A stretch of DNA of 64,000 nucleotides. It comes from Gordonia polyisoprenivorans (GTDB lineage: Bacteria; Actinomycetota; Actinomycetes; Mycobacteriales; Mycobacteriaceae). Made by a program: the position numbers and the translations under genes. Where the stretch lies: assembly GCF_017654315.1 (NCBI RefSeq), contig NZ_CP072203.1:3906001-3970000 (forward strand), in the 5' to 3' direction. Under the pieces are notes generated by a model. The model saw only the letters and a list, made by a program, of their open reading frames with translations, was not told the origin of the DNA and did no database searches. This document shows positions 1 through 64,000 of this stretch, in pieces; the stretch's first letter is position 1; every line of letters begins with the position of its first letter.

Positions 1-923
1 CGCGGACCGTCGGCGACGGCCTGCCTGATCATCCGGATGATGTCCGGACCCACGTCCGGTTGCGACGCATTCCCATCGAGGGCATCCCGTGCCGGGCTCT
101 CGCCTGTCGCCTCGCCCTCGACCGGCGATACGCCCCGGCTACCGACCCTATCGCCCGACGCCGACACCGTGCCCGACGGCCGCTGCAACCAGAGGAAATA
201 CTCGACGTTGCCCGACGGTCCCGGGAGCGGGCTGGCCGTCACCGCGCGGGTGACCAGGCCGAGCCGCGCGGCCTCGGTGACCACCTTGACGACGGCCTCC
301 ACCCGCAGGTCGGGGTCGCGCACCACGCCACCGGAACCGACGCGATCCTTACCCACCTCGAACTGCGGCTTGACCATCGGCACGATGTCGGCCCCGGGAC
401 GCGCACATGCGACGAAGGCGGGTAGGACCAACGCGAGTGAGATGAATGACAGGTCGGCGACGACGAGGTCGACGGCACCCCCGATCTGTTCAGCGGTCAG
501 ATGCCGGACATTGGTGCGGTCATGGATGTCGACGCGGTCGTCGTTCTGCAGACGCCAGATCAACTGCCCGTAGCCGACGTCCACGGCAACGACCTCGCGG
601 GCGTCGCGGCGCAGGAGCACGTCGGTGAATCCGCCGGTGGATGCACCGGCATCGAGGCATCGCCTGCCGGCGACCGTCAGTCCCTGCGGCTCGAATGCCT
701 CGAGTGCACCGATCAGTTTGTGTGCCCCCCGCGATGCCCAATCGTCGCGGTCCTCCTCGACCACGACGATCGGGGTGTCCCGACCGACATTGGTGGCCGG
801 CTTGGCGGCGATGGTGCCGTTGACCTTCACCGCGCCACGCTCCACGAGTTCGCGCGCCTGCTCGCGTGAGCGTGCGAGTCCGCGGCGTACCAGCTCGGCG
901 TCGAGGCGCGCTCGCGCGGCCAC
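1..923 (-). CDS. tlyA: TlyA-type rRNA 2'-O-methyltransferase (3' end outside window)
   Basis: Family knowledge: TlyA methylates cytidine 2'-hydroxyls in 16S and 23S rRNA and its loss gives capreomycin resistance. Seen: an N-terminal S4 RNA-binding domain (about residues 1-60), the GAHK motif with Lys69, the SAM-binding motif DAGASTGG at 91-98, then VVADLSFIS and MVKPQFE, in the FtsJ-like order. The GTG start is chosen because an in-frame TGA lies immediately upstream. After the usual C-terminal strand (EYFLWLQ) there is an extra low-complexity stretch of about 40 residues before the final helix, so the protein is longer than the roughly 270-residue TlyA proteins I know. It follows the small gene and the HAD gene, as in the tuberculosis Rv1692-Rv1694 order. 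Confidence 0.93.
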   Translation of the reverse strand, partial: MAARARLDAELVRRGLARSREQARELVERGAVKVNGTIAAKPATNVGRDTPIVVVEEDRDDWASRGAHKLIGALEAFEPQGLTVAGRRCLDAGASTGGFTDVLLRRDAREVVAVDVGYGQLIWRLQNDDRVDIHDRTNVRHLTAEQIGGAVDLVVADLSFISLALVLPAFVACARPGADIVPMVKPQFEVGKDRVGSGGVVRDPDLRVEAVVKVVTEAARLGLVTRAVTASPLPGPSGNVEYFLWLQRPSGTVSASGDRVGSRGVSPVEGEATGESPARDALDGNASQPDVGPDIIRMIRQAVADGP

Positions 924-952
924 TCAGTGACACCTCGTCCGTGCGCGCCCGG

Positions 953-1246
953 TCACCGACGGTCCACGTCCGACAACGCCGAGGTCAGCACCTCGTGCGC
1001 TTGTTCAAGCAGCTGCGTCTGGCGGGCCAGTGCCACCAAATCGATTGCCTCACCGGATTGTTCGCGAATATCGTCCACCTGACCGAGGAGTTCACGCACC
1101 CGCACCGGGACAGACTCGGCCAACTCGGGGTCGACGGCATCGACGGTCTCGGCGTGCACCTGTCCGGGCCGTGCACCGGGCATCATCTGCGGCGTCGGCC
1201 CCGTCGCCGGTGCCGGCCGCGCGGAGGCATCGTCGGGCAAGGTCAT
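953..1246 (-). CDS. Small conserved hypothetical protein between the HAD gene and tlyA
   Basis: A 97-residue acidic protein with no recognised catalytic motif. The N-terminal 30 residues are Ala/Pro-rich. The remainder (VPVRVRELLGQVDDIREQ onward) is predicted helical and may be a short coiled coil. The ATG at 1246 is preferred over an upstream in-frame start because it lies just after the stop of the upstream TPR-HAD gene; the longer version would overlap that gene by about 50 bases. Its place, between the HAD phosphatase gene and tlyA, matches the position of Rv1693 in M. tuberculosis, which also has no assigned function. Function unknown. Confidence 0.6.
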   Translation of the reverse strand: MTLPDDASARPAPATGPTPQMMPGARPGQVHAETVDAVDPELAESVPVRVRELLGQVDDIREQSGEAIDLVALARQTQLLEQAHEVLTSALSDVDRR

Positions 1247-1259
1247 TGCTCTCGTCCCT

Positions 1260-3329
1260 TCACTCGGCGCCGAGACCCAGATCCTCCAACGCACTTCGGG
1301 TCGTCGGGTCATCGGCGGTGATGGTCATTTCCGTCAGGTCGATCTCGTCGGCGTCGGCGAGCGCCCAGACGCGGGCAGCCAATGACGGCAGCAGGCGCAG
1401 CCTCGCGGGCGGCTCGGATACCGGCGACACCGTCAACGTGTTGCCGGCCTGCTCGATCCGCCAGTCGTCATTGTCGGCGATACGCAGCGAGTCGGCAGGG
1501 TCGAGAACACCGGACAGGTCGGCGCAGACGAACGTCGGCCGCTGCTGTGGCGGTGCGGCCAGAAGGTCTGTGGCCGTGCTGACGCCACTGAGTACCAGGA
1601 GACTGTCGAGGCCCACCGAATGCGCGCCTTGGATGTCGGTGTCGAGTCGATCCCCCACCACCAGCGGCGTATCTGCGCCACTGCGGTTGATGGCGTCGGC
1701 CATGAGCGGCGCGGCCGGTTTTCCGGCGACGAGCGGCTCCTGGCCGGTGGCATTGGCGACCGCCGCCACCAGGGACCCGTTGCCGACGAGTAAGCCTCGC
1801 TCGGACGGCAGCGTCGCATCGACGTTGGTGGCCACCCACAGTGCGCCCGCCCGGATCGCCAGAGCGGCCTCCGACAAGCTCTCCCACGACGTCTCCGGAG
1901 AAAAGCCCTGGATGACGGCGAGTGGACAATCGTCCGCGCTACGGGTCACCGCGATCCCGACCTCACGGACTTCCTGGGCGAGACCATCGGTACCGAGCAC
2001 GAGGGCGCGCGATCCGGGCTCGAGGTGCTCGGAGAGCAACCGGGCCGCCGATTGCGCACTGGTGACGACTTGCTCTGGCGTCGCCGTGAAGCCCATCGAC
2101 CGAAGGTGCTCGGCAACCGCGTCCGGGCGCCTACTCGCGTTGTTGGTGACGAAGATCTTGGGCACCTCGATGCGCGCCAGCGTCTCCGGCGCACCGGCTA
2201 TCGGGCTCTTCCCGGCAAAGACAGTGCCGTCCAGGTCGAGAAGCAACGCGTCGTACGCATCGACGACGCACGTGGGCGCAGGCTCCGAGGGCACCGGCTC
2301 GATCTCCACGGCCGGTGCCGCGGCAACCTCGGGAACCTGCTCGCTCTCCGGCTCCGCAACGCTCGCTTGCCGAGCGGACCCTTTCACAGAATCGGCGCTC
2401 GGCTGCGGTTCTGGCTCGAGTTGCGGTTCCGGTTCGGGCTGCGCTTCCGGCTCGGGTTCAGGTTGCGGTTCCGGCTCGGATTGCGGATCGGGCTCCACGA
2501 TGTTCGCCTCGGTGTCTGCCAGGCCGTCGTGGACTGGACCGACCTCCGCCTCGGGACTACCTACCGAGATCTCCATCAACCGGAACTCGGCATCGGTCGC
2601 GTCTTCGGTATCGGCAGCCGAGGCGTTCATGAACCAGGTCGTCGCCTCGTCGAGGCGGCCGGCGGCCTCCAGGGCCGACGCGTACGCATAGAACAGTCGA
2701 GCAGCCGCGGTGCCGGTGCGGCTCGGACTCATGTCTTCCAGTTGGAGGGTCACCAGTGCCTTCTCGGGCTCCCCCAGATCCAGGCGAGCGCCGGCTTCGA
2801 CGATGCGCATCTCTGTGGCTTCTTCATCGCGGAGAGCACGACCCTCCTCACTGCGGGCGATCTCGATCGCGCGCTCCGGGCGTCCCAATCCACGCTCGGC
2901 GTCGGCAATCAGCGGTAGCAGCGCCGAACCACCCGTGATCCGACGAGCGGCCCGCAGCTCCGAGATGGCTTCCTGCCATTGCCCGGCGTTATACGCGGCA
3001 ACGCCGGCGGTCTCTCGGACGACCCCCACGCGCGCTGCGCGACGCCGAGCAGCGCGAGCATGTTCCAGAGCCAAATCGGCATCTTCATACAGCAGTTCCG
3101 CCACCATCACCAGATGTCGCGCTACTCGCTCTGCTGTCCCTTTCTCCAGAGACAGCAGATCACGTCGGGTATCGGGGTCGAGGTCGGAGGCGACGACATC
3201 GTCGGGAAGAGGAGGGTCGGTGGGACCGTCATTGCGTTGCCGACCCTCTCGGGGCGGGCGGCCCGACTGATCGGATCGGTCCGGACGCTGGCGGCCGCGG
3301 TTGCGGTCACGGTCATTCATGGTTGCCAA
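1260..3329 (-). CDS. Fusion of a TPR-like protein with a HAD-superfamily phosphatase
   Basis: 689 residues in two parts. The N-terminal part (about 50-260) is helical and TPR-like (EHARAARRRAA, YNAGQWQEAISELR, LFYAYASALEAAGRLDEA). An acidic linker (about 260-355) contains many Pro-Glu repeats. The C-terminal part is a HAD phosphatase with motif I DLDGT at 365-369, TNNAS at 395-399, a GKP lysine motif and GDRLDTDIQGA. Known: in M. tuberculosis these are two adjacent genes, Rv1691 (TPR-like) and Rv1692 (a glycerol-3-phosphate phosphatase), so this looks like their fusion. An extra 80 or so residues follow the HAD core. The TTG at 3329 has a better-spaced AGAGGGA than the ATG at 3320; either is possible. 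Glycerol-3-phosphate as substrate is inferred from orthology only. Confidence 0.85.
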   Translation of the reverse strand: MATMNDRDRNRGRQRPDRSDQSGRPPREGRQRNDGPTDPPLPDDVVASDLDPDTRRDLLSLEKGTAERVARHLVMVAELLYEDADLALEHARAARRRAARVGVVRETAGVAAYNAGQWQEAISELRAARRITGGSALLPLIADAERGLGRPERAIEIARSEEGRALRDEEATEMRIVEAGARLDLGEPEKALVTLQLEDMSPSRTGTAAARLFYAYASALEAAGRLDEATTWFMNASAADTEDATDAEFRLMEISVGSPEAEVGPVHDGLADTEANIVEPDPQSEPEPQPEPEPEAQPEPEPQLEPEPQPSADSVKGSARQASVAEPESEQVPEVAAAPAVEIEPVPSEPAPTCVVDAYDALLLDLDGTVFAGKSPIAGAPETLARIEVPKIFVTNNASRRPDAVAEHLRSMGFTATPEQVVTSAQSAARLLSEHLEPGSRALVLGTDGLAQEVREVGIAVTRSADDCPLAVIQGFSPETSWESLSEAALAIRAGALWVATNVDATLPSERGLLVGNGSLVAAVANATGQEPLVAGKPAAPLMADAINRSGADTPLVVGDRLDTDIQGAHSVGLDSLLVLSGVSTATDLLAAPPQQRPTFVCADLSGVLDPADSLRIADNDDWRIEQAGNTLTVSPVSEPPARLRLLPSLAARVWALADADEIDLTEMTITADDPTTRSALEDLGLGAE

Positions 3330-3406
3330 TCTATTCCCTCTTCACGGCCTGGGCCGAGCCGACCCCGGTCTCACCAAGGACCGATCTGAGGTGGGTTGAA
3401 TGGGTG

Positions 3407-3437
3407 ATGCCCCGCAACACGGTGTGTTGCGGGGCAT
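3407..3437 (-). terminator. Hairpin terminator after the rRNA operon
   Basis: Perfect 14-bp inverted repeat (ATGCCCCGCAACAC and its complement) with a 3-base loop, starting 15 bases beyond the 3' end of 5S rRNA in the direction of transcription. There is no strong U-run after the stem, which is common for actinobacterial terminators. It lies about 80 bases before the start of the TPR-HAD gene and so separates that gene from rRNA transcription. Confidence 0.75.
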
Positions 3438-3451
3438 ACCTCAAAATTTGT

Positions 3452-3569
3452 GTTCGGCGGTGTCCTACTCTCCCACACTGATTAGGGTGCAGTACCATTG
3501 GCGCTGGTGGGCTTAGCTTCCGGGTTCGGAATGGGACCGGGCGTTTCCCCACCGCTATAGCCGCCGAAA
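3452..3569 (-). rRNA. rrf: 5S ribosomal RNA
   Basis: About 118 bases. Read on the minus strand it begins GTTTCGGCGGCTATAGCGG and ends GAGTAGGACACCGCCGAAC; these ends pair with each other, and the conserved core CCCATTCCGAACCCGGAAG is present. It is the last gene of the 16S-23S-5S operon, about 120 bases after 23S. Ends are set from the terminal helix and could be off by a base or two. Confidence 0.95.
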
Positions 3570-3689
3570 CTCTGTGAAACTCGCACCAGACGAGTCTATT
3601 TTTATCTCTTCTGGTGTTGTTTCAGAAGTACATAGTGGATGCGACACATCTTCTACTCTATGCGAGTACGAAAGAATATAAGGATGTTG
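3570..3689 (-). other. 23S-5S spacer carrying one arm of the 23S processing stem
   Basis: Transcribed spacer with no gene. Bases 3614-3650 are complementary in the transcript to 6991-7027 in the 16S-23S spacer (core GTTGTTT-AGAAGT-CATAGTGGATGCGA, with only a few mismatches). The two arms flank the whole 23S gene and would form the long base-paired stalk that RNase III-type processing cuts to release pre-23S rRNA. Confidence 0.7.
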
Positions 3690-8818
<5,129 letters not shown>

Positions 8819-9249
8819 AAAAAACATCGAAACCAAACAGTTTCAACACAAACCAGGAAAGCAAAACCTGACAAAAACAATCCAAAAAACTGGCAAAAAA
8901 ATCCACACCACACCCCACAACAGAGGCGCGATGCACAAACTCTAATGCCACAAAACAAATGGCATCAAACAATCCACCAACACACTATCGAGTTCTCAAA
9001 GAACACACACCCACCAACACCACCCCACACAAGGGCGAACTCCAGCGAGTTGTCGTTCAGGATTCGCCACCCAATCACGGGCAACTCGTCCAGTGTGCCA
9101 GATCGCGGCGGTTAGGCCAAATGGTGTCTGGCCTTGCTGCGTTCCGACGTACCGCGGATCGGCTGCCTCCACTCCGAGGAGGTGAGGACATCCTGCAACC
9201 CCCGATTCCTGTCGGCCCCGGGGGATTTGCTCTCTGCGGTGCAACAAGA
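8819..9249 (-). other. rRNA operon leader with boxA-like element
   Basis: About 430 bases between the rRNA promoter and mature 16S. Around 8982-9010 the transcript reads TTCTTTGAGAACTCGATAGT, which resembles the antitermination boxA region of mycobacterial rrn leaders. Close to 16S the leader is A/T-rich. Smaller hairpins are visible (arms GGCCA/TGGCC at 9115-9133, ATGCCA/TGGCAT at 8944-8964). No protein gene is supported here. Confidence 0.6.
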
Positions 9250-9278
9250 AAGTTACATGCGTTGGAACATCGCGTCAA
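9250..9278 (-). promoter_or_regulatory. rRNA operon promoter
   Basis: Minus strand: -35 TTGACG (9273-9278), 17-base spacer, -10 TAACTT (9250-9255). It begins 10 bases past the tyrS stop codon, so the operon does not rely on tyrS read-through alone. No other hexamer pair of this quality was found in the leader, though a second promoter cannot be excluded. Confidence 0.65.
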
Positions 9279-9287
9279 ATCCCCAGG

Positions 9288-10589
9288 TCAAGGGGCGATG
9301 CGCGCGCCTGCGAACGACTTCTTGCCACGCCGGACGACCAGCCACCGGCCGTGCAAGAGATCCGAGTCGGCCGGTCGCCACTCCTCGTCGGTGATCTTCG
9401 CATTGTTCACATACGCCCCGCCCTCGGTGACCGCGCGTCGTGCAGCTTTGTTGCTGTCGCACAGCTTGGTGTCCACCAACAGCTCGACGATGGTCGGCCG
9501 CGTCCCGGAGTAGTCGGCCACCGTCGTCTCACCGAGGGCTGCAGCCAGCGTCTGTTCGTCGAGATCGTCGAGATCGCCGCGACCGAACAGGGCCTGACTC
9601 GCCAACTGAACGGCAGCGGTGTGTTCGGAGCCGTGGATCAGCGTCGTCATCTCCGCTGCCAGTCGCTTCTGCGCGAGTCTGAGGTGCGGGGTCTCCTCGG
9701 TGGCGCGCTCGAGTTCGGCGATTTCCTCACGATCGAGGAAGGTGAACCATCTCAGGTAGCGCACGACGTCGGCGTCGGCGGTGTTGACGAAGTACTGGTA
9801 CCACGCATACGGGCTGGTCAGCTCCGGATCGAGCCAGAGGCTACCGCCGCCGGTGGACTTGCCGAACTTCTTCCCGTCGGAGGAGGTCACCAGCGGCACG
9901 GTCAGCGCGTGGACCGCATCGCCGTCGACTCGTCGAACCAGATCGACACCGCCGATGATGTTGCCCCACTGATCTGACCCGCCGATCTGCAGCGAGCAGC
10001 CATGTCGTCGATGCAGCTGGAGGTAGTCGTTGGACTGCAGCAGGATGTAGCTGAACTCGGCGTAACTGATCCCGTCGGTCTCGAGACGTCGTTTGACGGT
10101 CTCGCGCGCCAGCATCACGTTCACCGAGAAGTGCTTGCCCAGATCCCGGAGGAAGTCGACGACCGACATCGGCCCGGTCCAGTCGAGGTTGTTCACGAGA
10201 ACAGCGCTGTTCGGTGCGTCGTCGATGGTGACGAACCGCCTCAGTTGCCCGCCGATCCGATCCGCCCATCCCTCGACAACATCGGCGGCATTCATGGAAC
10301 GCTCCCCCACCTCGCGTGGGTCACCGATGAGTCCGGTGGCGCCACCCGCGAGTACGAGGGGTCGGTGGCCGGCGAGTTGGAAGCGTCGCAACGTCAGCAG
10401 CGGCACGAGGTGGCCGGCGTGCAGACTTGCCGCGGTCGGATCGAACCCGGCGTAGAGGGTGATGGGACCGGCGTCCAAAGCGGTACGAAGATCATCGAGA
10501 TCGGTCGATTGCGCGATCAGACCACGCCATTCGAGCTCTTCGAGGATATCGCTGGTGGTCACTGCGTTCTCCGAGGTCTGCGCACTCAC
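9288..10589 (-). CDS. tyrS: Tyrosyl-tRNA synthetase
   Basis: 433 residues, the standard length. Charges tRNA-Tyr with tyrosine in the cytoplasm. Seen: class I signature 1 as HAGHL (57-61), signature 2 as KFGKS in the second third, the tyrosine-pocket sequence TLYAGFDPT upstream of HAGHL, and a C-terminal S4-type RNA-binding domain. Start at ATG 10589. In M. tuberculosis the Rv1691-Rv1692 genes follow tyrS closely, whereas here an entire rRNA operon sits in that gap. Confidence 0.97.
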
Positions 10590-10653
10590 CCGACGATCTT
10601 CCCACCCCGCCCCCGGATTCCGTCCGAGGGCCCGGCGGCAGGACGGCCGCGCG

Positions 10654-10869
10654 TCAGGAACCGCTGGTCAACGAAGCGTGCTCGGCATCGTCGACGGCTC
10701 TCGCCTCGTCGGCGAGCATCACGGGGATTCCGTCGGCGTCGATGCGGTAGGCCACCTGAAGGCGCGGGTTGTACAGCTCGTCGCCTGCGTCGAGCAGCGG
10801 GCCATGGTCCTGCGGACACACGAGTCGTTCCCGAACGATCGGATCGATGGCCTCGGCACGCGACGACAT
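10654..10869 (-). CDS. Trm112-like small zinc-ribbon-type protein
   Basis: 71 residues beginning [10 protein letters not shown]. It has the family signature [11 protein letters not shown] near the N-terminus and [20 protein letters not shown] after it, the pattern of Trm112/UPF0434 proteins. Eukaryotic and archaeal Trm112 activates methyltransferases; the bacterial role is much less clear. The ATG at 10869 is chosen because the upstream extension is a shadow-frame Arg-rich stretch. It sits between the lipase/AMP-ligase gene and tyrS, the same place as Rv1684. Only one Cys of a metal site is visible, so zinc binding is doubtful. Confidence 0.8.
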
Positions 10870-10921
10870 TTCCGCTTGTTCCCTTCGTTCGACGATCACG
10901 CGACACTTCTGCGTGTCGACT

Positions 10922-13900
10922 TCACCGTATCGTGCCGGTGGCGTCGCCCGCCCCCTCCGTGGCCGCGACGGTGTTCCACGCGGTCTTGGCCGCCGACGAC
11001 CTGGTGTACCTGCGGTAACGCCCCTCTGCGTCGCGGTACCAGACCTTGGCGCCCGGCTGCGGCAACCCCTCACGGATGAAACCTGTCGCCATCGGCCGAT
11101 ATGAGTCCGATACCGGGATCTCGTCGACCACCCGGATCAGATGGGGCCGCTGCGGTGCCGGCAATTCGCCGAGCGCCACACGCAACTTGGTCACGGTCAG
11201 CGACTCCTCCCTCATCGACGGTCTCAGTGTCAGGGCCGCGATCACCAGCTGCGCACCGGGATCACCCACGCTGTAGGCGACAACCTGGTCGACGCCGTCC
11301 ACCCGGGACAGCGCGTTCTCTATCGGTGGGAGGTACAGGATCCCATCGGTCGAGCGCACCGCCGAGTCCGCCGAACCCATGAACCACAGGTCACCGTCGG
11401 AGTCGCGTCGGAACAGGTGGCCGGAGACCTCCCAACGGTCGTTGCGGCTGAACACATCTCTCAACACCGTCGAGGAGATGTCGAATCGATAGCGGGTGCG
11501 GGCCAGGAGGAGCCCGATCTCCCCCGCATCGGCACGCCGCACGAATCCGTTGGGCGCCACCTCCAGCCGTGCATTCTCGATGTCGAACGCGGCCACCTGG
11601 ACCGGATTCGTCTCCGGCAGTTCACGTCCCATCGACCCCGCCTGATCGCCGGCCACATTGGCCAGAATCGCCGAACCGTCGGCGGTCGCGAAGAACTCGA
11701 GTACCCGTGCCCGCGGAAATGCCACCTGCACGTCCTCCCACAACCCGACGGGCATGCCCGACCCGATGAACAACCGGATGGGGTTGTGCTCGGCGATGTG
11801 GAAGTTCTCCGCCCGGACGATCTCGCGCATCATCGTCCACGTGTACGAGACGACCGTGATGCCGTAGCGGCGAACCTCCATGGCGAAGGTCTCGGCATCC
11901 ACACCGTTGGACAGCGCAATCCGAGATCGTCCGACGACGGTCGCGCCGAGCGTTGTGAGCAGCCCCGACGCTTGATGCAGGGGCGGCAAGCAGTACACGG
12001 TGTCGCGGTCGGTCAGGCCCGCCGCCGACGCTGCACCGAACGCCGACATCGCAAACCGGTGGTTGGTGATGGGCCAGGTGGCGAGTTTGCCCTGCGACCG
12101 GGTGAAGAGAATGAACGCCAGATCGCCGGCCAACCCGGGGTCGGCGCGATACCACACCGGCATCTCGACCTCGTCGGGATCGATCTGCTCCATGTCGACG
12201 ATCCGGTGGCCGTCGGCACGGTCGATCTCTCGGGTATCCCCGCTGCCCCCGCCCAGGATCAGTACCCGATCACTGTGCGCCGCAGCAGTGTCCAGGTTCT
12301 TCGGGTCGGTGATGACCACACCGCAGTCGGACAGACGCAACATCTCGTCGATGTCGCCCTCGGGCGAGAGCATCACCGCCACCGCACCCAAGCGCGACAG
12401 CGCCGCCACCACCACCAGGGCACTGGGGCGGGTGTCCATCAGCACACCGATGTGCTGGCCCGGGCGAATCCCGCAGGACACCAGGCCGGCGACGACGTTG
12501 TCGATACGGAGGTTGACCTGCGCGTGGGTGAGCACACGGTTCTCGAACAGGAACAGCTCTTTCTGGGCGCCGCGTTTGGCGTTCTCCGACATCAGCTTTC
12601 CCAGCGAGATCTGGGTTCCGGCCTGGATCTGGCCCAAGCGTAAGAGCCGCGGCACGGTACGCACGGACTCCTGGGCGACGGCGATCGACGACCGCTGCAG
12701 TGACGACGCGATGCCCATCAGATCGCGGGAGACCCCCGCGCCGGCGTCGGCGACGGCGCCGAGGCCGTGGGTGATCCGCGATGCCACGCTCACCCCCGAT
12801 CCGCTACCGGGCTCGGGAACTGTCATCTCCTCCAGCGACGCCGGCCTCGGGCGCAGGCCGGACTGCCACCCGATCCACTCAGCGGTGATCGGCCACGTCT
12901 GGGCGCCCGAGGTGCTGCCGACGACGAGCCCGAAATGCCCTACGGGTACCCGTGATTCGTAGACCTTGGCGTCCGGGGCCGCTCGCACGATTCCGCGCAC
13001 CGCGGCCGGCTGGCCGATGTCGTCGGCCTCGCCGACGAACGCGAGAATGGGACAGGTGATCTCGGCGAGAGTGACCAGTTCGCCGTTGATGACGAATCCA
13101 CCGGACACCATGCGATTGTGAACGACGAACTGCCGCAGCAACTCCGCGATCGCCGGACCGGACCACGCGACCCAGCCGTCGGATTCGAGGAAACGCCGTT
13201 GATCTTCGCGCGGCAGGAGGGCGTCGCGGTCGTGGAGCTGGCGCAGGAAGTCCAGCCGGCTGCGTGCGGTCTTGACCGGGTCGAGCATCTGGAACCCCAA
13301 GCGCGCCAACCATCCCGGAACCCACAGATGACTGACCACGCGATCGGCGAGGATCTCGGCACCGGGGACCACCAGCCCGGCCGGGAGTCCGAGCGGCAAC
13401 GCCGCGAGCACGTCCACGGGACTGCCGAAGGTGATCAGGCTCGCGAGTCCCTTGCTTCGTCGGTACGCAGCCGTCTGGTAGGCGAACATCCCACCCTGCG
13501 AATACCCGGCGAGGTGGACGTCCTTGCCCGTCGCATCGATGATCAGGTCGATCGCTCGGCTCACCGCGACCACGTGGTCGGCGAGGTCGCGTTCCATCCC
13601 GCCCTCGACGGTGTCGGGTGACCCGAAGTCGATCACCCATGGCACGATCCCGTGCCGGTGCAGGATCGACACCGCCCCGTTGTGCTCGGTGACGTCGTAG
13701 ACGTTCGCCGACACCATCATCGGCGGGATGAGGACCACGTTCGGACCGTCGGCGTCGTCGCCGGGGAAGTACCGCCGCAGCTTGAACATCTTCTCGGTCT
13801 CCACGACCGCGAAGGGCGCGGGCTGGGTACCCGTCTCCAGACCTCCGAGGCGCAATACCTCGAGTCCGTTCTGTGCGGTTGCGACCACTCGGCCGACCAC

Positions 13901-13951
13901 CGCGCCCACATCCGGAATTCCGCCCAATCGACACCCCTCCTCAGTGGGCAC
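10922..13951 (-). CDS. Bifunctional alpha/beta-hydrolase (lipase-like) and acyl-CoA synthetase-like protein
   Basis: 1009 residues, similar in layout to M. tuberculosis Rv1683, described as a lipase fused to a long-chain acyl-CoA synthase. The N-terminal half (about 40-365) is an alpha/beta-hydrolase related to PHA synthases, with nucleophile elbow GYSQGG (Ser151) and a late histidine in VGHFG. The C-terminal half (about 460-1000) is an adenylate-forming fold. Odd: the ATP P-loop, normally TSGTTG-PK, reads FTRSQGKLAT. The YGxTE-like motif reads FATADGS, and the usual C-terminal catalytic lysine motif reads IPVSDSYRPM without the lysine. Ligase activity is therefore uncertain. Start: GTG 13951, but an in-frame TTG 21 bases downstream has a better-spaced GGAGGGG. 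Confidence 0.88.
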   Translation of the reverse strand: MPTEEGCRLGGIPDVGAVVGRVVATAQNGLEVLRLGGLETGTQPAPFAVVETEKMFKLRRYFPGDDADGPNVVLIPPMMVSANVYDVTEHNGAVSILHRHGIVPWVIDFGSPDTVEGGMERDLADHVVAVSRAIDLIIDATGKDVHLAGYSQGGMFAYQTAAYRRSKGLASLITFGSPVDVLAALPLGLPAGLVVPGAEILADRVVSHLWVPGWLARLGFQMLDPVKTARSRLDFLRQLHDRDALLPREDQRRFLESDGWVAWSGPAIAELLRQFVVHNRMVSGGFVINGELVTLAEITCPILAFVGEADDIGQPAAVRGIVRAAPDAKVYESRVPVGHFGLVVGSTSGAQTWPITAEWIGWQSGLRPRPASLEEMTVPEPGSGSGVSVASRITHGLGAVADAGAGVSRDLMGIASSLQRSSIAVAQESVRTVPRLLRLGQIQAGTQISLGKLMSENAKRGAQKELFLFENRVLTHAQVNLRIDNVVAGLVSCGIRPGQHIGVLMDTRPSALVVVAALSRLGAVAVMLSPEGDIDEMLRLSDCGVVITDPKNLDTAAAHSDRVLILGGGSGDTREIDRADGHRIVDMEQIDPDEVEMPVWYRADPGLAGDLAFILFTRSQGKLATWPITNHRFAMSAFGAASAAGLTDRDTVYCLPPLHQASGLLTTLGATVVGRSRIALSNGVDAETFAMEVRRYGITVVSYTWTMMREIVRAENFHIAEHNPIRLFIGSGMPVGLWEDVQVAFPRARVLEFFATADGSAILANVAGDQAGSMGRELPETNPVQVAAFDIENARLEVAPNGFVRRADAGEIGLLLARTRYRFDISSTVLRDVFSRNDRWEVSGHLFRRDSDGDLWFMGSADSAVRSTDGILYLPPIENALSRVDGVDQVVAYSVGDPGAQLVIAALTLRPSMREESLTVTKLRVALGELPAPQRPHLIRVVDEIPVSDSYRPMATGFIREGLPQPGAKVWYRDAEGRYRRYTRSSAAKTAWNTVAATEGAGDATGTIR

Positions 13952-14031
13952 TCACTCTACCCACCCGATTCGGCGGACGGACCGCTATCGGCCAGTCCGT
14001 CCGCCGGCGCGTCGACAACGGGCGCGCCGAG

Positions 14032-16669
<2,638 letters not shown>

Positions 16670-16803
16670 GTCTTCAGTGAACTCCTGTTTCGAATGTGCC
16701 CATCCATTCTCGGATGCGCGGTTGGCTGAGGGTGATCGGGGTCCGCGGAAGCGGACTCACGGTGATCAGGGCTGGTTGTCGGGTCCCCTGCGACGTGCGG
16801 CTG

Positions 16804-19449
<2,646 letters not shown>

Positions 19450-19453
<4 letters not shown>

Positions 19454-20441
19454 GAGGTCGTGGCCTTCGGATCAGGAATGTCGGGGTGAGCTTGCGATGC
19501 CGGTTCGGCGACCGAACCGGCGCCGGTTCGGTACGGCACGACGGTGGTGCCCGCCGAGGTCGACGTCAGCAGCTCGGCGAGCACCGCGTGCGGCACTCGG
19601 CCGTCGATCACGTGCGCCGCACCGACCCCGCCGGTCACCGCCCGCAGGCACGCCTCCATCTTGGGCACCATGCCGGAATCGAGGCGCGGCAACAGCTTCG
19701 CGACCTGCTCGACGTCGATCCGCGACACCAACGACCCCCGATCGGGCCAGTCGGTGTACAGCCCCTCGACGTCGGTCAGCATCACCAACCGCGACGCACC
19801 GAGCGCTTCGGCGAGCGCGCCGGCGGCGGTATCGGCATTGATGTTGTGCACGACGCCGTCACGGTCCGGGGCGATCGTCGAGACCACCGGGATACGTCCG
19901 GCCGCAACGAGATCGAGCACCGCAGAGGTGTTCACCGACGTGATGTCACCCACCAGTCCGATGTCGGTGGCCACGCCGTCGACCATCACGGTCCGGCGTG
20001 TAGCGGTGAACAGGTGCGCATCCTCACCGGTCAGGCCGACGGCGTACGGACCGTGGGAGTTGATGAGTCCCACCAGTTCTCGCCCGACCTGACCGAACAA
20101 CACCATCCGGGCGACGTCCATCACCTCGGGGGTGGTGACGCGGAACCCGCCGCGAAACTCCCCCGACAACCCCAGCCGCTGCAGCATCGCCGAGATCTGC
20201 GGACCGCCGCCGTGCACGACGACCGGGTGCATTCCGCAGGCACGCAGCAAGACCATGTCCGCGGCGAACGCACGCTTGAGCTCGTCGTCGACCATTGCGT
20301 TGCCGCCGTACTTGACCACCACGGTCGCACCGGCGAGGGCCTGCATCGCCGGTAGCGCCTCGGCGAGTACCTGCGCCTTGTCGATGCCCGTGCGATCGGC
20401 GCCCCCGGCATCCACGGCCCCGGGATTCACTCCGTCGGGGC

Positions 20442-20445
<4 letters not shown>
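19450..20445 (-). CDS. argB: Acetylglutamate kinase
   Basis: 331 residues, about 30 longer than usual because of an N-terminal extension (before [11 protein letters not shown]) and a polar C-terminal tail. Phosphorylates N-acetylglutamate, the step normally inhibited by arginine. The nucleotide-binding KYGGNAM, the glycine-rich VHGGGPQIS and the [12 protein letters not shown] segment are present. An N-terminal extension is typical of arginine-sensitive enzymes, so feedback control is plausible. Four-base overlaps with argJ and argD. Confidence 0.96.
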
Positions 20446-22786
<2,341 letters not shown>

Positions 22787-22822
22787 TCACCGCGACCGCG
22801 CGCAGACGTAGCCCTCCTGCGA

Positions 22823-25294
22823 TCAGCGCAAGCGTGCTCCGAGACGTTCGCTCGCCGTCTCGACCGCAGCGAGTTTGGCACTACTGGCCTCGTCCTCGGT
22901 GAGCGTACGGTCCGCCGCGCGGAAGCGCAGCGCAAAGGTCAGCGACTTGTGTCCGTCGCCGACCTGGGCGCCGGTGAAGACGTCGAACAGCTCGATCGCC
23001 TCGAGGAGATCACCGGCCCCGTCACGCAACGCCTTCTCGACCTCGGCTGCGGGCACCGCCTCGCCGACCACCACCGCGACATCCTGCAATACGGCCGGGA
23101 ACACACTGATACTCGGCGCCGGCAGGTTCGCTGTCAGCGGCAGCGCATCGATGTCGATCTCCACCGCACACAGCCGTTTGGGGAGCCCGGCGCGTTCGAG
23201 GACCGCGGGATGTAGTTCACCTGCGTATCCGACGGTCGTCCCGTTCACGGTCACTCGAGCGCAGCGGCCGGGATGCCAGGGTCGATGATCGTCGGCCGAC
23301 AACTCCACCGTCACGCCGGCGGCGCGGCCGATCGTGCGAGCCGCCTCGAAGGCGTCGAGATGATCCGCCGCGCGGCCCTGGCCCCACGGGCCCGCCGGGT
23401 CACGCAGCCCCGTCAGGACCGCGGCCACGTGCAGCGGCTGGTGCGGCAGCGAGGCATCGAGTGCGGCGATCTGCTCGTCGGTCGGGCGCCGGGTCACATC
23501 GACTGCCCCGACCGGAACGACGTTGTCTCCGGCGATCACGACCTGCCCCACGGTGAACAACGAGAGGTCACGCTGACCACGAGAGATGTTGCGCGCAGCC
23601 ATTTCCAGCAGACCGGGCAACAGGGTCGTGTTGAGTTCCGGCCGATCGGACTCCAACGGATTGAGCACCTTCACCGTGCGTCGTCGCTCGTCGTCGGCCG
23701 GGAGATCCCACTGGTCGAAGATGCCGGCCGGCATGAACGGGTACGGCAGCACCTCGACGAAGCCGTCGAGGGCGAGTGTCCGGCCGATGCCGCGGCGCCG
23801 GCGCTGCGCGGGGGTCAGACCGGTCCCCGCGGGCGCGGTGGGCGGGACTGCCGGGATGTCCTCGAGACCCTCGAGTCGCAACACCTCCTCGACGAGGTCG
23901 GCACGCTGACGCAGATCGGGTCGCCACGACGGGGGGATCACCTCGAGCGGGTCGGTGCCGGTGACGGTACAGCCGACCTCGGTCAGTCGGGCCGCGGTGG
24001 TTCCGGGCGCATAGGTCACCCCGGCGGTGCGGTCGGGTTCGTCGGCGGCGATCGAAATCGGCTGCGGTGCATCGACAGGTATGCGAAGGTCCGACAGCGG
24101 GGAGGCGATCTCACCGCCGGCGAGTTCCACGATGAGCGTCGAACCGCGATCCGACGCGACCGCGGTGATCTCGGGGTCGACGGTGCGCTCGAAACGTTTG
24201 GTGGCCTCCGAGGTCAGCTTGTGGCGCTTACCGGTCCGGAACACCCGAACCGGATCGAAGGTAGCCGACTCCAACAGAACCCGGGTGGTCTCCGAACCGA
24301 CCTCGGTGTCGGCGCCGCCCATCAGCCCGGCCAGGGCGATCGGACCGCTGTCATCGGCGATGACGACGTCCTCGGGATCGAGTGTGCGCACCACCCCGTC
24401 GAGGGTGGTCAGCTTCTCCCCCGCCACGGCGTTGCGCACGGTGACGGTTCCGGTGAGCTTGTCGGCGTCGAAGGCGTGCAACGGCTGACCGAGTTCGAGC
24501 ATCACGTAATTGGTGACATCGACGATCGCCGAGATCGGCCGCACCCCGGCAACCATCAGGCGCTTCTGCATCCACCACGGCGAGATGGCGGTCGCGTCGA
24601 CCCCGGCGATCAGGCGCGCGGTGTAGCGGGTGGCGGCGGAGCCCGGTTCGATGGCCACCGGCCACGGATCACCGCCGGCGACGAGGGCCTCGCCGGGCAG
24701 GCCCGGATCGATGAAGGGCACCGAGAAACTGCTTGCGAGTTCACGTCCGAGCCCGCGGACGGAGAAGGCGTAGCCACGGTCGGGGGTGACGTTGACGTCG
24801 ATGGCGGTGTCGTCGAGTCCGAGGACCTCACGCGCATCGGCACCCGGCTCGGCGGTGCCCGGTGCGAGGACGAGGATGCCGCTGTGGTCGGTGCCGATCC
24901 CCAATTCGGAGACCGAGCAGATCATTCCGTCGGAGATGCGCCCGTAGGTCTTGCGCGAGGCGATCTCGAACGGACCCGGCAACACCGTACCGGGCAATGC
25001 CGCCACGATGAGGTCGCCCTCGGCGAAGTTGCGTGCACCGCACACGATTCCGCGGGGCTCGGCCTCGCCGACCGCGACGGTGCAGAAGCGGATGGGCTTC
25101 TTGAACTCGGTCAGTTCCTCGATCGTCTCCACCCGGCCGATGACCAGGGGCCCGGTGATCGTCGGGAAGACGTCGATGTCCTCGATCTCGAAGCCGACGC
25201 GCACGAATCCGGCGTCGATCTCCTCGACGGTCGCCGACCAGGTCGGGTCGCCGGCTCGCAACACCTCGGTGTACCAGGACTGTGGGGCACGCAC
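22823..25294 (-). CDS. pheT: Phenylalanyl-tRNA synthetase beta subunit
   Basis: 823 residues, full length. Forms the (alpha-beta)2 enzyme with PheS. Domain order is as expected: EMAP-type tRNA-binding domain (about 40-150), B3/B4 editing region (near 210-390, including LMGGADTEV), B5 domain, catalytic-like core and a C-terminal anticodon-binding FDX-ACB domain ending SERLGARLR. GTG start at 25294, 44 bases after pheS, so the two are co-transcribed. Confidence 0.97.
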   Translation of the reverse strand: MRAPQSWYTEVLRAGDPTWSATVEEIDAGFVRVGFEIEDIDVFPTITGPLVIGRVETIEELTEFKKPIRFCTVAVGEAEPRGIVCGARNFAEGDLIVAALPGTVLPGPFEIASRKTYGRISDGMICSVSELGIGTDHSGILVLAPGTAEPGADAREVLGLDDTAIDVNVTPDRGYAFSVRGLGRELASSFSVPFIDPGLPGEALVAGGDPWPVAIEPGSAATRYTARLIAGVDATAISPWWMQKRLMVAGVRPISAIVDVTNYVMLELGQPLHAFDADKLTGTVTVRNAVAGEKLTTLDGVVRTLDPEDVVIADDSGPIALAGLMGGADTEVGSETTRVLLESATFDPVRVFRTGKRHKLTSEATKRFERTVDPEITAVASDRGSTLIVELAGGEIASPLSDLRIPVDAPQPISIAADEPDRTAGVTYAPGTTAARLTEVGCTVTGTDPLEVIPPSWRPDLRQRADLVEEVLRLEGLEDIPAVPPTAPAGTGLTPAQRRRRGIGRTLALDGFVEVLPYPFMPAGIFDQWDLPADDERRRTVKVLNPLESDRPELNTTLLPGLLEMAARNISRGQRDLSLFTVGQVVIAGDNVVPVGAVDVTRRPTDEQIAALDASLPHQPLHVAAVLTGLRDPAGPWGQGRAADHLDAFEAARTIGRAAGVTVELSADDHRPWHPGRCARVTVNGTTVGYAGELHPAVLERAGLPKRLCAVEIDIDALPLTANLPAPSISVFPAVLQDVAVVVGEAVPAAEVEKALRDGAGDLLEAIELFDVFTGAQVGDGHKSLTFALRFRAADRTLTEDEASSAKLAAVETASERLGARLR

Positions 25295-25338
25295 GTCAAT
25301 CAGCTACTTTCGATCGTTTGCGGTGTCGGGTGGCGAGA

Positions 25339-26466
<1,128 letters not shown>

Positions 26467-26619
26467 TCACGCAATGCGCGACGGCGGACATCGACATCCC
26501 AGACTAGTCGACCCGGTATGGACCCAGCGGCGCAGGTCGCCGCGTTCACCGGGGTGCCCGACACTGCTCGCGTCCGTCGGCAGGGCAGTCGGACGACGTC
26601 GGCGGCTCGAGGCGCGGCC

Positions 26620-27459
26620 TCAGTCCGGCGACCCCGACCGTCGGTGCTGTATCCGAGCCGAGGCATACAGGCAGATCGCGCTGGCCGCAGCAAGATTGAG
26701 GCTTTCGGCGTGGCCGTGGATCGGAATGGCGATGCGGTGGTCGGCGTCGGCGAGCAGGGTGTCGGGCAATCCGTGGGCCTCGTTGCCGAACAGCCAGGCA
26801 ACCGGTCCGGCGAACACGTCGTCGGCGTCATCGAGGCTCAGTTCGCCGTCGGCCGCGGTGGCCAGGGTGAGGATGCCGCCGGCGCGCAATGCCCGCAGCG
26901 CGGCGGTCGTGTCCGATTCACGCACCACCGGGATGTGGAAGACACTTCCCGCGCTCGCGCGGACCGCCTTACCGTTGTGCGGGTCGACGGCGTCACCGAG
27001 CAGGACGACCGCATCGGCGCCCATCGCGTCGGCGCATCGGATCAGCGTGCCGACGTTGCCGGGCTCACGCGGCTCGACGGCAACGGCGAGCAACCGGGGC
27101 GATCCGGCGAGCACCTCGTCGAGATGGACGGTGAGGAGATCGCATTCGGCGAACACCCCCGGAGCCGTGGTGGTCTCGGCCAGCTTTGCCGCGGCACGGT
27201 CGGACAGCCGGTATACGGGCACGGAGTGTGCTCTCGCCCGATCGAGGAGTTCGCCGAAACGATCCTCGGCGTCGTCGCGGACCAGCACCGAGCGCGCGCG
27301 GCCGGTCGCCAACGCGGCGTCGACGGCGTTGGCGCCCTCGACGAGAAAACGCTTCTCGGTGCGGCGCGTGGCAGATCTGTGCAGCTTCGCCAACGACACG
27401 ACCCGCGACGAGCGTTCCGAGAGAACGTCCGTCACGGGTCGTGTGTTGTCGGTCTGCAC
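26620..27459 (-). CDS. tsnR: SpoU/TrmH-family RNA 2'-O-methyltransferase
   Basis: 279 residues. Knotted SPOUT methyltransferase. The three family motifs are clear: EPGNVGTLIRCADAMGA, WLFGNEAHGLP and IPIHGHAESLNLAAA, which form the SAM-binding trefoil knot. The N-terminal part (FLVEGANAVDAAL) is the L30-like substrate-binding domain. It follows rplT as in the M. tuberculosis infC-rpmI-rplT-tsnR order, and probably modifies 23S rRNA. The exact target nucleotide cannot be read from sequence. GTG 27459 is used; a TTG immediately upstream is also in frame. Confidence 0.9.
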   Translation of the reverse strand: MQTDNTRPVTDVLSERSSRVVSLAKLHRSATRRTEKRFLVEGANAVDAALATGRARSVLVRDDAEDRFGELLDRARAHSVPVYRLSDRAAAKLAETTTAPGVFAECDLLTVHLDEVLAGSPRLLAVAVEPREPGNVGTLIRCADAMGADAVVLLGDAVDPHNGKAVRASAGSVFHIPVVRESDTTAALRALRAGGILTLATAADGELSLDDADDVFAGPVAWLFGNEAHGLPDTLLADADHRIAIPIHGHAESLNLAAASAICLYASARIQHRRSGSPD

Positions 27460-27479
27460 CAACTCGAACTACGTGGTGA

Positions 27480-27860
27480 TCAGGCGGCCGGCGCGTTGAC
27501 GTCGGCGGGCAGCGCCTTGCGCGCGACCTCGACGAGACCGGTGAAGGCCTCGGGGTCGGTGACGGCGATGTCGGCGAGCACCTTGCGGTCGACCTCGACA
27601 CCCGCGGCCTTGAGGCCCTGGATGAAGCGGTTGTAGGTGATGTCGTTGGCGCGGGCCGCGGCGTTGATGCGCGCGATCCACAGCTTGCGGAACTCACCCT
27701 TGCGGGCGCGACGGTCCCGGTAGGCGTAGGTCAGCGAGTGGAGCTGCTGCTCCTTGGCCTTGCGGTACAGGCGCGAACGCTGACCGCGGTATCCCTTGGA
27801 GGCCTCCAGGGTCGTCCGACGCTTCTTCTGGGCGTTGACAGCCCTTTTCACGCGTGCCAT
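27480..27860 (-). CDS. rplT: 50S ribosomal protein L20
   Basis: 126 residues, start [15 protein letters not shown], which is the classic L20 N-terminus, followed by [17 protein letters not shown]. Basic 23S-binding protein needed for early 50S assembly. Third gene of the infC-rpmI-rplT operon, 34 bases after rpmI. Confidence 0.98.
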
Positions 27861-27894
27861 TTAGTCAATCCTCTTCTCGGTGGTGGTCAGGGCG

Positions 27895-28089
27895 TCAGCG
27901 GTTGAGCAGGCGCTTGATGCGCGGTGCGTCGTTCTCGCTCACAACGGTCGTGCCGTCGAGACGACGGGTCCGACGGGAGGGCTTGTGCTCGAGCAGGTGG
28001 CGACGGTTGGCCTTCTGGCGCACGATCTTGCCGCTGCCGGTCACCTTGAAGCGCTTCGCGGTGCCCTTGTGGGTTTTGCTCTTCGGCAT
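27895..28089 (-). CDS. rpmI: 50S ribosomal protein L35
   Basis: 64 residues, [20 protein letters not shown] start and a conserved [13 protein letters not shown] segment. Second gene of the infC operon, about 110 bases after infC. Confidence 0.98.
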
Positions 28090-28200
28090 GTGTCTTCCTT
28101 CGTTTGGGCGAACTCCAGCGGCGCCCGCTCCGGCGGGCGCGCTGGGTTCGCAGTGGTCTGTCCGTGCGTCGACGCCCGGGGCAGTCGACGCCGGTGTCGA

Positions 28201-28794
28201 CTAGCTCGTGGCGTCGGCGCCGTCGTCGCCGGCCTGGCGAGGCGGGCGTTGCGACTGCTGCTGCGCCTTGACGCGGGTCTTCGCACCCTTGTGCGGGGCG
28301 AGGACCATCGTCATGTTCCGTCCGTCCTGCTTGGCCGAGGTCTCGATGAAGCCGTAGTCGGCGACATCGTTGCCGAGACGCTGCAGGAGCCGGAATCCGA
28401 GCTCGGGTCGCGACTGCTCGCGGCCACGGAACATGATGGTGACCTTCACCTTGGACCCGTCCTTCAAGAACCGGATGACGTGACCCTTCTTGGTCTCGTA
28501 ATCGTGGTCGTCGATCTTCGGGCGGAGCTTCTGCTCCTTGATGACGGTCATCTGCTGGTTACGACGCGCCTCGCGCTGCTTCTGGGCGGCTTCGTATTTG
28601 AACTTGCCGTAGTCCATGATCTTGCACACCGGCGGGCGGGCGTCGGGTGCGACCTCGACCAGATCCAGATCGGCCTCATAGGCCAGGCGGAGCGCATCTT
28701 CAACACGCACGATGCCCACCTGCTCCGAATTCGGTCCGACGAGTCGGACCTCCGGTACGCGGATGCGCTCGTTGATGCGGGTCTCAGTGCTGAT
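28201..28794 (-). CDS. infC: Translation initiation factor IF-3, with AUC start codon
   Basis: 197 residues if read from ATC at 28792-28794. The reading [19 protein letters not shown] is the conserved IF3 N-terminus, yet the first ATG/GTG/TTG in frame is 25 codons later (28719) and would remove it. AAGGAGG lies 4 bases before the ATC. Known: infC of many bacteria begins with AUU/AUC/AUA because IF3 discriminates against such codons, giving autoregulation. The C-terminal domain has [20 protein letters not shown] and [17 protein letters not shown]. First gene of the L35/L20 operon. Confidence 0.93.
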
Positions 28795-28864
28795 GGGGCC
28801 TCCTTGATAATTCCGAACAGGTCGGCCGCCGCGATGAGTCGGGCGCAGGAGGAGAAGGCCTCAG

Positions 28865-28910
28865 CAAAAAAGCCCCGGCGATGATCTTCGAGAGATCATC
28901 GGCAGGGCTC
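28865..28910 (-). terminator. Intrinsic terminator in the infC leader (possible attenuator)
   Basis: Minus strand: AGCCCTGCCGATGATCT, loop CTCGA, then AGATCATCGCCGGGGCT and a run of six U (28866-28871). The hairpin lies about 70 bases upstream of the infC AUC start and on its coding strand, so it would stop transcription before the operon unless bypassed. This is the layout of attenuators in front of infC-rpmI-rplT in Firmicutes. The leader upstream (28911-29091) has further GC-rich hairpins such as CCCCGG-TTCG-CCGGGG at 29053-29068. Confidence 0.65.
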
Positions 28911-29091
28911 CAACGCCGACCGGTCCACTCGAATACGCTGGGCGCATCCAGCCCACGCAGCCATGCGGCTGACCTGGGCCTTTGGGACCGGACCGTACAA
29001 CTGCGCCAATGGCGCGTCGTAGCGGTGGGAGCCTGACTCCACTTGCAACCCCGGCGAACCGGGGCGGTCGTGCTATGGAAGTCTAACAGTC

Positions 29092-29529
29092 ATGACCGGA
29101 AACACCTATTCGCCCTCCGCCGACGCCGCAGGTGACGGGCCTGCCGACGGGACGAGAGGTACCGGGCCGACCGAGTCGAACCCTTCCATTGCCGCCGATG
29201 ACAGCATTCGCGACCTGGCCGATATTCCGGCGATCGAGGTCATCACCAAGTCCATCGTGATGCTCATGAGCGCGTCGGCGGAGAAGTTGGGACTCGCCGA
29301 GGGTGCTTCGGAGTCCGATGTGGACCTCGACGAGGCCCGGCGGCTCATCCACGCACTCGCCGGACTGGTCGACGCTTCACGCGCCGACCTCGGCATCCAC
29401 GCCGCACCCATCCGCGATGGACTCAAGCAACTGCAACTCGCCTTCCGCGAGGCGAGCGCATACCCGGACGAGCCCGGCGAAGGACCGGGCGAGAAGTACA
29501 CCGGGCCGGTGCGCGACCGCCGGCGCTGA
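29092..29529 (+). CDS. DUF1844 family protein
   Basis: 145 residues. After a disordered N-terminal 35 residues comes the DUF1844 pattern: IRDLADIPAIEVITKSIVML, then a helical bundle with DEARRLIHALAGLVDASR and APIRDGLKQLQLAFREAS. Function unknown in the family. Divergently transcribed from the infC operon with under 300 bases between starts, a neighbour relation seen in other Actinobacteria. ATG start. Confidence 0.8.
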   Translation: MTGNTYSPSADAAGDGPADGTRGTGPTESNPSIAADDSIRDLADIPAIEVITKSIVMLMSASAEKLGLAEGASESDVDLDEARRLIHALAGLVDASRADLGIHAAPIRDGLKQLQLAFREASAYPDEPGEGPGEKYTGPVRDRRR

Positions 29530-29605
29530 GACGGCGTCGCGAGGCGTTCCGCTCACCGTGCGCCACCGACCCCCAAACCGATTGCGCCGACTCACACCGC
29601 ACTCG

Positions 29606-30040
29606 TCAGTCCCTGGGGCGCAACGCGATTCGGGTCTGTGAGCCACCGGCCCCGCCCTCTGATTTGACCCTGCGAAGAAATCGATCGAGGTCCGCGGTTC
29701 CCGACACCCGGATGCGCAGCAGGTAGTCGAACAAGCCGGTCACGTGAACGGCGTCGAGCACCGCCGGATCGTGCCCGGCCCAATCCAGGAATCCCTCCGA
29801 GTCGACGCCCTCGCGTAACCGGATGTCGACGAAGGCCTCGATCGAGGTGACCGGGACGTCGACCTCGGCGGCATCGGCGAGCACCGCTCGATACCCGAGG
29901 ATCACGCCGTCACCTTCGAGTCGCCTGACGCGGGAAGCCGCAGCGTTGGTACTCAGGCCCACGACTCGACCGATGTGACTGAACGATGCTCGGCCATCGG
30001 TGGCAAGAATGCCGAGAATCTGTCTGTCGATTTCGTCCAT
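29606..30040 (-). CDS. Lrp/AsnC-family transcriptional regulator
   Basis: 144 residues. N-terminal helix-turn-helix (DEIDRQILGILATDGRASFS, then VGLSTNAAASRVRRLEGDGV) and a C-terminal RAM ligand-binding domain (VFVTGLFDYLLRIRVSGTADLDRFLR-type pattern). Such regulators sense amino acids. It is divergent from the LysE-family exporter gene starting near 30109, so it probably controls that gene and itself; the 68-base gap would hold the operator. Confidence 0.9.
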   Translation of the reverse strand: MDEIDRQILGILATDGRASFSHIGRVVGLSTNAAASRVRRLEGDGVILGYRAVLADAAEVDVPVTSIEAFVDIRLREGVDSEGFLDWAGHDPAVLDAVHVTGLFDYLLRIRVSGTADLDRFLRRVKSEGGAGGSQTRIALRPRD

Positions 30041-30108
30041 ACAGAAAATTGTGCACTCCGCTGCTCAATCTCTCCTCTGCGTCCGTCCGGCGCCTCAGGG
30101 TCAACGGC

Positions 30109-30732
30109 ATGAGGGAGGTGGCGAGTGCGATGGGTATGGGTCTTCTGGCCGGGCTCGGCGTGGCGATGCCACTCGGGGCGATCGGGATTCTGTTGATCCA
30201 CGAAGGTGTCAGCGCGGGCATTCGCCACGGACTGCCTGCGGCTGTCGGGGTCGCCTCGGTGGACGGTCTCTACGCGCTCGCGTCGGTCGTCGTCGGAAAC
30301 ATCGTGGCACCGGAGGTCCGCCGACTCGGTGCGCTCCCCGAGGTGCTCGGCGGAGTGGTTCTCATCGTCATCGCGGTGGTGGGCATCCGACGTCGATCCC
30401 CGACAGCGACGACGGCGTTGCCGAGTCGGAGGACCCGAACCGGCGGCCGATTCCTGGTGTTCTTCGGCTTGACCGCAATCAACCCGGCGACTTTCGTCTA
30501 CTTCTCTGCAGTGGCGGTCTCCACCGGTCCGCTGCCTCCCGTGGCGCGGATCGCATTTGTCGTCGGGGTCATCGCGGCCTCGCTGAGTTGGCAGTCCGGA
30601 CTGGTGACCGTGGGTGCGCTACTCGGATCCAGAGTGGGTTCTCGACTCCGGCGCGGGCTGACGATCACGGGGTATGTCGTCGTCGGTGTCCTGGGCGCTG
30701 TGTTGGCTGTGGCGGGTATGGCTCACACATGA
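30109..30732 (+). CDS. LysE-family amino-acid exporter
   Basis: About 207 residues with roughly six membrane segments: MGLLAGLGVAMPLGAIGILL, ALASVVVGNIV, VVLIVIAVVGI, FFGLTAINPATFVYFSAV and two more. The PLGAIGILL and NPATF motifs are typical of LysE/RhtB exporters. The ATG at 30109 or the in-frame ATG at 30130 could be the start; AGGGAGG lies between them and favours 30130. Paired with the divergent Lrp-type regulator. Its end overlaps the convergent nitrilase gene by 10 bases. Substrate unknown. Confidence 0.88.
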   Translation: MREVASAMGMGLLAGLGVAMPLGAIGILLIHEGVSAGIRHGLPAAVGVASVDGLYALASVVVGNIVAPEVRRLGALPEVLGGVVLIVIAVVGIRRRSPTATTALPSRRTRTGGRFLVFFGLTAINPATFVYFSAVAVSTGPLPPVARIAFVVGVIAASLSWQSGLVTVGALLGSRVGSRLRRGLTITGYVVVGVLGAVLAVAGMAHT

Positions 30733-31465
30733 CCGCGGGGCCAAGAGCCCGGGGCAGCATGAAGGTCACACACCACCACCGCGTCCACGGCGGTGCCGGC
30801 ATCGGCCGCGATCTCCCCCGCGGACGAGACAATCGCCGAATGCGCGGCCGGCAGGTCGTAGCCGCCGCCCGTTCTCCCGGCAGCACTCGCCATCGCCACC
30901 GGCGACCGACACGCCTCGGCGATCCGAGCCGCGCGACGCCGTTGTTCGTCCAACTCCCACCGATGGTGGACGACGCCACACGCGTACAGATCGATGTCGA
31001 GCGCGGCCGTGTCGGCCACGTGCGCTGCCACCCCGGTGTCGCGGCAGATACCGAGCCCGATCGACCATCCCTGCACCGTGACGGCACAGGGCCCCGGCCC
31101 GGCCGCGAAGTACCGACTCTCGTCCGCACCGGGGAAGCACTTCCGATAGACCGCCGATGTCGTCGTCGAATCGACGCGGAGGAAAGCAATGTAACGATGC
31201 CCGTTCTCGCTGATCGGCGCGCCGATCAGCGCCGTGCACCGCTTTCGTGGCAGGCGTCGGCGATCACCCCGAGTTCGGTCGCATCGACGGCGACATCGCG
31301 CGCGTCGAGGTGATACCCGGTGAGAGACAGTTCGGGAAAAACGATCAGGTCGGCGCCCGCACGCCGGACCAAGCCGGCGTGACGACGCGCACTGTCCCTC
31401 AGTGACGACGAACCGTCTCCCGGCTGCGCCACCGCGACGCGCAGAACCGAGCCGTCGACCGCCAT
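30723..31465 (-). pseudogene. Carbon-nitrogen hydrolase (nitrilase superfamily), frameshifted
   Basis: Two frames together encode a full-length nitrilase-like protein. Frame one starts at ATG 31465 (VLRVAVAQPGDGSS) and carries the catalytic Glu in FPELSLTGY. It runs to CHESG and hits a stop at 31226. The next frame continues CTALIGAPISENGHRYIAFL, with the catalytic Lys in YRKCFPG and Cys in GLGICRDTG, and ends at 30723. All three catalytic residues are preserved, and a single missing base near 31237-31240 explains the break. Either a recent pseudogene or a sequencing error. The substrate is unknown. Confidence 0.8.
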
Positions 31466-31579
31466 CTTCTCAGTGTGAGGCGCTCGGCACCTGTCCGCAC
31501 ACCGTCGCCGGTGCTGGTTCGTTCGTCACCGCTCGGCAAGCGCATACAGCCGTCCCCGGGCGCGCATAGGGTGGAGGTC

Positions 31580-31909
31580 ATGACGGAATCTGGCGAGTCG
31601 GCATCCTCCCCCACCGGGCCCGGTGGACCCGACGACGAGATCATCGACGCCGAGGTGGTCGTACCACCCGCGACGCCCGGACAGTTCGGCGGCACGCCGT
31701 CGATCCCAGACCCCGACTACACCGAATCCGGTGTTCCCACATTCGATTTCGTGCGCGACAAGATCGAGAATCGGATCGCGACGGCGATCGGGTCACAAGA
31801 GCTGGCCGAAGGGACCCCTGAAGGCCGGCAGGTGGACGAGATGATGCGCAAGCGCGATGAGGCCGCGAAGAAACGACTCGAGGAGATCCGGAAGTCGATG
31901 GGTGGGTGA
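31580..31909 (+). CDS. Hypothetical protein with charged helical C-terminus
   Basis: 109 residues. GTGGAGG precedes the ATG by three bases or so. The N-terminal half is acidic and Pro/Gly-rich, hence probably disordered; residues from about 50 (TFDFVRDKIENRIATAIG) onward are helical, ending in a strongly charged, coiled-coil-like segment (MMRKRDEAAKKRLEEIRK). No family recognised. Only 4 bases separate it from the next gene, so they form a two-gene unit. Confidence 0.7.
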   Translation: MTESGESASSPTGPGGPDDEIIDAEVVVPPATPGQFGGTPSIPDPDYTESGVPTFDFVRDKIENRIATAIGSQELAEGTPEGRQVDEMMRKRDEAAKKRLEEIRKSMGG

Positions 31910-31913
31910 CGCG

Positions 31914-32336
31914 ATGGCAGCTCCGCTCCAAGCGGTGATGCGAGAGATGTTCACGCAAATGGTGGAGGCCAAGAACATCTCGATGGTGGATACGTACTAC
32001 GACCGAGAATTCATCCTCGTCACCAATGGCCAGACGCAGGACTACGGTGCCTTCCACGCCGGCCATGCGCGCGTCTACTCGACGCCCATCACTTACTCGG
32101 TGCGTTACGACGACGAGGCGTGGGTCGAGGAGTCCGATCGCCTCGCCGGGCGTCTCTGGATCACGACGAAACGTCCCGACGAAGCTGCCACCGACATCGA
32201 AGTGATGTTCGTCGCGACGTTCCGAGGTGGACGCATCCACCGCCTGTGGGAGTTGACCTGGCCGGACTGGAGTTCGATGAAAGCCTTCGACAACTACGAC
32301 GACCGCCCGCCACGAGCGCCGTCGGCGGGTAGGTGA
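31914..32336 (+). CDS. NTF2/SnoaL-like fold protein
   Basis: 140 residues. The pattern is that of a small NTF2-like alpha+beta barrel: an opening helix (LQAVMREMFTQMVEAKNISM), then DTYYDREFILVTNGQTQDY, and later strands VMFVATFRGGRIHRLWEL with an Asp/His/Trp-rich finish. Such folds serve as enzymes, carriers or sensors, so no function is proposed. It ends within a 21-bp tandem repeat (32317-32400). Confidence 0.7.
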   Translation: MAAPLQAVMREMFTQMVEAKNISMVDTYYDREFILVTNGQTQDYGAFHAGHARVYSTPITYSVRYDDEAWVEESDRLAGRLWITTKRPDEAATDIEVMFVATFRGGRIHRLWELTWPDWSSMKAFDNYDDRPPRAPSAGR

Positions 32337-32384
32337 GCGCTGTCGGCGAACTGACGGGCGCCGTCGGCGAATAGACGGGCGCCG

Positions 32385-32400
<16 letters not shown>
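32317..32400. repeat. Four tandem 21-bp repeats between convergent genes
   Basis: The motif GCGCCGTCGGCG recurs at 32317, 32338, 32359 and 32380, exactly every 21 bases, with small changes. The array covers the 3' end of the NTF2-like gene, the 48-base gap and the 3' end of uvrA. The 7-codon period means copy-number change would not shift a frame within the coding ends. Confidence 0.7.
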
Positions 32401-35264
<2,864 letters not shown>

Positions 35265-35437
35265 TGCATTCCTATCTCAAGAACTCGAATGTCCGGGCGC
35301 AGTGCGCCCCGCGCGCATGACCGTAGCGGGAGCCACCGACAAATTCCGGGAGAGTGGGTCGTGCGCACCGGACAGGCTTCCCGGCACGCCACGGATCCAC
35401 GATACGCGGGGCTCCCGAATGTCTAGGGTTGGGTGTT

Positions 35438-36124
35438 ATGACCTCGAACGATCTGGCGATCTCCGACGACTACACCGGCGACTTGTCCGAGGGTGGCCCT
35501 CAGCGCCGCACGCTGTCCCACGCGACCATCACCAAGATGTCCGTCGGCCCGATGGACAACAACACCTACATCATCACCTCGAAATCCTCCGGTGAGCAGT
35601 TGATCATCGATGCCGCCAACGACGGCGACGACATCCTCGCCGTCCTGCGCGAACTCGGCGGCTCCCCCACCCTGATCTTCACCACCCACCAACATTTCGA
35701 CCACTGGCAGGCTCTCGAGCAGGTCACCACCGCCACCGGTGCACCGACCGCTGCCGGCCGCCTCGATGCCGACGAATTGCCGGTCCGTCCGGACACCCTC
35801 GTCGACGATGGCGACCAGCTCACCGTAGGCGACCTCACGTTCACGGCGATCCATCTCGTCGGCCACACACCGGGCTCCATCGCGCTCGCCCTCACCGATC
35901 CCGCCGACGGCGTCGTGCATCTGTTCACCGGCGATTGCCTGTTCCCGGGAGGTATCGGGAAGACCTGGCAACCGGGTGATTTCGACACCCTCCTCGACGA
36001 CGTCTCGACCAAGGTGTTCGATCGTTTCCCCGATTCCACCGTCGTCTACCCCGGACACGGTAAGGACACCACGCTGGGCGCCGAGCGACCTTCATTGCCC
36101 GGGTGGCGCGAGCGGGGCTGGTGA
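35438..36124 (+). CDS. MBL-fold metallo-hydrolase (glyoxalase II-like)
   Basis: 228 residues from ATG 35438. The metal-binding motif THQHFDH, the downstream HTPGS histidine, the bridging aspartate in [10 protein letters not shown] and the late histidine in VYPGHGKDT are all present, as in the glyoxalase II-like group of metallo-beta-lactamase-fold hydrolases. Probably cleaves a thioester or similar ester. Position beside uvrA parallels Rv1637c. Genuine glyoxalase II activity is not established. Confidence 0.9.
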
Positions 36125-36262
36125 CTCTCGTCGCGCGCAATCCCCGGCGCGCTGCCCACGACGGGTAGCCTCGATGAGGCGCCATATCGACCGAGCTGAT
36201 TCGAGAACCCGGGTCGGCCACCGTCGGGCGTCCGGCTCCGCACGCAGACCGAACGAAGGGCA

Positions 36263-37258
36263 GTGTCACTGATGATTCTTCGCCGTATCGCCCGTCCCAT
36301 GCTCGCCACCGTGTTCATCGCGTCGGGTGTCGACGCGTTGCGCAAGCCGACCGGCCGCGCCGAGATGGCGGGTGATTTCATCGAGAGTTCCTTGAATGCC
36401 CTGCCCGAGAACGTCTCCGCCGCTGTACCCCACGACCCCGAGTTGCTGGTGCGGATCAACGGCGCCGTACAGGTCGGTGGTGGATTGCTGCTCGCGACGG
36501 GCAAGTTCCCGCGAATCGCAGCGCTCGGTCTGGCCGGGTCGCTGGTACCGACCACCTTTGCCGGCCATCCCTTCTGGCAGGAGACCGATCCGGCCAAGCG
36601 CAACCTCCAGCGCACCCAGTTCCTCAAGAACGTCAGCCTCGCCGGTGGACTGCTGATCGCCGCAGCCGACACCGAGGGCAAGCCCTCACTCGCATGGCGC
36701 GGAAAGCGCAAGGCCAGCGCCGCGACGGCAGCTGTCACCGCGGCTCTGCCGGTCGGCGCGAAGGCCGGCTCGTCGGCGTGGGATTCGATCGTCGAACGCA
36801 CCCATGAGGGTGCATCGGTCCTCGGGGAGAAGTCCGAGGAGGCCGCCGAACTGCTGCGCGACCGCGCCCCCGAGCTCACCGAGGCCGCACGCGAACGCTC
36901 CACCGAATGGGCCGACAAGGTCCGCGACCGCGCCCCCGAACTCGCCGAAGCCGCACGCGAACGCTCCACCGAATGGGCCGACAAGGTCCGCGACCGCGCC
37001 CCCGAGCTCGCCGAGGCCGCACGCGAACGCTCCACCGAATGGGCCGACAAGGTCCGCGACCGCGCCCCCGAACTCGCCGAAGCCGCACGCGAACGCTCCA
37101 CCGAATGGGCCGAGAAGATCGGCGACCGCTCCGCCGAGGTCGCCGAACTCATCGGTGACCGCGCACCGGAGTTGGCGGATTCGGCCAAGTCCCTGGCCGC
37201 GACCGCACAGGACAAGGCGGAGGCCGGCCGTCGCCGCTGGCGAAAGGCCGTGTCCTGA
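36263..37258 (+). CDS. DoxX-family membrane protein with a C-terminal array of 22-residue repeats
   Basis: 331 residues from GTG. Residues 1-150 are a DoxX-like membrane domain (RPMLATVFIASGVDALRKP, then an inner segment with LAGSLVPTTFAGHPFW and SLAGGLLIAAADTEG). Residues 198-285 are four tandem 22-residue units built on DRAPELAEAARERSTEW, then a degenerate fifth (DRSAEVAELIGDRAPEL). Each unit is two 11-residue turns of a highly charged amphipathic helix, like apolipoprotein or LEA-type repeats. The DNA repeats are nearly identical, so the array is recent. Function of the tail unknown; membrane-surface binding or oligomerisation are possibilities. Confidence 0.85.
   Translation: MSLMILRRIARPMLATVFIASGVDALRKPTGRAEMAGDFIESSLNALPENVSAAVPHDPELLVRINGAVQVGGGLLLATGKFPRIAALGLAGSLVPTTFAGHPFWQETDPAKRNLQRTQFLKNVSLAGGLLIAAADTEGKPSLAWRGKRKASAATAAVTAALPVGAKAGSSAWDSIVERTHEGASVLGEKSEEAAELLRDRAPELTEAARERSTEWADKVRDRAPELAEAARERSTEWADKVRDRAPELAEAARERSTEWADKVRDRAPELAEAARERSTEWAEKIGDRSAEVAELIGDRAPELADSAKSLAATAQDKAEAGRRRWRKAVS
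36854..37117 (+). repeat. Four 66-bp in-frame tandem repeats inside the DoxX-family gene
   Basis: Four consecutive 66-base units, each encoding 22 residues. Units 2 and 4 differ only at the last aspartate/glutamate codon; unit 3 differs from them at two silent positions, and unit 1 at a few more. Such near-identity suggests recent duplication or gene conversion, and the copy number may vary between strains. Confidence 0.9.
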
Positions 37259-37389
37259 CCCTGCCGACCCGGCGTCGATCCCCCACCGTCACGGGGAGTC
37301 TCGATCCTCATCTCTACCCCTGGCACGACGAGACCGTCGTCCCGGCGTCGTCGGTATGTCCTCCGACGACGCCGGGAACAGCCACCCTC

Positions 37390-37980
37390 GTGGTGGCCGT
37401 CGGTTCCAACGCGTCGCCAGAGGTGCTGCGCCGCAAGTTCGTTGACGCAGGACTCAACACCGCCGATCTGATCGACAGGCTCGTGCGGGTGTGGGTCGCC
37501 GACCTCGGCGTCACCCACTCGGCGCATGTTGCCCGACGCGGGTACATACCCGCGGCTCCGTATCACCGAGCCGGCGCCCGGTTGGCCACCACCGCCGCGT
37601 GGCTCGAACCCGCACACCTCGCGGCGCTCGACTCCACCGAACCCAACTACCATCGAATAACCGTGAGCTCGACGTCACTTTCCCTGCGCCCCCACGGGCC
37701 GGCACCATCCCCGGATTTCCCCCTCCCCGCAACCTTCTGCCTCTACTCCTCCCGGCATGGGGTGCTCGGCGACAGCCCGGACTCGTTGGCGCCCTTCGGT
37801 TCCCAGTCCGACATCTTCGGCTGGCTGGACCGGCGCCTTCACCTGAGCCTGTCCACCGACGCGGCAGAGTCATGCGCCGAGCTGGCCGATACCCACCGGG
37901 CCGCGCGGCTCGTCGCGGGCATCCGCGCGGCACGCCTCGTGCAGGACGCCGGCCTCACCGACTGCGCGGAGGCCCGATGA
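37390..37980 (+). CDS. Hypothetical protein, possibly gamma-glutamylcyclotransferase-like
   Basis: 196 residues from GTG 37390, the first canonical start after the upstream in-frame stop; coding-like sequence extends further upstream without a start codon. The N-terminal VAVGSNASPEVLRRKF resembles the YGSN substrate loop of GGCT/AIG2-like proteins, and LAALDSTEPNYHRITV resembles their acidic catalytic region. The match is by eye and weak in between. Its stop overlaps the start of the HelD-like gene by 4 bases (ATGA), so the two are translationally coupled. Confidence 0.6.
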   Translation: MVAVGSNASPEVLRRKFVDAGLNTADLIDRLVRVWVADLGVTHSAHVARRGYIPAAPYHRAGARLATTAAWLEPAHLAALDSTEPNYHRITVSSTSLSLRPHGPAPSPDFPLPATFCLYSSRHGVLGDSPDSLAPFGSQSDIFGWLDRRLHLSLSTDAAESCAELADTHRAARLVAGIRAARLVQDAGLTDCAEAR

Positions 37981-40319
37981 GTTCGTCACCCGCACGCACC
38001 GACGATCCCCGCACCGTCGAGGAGCAGACGCACCTCGATCTGGTCTACGCACGTCTCGACCGCATGCGCGCCACCACCCGCAAGCGCCTCGCAGCGACCC
38101 TGCGCGAGTCCGGCGGGACGCCGCAGGCGCAGTCGGAGCGCGAGTCCTACGAGCGGATGTACGTCGACGATCTCACCAAATTCGATGCCGCCGAACACAA
38201 TCTATATTTCGGCAGACTCGATCTGGAGGATGGCGAGACCCGGCGGATCGGCCGGATCGGGATTCTCGACGACGATGACGCCGACACCACACTGCTCCTC
38301 GACTGGCGGGCACCACTGTCACGGGCGTTCTATCTCGCCACGCCCGCCGCGCCCGAGGACGTCGCCCGGCGCCGGCACATCCGCACCCGAAATCGCTCGG
38401 TACAAGTGGTCAACGACGAACTCCTGACCGCCGGCGACGCGTCCGCCGAGGACTTCGGTCATGGCGATGTCGTCAACGAGTCGGCACTCGTCGCCGCGCT
38501 GAATACCGCACGCACCGGTGAGATGACCGACATCGTCGAGACGATCCAGCGCGAGCAGGATCTCATCATCCGTTCCACCCATCGCGGAGTGACCGTGATC
38601 CAGGGTGGCCCGGGTACCGGCAAGACCGCCGTGGCCCTGCACCGCGCGGCGTATCTGCTCTACACCCATCGTGAGATCCTCTCGCGGAGCGGCATTCTCA
38701 TCGTCGGGCCGAACAGCGACTTCTTGGATTACATCGGCCAGGTGCTGCCGTCGCTGGGTGAGTCGGGCGTGTTGCTCGCGACCATCGGCGAGTTGTTCCC
38801 CGACGTCCATGCACGCGCCGATGAGCCGCGGGCAACTCGTGAGGTCAAGGGCAGACTCGCGATGCTCGACGTCCTCAAACGGGCGGTACGTGCCCGGGAG
38901 TCCTTGCCGCGCACTGCGATTCCGGTCAACTTCGAGGGCTACACGGTCGAGATCGACAGCGAGCTGATCAAGGCCGCCCGCGGGAAGGCACGGTCCTCCC
39001 GACGCGCCCACAACCAGGCACAGTCGGTGTTCTTGCGCTCCGCGCTCGACGCACTGGCGGCGCGCCATGCCAGGGCGATCGGCTCGAGCCTGCTCGACGG
39101 CTCCCAGATGCTCAGTTCCTCCGACATCGCCGACATCCGCGCCGACATGTCCCGTGACACCGACATCCGGGCGACACTGCTCGACTTCTGGCCGACCCTG
39201 ACCCCGCAGGACGTTCTGCGAGATCTCTTCGCCGACAAGGCCGCCCTGCGCCGGTGCACGCCCGGGTGGAGCGACGAAGAGCGTGCCGTCCTGCATCGAG
39301 GTCCCGCGGACGACGCCTCCGACCTCACCCCCGCCGACGTCCCGTTGCTCGATGAACTCGCCGAGCTCATCGGTTACGGCACGGCCGAGGCCCAGGCGCG
39401 GGAGAAGGAGCAGTGGCGCCGTCAGCTCGCCGAGGCCCAGGACGCCCTGGATATCCTCACCGGTTCTGCGCCACAGGATCTCGAGGACGAGCTGGACCCC
39501 GAGATCCTCATGGCCTACGACCTGATCGACGCCGAACAACTCGCCGCACGTCAGACCCACACCAGTCGCGCGACCACCGCAGAACGTGCGTACGGGGACC
39601 GGACCTGGACGTTCGGCCATGTGATCGTTGACGAGGCGCAGGAACTCTCCGCGATGGCGTGGCGAATGGTGATGCGTCGCATACCGAATCGGTGGATGAC
39701 GATCATCGGCGACACCGCCCAGACCGGGGACCTGGCAGGCACCACCTCGTGGAGTGAGGTACTCACCCCGTATGTCGCCAACCGCTGGCAACTGCGGGAA
39801 CTGACCGTCAATTACCGCACGCCTGCCGAGATCATGGCCTATGCGGCCCGGGTGCTGAGCCGGGTCGATCCGGGGGCCACCGCCCCGACGTCGTTGCGCA
39901 GGAACGGAATCGAGCCCGCAGCCATTCGCACCGACCCGCGCGACCTGGCCACGACCATCGTCGAAGCGGCCACCGCACCGGAGCTGACGGGCCTCACCGG
40001 CATCGTCGTGCCCGATGCGGTCCACCCGATGATCGCCGAGGCACTCGGGAATGTCACCGAGGCACTCGGCAGTGTCACCGAGGCAGGCACCGATACATCC
40101 GGGGAGGCCGCCGAACCGAGGCCACGGTTGCATACGGTCACCACGTGCAAGGGACTCGAGTTCGACACCACCATCGTCGTCGAGCCGGCCGAGCTCGTCG
40201 ATCAGTCACCCCGGGGCTACAGCGACCTGTATGTGGCTCTGACGCGAAGCACGCAGCGGCTGATCGTCATTCACAGCCGGGACCTGCCCGCGGAGCTCGC
40301 CGATCTACCGGCGACCTGA
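37977..40319 (+). CDS. helD: HelD/HelR-like RNA polymerase-recycling ATPase
   Basis: 780 residues. UvrD/Rep-like superfamily 1 ATPase with Walker A GGPGTGKT at 210-217, Walker B VIVDEAQELS, and later motifs IIGDTAQTGDLAG and TVTTCKGLEFD. Before the ATPase lie an N-terminal helical arm (about 10-75) and the HelD hallmark NLYFGRLDLEDGETRRIGRIGI with LLLDWRAPLSRAFYL. Known: actinobacterial HelD/HelR proteins remove RNA polymerase from DNA, and HelR can displace rifamycin. ATG overlaps the previous stop. A strong terminator follows at 40351. Confidence 0.88.
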   Translation: MSSSPARTDDPRTVEEQTHLDLVYARLDRMRATTRKRLAATLRESGGTPQAQSERESYERMYVDDLTKFDAAEHNLYFGRLDLEDGETRRIGRIGILDDDDADTTLLLDWRAPLSRAFYLATPAAPEDVARRRHIRTRNRSVQVVNDELLTAGDASAEDFGHGDVVNESALVAALNTARTGEMTDIVETIQREQDLIIRSTHRGVTVIQGGPGTGKTAVALHRAAYLLYTHREILSRSGILIVGPNSDFLDYIGQVLPSLGESGVLLATIGELFPDVHARADEPRATREVKGRLAMLDVLKRAVRARESLPRTAIPVNFEGYTVEIDSELIKAARGKARSSRRAHNQAQSVFLRSALDALAARHARAIGSSLLDGSQMLSSSDIADIRADMSRDTDIRATLLDFWPTLTPQDVLRDLFADKAALRRCTPGWSDEERAVLHRGPADDASDLTPADVPLLDELAELIGYGTAEAQAREKEQWRRQLAEAQDALDILTGSAPQDLEDELDPEILMAYDLIDAEQLAARQTHTSRATTAERAYGDRTWTFGHVIVDEAQELSAMAWRMVMRRIPNRWMTIIGDTAQTGDLAGTTSWSEVLTPYVANRWQLRELTVNYRTPAEIMAYAARVLSRVDPGATAPTSLRRNGIEPAAIRTDPRDLATTIVEAATAPELTGLTGIVVPDAVHPMIAEALGNVTEALGSVTEAGTDTSGEAAEPRPRLHTVTTCKGLEFDTTIVVEPAELVDQSPRGYSDLYVALTRSTQRLIVIHSRDLPAELADLPAT

Positions 40320-40350
40320 ACCGGACACGAACAACCGCCACACCATCGGA

Positions 40351-40389
40351 ACCGACAGGGCGCCCCGCTTCGCGGGGCGCCCTGTCGGT
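40351..40389. terminator. Bidirectional terminator between helD and the universal stress gene
   Basis: Perfect 18-bp inverted repeat (40351-40368 with 40372-40389) around a 3-base loop; arms contain CGACAGGGCGCCCCGC. It lies in the 85-base gap between two convergent genes and would end transcription from both sides. Confidence 0.85.
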
Positions 40390-40404
40390 CGTGCGGGATG
40401 ATCT

Positions 40405-40848
40405 CTAGGTGGTGTGGACGATCAAGACGTCCGAGGTGGACTTGCGCGCGGCGTCCGCCGGCACCGAGCCGAGCAGGCGTCCGGCGATCGAATTGAGTCC
40501 TCGGTTTCCGACGACCAGGAGGTCGGCCTGGACGTCGGCGACGAGTTGCAGCAGCGCGTCGACCGGTGCGCCCTTGACCGCACGTTGCACGATCTGGGTG
40601 GCTCCGGCCTTGGTCGCCCGTTCCTTGGCGCGACGCAGGATCTCCTCGGTCGGCGAGGAGCCGGTGACCTGGTAGGCCTCGTCCTTCAGTACGTCGGCCA
40701 CCTCACCGGCGGAACGGTCGTTGGGGAAATACGCGCATGCGATCACCAGTTTTGCCGACTCTCCGGCGATCGCACCGGCGCGATCGACCGCCGCCATCGA
40801 TGACTCCGAGCCATCGGTTCCGACAACCACCGTGGTATATGCGCTCAT
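40405..40848 (-). CDS. Universal stress protein
   Basis: 147 residues, single UspA domain. The ATP-binding pattern G-x2-G-x9-G-S/T appears as VVGNRGLNSIAGRLLGSVPADA; the N-terminal VVVGTDGSESSMAAV is also typical. ATG 40848 has GTGGAGG nearby; the longer open frame upstream is not needed. Close in position to the tuberculosis Rv1636 universal stress protein, between uvrB and the MBL gene. Likely a nucleotide- or cAMP-binding stress protein. Confidence 0.93.
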   Translation of the reverse strand: MSAYTTVVVGTDGSESSMAAVDRAGAIAGESAKLVIACAYFPNDRSAGEVADVLKDEAYQVTGSSPTEEILRRAKERATKAGATQIVQRAVKGAPVDALLQLVADVQADLLVVGNRGLNSIAGRLLGSVPADAARKSTSDVLIVHTT

Positions 40849-40984
40849 TCGTACCTCCACTACGTGTCCGGCCCCGCACTTCGCGGGCGCAACCATCCCC
40901 CACACTTTAGGGAGCCCTGGGTGTGCAGGCTAGTGCGCCGCGGGGCGATTTGTCCCACGATCGGGCGAGGCGCGCCCGTGTGCG

Positions 40985-43147
40985 TTACTTGATACCGGCG
41001 GCATCCATTCCCCGCAACTCCTTCTTCAGGTCGGCGATCTCGTCGCGCAGCCGCCCGGCGAGTTCGAACTGCAAGTCGCGGGCGGCGGCCATCATCTGGT
41101 CGGTCAGTTGCGAAACCAGATCGGCCAGTTCGGCTCTCGGCATCGCCGACACATCACGCTTCTCGATCACACCGGCGCTGGCGGCCTTGCCCCCGGACAT
41201 CTCGCCCTGCGCGCGGCGGCCCCGGCTCGCGCTGCGGCCCGATCCGACCACCGCCGCCGAGGTGTCCTCGGCTTCCCGGTACACCTGATCGAGGATGTCG
41301 GCGATCTTCTTGCGCAGCGGCTGCGGATCGATCCCACGCTCTTTGTTGTAGGCGACCTGTTTTGCCCGTCGCCGTTCGGTCTCGTCGATGGCGTTGCGCA
41401 TCGAGTCGGTGATCTTGTCGGCATACATGTGGACCTGACCCGACACGTTGCGCGCGGCACGGCCGATGGTCTGGATCAACGAGGTCGTCGAGCGCAGGAA
41501 TCCTTCTTTGTCCGCGTCGAGGATCGCGACCAGCGACACCTCGGGCAGGTCGAGTCCCTCACGCAGGAGGTTGATGCCCACCAGGACGTCGAAGTCGCCC
41601 GATCGCAGTTGCCGGAGTAGCTCGACGCGCCGCAAGGTGTCGACTTCGGAGTGCAGATACCGCACTCGGATACCGAGTTCGAGCAGATAGTCGGTGAGGT
41701 CCTCGGACATCTTCTTGGTCAGGGTCGTCACCAGTACGCGCTCGTCGCGGTCGGTGCGTTCGCGGATCTCGTGCACCAGATCGTCGATCTGGCCCTTGGT
41801 CGGTTTCACCACGATCTCCGGGTCCACCAGTCCGGTCGGCCGGATCACCTGCTCGACGAACTCACCATTGGACTGGCCGAGCTCGTAGGGGCCCGGGGTT
41901 GCCGACAGGTAGACGGTCTGCCCGATGCGGTCGACGAACTCGTCCCAGGTCAGGGGCCGGTTGTCGACCGCCGACGGCAGCCGGAATCCGTACTCGACGA
42001 GGTTGCGTTTGCGGGACATGTCACCCTCGTACATGCCGCCGATCTGCGGGACCGTGACGTGGGACTCGTCGATCACCAGGAGGAAATCCTCGGGGAAATA
42101 GTCGATGAGTGTCGCTGGCGCGGTACCCGCACCGCGGCCGTCGATGTGGCGCGAGTAGTTCTCGATGCCCGAGCAGAACCCCACCTGACGCATCATCTCC
42201 AGGTCGTAGGTGGTGCGCATGCGCAGCCGCTGGGCCTCGAGGAGTTTGCCCTTGCGTTCGAGCTCCGAGAGTCGCTCCTCGAGCTCGTCCTCGATGCTCT
42301 TCATCGCCCTCTCCATGCGGTCCGGTCCCGCGACGTAGTGGGTCGCCGGGAAGATGCGCAGTGAATCCACCTGTCTCACAACATCTCCGGTGAGCGGGTG
42401 CAGGTAGTACAGCGACTCGACCTCGTCGCCGAAGAACTCGATCCGAACGGCGAGCTCCTCGTAGGAGGGGATGATCTCGACGGTGTCGCCGCGAACGCGG
42501 AAGGTGCCGCGGGTGAAGGCGGTGTCGTTGCGTGCGTACTGCACGTCGACGAGCAGCCGCAATAATGCATCCCGATCGATCTCGTCGCCGACCGCGATCT
42601 CCACCGACCGATCCAGGTAGGACTGGGGGGTACCGAGACCGTAGATACATGAGACCGACGCGACCACCACCACGTCCCGACGTGACAGCAGGTTCGAGGT
42701 GGCCGAGTGCCGCAGACGCTCGACGTCGTCGTTGATCGACGAGTCCTTCTCGATGTAGGTGTCAGTCTGCGCGATGTAGGCCTCGGGTTGGTAGTAGTCG
42801 TAGTACGACACGAAGTACTCGACGGCGTTGTTCGGCAGCATCTCGCGTAGTTCGTTGGCCAGCTGCGCGGCGAGGGTCTTGTTGGGCGCCATCACCAGGG
42901 TCGGACGCTGGACGCGTTCGATGAGCCAGGCCGTCGTCGCCGACTTGCCGGTACCGGTGGCGCCGAGCAGCACGATGTCCTTCTCGCCCGCGGCGATCCG
43001 TTTCTCCAGGTCGTCGATGGCTGCCGGCTGGTCACCGGCGGGCTCGTACTCGCTGACCACCTCGAAGTGGCCCTCGGTACGTTCGATCTCGCCGATAGGG
43101 CGGTACTCGGAGTGCGCGATCACCGGTCGCTCTGCTGCAAAGGCCAT
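40985..43147 (-). CDS. uvrB: Excinuclease ABC subunit B
   Basis: 720 residues, standard. Damage-verifying helicase-like subunit that loads UvrC. Walker [16 protein letters not shown] near residue 65, the beta-hairpin region [21 protein letters not shown], helicase motif [11 protein letters not shown] and a C-terminal UVR domain ([19 protein letters not shown]). The middle has a low-complexity stretch after [12 protein letters not shown]. Divergent from the DUF402 gene, as in M. tuberculosis. Confidence 0.98.
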
Positions 43148-43223
43148 GACGCCAGGGTAAACGCGCCCTACGACAAGTGTGTTCCAGGCGATCGAGGGGC
43201 CACGGCGCCATTAGGGTCGATGT

Positions 43224-43790
43224 ATGTCCGACTCGGCCGGCCCCCCATCACGCGAGGTCTCGTCTCACGAGGACCTCCATCCGCCCAAACGCGAGACCTT
43301 CGACGTCCCGGCGATGACCAACACCGACAACAAGGGATTCGTGCGGCCGGTCGAACGGTACGAGGTGACCGATTTCGGGTTGTACATGTCACGGACCGCC
43401 GACCATCCGCGGTTCGATCACCTCGAGTCGTGGCTGCTCCCGGCGCTCGGGCTCCGTGCGAACATCTTTCATTTCGTGGACGGGCACCGCACGGGTCAGC
43501 GACTCTACCTGGACGTGGGTGCATTCGACGGCCCCGACGGCGAGGGCCGCTGGCATGCCGTGGACTGGTATCTCGATCTCGTCGATGTACCCGGAACCCC
43601 CTTGGAGCTGATCGACGTCGACGAGTTGTTCGCTGCCCATCGCGCCGGGTTGCTGCCCACCGACAGCTGCGTCGCGGCCGTGAGGATCGCCACGCGAGCC
43701 CTCGCCGGGGTCGCCGAACATGGCCATGACGTCGACGCATGGCTTGACGCTGAGGTCGGCGGGCACGTGTTCTGGCTCGATCGCCCCTGA
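43224..43790 (+). CDS. DUF402 family protein
   Basis: 188 residues. FHFVDGHRTGQRLYLDVG, then WHAVDWYLDLVDVPG and LELIDVDELFAAHRAGLL form the DUF402 pattern; characterised relatives include nucleoside phosphatases and the FomD-type hydrolase. The conserved aspartates in YLDVGAFDGPDG and DWYLDLVD would bind metal. Orthologous in position to Rv1632c. The true substrate is unknown. Confidence 0.85.
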   Translation: MSDSAGPPSREVSSHEDLHPPKRETFDVPAMTNTDNKGFVRPVERYEVTDFGLYMSRTADHPRFDHLESWLLPALGLRANIFHFVDGHRTGQRLYLDVGAFDGPDGEGRWHAVDWYLDLVDVPGTPLELIDVDELFAAHRAGLLPTDSCVAAVRIATRALAGVAEHGHDVDAWLDAEVGGHVFWLDRP

Positions 43791-43797
43791 GTCCGCC

Positions 43798-44505
43798 TCA
43801 GACCGCTCGATCGCCGTGCAGAAGCAACTGCGCCACCTCGTCGAGTGCCCAGCCGGTCTCGCTCGGTCGGAGCACCCACACCATGTCGAAACGGTCGTCG
43901 GGCCAGTCGCGCGGGCTCGGGGTGACCTTTCCGAACTCCTGGACCAGGCCGCGGATTCGGTGGTGCTCCCAGCTGATCAGCGTCACCCCGGTCTGCCCAC
44001 GCGCGAAGGCCGCCGCACCACTGAGGTCGTCCTGGGTGAATCGGGTGACCGGCTCGACGCCGATCCGCGCGGCGAGTGGGGTGATCGTCTGCAGTGGCCG
44101 ACGACTCGCGCCGTCTCCGCCGACCGACGCGACGACCCGATCCGGGGTGAGTAGACCGTCGCGCGGCGCCTGGCCGTCGGCACCGAACAGGGCGACGAGT
44201 CCACCGGCACGCGTCCACCCGGCGACGGTCAGCGACGCGGAGTCCCTGGCCCCGGACTCGGTGACGCCGTGCGTGCCCGTCGCCGGTTTCTCCGCGTGCC
44301 GAACGATCATTACCAGCGGCGGTCCGGATGAGGTCGACGGCGTCGATCTCGCCGTCGCGGCGGCGGTCATCTCGCTGCCCGGGGTGTCGGGTGTCGTGGC
44401 GCAACCCCCGATCGCCGCGGCGCCTGCGCCCAGGCCGACCGCGGCGAGCAGCCCACGTCGCGAAACCGGCATACCCGGCGACTGAGATCGGTTGTCGCGC
44501 AACAT
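43798..44505 (-). CDS. Tat-type lipoprotein with histidine-phosphatase-like fold
   Basis: 235 residues. N-terminus has a twin-arginine-like SRRGLLAAVGLGAG signal ending in lipobox IGGC (Cys35), so it is probably exported folded and lipidated on the outer face of the membrane. Then VMIVRHAEKP gives the phosphohistidine motif RHAE (69-72), and ISWEHHRIRG supplies the second histidine. Known members are phosphatases or mutases; with a missing or altered acid residue the role here is uncertain. Convergent with the DUF402 gene, 7 bases apart. Confidence 0.75.
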   Translation of the reverse strand: MLRDNRSQSPGMPVSRRGLLAAVGLGAGAAAIGGCATTPDTPGSEMTAAATARSTPSTSSGPPLVMIVRHAEKPATGTHGVTESGARDSASLTVAGWTRAGGLVALFGADGQAPRDGLLTPDRVVASVGGDGASRRPLQTITPLAARIGVEPVTRFTQDDLSGAAAFARGQTGVTLISWEHHRIRGLVQEFGKVTPSPRDWPDDRFDMVWVLRPSETGWALDEVAQLLLHGDRAV

Positions 44506-44540
44506 TGTCGCGACACTACGCCGCCGGCCGAGGATTCCGT

Positions 44541-45446
44541 TCAGCCGGCTGTTCGGATACCCACCGTCGCAGGCCGACCGGGGTCGGCAGACCCGAACCG
44601 GCCGTCGCCGATCGGTGCGAATCCACCCGGCGGGAGCGCATCGGCGAGTGCGTCCGACGCGTCGGCGTCGCGCGCGGTGATCACGAACCCCTGATCGGCG
44701 CTACCGCTCGCCGCAGCATCGATCGCCGTGGCGTTTGCGCCCGCCAACGCCCACAACCGTTGGGTGATGCGCGTGGGAAGTGTCGAGGAGTTCGGTTCGG
44801 CAGCAACGAGTTCCGGATCAACGGTCGCCGGAGTGCGGGTCCGCACATTGGTCTCGAACGGCACGAGGCGGCGCGCCCACAGCTCTGCGGAGGCGGCCGC
44901 GAGCGCTTCCGGGCTGCTCGAGTTGTCGAGCCAGGCGTCGGCGACCGCGCGACGCTGGTCGTCGTCGGCTTGGGCGGCGATGCGTGCACGAGCGTCGGAT
45001 TCCGGCATTCCGCGCAGCTCGACGAGCCGGCGCACACGTTCCTCGGCGTCGGCGTGCACGATGATCACCAGATGGAAGAACGGGGCCATGTTGCCCTCGA
45101 CCAGGAGTGGGATGTCCTGGATGACGATTGCGTCGTCGGGTGCGGCCTCCAGCATTTCCTGGGTGCGCGCCCCGACGAGCGGGTGGGTGATCGAGTTCAG
45201 TGTGGAGCGGCTCTCGTCGTCGACGAATGCCTTCGCCGCGAGTGCGGCGCGATCCAGCGACCCGTCACCGGCCAGGATGTCCTCGCCGAACGCCTCGACG
45301 AGTCGCGCGAGACCCGGGGTGCCCGGTTCGACGACTTCGCGGGCGATCTTGTCGGCGTCGATGTGAAAACCGCCGCGCTCGATGAACGTCTTGGCCACTG
45401 TCGATTTTCCGGCTCCGATGCCGCCGGTCAGTCCCACTCGGATCAC
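44541..45446 (-). CDS. coaE: Dephospho-CoA kinase with C-terminal extension
   Basis: 301 residues from GTG 45446 (VIRVGLTGGIGAGKS). Last step of CoA synthesis. P-loop GGIGAGKST, the dephospho-CoA-binding DADKIAREVV and the LID-type LVELRGMPESDARARI are present in residues 1-195. The rest (about 100 residues) is Ala/Asp-rich. In mycobacteria this position holds a UPF0157/GrpB domain, and here only a shortened, diverged remnant seems left. Upstream in-frame codons exist, but they are not part of the family. Confidence 0.93.
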   Translation of the reverse strand: MIRVGLTGGIGAGKSTVAKTFIERGGFHIDADKIAREVVEPGTPGLARLVEAFGEDILAGDGSLDRAALAAKAFVDDESRSTLNSITHPLVGARTQEMLEAAPDDAIVIQDIPLLVEGNMAPFFHLVIIVHADAEERVRRLVELRGMPESDARARIAAQADDDQRRAVADAWLDNSSSPEALAAASAELWARRLVPFETNVRTRTPATVDPELVAAEPNSSTLPTRITQRLWALAGANATAIDAAASGSADQGFVITARDADASDALADALPPGGFAPIGDGRFGSADPGRPATVGIRTAG

Positions 45447-45499
45447 GGTCCCAGTGTGGCAAACCCACACACGGGACCGTGATCCGGACCATCTCACCG

Positions 45500-46738
45500 T
45501 CAGCCGGTGACGCCGGTCAGCTCGATCGTCTGCGCCGGAAGGGTCGCCTTGTTCGCCACCTTCGCTGTGGACAGGTCAACGGCATACAGGGTTTTCGTCG
45601 CGGGGTCGCTGACGTAGGCCCGGTCACCCTGGATGAACAGATTCGGCATCGGCGACTGCCATTCGTCGGGTTCGGACCAGGCCGCGATGACCGGGATGCT
45701 CGCCGTCTCGGTGGCCGACTCGGGATCGTAGACGTGCAGTGCACCGTCCGTACCGAGGATTACCGCCTGCCCGTTGGGGCCGCGTTCGATCGACCGGAAG
45801 CTATAGCTGGCCGGGAAGTCCACGAGGCGCAGGGTTCCGGTCCGAGTATCGGTGAGGGTGAAACGATTCGGGCGTTCGAGCTCGGCGTCCTTGTCGGTCT
45901 TGTAGTCGCCGAGCACGATCGGGGACTCGGCCGTGCCGGCCTGGTTGCCGATGCGGCCGTACGGATCAGGACTCGACACCTTTTGAATCTCGTTGCCGCG
46001 CACGATGAGTATGCCGTCCTGGCAGCCGAAGGTGAGTACTCCCCCGGCGGCCTCGGCCTCACCGTGAATGCCCGGGCATTGATCGTTGCGGGCGATCTCG
46101 TTGCGGGCCTTGTCCAGGATCACGATGCCCGAGCGGGTGTCCTCGTTGCCGACGGTGACCACCAGGGTGCCGTCGCCGCGCGACACAGCGACCCCGTGAT
46201 GTGGCTCAGGTGTGCGGTAGGTCGTCGACGCGGCATTCCCTTGTGCCAGTTCGACGGGTTCGACGATGTTCACTTCGCCGGTACCGTCGGAAAAGAGGGT
46301 GAGGCGGTCCTCGAAGGACACGACGTGACCGGGTTCGGCACCGCCGAATCGCATGTCGGTGAGTACCGGCGATGTCGTGTAGTGATGGCCGTGGTCGCCG
46401 TGCTTGCGGGTCCAGGTGCCCATGTCGAGGACGCGGAACCCGTCGGACTCGCTGATGAAGACATTGCGGCCGTTATCGGCGCTGTTGAGTCGGGTGAAAC
46501 CCTCGACAGGGAAATCCCCGACCTGCTGCAGGGTCTCGGCGTCGTAGACCAGGACACCGCCGTCATAGCTCAACGCGAGCCTCGGTGTGGCACTTCCTTG
46601 TTCGACCGGCGATCCCGACGCCGCACTACTCGTCGCCGAGGTGTCACCGCCGCCATCAGAGCCACACGCGACGAGCGTTGCGGTCACCGCCGTGAGGGCG
46701 GCCACGGAGAATGTCAGTTTTGTCCGTTGTATGAGCAC
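45500..46738 (-). CDS. AztD-like zinc metallochaperone lipoprotein
   Basis: 412 residues. Signal with lipobox LVAC (Cys25) and a Ser/Gly-rich linker, then a beta-propeller. Histidine cluster HGDHGHH (113-119), a pair at 180-181 (PEPHHGVAV), His224 in CPGIHGEAE and Cys220/Cys238 match AztD-type chaperones, which deliver zinc to ABC-transporter binding proteins. No zinc transporter gene is nearby, so the partner is elsewhere. Starts at GTG 46738. A Fur/Zur-type palindrome upstream (46760-46774) fits repression when zinc is sufficient. Confidence 0.75.
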   Translation of the reverse strand: MLIQRTKLTFSVAALTAVTATLVACGSDGGGDTSATSSAASGSPVEQGSATPRLALSYDGGVLVYDAETLQQVGDFPVEGFTRLNSADNGRNVFISESDGFRVLDMGTWTRKHGDHGHHYTTSPVLTDMRFGGAEPGHVVSFEDRLTLFSDGTGEVNIVEPVELAQGNAASTTYRTPEPHHGVAVSRGDGTLVVTVGNEDTRSGIVILDKARNEIARNDQCPGIHGEAEAAGGVLTFGCQDGILIVRGNEIQKVSSPDPYGRIGNQAGTAESPIVLGDYKTDKDAELERPNRFTLTDTRTGTLRLVDFPASYSFRSIERGPNGQAVILGTDGALHVYDPESATETASIPVIAAWSEPDEWQSPMPNLFIQGDRAYVSDPATKTLYAVDLSTAKVANKATLPAQTIELTGVTG

Positions 46739-46759
46739 GCCGCACAGCTAAGCCGTTGA

Positions 46760-46774
46760 TGACAATTATTGTCA
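46760..46774. promoter_or_regulatory. Fur/Zur-family operator-like palindrome
   Basis: TGACAAT-T-ATTGTCA, a perfect 7-1-7 inverted repeat typical of Fur-superfamily sites. On the minus strand its TTGACA could serve as the -35 of the AztD-like gene (TTAGCT 18 bases later as -10), so a bound repressor would block transcription. It lies 22 bases from the AztD-like start and 124 from the divergent membrane gene. Zur is preferred over Fur because of the zinc-chaperone target. Confidence 0.65.
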
Positions 46775-46897
46775 AAATGCCATACACGAATACGTTGCCG
46801 AGCGGGTTGATCCATTCCCCGAACCTAGAGACATATTTAATATATTGCCCCAACGGGTTCGAGGCCCCGGGCCATCGTCCGGGGAGAGGAGGCTGTG

Positions 46898-47527
46898 ATG
46901 CTGTGTTGCCTGGTGATGGTGATCGTGCTGGGAGCCGGCTCACGTTTCATGCCGTGGCGCACCGTCCGAGACGACGGCGGCTTCGCGCCGACTGCGGTGC
47001 GCAGCACCCCGGATGACACCGATCTCGCGGCACTTGTCGACGCCCTCTCCGAGCGGCCGCCCGGGGCCGGCCCCGCACTGCATGGTCGCCCCACACTCCA
47101 CACTGCGGTCCCGTCGGTGATGCAAGCGATCGCGACGGGCGTGGCCGCTTCGCTGCCCGTGACCGTGGCGCTCATGGCCGGCGGACTCGCCCGCACCAGC
47201 GCACCCGGCTGGGTGTGGCTGATCCACTGTTCGGGTGTGGCAATGCTCACCGTCGCCGTCATGGGTGCAGCGGCGTTCGTCGGTCTCCGATGGCCGCGGC
47301 GCATTCGTGGGGTCGGGGCGCTCGGTGTGATGGCGATCGGGATCGCGGGCGCACTGTTGACCGTCGTCGAAATCGACACCCGTCTGGTCGACCTGTATCA
47401 ACTCCGCTCGACAACCGCGCACCTCGTCGTCACTTCAATCCTGTTGGGAGCCATCATCTCCGGATTCATCGCAGTAATCGCCGCTACGTCGGACACGCCC
47501 GCACGCACGCCGGTCGGGTCGGCGTGA
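46898..47527 (+). CDS. Membrane protein coupled to the LDI-family gene
   Basis: 209 residues with four or five hydrophobic segments: VMVIVLGAGSRF, SLPVTVALMAGGLA, WLIHCSGVAMLTVAVMGAAAF, LGVMAIGIAGALLTVV and VVTSILLGAIISGFIAVIAA. GAGAGGAGG lies 5 bases before the ATG. No family recognised. Its stop overlaps the next gene's GTG start by 4 bases, so the two products are made together; it may anchor the LDI-family enzyme or move its substrate (inference). Confidence 0.75.
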   Translation: MLCCLVMVIVLGAGSRFMPWRTVRDDGGFAPTAVRSTPDDTDLAALVDALSERPPGAGPALHGRPTLHTAVPSVMQAIATGVAASLPVTVALMAGGLARTSAPGWVWLIHCSGVAMLTVAVMGAAAFVGLRWPRRIRGVGALGVMAIGIAGALLTVVEIDTRLVDLYQLRSTTAHLVVTSILLGAIISGFIAVIAATSDTPARTPVGSA

Positions 47528-48927
47528 GCACGGGCATCGCGCCGGTCGCGGTCACCGAGTCGTCCGGCGACGATCTCGCGTCGCTGCGGTACCTGCTCGA
47601 TCTCGCGCTCCAGCCGGTAGACGATTTCACCGGCTTCACCCGGCTCGAGCAGATCGGCGGCAGCGCGCTGCGCTACCAACTCAGTTATGCCGGGTATGCG
47701 TTGTCGATGGCGCAGTACACGCGCACACCGGCATTCGGCGGCTATCTCGCGGAGGCGCAGGCCAATCTCATTCGTAAGATGTGCGACAAACGCGTATGGG
47801 GATATTGGGCCACCGAGCAACTGGCGGGATACCTTCGGTGGAATCCCGATCCCATGACCCTCGGCAACGTGATGTACACGGGCTTCTTCGCCGCGATGCT
47901 CGCGCTCTACGAAAGCCTCAACGGCACCGGAGAATTCGACGATCCGGGAAGCCTGGAACTGCGATGGAGCACCGAGAAGTCGTTCCACTATGGTTACACC
48001 CCGATCGCCGAGGCCATCGAGCGCAACATGCGGCAGAGTCGTCAGACGTTGTATCCGTGTGAGCCGCACCTGATCTACCCGATGTGCAACGCCGTCGCAA
48101 TGGTGGGACTGTGCGCCTACGACCGGCTCCACCACCGCGATCTCGCCGGCGATCTGCCCGAAAAGATGAGGCAATCGTTGTTCGACAACAAGTTCCGACG
48201 TCGCGACAGACGCTTTGTCTTCGGACGCGGGCCACTCGGCCTGGTCTTCCCACCGATGATCGCCAACGACGCCGTGATGACCTACTGGCTCAACGCCTTG
48301 ACGCCGGATCTCGCGCACGACACCTGGGACGTACTGCGTCGGACACGCATTCGCAACCGCTCGACGCGCGTCGGACTGCGGACAACGCCCGTCGACCACC
48401 TCGACGTCGGGTCCTATCGACCCGGTGATGGATGGGCGTGGGCAAATCTGCTCATCGCCGCGCGCGAGACGGGCGCCACCGAGATCGCCGACACGATCAC
48501 CGAGAAGATCGCCGCCGACATCGGGTTCGATCACTCTCCGCACGGCGCGCACAAACTCCACGGCGTCTCGACATGGGTCAACTGCGCCCATGTGCTGGGA
48601 CGTATGACCAGACCCGACGGCATGCGGGACCTCGCCTCCGGCGAGATCCCCGACACCTGGCGCCACGGCCCTCACCTCGATTCGGCCGGCTATCCGGACG
48701 TTCTGGTCGCCAAGGCGCTCACCGACGGCACGACACTCCAACTCGTGCTGCGGCCCGGAGCCGGTCCGACCCGAACTGCGCTGCGACTCTCGAGACTCCG
48801 ACCGAGCGCGACGTACGCGTTACGCGGAGCGATGGCCGACGAGGTCACCGCAGACCACGACGGTCAGGCGATCATCGAGGTCGACCTGTCGGCGCGGCTG
48901 GAGGTGCAGGTCCGCCCGCACGTCTGA
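47524..48927 (+). CDS. Linalool dehydratase/isomerase-family protein
   Basis: 467 residues from GTG 47524. The segment KMCDKRVWGYW, then NVMYTGFFAAMLALYESLNG and CEPHLIYPMCNAVAMVGLCAYDRLHH aligns by eye with the Castellaniella enzyme ([52 protein letters not shown]). The two active-site cysteines, 9 residues apart, are kept (Cys179, Cys188). The known enzyme is periplasmic and interconverts myrcene, geraniol and linalool; this one has no signal peptide and carries an extra C-terminal beta-rich region after residue 410. Substrate unknown. Strong terminator downstream. Confidence 0.8.
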   Translation: MSTGIAPVAVTESSGDDLASLRYLLDLALQPVDDFTGFTRLEQIGGSALRYQLSYAGYALSMAQYTRTPAFGGYLAEAQANLIRKMCDKRVWGYWATEQLAGYLRWNPDPMTLGNVMYTGFFAAMLALYESLNGTGEFDDPGSLELRWSTEKSFHYGYTPIAEAIERNMRQSRQTLYPCEPHLIYPMCNAVAMVGLCAYDRLHHRDLAGDLPEKMRQSLFDNKFRRRDRRFVFGRGPLGLVFPPMIANDAVMTYWLNALTPDLAHDTWDVLRRTRIRNRSTRVGLRTTPVDHLDVGSYRPGDGWAWANLLIAARETGATEIADTITEKIAADIGFDHSPHGAHKLHGVSTWVNCAHVLGRMTRPDGMRDLASGEIPDTWRHGPHLDSAGYPDVLVAKALTDGTTLQLVLRPGAGPTRTALRLSRLRPSATYALRGAMADEVTADHDGQAIIEVDLSARLEVQVRPHV

Positions 48928-48952
48928 ACCCTGACACGATCAGGTGGAGATC

Positions 48953-48998
48953 AAACGAGTGCGACCCCTTCCGTTGCCGGAAGGGGCCGCACTCGTTT
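48953..48998. terminator. Bidirectional terminator between the LDI-family gene and rpsA
   Basis: Inverted repeat AAACGAGTGCG-CCCCTTCCG with its complement, one mismatch in about 21 pairs, loop of a few bases, and short T-runs on both sides. It lies in the 86-base gap between convergent genes. Confidence 0.85.
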
Positions 48999-49013
48999 GT
49001 TCAGATCAGGCGA

Positions 49014-50489
49014 TCAGGCGTTGCCCGACAGCTTCTCGCGAAGCGCCGCGAGCTGCTCGTCGCTGGCCAGCGATCCGCCGCCCGACGAAGAGGTCGACGA
49101 GGACGAGGTCGACGAGCTGCTACGGCTCTCCGACGCCGACGAGTAGTCCGTCGGGGCCTTCTCGGCCTCGGCCGCGGCAGCGGCGAACTTCTCGATCTGC
49201 GCGGTGTGCATCTTGTGACGACGCTCCGCCTCGGCGTAGCGCGCCTCCCAGGCCTCACGCTGCTTCTCGAAGCCCTCGAGCCATTCGTTGGTCTCGGGAT
49301 CGAAGCCCTCGGGGAAGATGTAGTTGCCCTGCTCGTCGTAGCTGTCGGCCATGCCGTACTTCGACGGGTCGAACTCCTCGGTGTAGTCCTCGTTGGCCTG
49401 CTTGAGGCTCAGCGAGATCCGGCGACGCTCCAGGTCGATGTCGATGACCTTGACCATCGCGTCGTCGCCGACGGCGACAACCTGGTCCGGGACCTCGACG
49501 TGACGCTCGGCGAGCTCGGAGATGTGCACCAGGCCCTCGATGCCCTCGTCGACACGGACGAACGCACCGAACGGCACCAGCTTGGTGACCTTGCCCGGGA
49601 CGATCTGGCCGATCGCGTGGGTGCGGGCGAACTGGCGCCACGGGTCTTCCTGAGTGGCCTTGAGCGACAGCGACACACGCTCGCGGTCCAGATCGACGTC
49701 GAGAACCTCGACGGTGACCTCGTCACCCACGGTGACGACCTCGGACGGATGATCGATGTGCTTCCAGGACAGCTCGGAGACGTGAACCAGACCGTCGACG
49801 CCGCCGAGATCGACGAACGCACCGAAGTTGACGATCGAGGACACGACGCCCTTGCGGACCTGGCCCTTCTGCAGCTGGTGCAGGAATTCGCTGCGCACCT
49901 CGGACTGGGTCTGCTCCAGCCAGGCGCGACGCGAGAGCACCACGTTGTTGCGGTTCTTGTCGAGCTCGATGATCTTGGCCTCGATCTCCTTGCCGATGTA
50001 CGGCTGCAGATCGCGGACGCGGCGCATCTCCACCAGCGATGCCGGGAGGAAGCCACGCAGACCGATGTCGAGGATCAGGCCGCCCTTGACGACCTCGATG
50101 ACGGTGCCCTTGACGGCCTCGTCCTTCTCCTTGAGCTCCTCGATCGTGCCCCACGCGCGCTCGTACTGCGCACGCTTCTTGGACAGGATCAGCCGGCCTT
50201 CTTTGTCCTCCTTGGTGAGGACGAGTGCTTCAACCTCGTCACCGACGTTGACGACCTCGTTGGGGTCCACGTCGTGCTTGATCGAGAGTTCGCGTGAGGG
50301 GATCACGCCTTCGGTCTTGTAACCGATGTCGAGCAGAACCTCGTCGCGGTCGACCTTGACGATGGTGCCTTCGACGATGTCGCCATCGTTGAAGTACTTG
50401 ATCGTGGAGTCGATGGCGGCGAGAAAGTCCTCAGCCGAGCCGATGTCGTTGACGGCTACTTGCGGCGAGGTGATGGTGGAGGACGGCAT
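49014..50489 (-). CDS. rpsA: 30S ribosomal protein S1
   Basis: 491 residues from ATG 50489. Four S1 RNA-binding domains (about 35-105, 122-190, 207-275, 292-362); VVSSIVNFGAFVDLGGVDGLVHVSELSW is the third. Actinobacterial S1 has four rather than six domains. The last 130 residues are charged, then a Ser-rich run near the end precedes DEQLAALREKL. Binds mRNA and tmRNA. In M. tuberculosis it lies directly beside polA and coaE; here both gaps have been filled with accessory genes. Confidence 0.97.
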   Translation of the reverse strand: MPSSTITSPQVAVNDIGSAEDFLAAIDSTIKYFNDGDIVEGTIVKVDRDEVLLDIGYKTEGVIPSRELSIKHDVDPNEVVNVGDEVEALVLTKEDKEGRLILSKKRAQYERAWGTIEELKEKDEAVKGTVIEVVKGGLILDIGLRGFLPASLVEMRRVRDLQPYIGKEIEAKIIELDKNRNNVVLSRRAWLEQTQSEVRSEFLHQLQKGQVRKGVVSSIVNFGAFVDLGGVDGLVHVSELSWKHIDHPSEVVTVGDEVTVEVLDVDLDRERVSLSLKATQEDPWRQFARTHAIGQIVPGKVTKLVPFGAFVRVDEGIEGLVHISELAERHVEVPDQVVAVGDDAMVKVIDIDLERRRISLSLKQANEDYTEEFDPSKYGMADSYDEQGNYIFPEGFDPETNEWLEGFEKQREAWEARYAEAERRHKMHTAQIEKFAAAAAEAEKAPTDYSSASESRSSSSTSSSSTSSSGGGSLASDEQLAALREKLSGNA

Positions 50490-50696
50490 ATTGGTGAGTT
50501 GCTCCGGACAGATATGTAGTAGGTACAGTTTGGTCGTGCTGGGAGTGCGCCGGCCCATACTCAGGGCATGCGCAACCGCGCGAGATGGTGCACACGCGCG
50601 GAAACAACCCTACTCCAGCGGCGTTGCGCTGGGCAAATGCCGTACCGCCGCATTCCGGGGCCGTCGCATTCGCACCGACACGGGGAGACACGCACG

Positions 50697-51260
50697 ATGG
50701 CACACTCAGTCGAGTTCCTCGTCGACGACGCCTCTGACCAGCAGATTCGCACACAGTGGGCAGCGCTCGCCGACGCCGGGCTCCCCTCTCAGGCCGGCAT
50801 CGCCTCGAGCACCAATCGCCCGCATATCACCGCACTCGCCGCCGCCCACATCGCACCCGGTATCGATACCGCACTGGCGACGGTCGGCATGCGCCTACCG
50901 TTCACGGTCGCACTCGGTGGCGTGGTCGTCTTCGGCTACGGACGCAAGCGGGTCGTCGCACGTCTGGTGGTGCCCACGAGCGAGTTGTTGTCCACCCATG
51001 CTGCGGCCGTCCGCCTGGGTGCTCCGTTCGCGACGGACCACAAAGGGCGGGCAGGGGTATTCGACCATTGTGTTCCAGGCTCATGGACCCCTCACGTGAC
51101 GTTGGCGCGCCGCGTTCCACTCGAACAATTGCCTGCCCTTTTCCACGCCCTCGAGCCTTACGACCCCGTCATTGGTGAAGCACCGATGACAGTCGTCGGG
51201 CTGCGCCGCTGGGACTCCGACACACGCACTGCCCGTGTCATCGGCGGAAGAGCCTGCTGA
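50697..51260 (+). CDS. 2'-5' RNA ligase-like (2H phosphoesterase) protein
   Basis: 187 residues from ATG 50697. Two HxT-type motifs, PHIT (His43, Thr45) and PHVT (His133, Thr135), about 90 residues apart as in the 2H phosphoesterase fold. Such proteins hydrolyse cyclic phosphodiesters of RNA or small nucleotides; the bacterial role is usually unknown. Divergent from rpsA. First gene of the 13-kb stretch that separates rpsA from polA here. Confidence 0.85.
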   Translation: MAHSVEFLVDDASDQQIRTQWAALADAGLPSQAGIASSTNRPHITALAAAHIAPGIDTALATVGMRLPFTVALGGVVVFGYGRKRVVARLVVPTSELLSTHAAAVRLGAPFATDHKGRAGVFDHCVPGSWTPHVTLARRVPLEQLPALFHALEPYDPVIGEAPMTVVGLRRWDSDTRTARVIGGRAC

Positions 51261-51371
51261 CGCGACCTCGATAGGGCGAGCGGTTCACCTCAGGGGATGT
51301 CCACACCCGGGCACGTGAGCGCCAGAGACTTTTGTACCCGAATGGTCGTGGATAGGGTCCGGAGAATGACA

Positions 51372-51400
51372 TTGACAGCGTCGAATTCTCGATTTATCGC
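51372..51400 (+). promoter_or_regulatory. Possible promoter of the secreted lipase gene
   Basis: TTGACA at 51372-51377, then 17 bases, then TATCGC at 51395-51400, 42 bases before the lipase start. The -35 is perfect and the -10 weak. The surrounding 180 bases between the two genes otherwise show nothing. Confidence 0.4.
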
Positions 51401-51441
51401 AATCGTTGGCGCCGGTCTTTGAATACCTTTAGAATTCGGCG

Positions 51442-52710
51442 GTGGCCCGAATTCCCAGAGCTTTTTCCGTGACAGTGGTCGGTGCTGCACTTGCAGCGCT
51501 CCTGTCGATTCTCCTAGCGATTCCCCTGGCGGCACCGGCAGCGGCGGCACCGCTGGTACCGCCCTCCCAGGATCCGTTTTACAGTACGACACACTCGCTG
51601 ACCCACGTCGAGCCGGGAACCGCACTGAAAACCAGGGTTGTCGGTTTGGCCTACGGCGACAAGCGCTTTCCCGCGACGGCCACCCAGATACTGTTCCGCA
51701 CCACCGATCAGTTCGGCGCCCCGACCGCTGCGGTGACCTCGATCATCGAGCCCCTCACACCGGGGCCGCGTAAGATCATTTCCTACCATTCGCCCTACGA
51801 TGCACTCGGTTCGCAATGCGATCCGTCCTACGCATTGCGTGGGGGGAACACCGGCCGCCGACCGGAATTCGACGACCTCACCATCGGTACCCTCCTCGCG
51901 CAGGGGTACACCGTTGTGGCCCCCGATTACGAAGGTCTGAAGATGCGGTGGACCATGGGTCGCGAATCGGCCCAGACCGCGCTCGACAGCATCCGCGCCG
52001 CCGAGCGACACCTGCGCGCTCCGGCATCGACGCCGGTTGGTCTGTTCGGCTACTCCGGCGGTTCGGTCCCCACCGGATTCGGTGCCGATCTCGCGCCGAC
52101 CTACGCGCCCGAGCTCAACATCATCGCCGTCGCAGCGGGTGGGGTGATCGTTGATCCGGCGCACAACCTGCCGTATGTCAATGGCAGCACGCAGTGGGCC
52201 GGTGTCATCCCGGCACTGATGAACGTCTACAACGACGTGTTCGACCTCGGTATCGAGCGGTACCTCTCCCCTAAGGGAACCACCATCCTCGCCCAGACCC
52301 AGGGCAAATGCCTCATCGATTTCGCGACGAAATACCCCGGATTGACCGACTCTCAGCTACTCCAGCCGCAGTATCCGAGCCTGCTCGATGTCCCAGGCAT
52401 CCCCGCGGCGTTCAACCAGAACATCATGGGACTCAAAGGCAAGCCCCGTGGTCCGGTCTTCCTGGGGGTCGGCAACATCGACGGGATCGGCGACGGCATC
52501 ATGATCGACGCGGACGTCGCAGGTCTGGCAACGCGCTACTGCCGCGAAGGGGTGGCAACCCAATACAAGACCTATCCGAAGCTCAGCCATTTCGAGGCAT
52601 TCATTCCGTGGGCCGCCGACGCCGAGCGGTTCCTGGCCGACCGGTTCGCCGGCCGACCGGCGACGTACTGCAGTGGCATCCCGACCGGAAACACCCTCGC
52701 ACCGATCTGA
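51442..52710 (+). CDS. Secreted lipase (LIP family)
   Basis: 422 residues. Signal peptide 1-36 (VVGAALAALLSILLAIPLA, cleavage after the Ala run). Alpha/beta-hydrolase with GYSGGS nucleophile motif (Ser205), as in actinobacterial and fungal secretory lipases of the LIP family. A likely acid/His pair lies in the GVGNIDGIG and KLSHFEAFIPW regions. Expected to hydrolyse fatty acid esters outside the cell. Cysteines at about 126 and 306 could pair. GTG start. Confidence 0.9.
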   Translation: MARIPRAFSVTVVGAALAALLSILLAIPLAAPAAAAPLVPPSQDPFYSTTHSLTHVEPGTALKTRVVGLAYGDKRFPATATQILFRTTDQFGAPTAAVTSIIEPLTPGPRKIISYHSPYDALGSQCDPSYALRGGNTGRRPEFDDLTIGTLLAQGYTVVAPDYEGLKMRWTMGRESAQTALDSIRAAERHLRAPASTPVGLFGYSGGSVPTGFGADLAPTYAPELNIIAVAAGGVIVDPAHNLPYVNGSTQWAGVIPALMNVYNDVFDLGIERYLSPKGTTILAQTQGKCLIDFATKYPGLTDSQLLQPQYPSLLDVPGIPAAFNQNIMGLKGKPRGPVFLGVGNIDGIGDGIMIDADVAGLATRYCREGVATQYKTYPKLSHFEAFIPWAADAERFLADRFAGRPATYCSGIPTGNTLAPI

Positions 52711-52758
52711 CAGGCGCACCGCTGACCGGCAAGGGTCCACGTCCCTAGACTCGCGGGC

Positions 52759-53604
52759 GTGGACTCTTCCGACGAATCAGCGATCCCCGCTCATCAACCG
52801 CGCGTCCTCGATGACGTCGACTCGGCGACCAGCGCCCGCGCCAACCGCGCGTGGTGGGACGCCGAAACCACCGACTACCACGCCGAACACGGCGATTTCC
52901 TGGGCGCCGGCACACCGGGAGGCGATTTCGTGTGGTGCCCGGAGAATCTTCGGGAGTCCGACGCACACCTGCTCGGCGAGGTACGGGGGAAGACCGTGCT
53001 CGAGATCGGTTGTGGATCGGCGCCGTGTTCCAGGTGGCTTGCCGCGCAGGGCGCCGACGTGGTCGCGACCGATCTCTCGCGGCGCATGCTGGGGTACGGG
53101 CTGGCGGCGATGGAGCTCTTCGACGAGACCCCGGTTCCTCTCGTCCAGGCCACGGCTGAGGCACTCCCCTTCGCCGATGCCACCTTCGACATCACTTTCT
53201 CGTCGTTCGGTGCGGTGCCGTTCGTCGCCGATTCGGGGCGCGTGATGGCCGAGGCCGCACGGGTTCTCGTGCCCGGTGGCCGTTGGGTGTTCTCCATCAA
53301 TCACCCGATGCGCTGGATGTTTCCCGACGACCCCGGACCTGACGGTCTCACCGTCGCGATCCCCTACTTCAATCGCACACCGTACTCCGAGGTCGATGCC
53401 GACGGCACCATCACCTACGTCGAGCACCATCGGACCATCGGTGATCGCGTCCGTGAGATTCGTTCCGCCGGTTTGATTCTCGACGACATCGTGGAGCCCG
53501 AATGGCCCGACGACCTCGAACGCGTCTGGGGTCAGTGGAGTCCGCTTCGGGGACAATACTTTCCGGGTACCGCGATCTTCTGTTGCCGTAAGCCGGACAG
53601 CTGA
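52759..53604 (+). CDS. SAM-dependent methyltransferase (class I)
   Basis: 281 residues from GTG. VLEIGCGSAPCSRWLA is motif I, VVATDLSRRML supplies the acidic residue that binds the SAM ribose, and SFGAVPFVADSGRVMAEAARVLVPGGRWVF covers motifs II-III. No substrate can be deduced; the N-terminal NRAWWDAETTDYHAEHGDF resembles actinobacterial small-molecule methyltransferases. 22 bases from the convergent deazaflavin-type reductase. Confidence 0.88.
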   Translation: MDSSDESAIPAHQPRVLDDVDSATSARANRAWWDAETTDYHAEHGDFLGAGTPGGDFVWCPENLRESDAHLLGEVRGKTVLEIGCGSAPCSRWLAAQGADVVATDLSRRMLGYGLAAMELFDETPVPLVQATAEALPFADATFDITFSSFGAVPFVADSGRVMAEAARVLVPGGRWVFSINHPMRWMFPDDPGPDGLTVAIPYFNRTPYSEVDADGTITYVEHHRTIGDRVREIRSAGLILDDIVEPEWPDDLERVWGQWSPLRGQYFPGTAIFCCRKPDS

Positions 53605-53625
53605 CGTCGATCAGCCGCCGTCATC

Positions 53626-54081
53626 TCACGCGGGATCGAACCGGAACACCGCACACCGGCCGGCGAGCGCCTCGAACTCGTCGGGGGTGCCCTCGGTGAC
53701 CAAACCCGATCGCGTCATGAACTCGACACCGGTGGGCACGAGTTCGGGAAACCGTCGAAGCAATGGGCGGGCCTGCGCCGCATCGAGTTCCACCATGCGC
53801 ACGGTTTCCGAACGCCGACGGGTGCGCAGGGTTGCGGTGTCGGCGGCACGGGCATTGCGTTCCCAGTCCGAGCCGGGGAAACCGGACACGACGTAGCGAT
53901 GACCGTCCACGGTCATCGGGGTGATCGGCGTCGATCGGGGCTTACCGCTCGTGCGCCCCGGCACGGTGAGGATCACCGGACCCTCGTCACCGAAGATCGG
54001 TATCCCGACCCTCGTCACCGCCATCAGCACCTTGTTCATCGGTGTCAACCACCACGGTGGCCGTGGGCTCGCATTCGTCAT
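53626..54081 (-). CDS. Deazaflavin-dependent (DDN-like) nitroreductase-family protein
   Basis: 151 residues. PIFGDEGPVILTVPGRTSGKPRSTPIT, then RYVVSGFPGSDWERNARAA form the pattern of F420-binding split-barrel proteins such as Ddn of M. tuberculosis. F420 is made by mycolic actinobacteria, so cofactor use is reasonable. Substrate unknown; such proteins reduce quinones or activated alkenes. Confidence 0.85.
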   Translation of the reverse strand: MTNASPRPPWWLTPMNKVLMAVTRVGIPIFGDEGPVILTVPGRTSGKPRSTPITPMTVDGHRYVVSGFPGSDWERNARAADTATLRTRRRSETVRMVELDAAQARPLLRRFPELVPTGVEFMTRSGLVTEGTPDEFEALAGRCAVFRFDPA

Positions 54082-54108
54082 GCCCGCCGAGGATAGCCGC
54101 AGACCGAC

Positions 54109-54891
54109 TCACAGGAGTTTGGACAGGAAGCTCTTGGTCCTCTCGTGCTGCGGATTCGCGAGAACCTCACGCGGATCGCCCTTTTCGACGACGACTCCGC
54201 CGTCCATGAACACCAGCTGGTCGGCCACCTCACGCGCGAAACCCATCTCGTGGGTGACCACCACCATCGTCATCCCGGACGCCGCAAGCTCTCGCATGAC
54301 GCCGAGTACCTCGCCCACCAATTCGGGATCGAGCGCCGAGGTCGGCTCGTCGAAGAGCATCAGCTTGGGTTCCATGGCGAGAGCACGAGCAATGGCGACT
54401 CGTTGTTGCTGTCCGCCGGAGAGCTGGGCCGGATAGGTATCGGCCTTGTCCGCGAGCCCCACCCGGTCGAGCAGTTCACGGGCACGCGCGAGTGCGGCGT
54501 CCTTCTTCTGCTTCTTCACCTGTGTCGGCGCCTCGATCACGTTCTCCAACGCGGTGCGATGCGGGAACAGGTTGAAATGCTGGAACACCATGCCGATGTC
54601 GCGCCGTTGCTTGGCCGCATCCTTCGGGCTCATCTCATAGAGCTTGTCGCCGCGTTCGCGATACCCGATCAGATCACCGTCGACGTAGAGCCGCCCGGTG
54701 TTGACCACCTCGAGATGGTTCACGCACCGCAAGAACGTCGACTTCCCCGATCCCGAGGGGCCGATCAGACAGAGGACCTCACCCTTGGCGACCTCGAGGC
54801 TGATGCCCTTGAGCACCTGCAGGGTCCCGAAGCTCTTGCACACCCGATCGGCGCGAACCATCGGTGGCGCAGCGGTCTCAACGGAGCTCAT
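54109..54891 (-). CDS. Polar amino-acid ABC transporter, ATP-binding subunit
   Basis: 260 residues. Walker [12 protein letters not shown], signature [15 protein letters not shown], Walker [15 protein letters not shown] and switch His in VVTHEMGFA. Of the GlnQ/HisP group that imports Glu, Gln, His, Arg or similar. ATG 54891 is used (GTG at 54894 also in frame); both overlap the end of the permease gene. Third gene of a binding protein-permease-ATPase operon; without a working binding protein (see 55848-58081) the system may be idle. Confidence 0.95.
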
Positions 54892-55846
54892 CACTCTCCT
54901 CGTCGACGGCGAGCACCTTGTTCTGCGCGGCCGCCATCGCCTTCAATTGTCGCCCGGTCAACTGTCGCGACGCTCCTCGTGAGTAGTAGCGCTCCAGATA
55001 GAACTGGCCGACCATGAGCACGCTGGTGACCGCGAGGTACCAGGTCGAGGCCACCATGAGCAGTGGAATTGGCTGGAAGTTGACACCAGAGATATCTGCT
55101 TGCACACCGAACAGTTCGCCTGTGAACGGCACCGCAACCACGAGGCTCGTGGTCTTCAGCATGCTGATCACCTCGTTACCGGTCGGCGGAATGATCACTC
55201 GCATCGCCTGTGGCAACACCGTCCGGCGCATCGTCTGGGTCCATGACATCCCCAGCGCCACCGACGCCTCGGTCTGTCCCTCACCCACCGAGGAGATACC
55301 GGCACGCACGATCTCGGCCATGTACGCAGACTCATTGAGGGCCAGCCCGATCATCGCGAAGAGAAGGGCCGAGTAGAGATCCTGCATGTTCAGGTGTGCG
55401 AACTGCACCACAAACGGTATTCCCAGGTCGATGCGTTTGTATATGGAAGGGAACAAGCCCCAGAACACCAGCTGAACGTAGACCGGTGTCCCTCGAAAAA
55501 TCCACAGGTACACCCACGACACCGACCGCAGAACCACGTTGGGTGATAGCCGCATGATCGCAAGGAGGACGCCAAGGATGACGGCGATCACCATCGCGAG
55601 CACCGTGAGCAGCAGCGTGTAGCCCGCACCGACGAGAATCCGAGTGTCGAACAAATACTTGCCGTAGGTGGCCCATCCGTAGGCGGGATTCGTTGCCGCA
55701 CCGTAGACGAACAACACCACCAAGATCAGGACGATCGCAGCTGCCACCCACTGTCCGTAGTGGCGAAGTGGCACCGCTTGGATCGCCGTCGGTTCTCGCG
55801 GTCCGTCGTCAATTGGCGACGGACCGGAAGTCGAGGTTGCTCCCAC
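54878..55846 (-). CDS. Polar amino-acid ABC transporter, permease
   Basis: 322 residues, longer than average because of a polar N-terminal 35 and a C-terminal tail. About five to six membrane helices. The EAA loop that contacts the ATPase reads [18 protein letters not shown], followed by [16 protein letters not shown], typical of the His/Glu/Gln/Arg permease family. The GTG start lies one base after the binding-protein stop, so it is tightly coupled to that disrupted gene. Confidence 0.94.
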
Positions 55847-56474
55847 GTCAGCTGACCGGCGGATTGATCACCGGCGCCTGAATCATCCCGGCTTGGACTG
55901 TCCAGTGCTCGGCGATGGCCTTGTACTGACCGTTGTCGATGAGATACTGCAGCGCCTTCTGCATGGCTGGCCCCAACGACGATCCCTTCTGCACGGCCCA
56001 CCCGTAAGGTTCGGATTCCGCAACCCCGCCCGCCAACGCCAACTTTCCGTTGGATCGGGCGATCGCGTACGCGGTCACCGGAGAGTCAGCGGACATGGCA
56101 TCAACCTTGCTCAACAGGAGCGCGTTGGTTGCCTGATCCTGACTATCGAACTTGACAATCTCAATCGCGTCCTTACCTGCATCGGTGCACGCCTTGCTTT
56201 TTGCGGGCAGTTCAGTATCGGCTTCGACCGTGTGAGACTGGACCGCAACCTTCTTGCCGCAAGCGTTATTCGGATCGATGGCTTCGCCCGTTCGCTGCGC
56301 CCATTGGATGCCCGCGCTGAAGTAACTCACGAAGTCGACCTGCTGTAGTCGCTCGGGATTCACAGTGAACGAAGACATACCCACGTCATAGGTCCCCGCA
56401 ACGATCGACGGGATGATCTTGTCGAACTGCGCCTCGATGTATTGCTGTGGTTACCCCCGTTTGCCGGACATCGG

Positions 56475-57341
56475 TTAAGCGGCTTCGGTAGCCGCCTGGT
56501 CAATCATGTTGCGTTCGAATGTCACCGGGTCAAGGTAGCCCAGCGAGCTGTGTCGTCTCCTGCGGTTGTACACCTGATCGATCCAGCGGGACACCGCGAC
56601 GATGGCCTCCAGGTGAGTGTCGAACTCCCGTCGATCGTAGAACTCGGTCTTCAACGTCGACCAGAAACTTTCCTGCTGAGCGTTGTCCCAACACACCCCG
56701 GTCCTGCCCACTGAGAGCCGCACTTTCAGGTCGTCAGCGACCTGCGCCATCTGCTCAGAGGTGTACTGACAGCCCCTGTCGGCATGGAAAATGACCTGAT
56801 CGGTCGACCCGGTTTCCGGCTCGCGAAACATCACCGCATTCCGCAACGCCGTGTCCACAATATCAGTGTGCAGAGTATCAGAGAATGCGTAGCCAAGTAC
56901 CCGACGCGAACACCCATCCCGCACCACGCACAAATACAACCAACCGCCACTCGTTGTACGTAAATACGTGATATCAGACGTCCACACCGTATTCAACACT
57001 CCGCGATCGAACTCACGACCCACCAGATCCGGTATCACATGCGGATTCTGATCCGCGATCGTCGTCACAGGAGTCCACGGACGCGGACTGATACCAGCAA
57101 TACCATTGGAACGCATCAACTTAGCCACAGTCTTCGTAGACACCACCTCGCCGGAATCCCGCAGATCAGCGGTAATCCGCGGCGCGCGCGTACACCTGAT
57201 CCGACTGCTCATGGACTCGCACAATCTTTTCCACCAACTCCTGCCGCCGTACCTGACGTGCCGACGGCCCAGCCTCCTGCCGCTCACGCCATTCATAAAA
57301 ACCCGACCGCGACACCCCCAACAATTCAACACTACGTACAA
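56475..57341 (-). pseudogene. IS3-family transposase OrfB, frameshifted
   Basis: Integrase-core DDE transposase. The first Asp in VWTSDITYL, the second in FHADRGCQYTS and Glu in NAQQESFWSTLK are intact, followed by YNRRRRHSSLGYLDPV. The normal N-terminus (YEIIDAEKATFPV, then SRSGFYEW and VHEQSDQVY) is in another frame, beginning near 57372; it hits a stop just after ARAADYR. Compared with the expected VYGAPRITADL, one extra base lies in the GC run near 57181-57193. The open frame listed from 57341 therefore has a false N-terminus. Confidence 0.85.
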
Positions 57342-57368
57342 CAGGGAAGGTGGCCTTCTCCGCGTCGA

Positions 57369-57680
57369 TTATCTCGTACGCTTGTTCTGCTGCGAATTCT
57401 CCGCCGCGAAGAAGGCTGCCGCAGTTTTTAAGAAATCCCGATCCATCCGCAACTCGGCAACCTCCCGACGCAAACGCTCCAACTCGGCACGCTCATCGGC
57501 ATCGACCGCCGGCGGAGGATCATCCATCCGCGACCGCTCAATGGCCACCCACCGACCCAGCAACTGCTCACCCACACCGACCTCCCGCGCGACCTCCGCG
57601 ATCGTGCGACCAGTATCGATCACCAAGTGCGCAGCCTCACGCCGATACTTCGGCGTGTAACTCTTCCGCTTCGCTCCCAT
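57369..57680 (-). CDS. IS3-family transposase OrfA
   Basis: 103 residues from ATG 57680 (MGAKRKSYTPKYRREAAHLV). Helix-turn-helix DNA-binding protein (TIAEVAREVGVGEQLLGRWV), then a leucine-zipper-like coiled coil (ERLRREVAELRMDRDFLK). OrfB lies in the -1 frame relative to OrfA and overlaps its end, as needed for the programmed frameshift that makes the IS3 OrfAB fusion; the slip site was not identified. Confidence 0.9.
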   Translation of the reverse strand: MGAKRKSYTPKYRREAAHLVIDTGRTIAEVAREVGVGEQLLGRWVAIERSRMDDPPPAVDADERAELERLRREVAELRMDRDFLKTAAAFFAAENSQQNKRTR

Positions 57681-58206
57681 CACTCCATCCTCTCCCGCCA
57701 GCCTCACACTGGCCATCAAGATGTCCGGGAAACGGGGTCAACCCCATTGCGGTTTCAGCCCGAGAACCTTGGTTACAGCGTCCATCAAGTCAACGTCGAA
57801 ACCAATGATGTTGCCGCTGCTGTCCTTGAACTCGTTGGGCGAATATGGCACGTTCACCCCAACCTTGAGTTCGCCGCTGCTCCGAACGCCCTCGGGTAGG
57901 AGCGCAGCGATCGCCTCGTTCTTGGCGACTTGCACATTGGTAGGGCTGATGTCGGCACCCAGCGTGGCGGTGTCGTTGTCATCGTTCGAGCAGCCCGCCA
58001 CCACAAGGGCGATCACCCCCACGAGCAACATGAAGATCCCGGCAGACGTCGTAGGCTGCCGAACGATCGGAGATCGCGCATCACAACTATCCCTTCGCGC
58101 CTCGGAATCACGCTCCGGGGCAGGTCGGCCGATCAGAAGACAGGGCTGTCCCCCGCCGTCTGAACTTACTTCCGCGGAGCTGCTTTCACCGGTTGGTTAC
58201 GAGAGA

Positions 58207-59301
58207 TTAACCGCTTCGGCCTTGCCGACTCAGACGATCGAGCACCGCACGGCCGACGTCGGCCGTGGTGGCCGTACCGCCGAGGTCCGGTGTCCTGGCA
58301 CCGGCGGCGACGCTGTCACCCACGGCGGTGTCGATGGCCGTGGCGGCCGCGAGCAGCCGACTGTCGTCGTGGCGGGTTCCCCACCATCGCAACGCCATCG
58401 CGGCGGAGGCGATGATCGCGATCGGGTCGGCCACACCGCGTCCGGCGATGTCGGGGGCTGCGCCATGCGAGGCCTGCGCCATCACGACCGTGTCGGAGCA
58501 GTTGACCGAGCCCGCGGTACCCAGCGATCCGGCGAGTTCGCCCGCGAGATCGGACAGGATGTCGCCGAACAGGTTCTCGGTCACGATGACGTCGAAATCG
58601 CCGGGCCGGCGAACCAGCAGGGCCGCCATGGCGTCGACGTGTTTGTCGTCCACCACGAGGCCCGGGTACTGCTCGGCGACCTCCCGACACACGTCCCGGA
58701 AGAGCCCGGTGGTCAATCGCAGCACGTTCGCCTTGTGCACGATGGTGAGCCGACCCGAGCGTTCGCGCGCGAGTCGGCACGCCTGATGCGCGATCCGTTC
58801 GGTCGCCGCACGCGAGATCACCCCCACGGCGAGTGCGACGTCGGGGGTGGGCATGAACTCGCCCGACCCGACCGTCATGTTGCGATCGGCGTAGAGGCCC
58901 TCGGAATTCTCCCGGACGATGACGACATCGAGGTCCGGCGCGAGCGCGCCGACGCCGGGGATCGCCCGGCACGGTCGCAGGTTGGCGTAGAGCCCGAATC
59001 TCTTGCGGATGATCGCGCCGGGGGTGAGGTCTGCGGCGAACCGCGCCGGGTAGCCGGCCGAGTCGTGTGGGCCGAGGATCCAGATGTCGAGATCCTCGAG
59101 CGCCGCGAGCGTCTCGTCGGGGACCGGACACCCGTGTGTCTCGATCGCTGTCAGGCCGAGCGGCAGTGAGACCCAATCGAATTCGACGCCGACGAGCTGA
59201 CCCGCCGCGGAGACGACGTCCCTGGCGACGGGGACGATCTCCGGTCCGATTCCGTCGCCGTCCATGACACCGATGCGTTGTCGCGTCCTCGTTGTGTTCA
59301 T
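58207..59301 (-). CDS. Isocitrate/isopropylmalate dehydrogenase-family protein
   Basis: 364 residues from ATG 59301. NAD-dependent decarboxylating beta-hydroxyacid dehydrogenase fold: GDGIGPEI at the N-terminus, VVIVRENSEGLYAD, the KANVLRLTTGLF lysine region and the Mg-binding NLFGDILSDLAGELAGSLG. Could be tartrate/malate-type or 3-isopropylmalate-type; leuB is normally elsewhere in this group, and the setting beside a permease and amidohydrolase points to a catabolic substrate. Divergent from the APC permease, sharing the palindrome at 59400-59422. Confidence 0.85.
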   Translation of the reverse strand: MNTTRTRQRIGVMDGDGIGPEIVPVARDVVSAAGQLVGVEFDWVSLPLGLTAIETHGCPVPDETLAALEDLDIWILGPHDSAGYPARFAADLTPGAIIRKRFGLYANLRPCRAIPGVGALAPDLDVVIVRENSEGLYADRNMTVGSGEFMPTPDVALAVGVISRAATERIAHQACRLARERSGRLTIVHKANVLRLTTGLFRDVCREVAEQYPGLVVDDKHVDAMAALLVRRPGDFDVIVTENLFGDILSDLAGELAGSLGTAGSVNCSDTVVMAQASHGAAPDIAGRGVADPIAIIASAAMALRWWGTRHDDSRLLAAATAIDTAVGDSVAAGARTPDLGGTATTADVGRAVLDRLSRQGRSG

Positions 59302-59369
59302 CGGCCCGAGCGTATCGGGCCGCACCGGAGGCGAACCCACGTGCGTTGCGCACCGATCCACGCCTGCTG

Positions 59370-59422
59370 TTGACACCGCGTGTGACGTGCCTCATTCTCT
59401 TAACCGAATCTGATTCGTTTAA
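59370..59422 (+). promoter_or_regulatory. Promoter and palindromic operator of the permease-amidohydrolase-TetR operon
   Basis: TTGACA at 59370-59375, a 17-base spacer and CATTCT (59393-59398) as weak -10. Directly after it, 59400-59422, lies a 23-bp palindrome with arms TTAA-CGAATC and GATTCG-TTAA around one central base, with one mismatched pair. Its size and symmetry suit a TetR-family repressor, and a TetR gene closes the operon. The site would cover the transcription start. It also lies in the divergent region of the dehydrogenase gene. Confidence 0.6.
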
Positions 59423-59461
59423 TCCACCGCAGATCTCACCGCTTGCGAAAAGAGCACTCCC

Positions 59462-60979
59462 ATGACCCGACAACCGGCGACCCCACCGATTGCCACTCCG
59501 CCCGGACCGGCGCGCCCCGAGGGCCTCGACAGCCCACCACCACCGGAGATCGGCCTGAAACAGAATGCCCTCGGCGCACCCGCCATCGCCTTCATGGTGA
59601 TCGCGGCGGCCGCACCACTGACGGTGATGGCAGGCGTCGCCCCCTTGGCACTGTCCATCGGCGGGGCCGGCGCACCGGTCGCGTACCTGGTTGCCGGTGC
59701 CGCGTTCGCGATCTTCGCCGTGGCCTTCATGGCGATGACCAGGGCAACCGGCGGAAAGGGAGCGTTCTACTCCTACATCACGCTCGGCCTCGGCCGATCC
59801 GTCGGACTCGGATGCGGGCTGTTGGCCGTCGTCGCCTACAACGCCCTGCAGATCGGCGTCTACGGCTTGATGGCCATCCAGACCCAGGACGCGATCACCC
59901 GCCTGTTCGGCATCACCATCGAGTGGCCCTATCTCGCACTCGCCGCGATCGCGATCGTCTGGTACGTCGGTCGCCGCGGAATCGACGTCGGGGCGAAATT
60001 CCTCGGGGTGCTGCTCTCCCTGGAAACCGGAATCCTGCTGGTATTGGCGTTCGCCGTGCTGGCGCAGGGCGGCGCGCATGGGATCGGCTTCGACTCCTTC
60101 CATCCGTCCGCGGTGTTCGCTCCCGGCATGGGCGGCATCCTCGCCTTCGCCTTCGCCGCGTTCATGGGATTCGAGTCCACTGCGCTCTACCGTTCGGAGG
60201 CGCGCGACCCCGATCGGACCATCCCCCGGGCGACGTACTGGGCGGTCGGCTTCATGGCCATCGCGTATTGCTTCATCGTCTGGTCGATGGTGCAGGCCTT
60301 CGGTGCTCGCGAGGTCCAGGCCGCGGCCACCGATGACGTTGCGGGACTGTTCTTCTCCGCGATGACCCACTACGTCGGGACGTGGGCCACCGACGTCATG
60401 TCGGTCCTCATCGTCACCAGTGCGCTGGCCTCGCAGATCGCTTTCCACAACGCGATCACCCGCTACACCTATTCACTGGCCCGCGACGGCGTGCTGCCCG
60501 CCTACCTCGACCGCACACACCCGGTGTTCCGGTCGCCGGCGCGCGCCGGTGCACTGCAAACCGTCATCGCCGCAATCGTCGTGGGCGCCTTCGCCATCGC
60601 CGGCGCCGACCCCTACTACCGTCTCCTACTCCTGGTGAACACCCCCGGAGTGGTCGGAATCATTGCGCTGCAACTGATCACCGCGATCGCCGTGGTGGCC
60701 TACTTCGCGCGCAAACGCCTCGTTCGAGTCGAACGGGTCGCCGTCATCGCCGGAATGGTCAGCATCGGGGTACTCGGTGTGGCGCTGGCGGTCCTGATCT
60801 CGAAGATCAACCTGCTCACCAATGCCGATGCCACCACCAACACCTGGCTGGTCGGCCTCGTCGGTGCCGTGCTGCTCGCGGGAATCGCGGTGGCCCAATA
60901 CTTCCGGCTGCGACGACCAAGGATCTTCGACCGCATCGGCGGTCTGTACGACGACCCCCATGCCGATACCGAACGCTGA
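59462..60979 (+). CDS. APC-superfamily permease
   Basis: 505 residues with about 12 membrane helices. The N-terminal QNALGAPAIAFMVIAAAAPLTVM and AYLVAGAAFAIFAVAFMAM, then AFMGFESTALYRSEARDPDRTIPRATYWAV are typical of amino acid-polyamine-organocation transporters; ESTALYRSEARDP is the conserved helix-6 loop. Likely proton-coupled uptake of an amino acid or amine. First gene of a three-gene operon with the amidohydrolase and TetR genes (gaps 21 and 38 bases). Confidence 0.92.
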   Translation: MTRQPATPPIATPPGPARPEGLDSPPPPEIGLKQNALGAPAIAFMVIAAAAPLTVMAGVAPLALSIGGAGAPVAYLVAGAAFAIFAVAFMAMTRATGGKGAFYSYITLGLGRSVGLGCGLLAVVAYNALQIGVYGLMAIQTQDAITRLFGITIEWPYLALAAIAIVWYVGRRGIDVGAKFLGVLLSLETGILLVLAFAVLAQGGAHGIGFDSFHPSAVFAPGMGGILAFAFAAFMGFESTALYRSEARDPDRTIPRATYWAVGFMAIAYCFIVWSMVQAFGAREVQAAATDDVAGLFFSAMTHYVGTWATDVMSVLIVTSALASQIAFHNAITRYTYSLARDGVLPAYLDRTHPVFRSPARAGALQTVIAAIVVGAFAIAGADPYYRLLLLVNTPGVVGIIALQLITAIAVVAYFARKRLVRVERVAVIAGMVSIGVLGVALAVLISKINLLTNADATTNTWLVGLVGAVLLAGIAVAQYFRLRRPRIFDRIGGLYDDPHADTER

Positions 60980-61000
60980 CCACACCGAGGAGATCACCGA

Positions 61001-62596
61001 ATGAGCCCGGCAGACACCGCCCTGTTCGCCCGCACCATCCACACCCTGCGCACCGGCGCACCCGTCGAGGCGCTCGCCGTCCGGGACGGCCGGGTCACCG
61101 CCGTCGGCGACGCGCGCTCGATCAAGTCCGAGATCGGTGGCGCCACCGAGGTCATCGACCTCGGTGACGCAACCCTGACGCCCGGACTGATCGACGGACA
61201 CATTCATCCGGTGCTCGGCTTGAAGATGACCGCCGGACACGACCTTTCGTCGGTGACGACCATCGACGAACTCGTCGTCGCGTTGCGCGCCGCACCCCGC
61301 AACGACGGGTGGGTGCTCGGCTGGGGGCTCGATCCCAACGTCTTCGGCGACCACCTGATCACCCATGCGCCGATCGTCGAGGCACTCGGTGACGATGTCC
61401 CCGTGTTCATCTATCTCTTCGACGCGCACTCGGCGCTCGCGAGTCCGGCCGCGTTGCACGCGGCGGGAGTTCACGGGCCGCGCCCCTTTGCGGGCAACGC
61501 CGAGATCGTTTGCACCGACGGGATTCCCACCGGACATCTACTCGAGCTCGAAGCCGTCGAGCTCGTTGACGGCGCCCTACCGAACGAACCGGCGACTGCT
61601 CGTCGTCGGCGCCTACACGAGGTGCTGACCGCCATGGCGCAGTCCGGGATCACCTCGGGCAACGCCATGGACTTCGAGGCGGACAGCGGAGAACTCGTTG
61701 CCGCCCTCGAGGACTCGGGAGATCTACCGATCCGGTTGCGGTTCGCACCGTTCTGTATGCCCGGCACCGATCGCGCACAGCTCGACCACATCGTCGAGTT
61801 GCAGAGGCACGGCGGGCGGCGATGGCGGGTCGACGGGGTGAAGTTCATGATCGACGGCACCATCGACGGCGGGACCGCGTGGCTCGAACACGCCGACGCA
61901 CACGGCGAATCGACCGCGCCGCTGTGGCCCGATCCGGCCGAGTATCGCGAAGCCGTCCGTTATCTCGCCGCACGTGGGGTACCGACGGTGACCCATGCCA
62001 TCGGCGACGCGGGTATCCGATATGCCCTCGACACCCTCGCCGACACCCCGGCGACACCCACCGGCGTCCGGCACCGGATCGAGCACATCGAAACCCTGCC
62101 CGACGATCTCGTGTCGCGGTTCGCTGCGACCGGCGTCGTCGCCAGCATGCAGCCCAACCACTGCACCCTCTACACGCGTGGCGATCAGAGCGACAACTGG
62201 TCGGTCCGGCTCGGTACCGAGCGCGCGAACCGGGCGTTCCGCACCCGCGACATCCGCGACTCGGGGGCACTGTTGGCGCTCGGATCGGATTGGCCGGTGG
62301 CACCGTTCGACCCGCGCAAGATCCTCGCCGACGCGCAGTTGCGGCGCCGCGCAGGCCATCTCGACGAGATTCCGGTGTGCCCGGAGCAGGGGCTGACCGC
62401 CTCGATGGCCTTGGAGGGATACACCTCTCACGCCGCCCGCGCCCAGGGATCTGCCGACGCCGGCTGGATCGGGGTCGGCGCCCGCGCCGATTTCACCGCA
62501 TTCGCCGTCGACCCGTTGACCGCCCCACCCGACGAGCTGGCCGACGCTCCCGTCGTCGCGACGATGGTCGACGGACGGTTCGTGTTCCGAGCATGA
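61001..62596 (+). CDS. Amidohydrolase family protein (YtcJ-like)
   Basis: 531 residues. LTPGLIDGHIHPVLG gives the HxH metal motif; later VDGVKFMIDGTIDGGTAWL (metal-bridging Lys region), THAIGDAG and RIEHIETLPDD supply further metal ligands, and LALGSDWPVAPFDP the final catalytic Asp. The YtcJ/N-acyl-amino-acid or amine amidohydrolase type. GAGGAG lies 7 bases before the ATG. Probably acts on what the upstream permease imports. Confidence 0.92.
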   Translation: MSPADTALFARTIHTLRTGAPVEALAVRDGRVTAVGDARSIKSEIGGATEVIDLGDATLTPGLIDGHIHPVLGLKMTAGHDLSSVTTIDELVVALRAAPRNDGWVLGWGLDPNVFGDHLITHAPIVEALGDDVPVFIYLFDAHSALASPAALHAAGVHGPRPFAGNAEIVCTDGIPTGHLLELEAVELVDGALPNEPATARRRRLHEVLTAMAQSGITSGNAMDFEADSGELVAALEDSGDLPIRLRFAPFCMPGTDRAQLDHIVELQRHGGRRWRVDGVKFMIDGTIDGGTAWLEHADAHGESTAPLWPDPAEYREAVRYLAARGVPTVTHAIGDAGIRYALDTLADTPATPTGVRHRIEHIETLPDDLVSRFAATGVVASMQPNHCTLYTRGDQSDNWSVRLGTERANRAFRTRDIRDSGALLALGSDWPVAPFDPRKILADAQLRRRAGHLDEIPVCPEQGLTASMALEGYTSHAARAQGSADAGWIGVGARADFTAFAVDPLTAPPDELADAPVVATMVDGRFVFRA

Positions 62597-62634
62597 TCGG
62601 TTCGCGCCGGGCGACGATGTCCTAGGCTGACGTC

Positions 62635-63246
62635 GTGCCCCGACCGACCTCGCCGCTCCTCGACCGCGACTCGATCGCTCGCGCCGCGCTCGCCGAGCTC
62701 GACGCGAAGGAGACCTTCACCATGCCCGGGCTGGCCAAACGGCTGGGCGTGGCGGTCTCCTCGCTTTATCACCACGTCTCCGGACGAGAAGAGGTACTCG
62801 AGCTCGTGCGCGGCACCATCGCGGTGGCGATGGCCGACGACGTCGACTGGTCCGGCGGCTGGCGTGGAGCGGTCACCACGTGGGTACGGACCTACCGGGA
62901 CGCCTTCGGAGCGCATCCGGCGCTGGTGCGAGCGCTCACCGGGCAGACGGTCGAAGCTCCGGCGATCCTGAACAGCTACGACCACCTCGCGCAGTGCCTC
63001 GTCGCCGCAGGATTCGCCGACACGGAAATCCTGCACCTCATCACGCTCCTCGACACCTTCGCGCTCGGCTCGGCACTCGACGCCGCGGCACCGGCGACGG
63101 TGTGGTCAGTCGAGTCCCTCGCCGCCGACAGTGCGCTCGCCAGAGCGGTCGCCGCCGCCCCGAGCGGACGCCAACGCGCCGATGCCGCCTTCGATTTCGG
63201 GCTCGGCCTGTTACTCGACGCGCTGGAACGCCGGCTGCTCCGGTAA
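62635..63246 (+). CDS. TetR-family transcriptional regulator
   Basis: 203 residues from GTG. N-terminal HTH (SIARAALAELDAKETFTMPG, then KRLGVAVSSLYHHVSGREEVLEL) and a TetR_C-type ligand-binding domain (AVTTWVRTYRDAFGAHPAL). Last gene of the permease-amidohydrolase operon; likely represses it through the 59400-59422 palindrome and also the divergent dehydrogenase gene (inference). Confidence 0.93.
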   Translation: MPRPTSPLLDRDSIARAALAELDAKETFTMPGLAKRLGVAVSSLYHHVSGREEVLELVRGTIAVAMADDVDWSGGWRGAVTTWVRTYRDAFGAHPALVRALTGQTVEAPAILNSYDHLAQCLVAAGFADTEILHLITLLDTFALGSALDAAAPATVWSVESLAADSALARAVAAAPSGRQRADAAFDFGLGLLLDALERRLLR

Positions 63247-63265
63247 ACGCCTCGACGCACCCATG

Positions 63266-63775
63266 TCACTCGACGCGTTGCTTGACCACGCACGATCCGG
63301 AGTCGAAGTGCGCGCAGACGTCTTCGGCGTCGGTGCGTGAGCTGGTGGGGCGGGCCACCACGTAGCGACTGCCCGATCCGAGCATCTCACCGGGCAGGAT
63401 CAACGAGCCGTAGTGGTTGTCGCGGGCTTGTTCGGCCCGCCGATAGCTGCCGAACGCGCCGAACTGCGCGTACCAGACGGTGTCGGCGACCGGTGGCACC
63501 GGTAGCGATGGGGTCGGGGCGTCGCTCGCCTCGCTGTCCGCCGGTGTGGTGTCGTCGGTGGTGGTCTCGGTCGGTGTGGCCGACTCGGTCGTCGTCTGTG
63601 TCACCACGACCGTCGGAGTCGTCGATGCGGCGGCCGTACCCGAACCCGTATTCCACTGTCCCCCGGACAGTTTGAGGCCCACGATGACCGCAGCGACGAC
63701 GATCAGGCCGACGACACAACCCACCACGACCGGAACCACCCACGGCGGTCGGGTCGGGCGTCGGTCGTCATGCAT
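63266..63775 (-). CDS. Membrane-anchored protein with SPOR-like C-terminal domain
   Basis: 169 residues. Short cytoplasmic N-terminus, one membrane helix (about 12-36, WVVPVVVGCVVGLIVVAAVI), a Thr/Pro-rich extracellular linker (about 45-95), then about 70 residues WYAQFGAFGSYRRAEQARDN ending VVARPTSSRTDAEDV. This resembles a peptidoglycan-binding SPOR domain. Two cysteines near the end (CAHFDSGSC) may pair. Located just before polA. Confidence 0.75.
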   Translation of the reverse strand: MHDDRRPTRPPWVVPVVVGCVVGLIVVAAVIVGLKLSGGQWNTGSGTAAASTTPTVVVTQTTTESATPTETTTDDTTPADSEASDAPTPSLPVPPVADTVWYAQFGAFGSYRRAEQARDNHYGSLILPGEMLGSGSRYVVARPTSSRTDAEDVCAHFDSGSCVVKQRVE

Positions 63776-63786
63776 GCGCTACTCGT

Positions 63787-63829
63787 GATCGTCGGTTGCT
63801 CAGGATCGTCGGTTGCTCAGGATCGTCGG
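63787..63829. repeat. 17-bp tandem repeat between the SPOR-like gene and polA
   Basis: The unit GATCGTCGGTTGCTCAG occurs twice and then nine more bases match a third copy, in the 64-base gap after the polA stop. The unit GATCGTC also recurs at 63834. It has no clear hairpin and I know no function for it. Confidence 0.75.
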
Positions 63830-63839
63830 AGGGTGATCG

Positions 63840-64000
63840 TCAGTGCGCGGCGTCATCCCACGACCGGCCGTAGCCGACCGACACCTCCAACGGCACCGAC
63901 AGCGTGATGGCGTTGCCCATCTCCTCGCGGACCACGGTCTCGACCTGATCGCGTTCGCCGTCGGCGACCTCGATGACCAGTTCGTCGTGCACCTGCAGCA
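63840..64000 (-). CDS. polA: DNA polymerase I, C-terminal end (partial)
   Basis: The last 53 residues are in the window: LLQVHDELVIEVADGERDQV, then EMGNAITLSVPLEVSVGYGRSWDDAAH. VHDEL is motif C of family A polymerases, with a catalytic aspartate. The rest of the gene lies beyond the right edge. In M. tuberculosis polA is directly next to rpsA; here 13 kb of accessory genes lie between them. Confidence 0.95.
   Translation of the reverse strand, partial: LQVHDELVIEVADGERDQVETVVREEMGNAITLSVPLEVSVGYGRSWDDAAH

Follow-up and report, generated by a model that had tools for sequence, protein, structure and literature searches.

The window, a stretch of 64,000 nucleotides of Gordonia polyisoprenivorans (contig NZ_CP072203.1, positions 3,906,001 to 3,970,000), carries on its forward strand two overlapping genes, which encode a membrane protein (hereafter MP) and an enzyme of the linalool dehydratase/isomerase (Ldi) family, known for interconverting linalool and geraniol, two plant alcohols. 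We assign a probability of roughly 0.58 to the reading that MP and this enzyme, which is of the type of Lis from Thauera linaloolentis, form a two-part membrane-docked isomerase, predicted from kinship to interconvert allylic terpenoid alcohols, tertiary ones like linalool with primary ones like geraniol. A membrane-anchored member of the Ldi family is already published, whereas the papers found describe neither a membrane partner encoded by its own gene nor the M-x-C-C module of this partner. A sequence-only reading of the window had taken the periplasmic Castellaniella enzyme for the one well-studied member of the family, and membrane LDI chemistry for undescribed; both statements give way to Lis, a membrane-anchored member according to the accessible part of PMC4791888, which the window enzyme resembles, C-terminal region included. 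In the open papers searched on Ldi/Lis and DUF2243, neither the two-gene unit nor the M-x-C-C module was found described.

The gene pair

The MP gene (46898..47527, forward strand) runs from an ATG at 46898 to a TGA at 47525-47527, encodes 209 residues, and represents the long form of the M-x-C-C family. It is preceded by a Shine-Dalgarno-like sequence, GGAGAGGAGG (46883..46892, forward), identified by direct reading. The enzyme gene (47524..48927, forward) starts with a GTG at 47524, encodes 467 residues, and shares the four bases GTGA (47524..47527, forward) with the end of the MP gene. Both the positions of the frames and the 4-base overlap are as previously claimed, and the GTGA suggests that MP and the enzyme are translationally coupled. 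Given relatives of both genes are found together elsewhere, the pairing is more than chance.

When the 6.03 Mb source genome was searched with the Pfam Ldi profile, no second match was found. Among the best 120 of 422 protein matches, the closest to the window enzyme is from Gordonia sp. N1V (96% identical). The closest named locus is that of G. polyisoprenivorans NBRC 16320 (96%). The distribution of Ldi is patchy: it was found in 9 of 59 Gordonia genomes (8 above the cut-off), in 34 of 401 genomes of the family sample, in 7 of 396 of the phylum sample, and in 6 of 395 of the sample around Uliginosibacterium. An Ldi-like fragment was also seen on a Thermoplasmatota archaeal metagenome contig (L051).

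The Lis-type enzyme

The window enzyme matches the Pfam Ldi profile (PF18566) over residues 50-351 with an E-value of 2.1e-81. The score of 274 bits exceeds the curated threshold of 26.1 bits and confirms its membership in the family, and its predicted model presents an Ldi-type alpha/alpha-barrel fold. The catalytic cysteines are intact, as the sequence-only reading had it: the motif CEPHLIYPMC holds Cys179 (48058..48060, forward) and Cys188 (48085..48087, forward), which align with Cys171 and Cys180 of Ldi, and the pair is invariant in 28 of 28 rows of one alignment and 16 of 16 of another. The latter alignment includes Lis and the Castellaniella-type Ldi L132, and each of its 16 rows retains Cys171, Cys180, Tyr66 and Met125. 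Apart from the cysteines, Ldi residue numbers (i.e., Tyr66, Met125 and His129) are those we take these positions to have. The roles of the Ldi cysteines are as given in the accessible part of PMC6600392, in which the residue numbering is one lower. Six residue terms looked for in PMC12455561 gave no match.

Lis of T. linaloolentis is described in the accessible part of PMC4791888 (Marmulla et al. 2016) as a protein of 644 residues with a cytosolic Ldi-like domain and four predicted N-terminal membrane helices. The lis gene of reference was L130, located by all three published primer sites in the sample around Uliginosibacterium; its frame encodes 647 residues, or 644 from the second ATG. A second lis-type genome (L131) is 94% identical and presents two of the three primer sites.

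The added C-terminal region noted earlier does exist beyond the Ldi profile, as beta strands in the predicted model (residues 384-465; 48673..48918, forward), yet it is not unique, since the alignment with Lis shows that Lis has one as well. In the Foldseek search with the enzyme model, GH127 arabinofuranosidases, cysteine-directed by title, are listed after Ldi. Structures of GH127 arabinofuranosidases also combine an alpha/alpha barrel with beta domains.

Genomic context and substrate

The genes near relatives of the enzyme were clustered over 71 loci, each cluster being named from one scanned member. TetR regulators occur in 14 of these loci and aldehyde dehydrogenases in 12; zinc alcohol dehydrogenases are present in 10, as is a mixed cluster of flavin monooxygenases and short-chain dehydrogenases, and acyl-CoA ligases in 9. 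As judged from these assignments, the neighborhoods fit an alcohol-aldehyde-acid-CoA degradation of isoprenoids. In 9 of the 71 loci, fused relatives (i.e., those with an N-terminal membrane domain in the same chain) have an MPAB/Lcp-type cluster (rubber oxygenase, MpaB) as neighbor, directly downstream in 8. In eight actinobacterial loci, an MPAB/Lcp-type gene directly follows a fused Ldi, e.g., at 9260-10141 of L094 (one member scanned).

The scan of the surroundings of the window pair (ten proteins, 40988-55846) revealed no gene for terpene degradation. These flanks contain genes for UvrB, CoaE, an S1-domain protein (rpsA), a secretory lipase, a methyltransferase, an F420H2-quinone-reductase-like protein and ABC transporters, and two of the ten proteins have no Pfam match. 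The pair itself lies between coaE with a secreted-protein gene (no Pfam match, presumably AztD-like) and rpsA (44541-50558), and of all loci searched, G. polyisoprenivorans L013 alone has the same flanks. Given that such catabolic neighbors are absent from the window pair, the substrate rests on kinship to Lis. The source genome was also examined for the geranyl-CoA carboxylase marker, whose relatives there (48% and 46%) are indistinguishable from leucine-pathway enzymes.

The enzyme might retain the same fold and docking but act on another natural isoprenoid allylic alcohol, such as a hemiterpene, a sesquiterpene or an oligo-isoprene fragment, without being a linalool isomerase in life. We regard this as an appreciable, if minority, possibility. 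The MPAB/Lcp-type cluster in 9 of 71 loci speaks for it, as do the further relatives near alcohol/aldehyde dehydrogenases and acyl-CoA ligases, and the origin of the closest named locus in G. polyisoprenivorans, of which rubber degradation is a trait. However, MPAB-type genes are common in Gordonia, with none at the window pair, and the nearest characterized kin is Lis. MPAB/Lcp was rejected as a specific marker, being too common (14-17 genes in each of 7 Gordonia genomes).

The membrane protein

MP had been called a protein of no known family, and neither Pfam nor NCBIfam yields a model that matches it with an E-value of 1 or lower. It begins with a short N-terminal helix, M-L-C-C (residues 1-15; 46898..46942, forward), a module that recurs beside Ldi genes and whose C3 and C4 are invariant in 23 aligned long MPs. 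The same alignment shows an invariant FAP motif (residues 29-31; 46982..46990, forward), the full set of invariant residues being M1, C3, C4, F29, A30, P31, W107 and D160. The window MP is without the histidine of a D-x-H motif and without FH, both present in most of the 23 relatives. The AF2 model, of middling quality (pLDDT 75, pTM 0.61), places the module helix at residues 2-15 and predicts four transmembrane helices within residues 67-198 (47096..47491, forward). According to the positive-inside rule, the FAP loop should be cytosolic. From the model, the module helix could be oriented N-out, in which case the MP cysteines would face away from the cytosolic enzyme.

A Foldseek search with the MP model yielded 36 rows and no fold match, the best E-value being 2.1. 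Two candidate relationships were rejected. The notion of a split fusion, in which MP would correspond to the fused membrane domain of Lis-type proteins, obtained an hhalign probability of 0.7%, and no relation was found between MP and the Nocardia downstream membrane gene, which matches DUF5134 (two members scanned). This DUF5134 gene follows the enzyme gene in Nocardia and Mycolicibacterium xanthum (L017, 7389-7922; L035, 7425-8060), and represents a third kind of membrane neighbor.

Co-occurrence with Ldi

MP was found in 6 of 59 Gordonia genomes, always beside Ldi, and the neighbor survey shows that the membrane gene is conserved with the enzyme in relatives. Searching the 401 family genomes with a long-MP profile yielded 34 places, 20 of which carry the N-terminal module. 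Sixteen of these 20 adjoin Ldi, although 10 of the 16 are rows of the profile itself, adjacent by construction, and 6 are independent. The module places that do not adjoin Ldi are G479, in which the contig ends inside the gene, Skermania, at a distance of 14 kb, and G669 and G719, both weak module matches (E about 6e-4) away from Ldi. By contrast, 13 of 14 module-less places are away from Ldi. No full-length MP without an Ldi neighbor was seen in the 401 family and 59 Gordonia genomes. Given module-bearing places mostly adjoin Ldi and module-less ones mostly do not, it is the module, rather than the helices, that tracks the enzyme in these profile matches, and the four-helix part alone is, by the same search, a broader kind. 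A late-starting Ldi with no membrane gene ahead, possibly decaying, was observed in the Gordonia genome G008 (L083, ~7904).

The M-x-C-C module beside Ldi genes

Clustering of neighboring open reading frames (ORFs) places MP kin upstream of the enzyme gene in Gordonia, Mycolicibacter, Williamsia and Antrihabitans, and convergent downstream, mostly overlapping the enzyme gene, in Mycobacterium-type genomes. In Smaragdicoccus, an MP-family gene lies upstream of a fused enzyme. In Nocardia and further genera, the gene upstream of that of the enzyme encodes a microprotein of 38-56 residues with an M-x-C-C start, and in proteobacterial loci M-x-C-C proteins of 37, 39 and 46 residues, and one of 125, come after the enzyme. 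In several Mycobacterium-type loci (L019, L028, L029, L032 and others), the Ldi gene shares ~115 bases at its 3' end with the convergent M-x-C-C gene.

ORFs with an M-x-C-C start followed by a hydrophobic continuation were counted on both strands of 71 loci (969 kb). The pattern was defined with examples already known, although its occurrences were then counted without regard to position; seven redundant loci, on contigs reached twice, were removed beforehand, yet close relatives remain, and the counts are not independent events. Of 52 such ORFs, 45 are no more than 900 bp from the enzyme gene, i.e., a density of 0.198 per kb near the enzyme versus 0.0094 elsewhere, a 21-fold difference. Five of the seven distant ORFs are proteins of this kind at 1-2.5 kb (L027, L030, L101, L103 and L117). 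With loci sorted into classes by hand, the module is present in 60 of the 71. To the strict cases, this total adds 7 looser ones, 4 of the five at 1-2.5 kb, 1 truncated where its contig stops, and L108, L110 and L116, 3 loci from one actinobacterial lineage in which the start is MCPxC. It is absent from the other 11 (L033, L040, L043, L051, L083, L092, L102, L105, L109, L118 and L119), among which L040, L051 and L119 are near contig ends, and the Skermania locus L033 has a C-C/FAP mini-ORF 14 kb from Ldi. Ten M-x-C-C relatives, eight of them small, obtained no Pfam or NCBIfam model above cut-off.

The cluster that contains lis carries the module as well. In G795, whose enzyme is a relative of Lis with 70% identity, a 118-residue protein beginning MACC is encoded 0.2 kb upstream. 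Searching six proteobacterial genomes with this protein yielded itself and one protein in each of two Thauera-type genomes (32% identity over 115 residues, on the lis contig), with no match in the other three. The match in T. linaloolentis begins MGCC, and its gene is flanked by atuC and by a gene for an acyl-CoA ligase, which are 3,487 bases apart; the accessible part of PMC4847356 gives 3488 bp for the atuH-atuC gap. The MGCC gene is hence placed, by this agreement of gap lengths, between atuH and atuC. It ends 7.7 kb before lis and is therefore not adjacent to it.

These data bear on whether the membrane gene is a passenger, inherited in the operon without a functional link. Many loci are from close relatives, for which co-inheritance inflates the counts, and 11 of 71 lack the module. 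However, the gene is upstream in line, downstream in line or convergent downstream in different clades, and it takes the form of a microprotein or of a longer protein in two phyla (Actinobacteria and Proteobacteria), the Thauera atu-lis cluster included. We thus consider a mere passenger improbable.

Fused and unfused enzymes

The architecture was surveyed at 80 Ldi places, which belong to 78 loci. The enzymes of the four named proteobacterial loci, like those of many actinobacteria, have an N-terminal membrane domain fused to them. Such a domain is absent from Nocardia, Mycolicibacter, Williamsia, Antrihabitans, most Gordonia and the metagenome genomes of Mycobacterium type; the Gordonia genome G018 has both an unfused and a fused copy (L084, L085). 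A tree was built from 72 enzymes, with L040, L045, L046 and L051 omitted as partial or frame-broken. In this tree, 33 enzymes without the fused domain, the window enzyme among them, form one clade with support 100/100, and all 35 fused enzymes fall outside it. Also unfused and outside the clade are the very divergent L102, L105 and L109 and the Castellaniella type. Under a midpoint root, the fused domain may have been lost once, a reading which is uncertain because the root is, the outgroup branches being long. L102, L105 and L109 constitute a divergent Ldi group with neither fused domain nor module, located beside a Fis-type regulator and dehydrogenases.

Location of the enzyme and coding status of the module

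As the sequence-only reading had noted, the start of the enzyme has no signal-peptide-like sequence, judged by eye. The capping disulfide of the Castellaniella enzyme is Cys48/Cys101 (accessible part of PMC6600392), and none of the 15 Lis-type rows of the 16-row alignment has a cysteine at either position; the window enzyme has Cys87 one residue off the second, and none near the first. The His129 position is occupied by an aromatic residue in all 15 rows (Phe121 in the window enzyme, Trp in Lis). A periplasmic dehydratase/isomerase of the Castellaniella kind would agree with the Pfam membership and the fold, but the missing signal peptide, capping disulfide and His129, the extra C-terminal region and an identity of 19-20% by structure alignment make it very unlikely.

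That the M-x-C-C ORFs are spurious reading frames, many being only 36-56 codons long, can be practically dismissed in view of the 21-fold local density, the residues conserved over divergent DNA, and the codon pattern. Of 12 pairs compared, 9 were usable (one gave no ORF and two a wrong one), and in these, third codon positions account for 224 of the 446 differences, against about one third expected of non-coding DNA.

Proposed mechanism

In the two-part isomerase that we favor, the enzyme would remain cytosolic and dock on the membrane through the FAP loop and helices of MP, a lipophilic substrate would be drawn from the bilayer, and Cys179 and Cys188 would carry out acid-base chemistry in the manner proposed for Ldi. 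In MP, the Cys-Cys may serve to hold the Cys179/Cys188 pair reduced. The Cys-Cys and MCPxC starts look like a dithiol function, and a role as redox keeper is attractive, though unproven, because Lis activity requires reductant (PMC4791888), as does that of Ldi (PMC6600392), according to the accessible parts of these sources.

A broader and more tentative proposal, which we consider less probable than its negation, is that Lis-type enzymes are two-component systems, in which a dithiol micro-membrane protein (M-x-C-C or MCPxC) is required and maintains or sets the redox state of the catalytic cysteines at the membrane, perhaps via the quinone pool, the Gordonia partner having grown to five helices and replaced the lost anchor. 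If true, a required dithiol partner would explain both the in vitro need of Lis for reductant and its inactivity when produced alone in E. coli, as reported in the accessible part of PMC4791888. The conserved small partner in the Lis cluster provides a direct and cheap hypothesis for the latter. Furthermore, it would tie an unannotated microprotein family to a chemistry, and the unfused clade shows enzymes which lack a fused anchor yet have separate membrane neighbors.

Comparison with known systems

DsbB and VKOR are quinone-thiol oxidoreductases with a cysteine pair at a helix start beside a four-helix bundle. MP resembles them by anatomy only, with no such fold match among the 36 Foldseek rows. 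DUF2243 matches 6 of 23 MP-family members weakly (best E 0.0017), one member reaching 15.3 bits against a cut-off of 25, and does not match the window MP at E up to 1.

With Ldi of Castellaniella defragrans (5HLR, 5G1U, 5I3T), the window enzyme shares the fold, predicted here, and the counterparts of Cys171/Cys180, Tyr66 and Met125. The Castellaniella enzyme, on the other hand, is periplasmic with a signal peptide, has the capping disulfide and His129, and is shorter, with no membrane part, whereas the window enzyme has none of the first three features (the signal peptide judged by eye) and an extra C-terminal region.

The comparison with Lis of T. linaloolentis 47Lol (EC 5.4.4.4) is closer. 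Lis differs in having four membrane helices within its chain, whereas the window enzyme begins at the Ldi domain and its membrane protein is separate, and the atu gene setting of Lis is absent around the window pair (ten flanking proteins scanned). Nevertheless, the two are 35% identical over both the Ldi domain and the C-terminal region, and they have in common the cysteine pair, the lack of a capping disulfide, an aromatic residue in place of His129, a probable membrane association in the case of the window enzyme, and an M-x-C-C gene, which Lis has in its own cluster.
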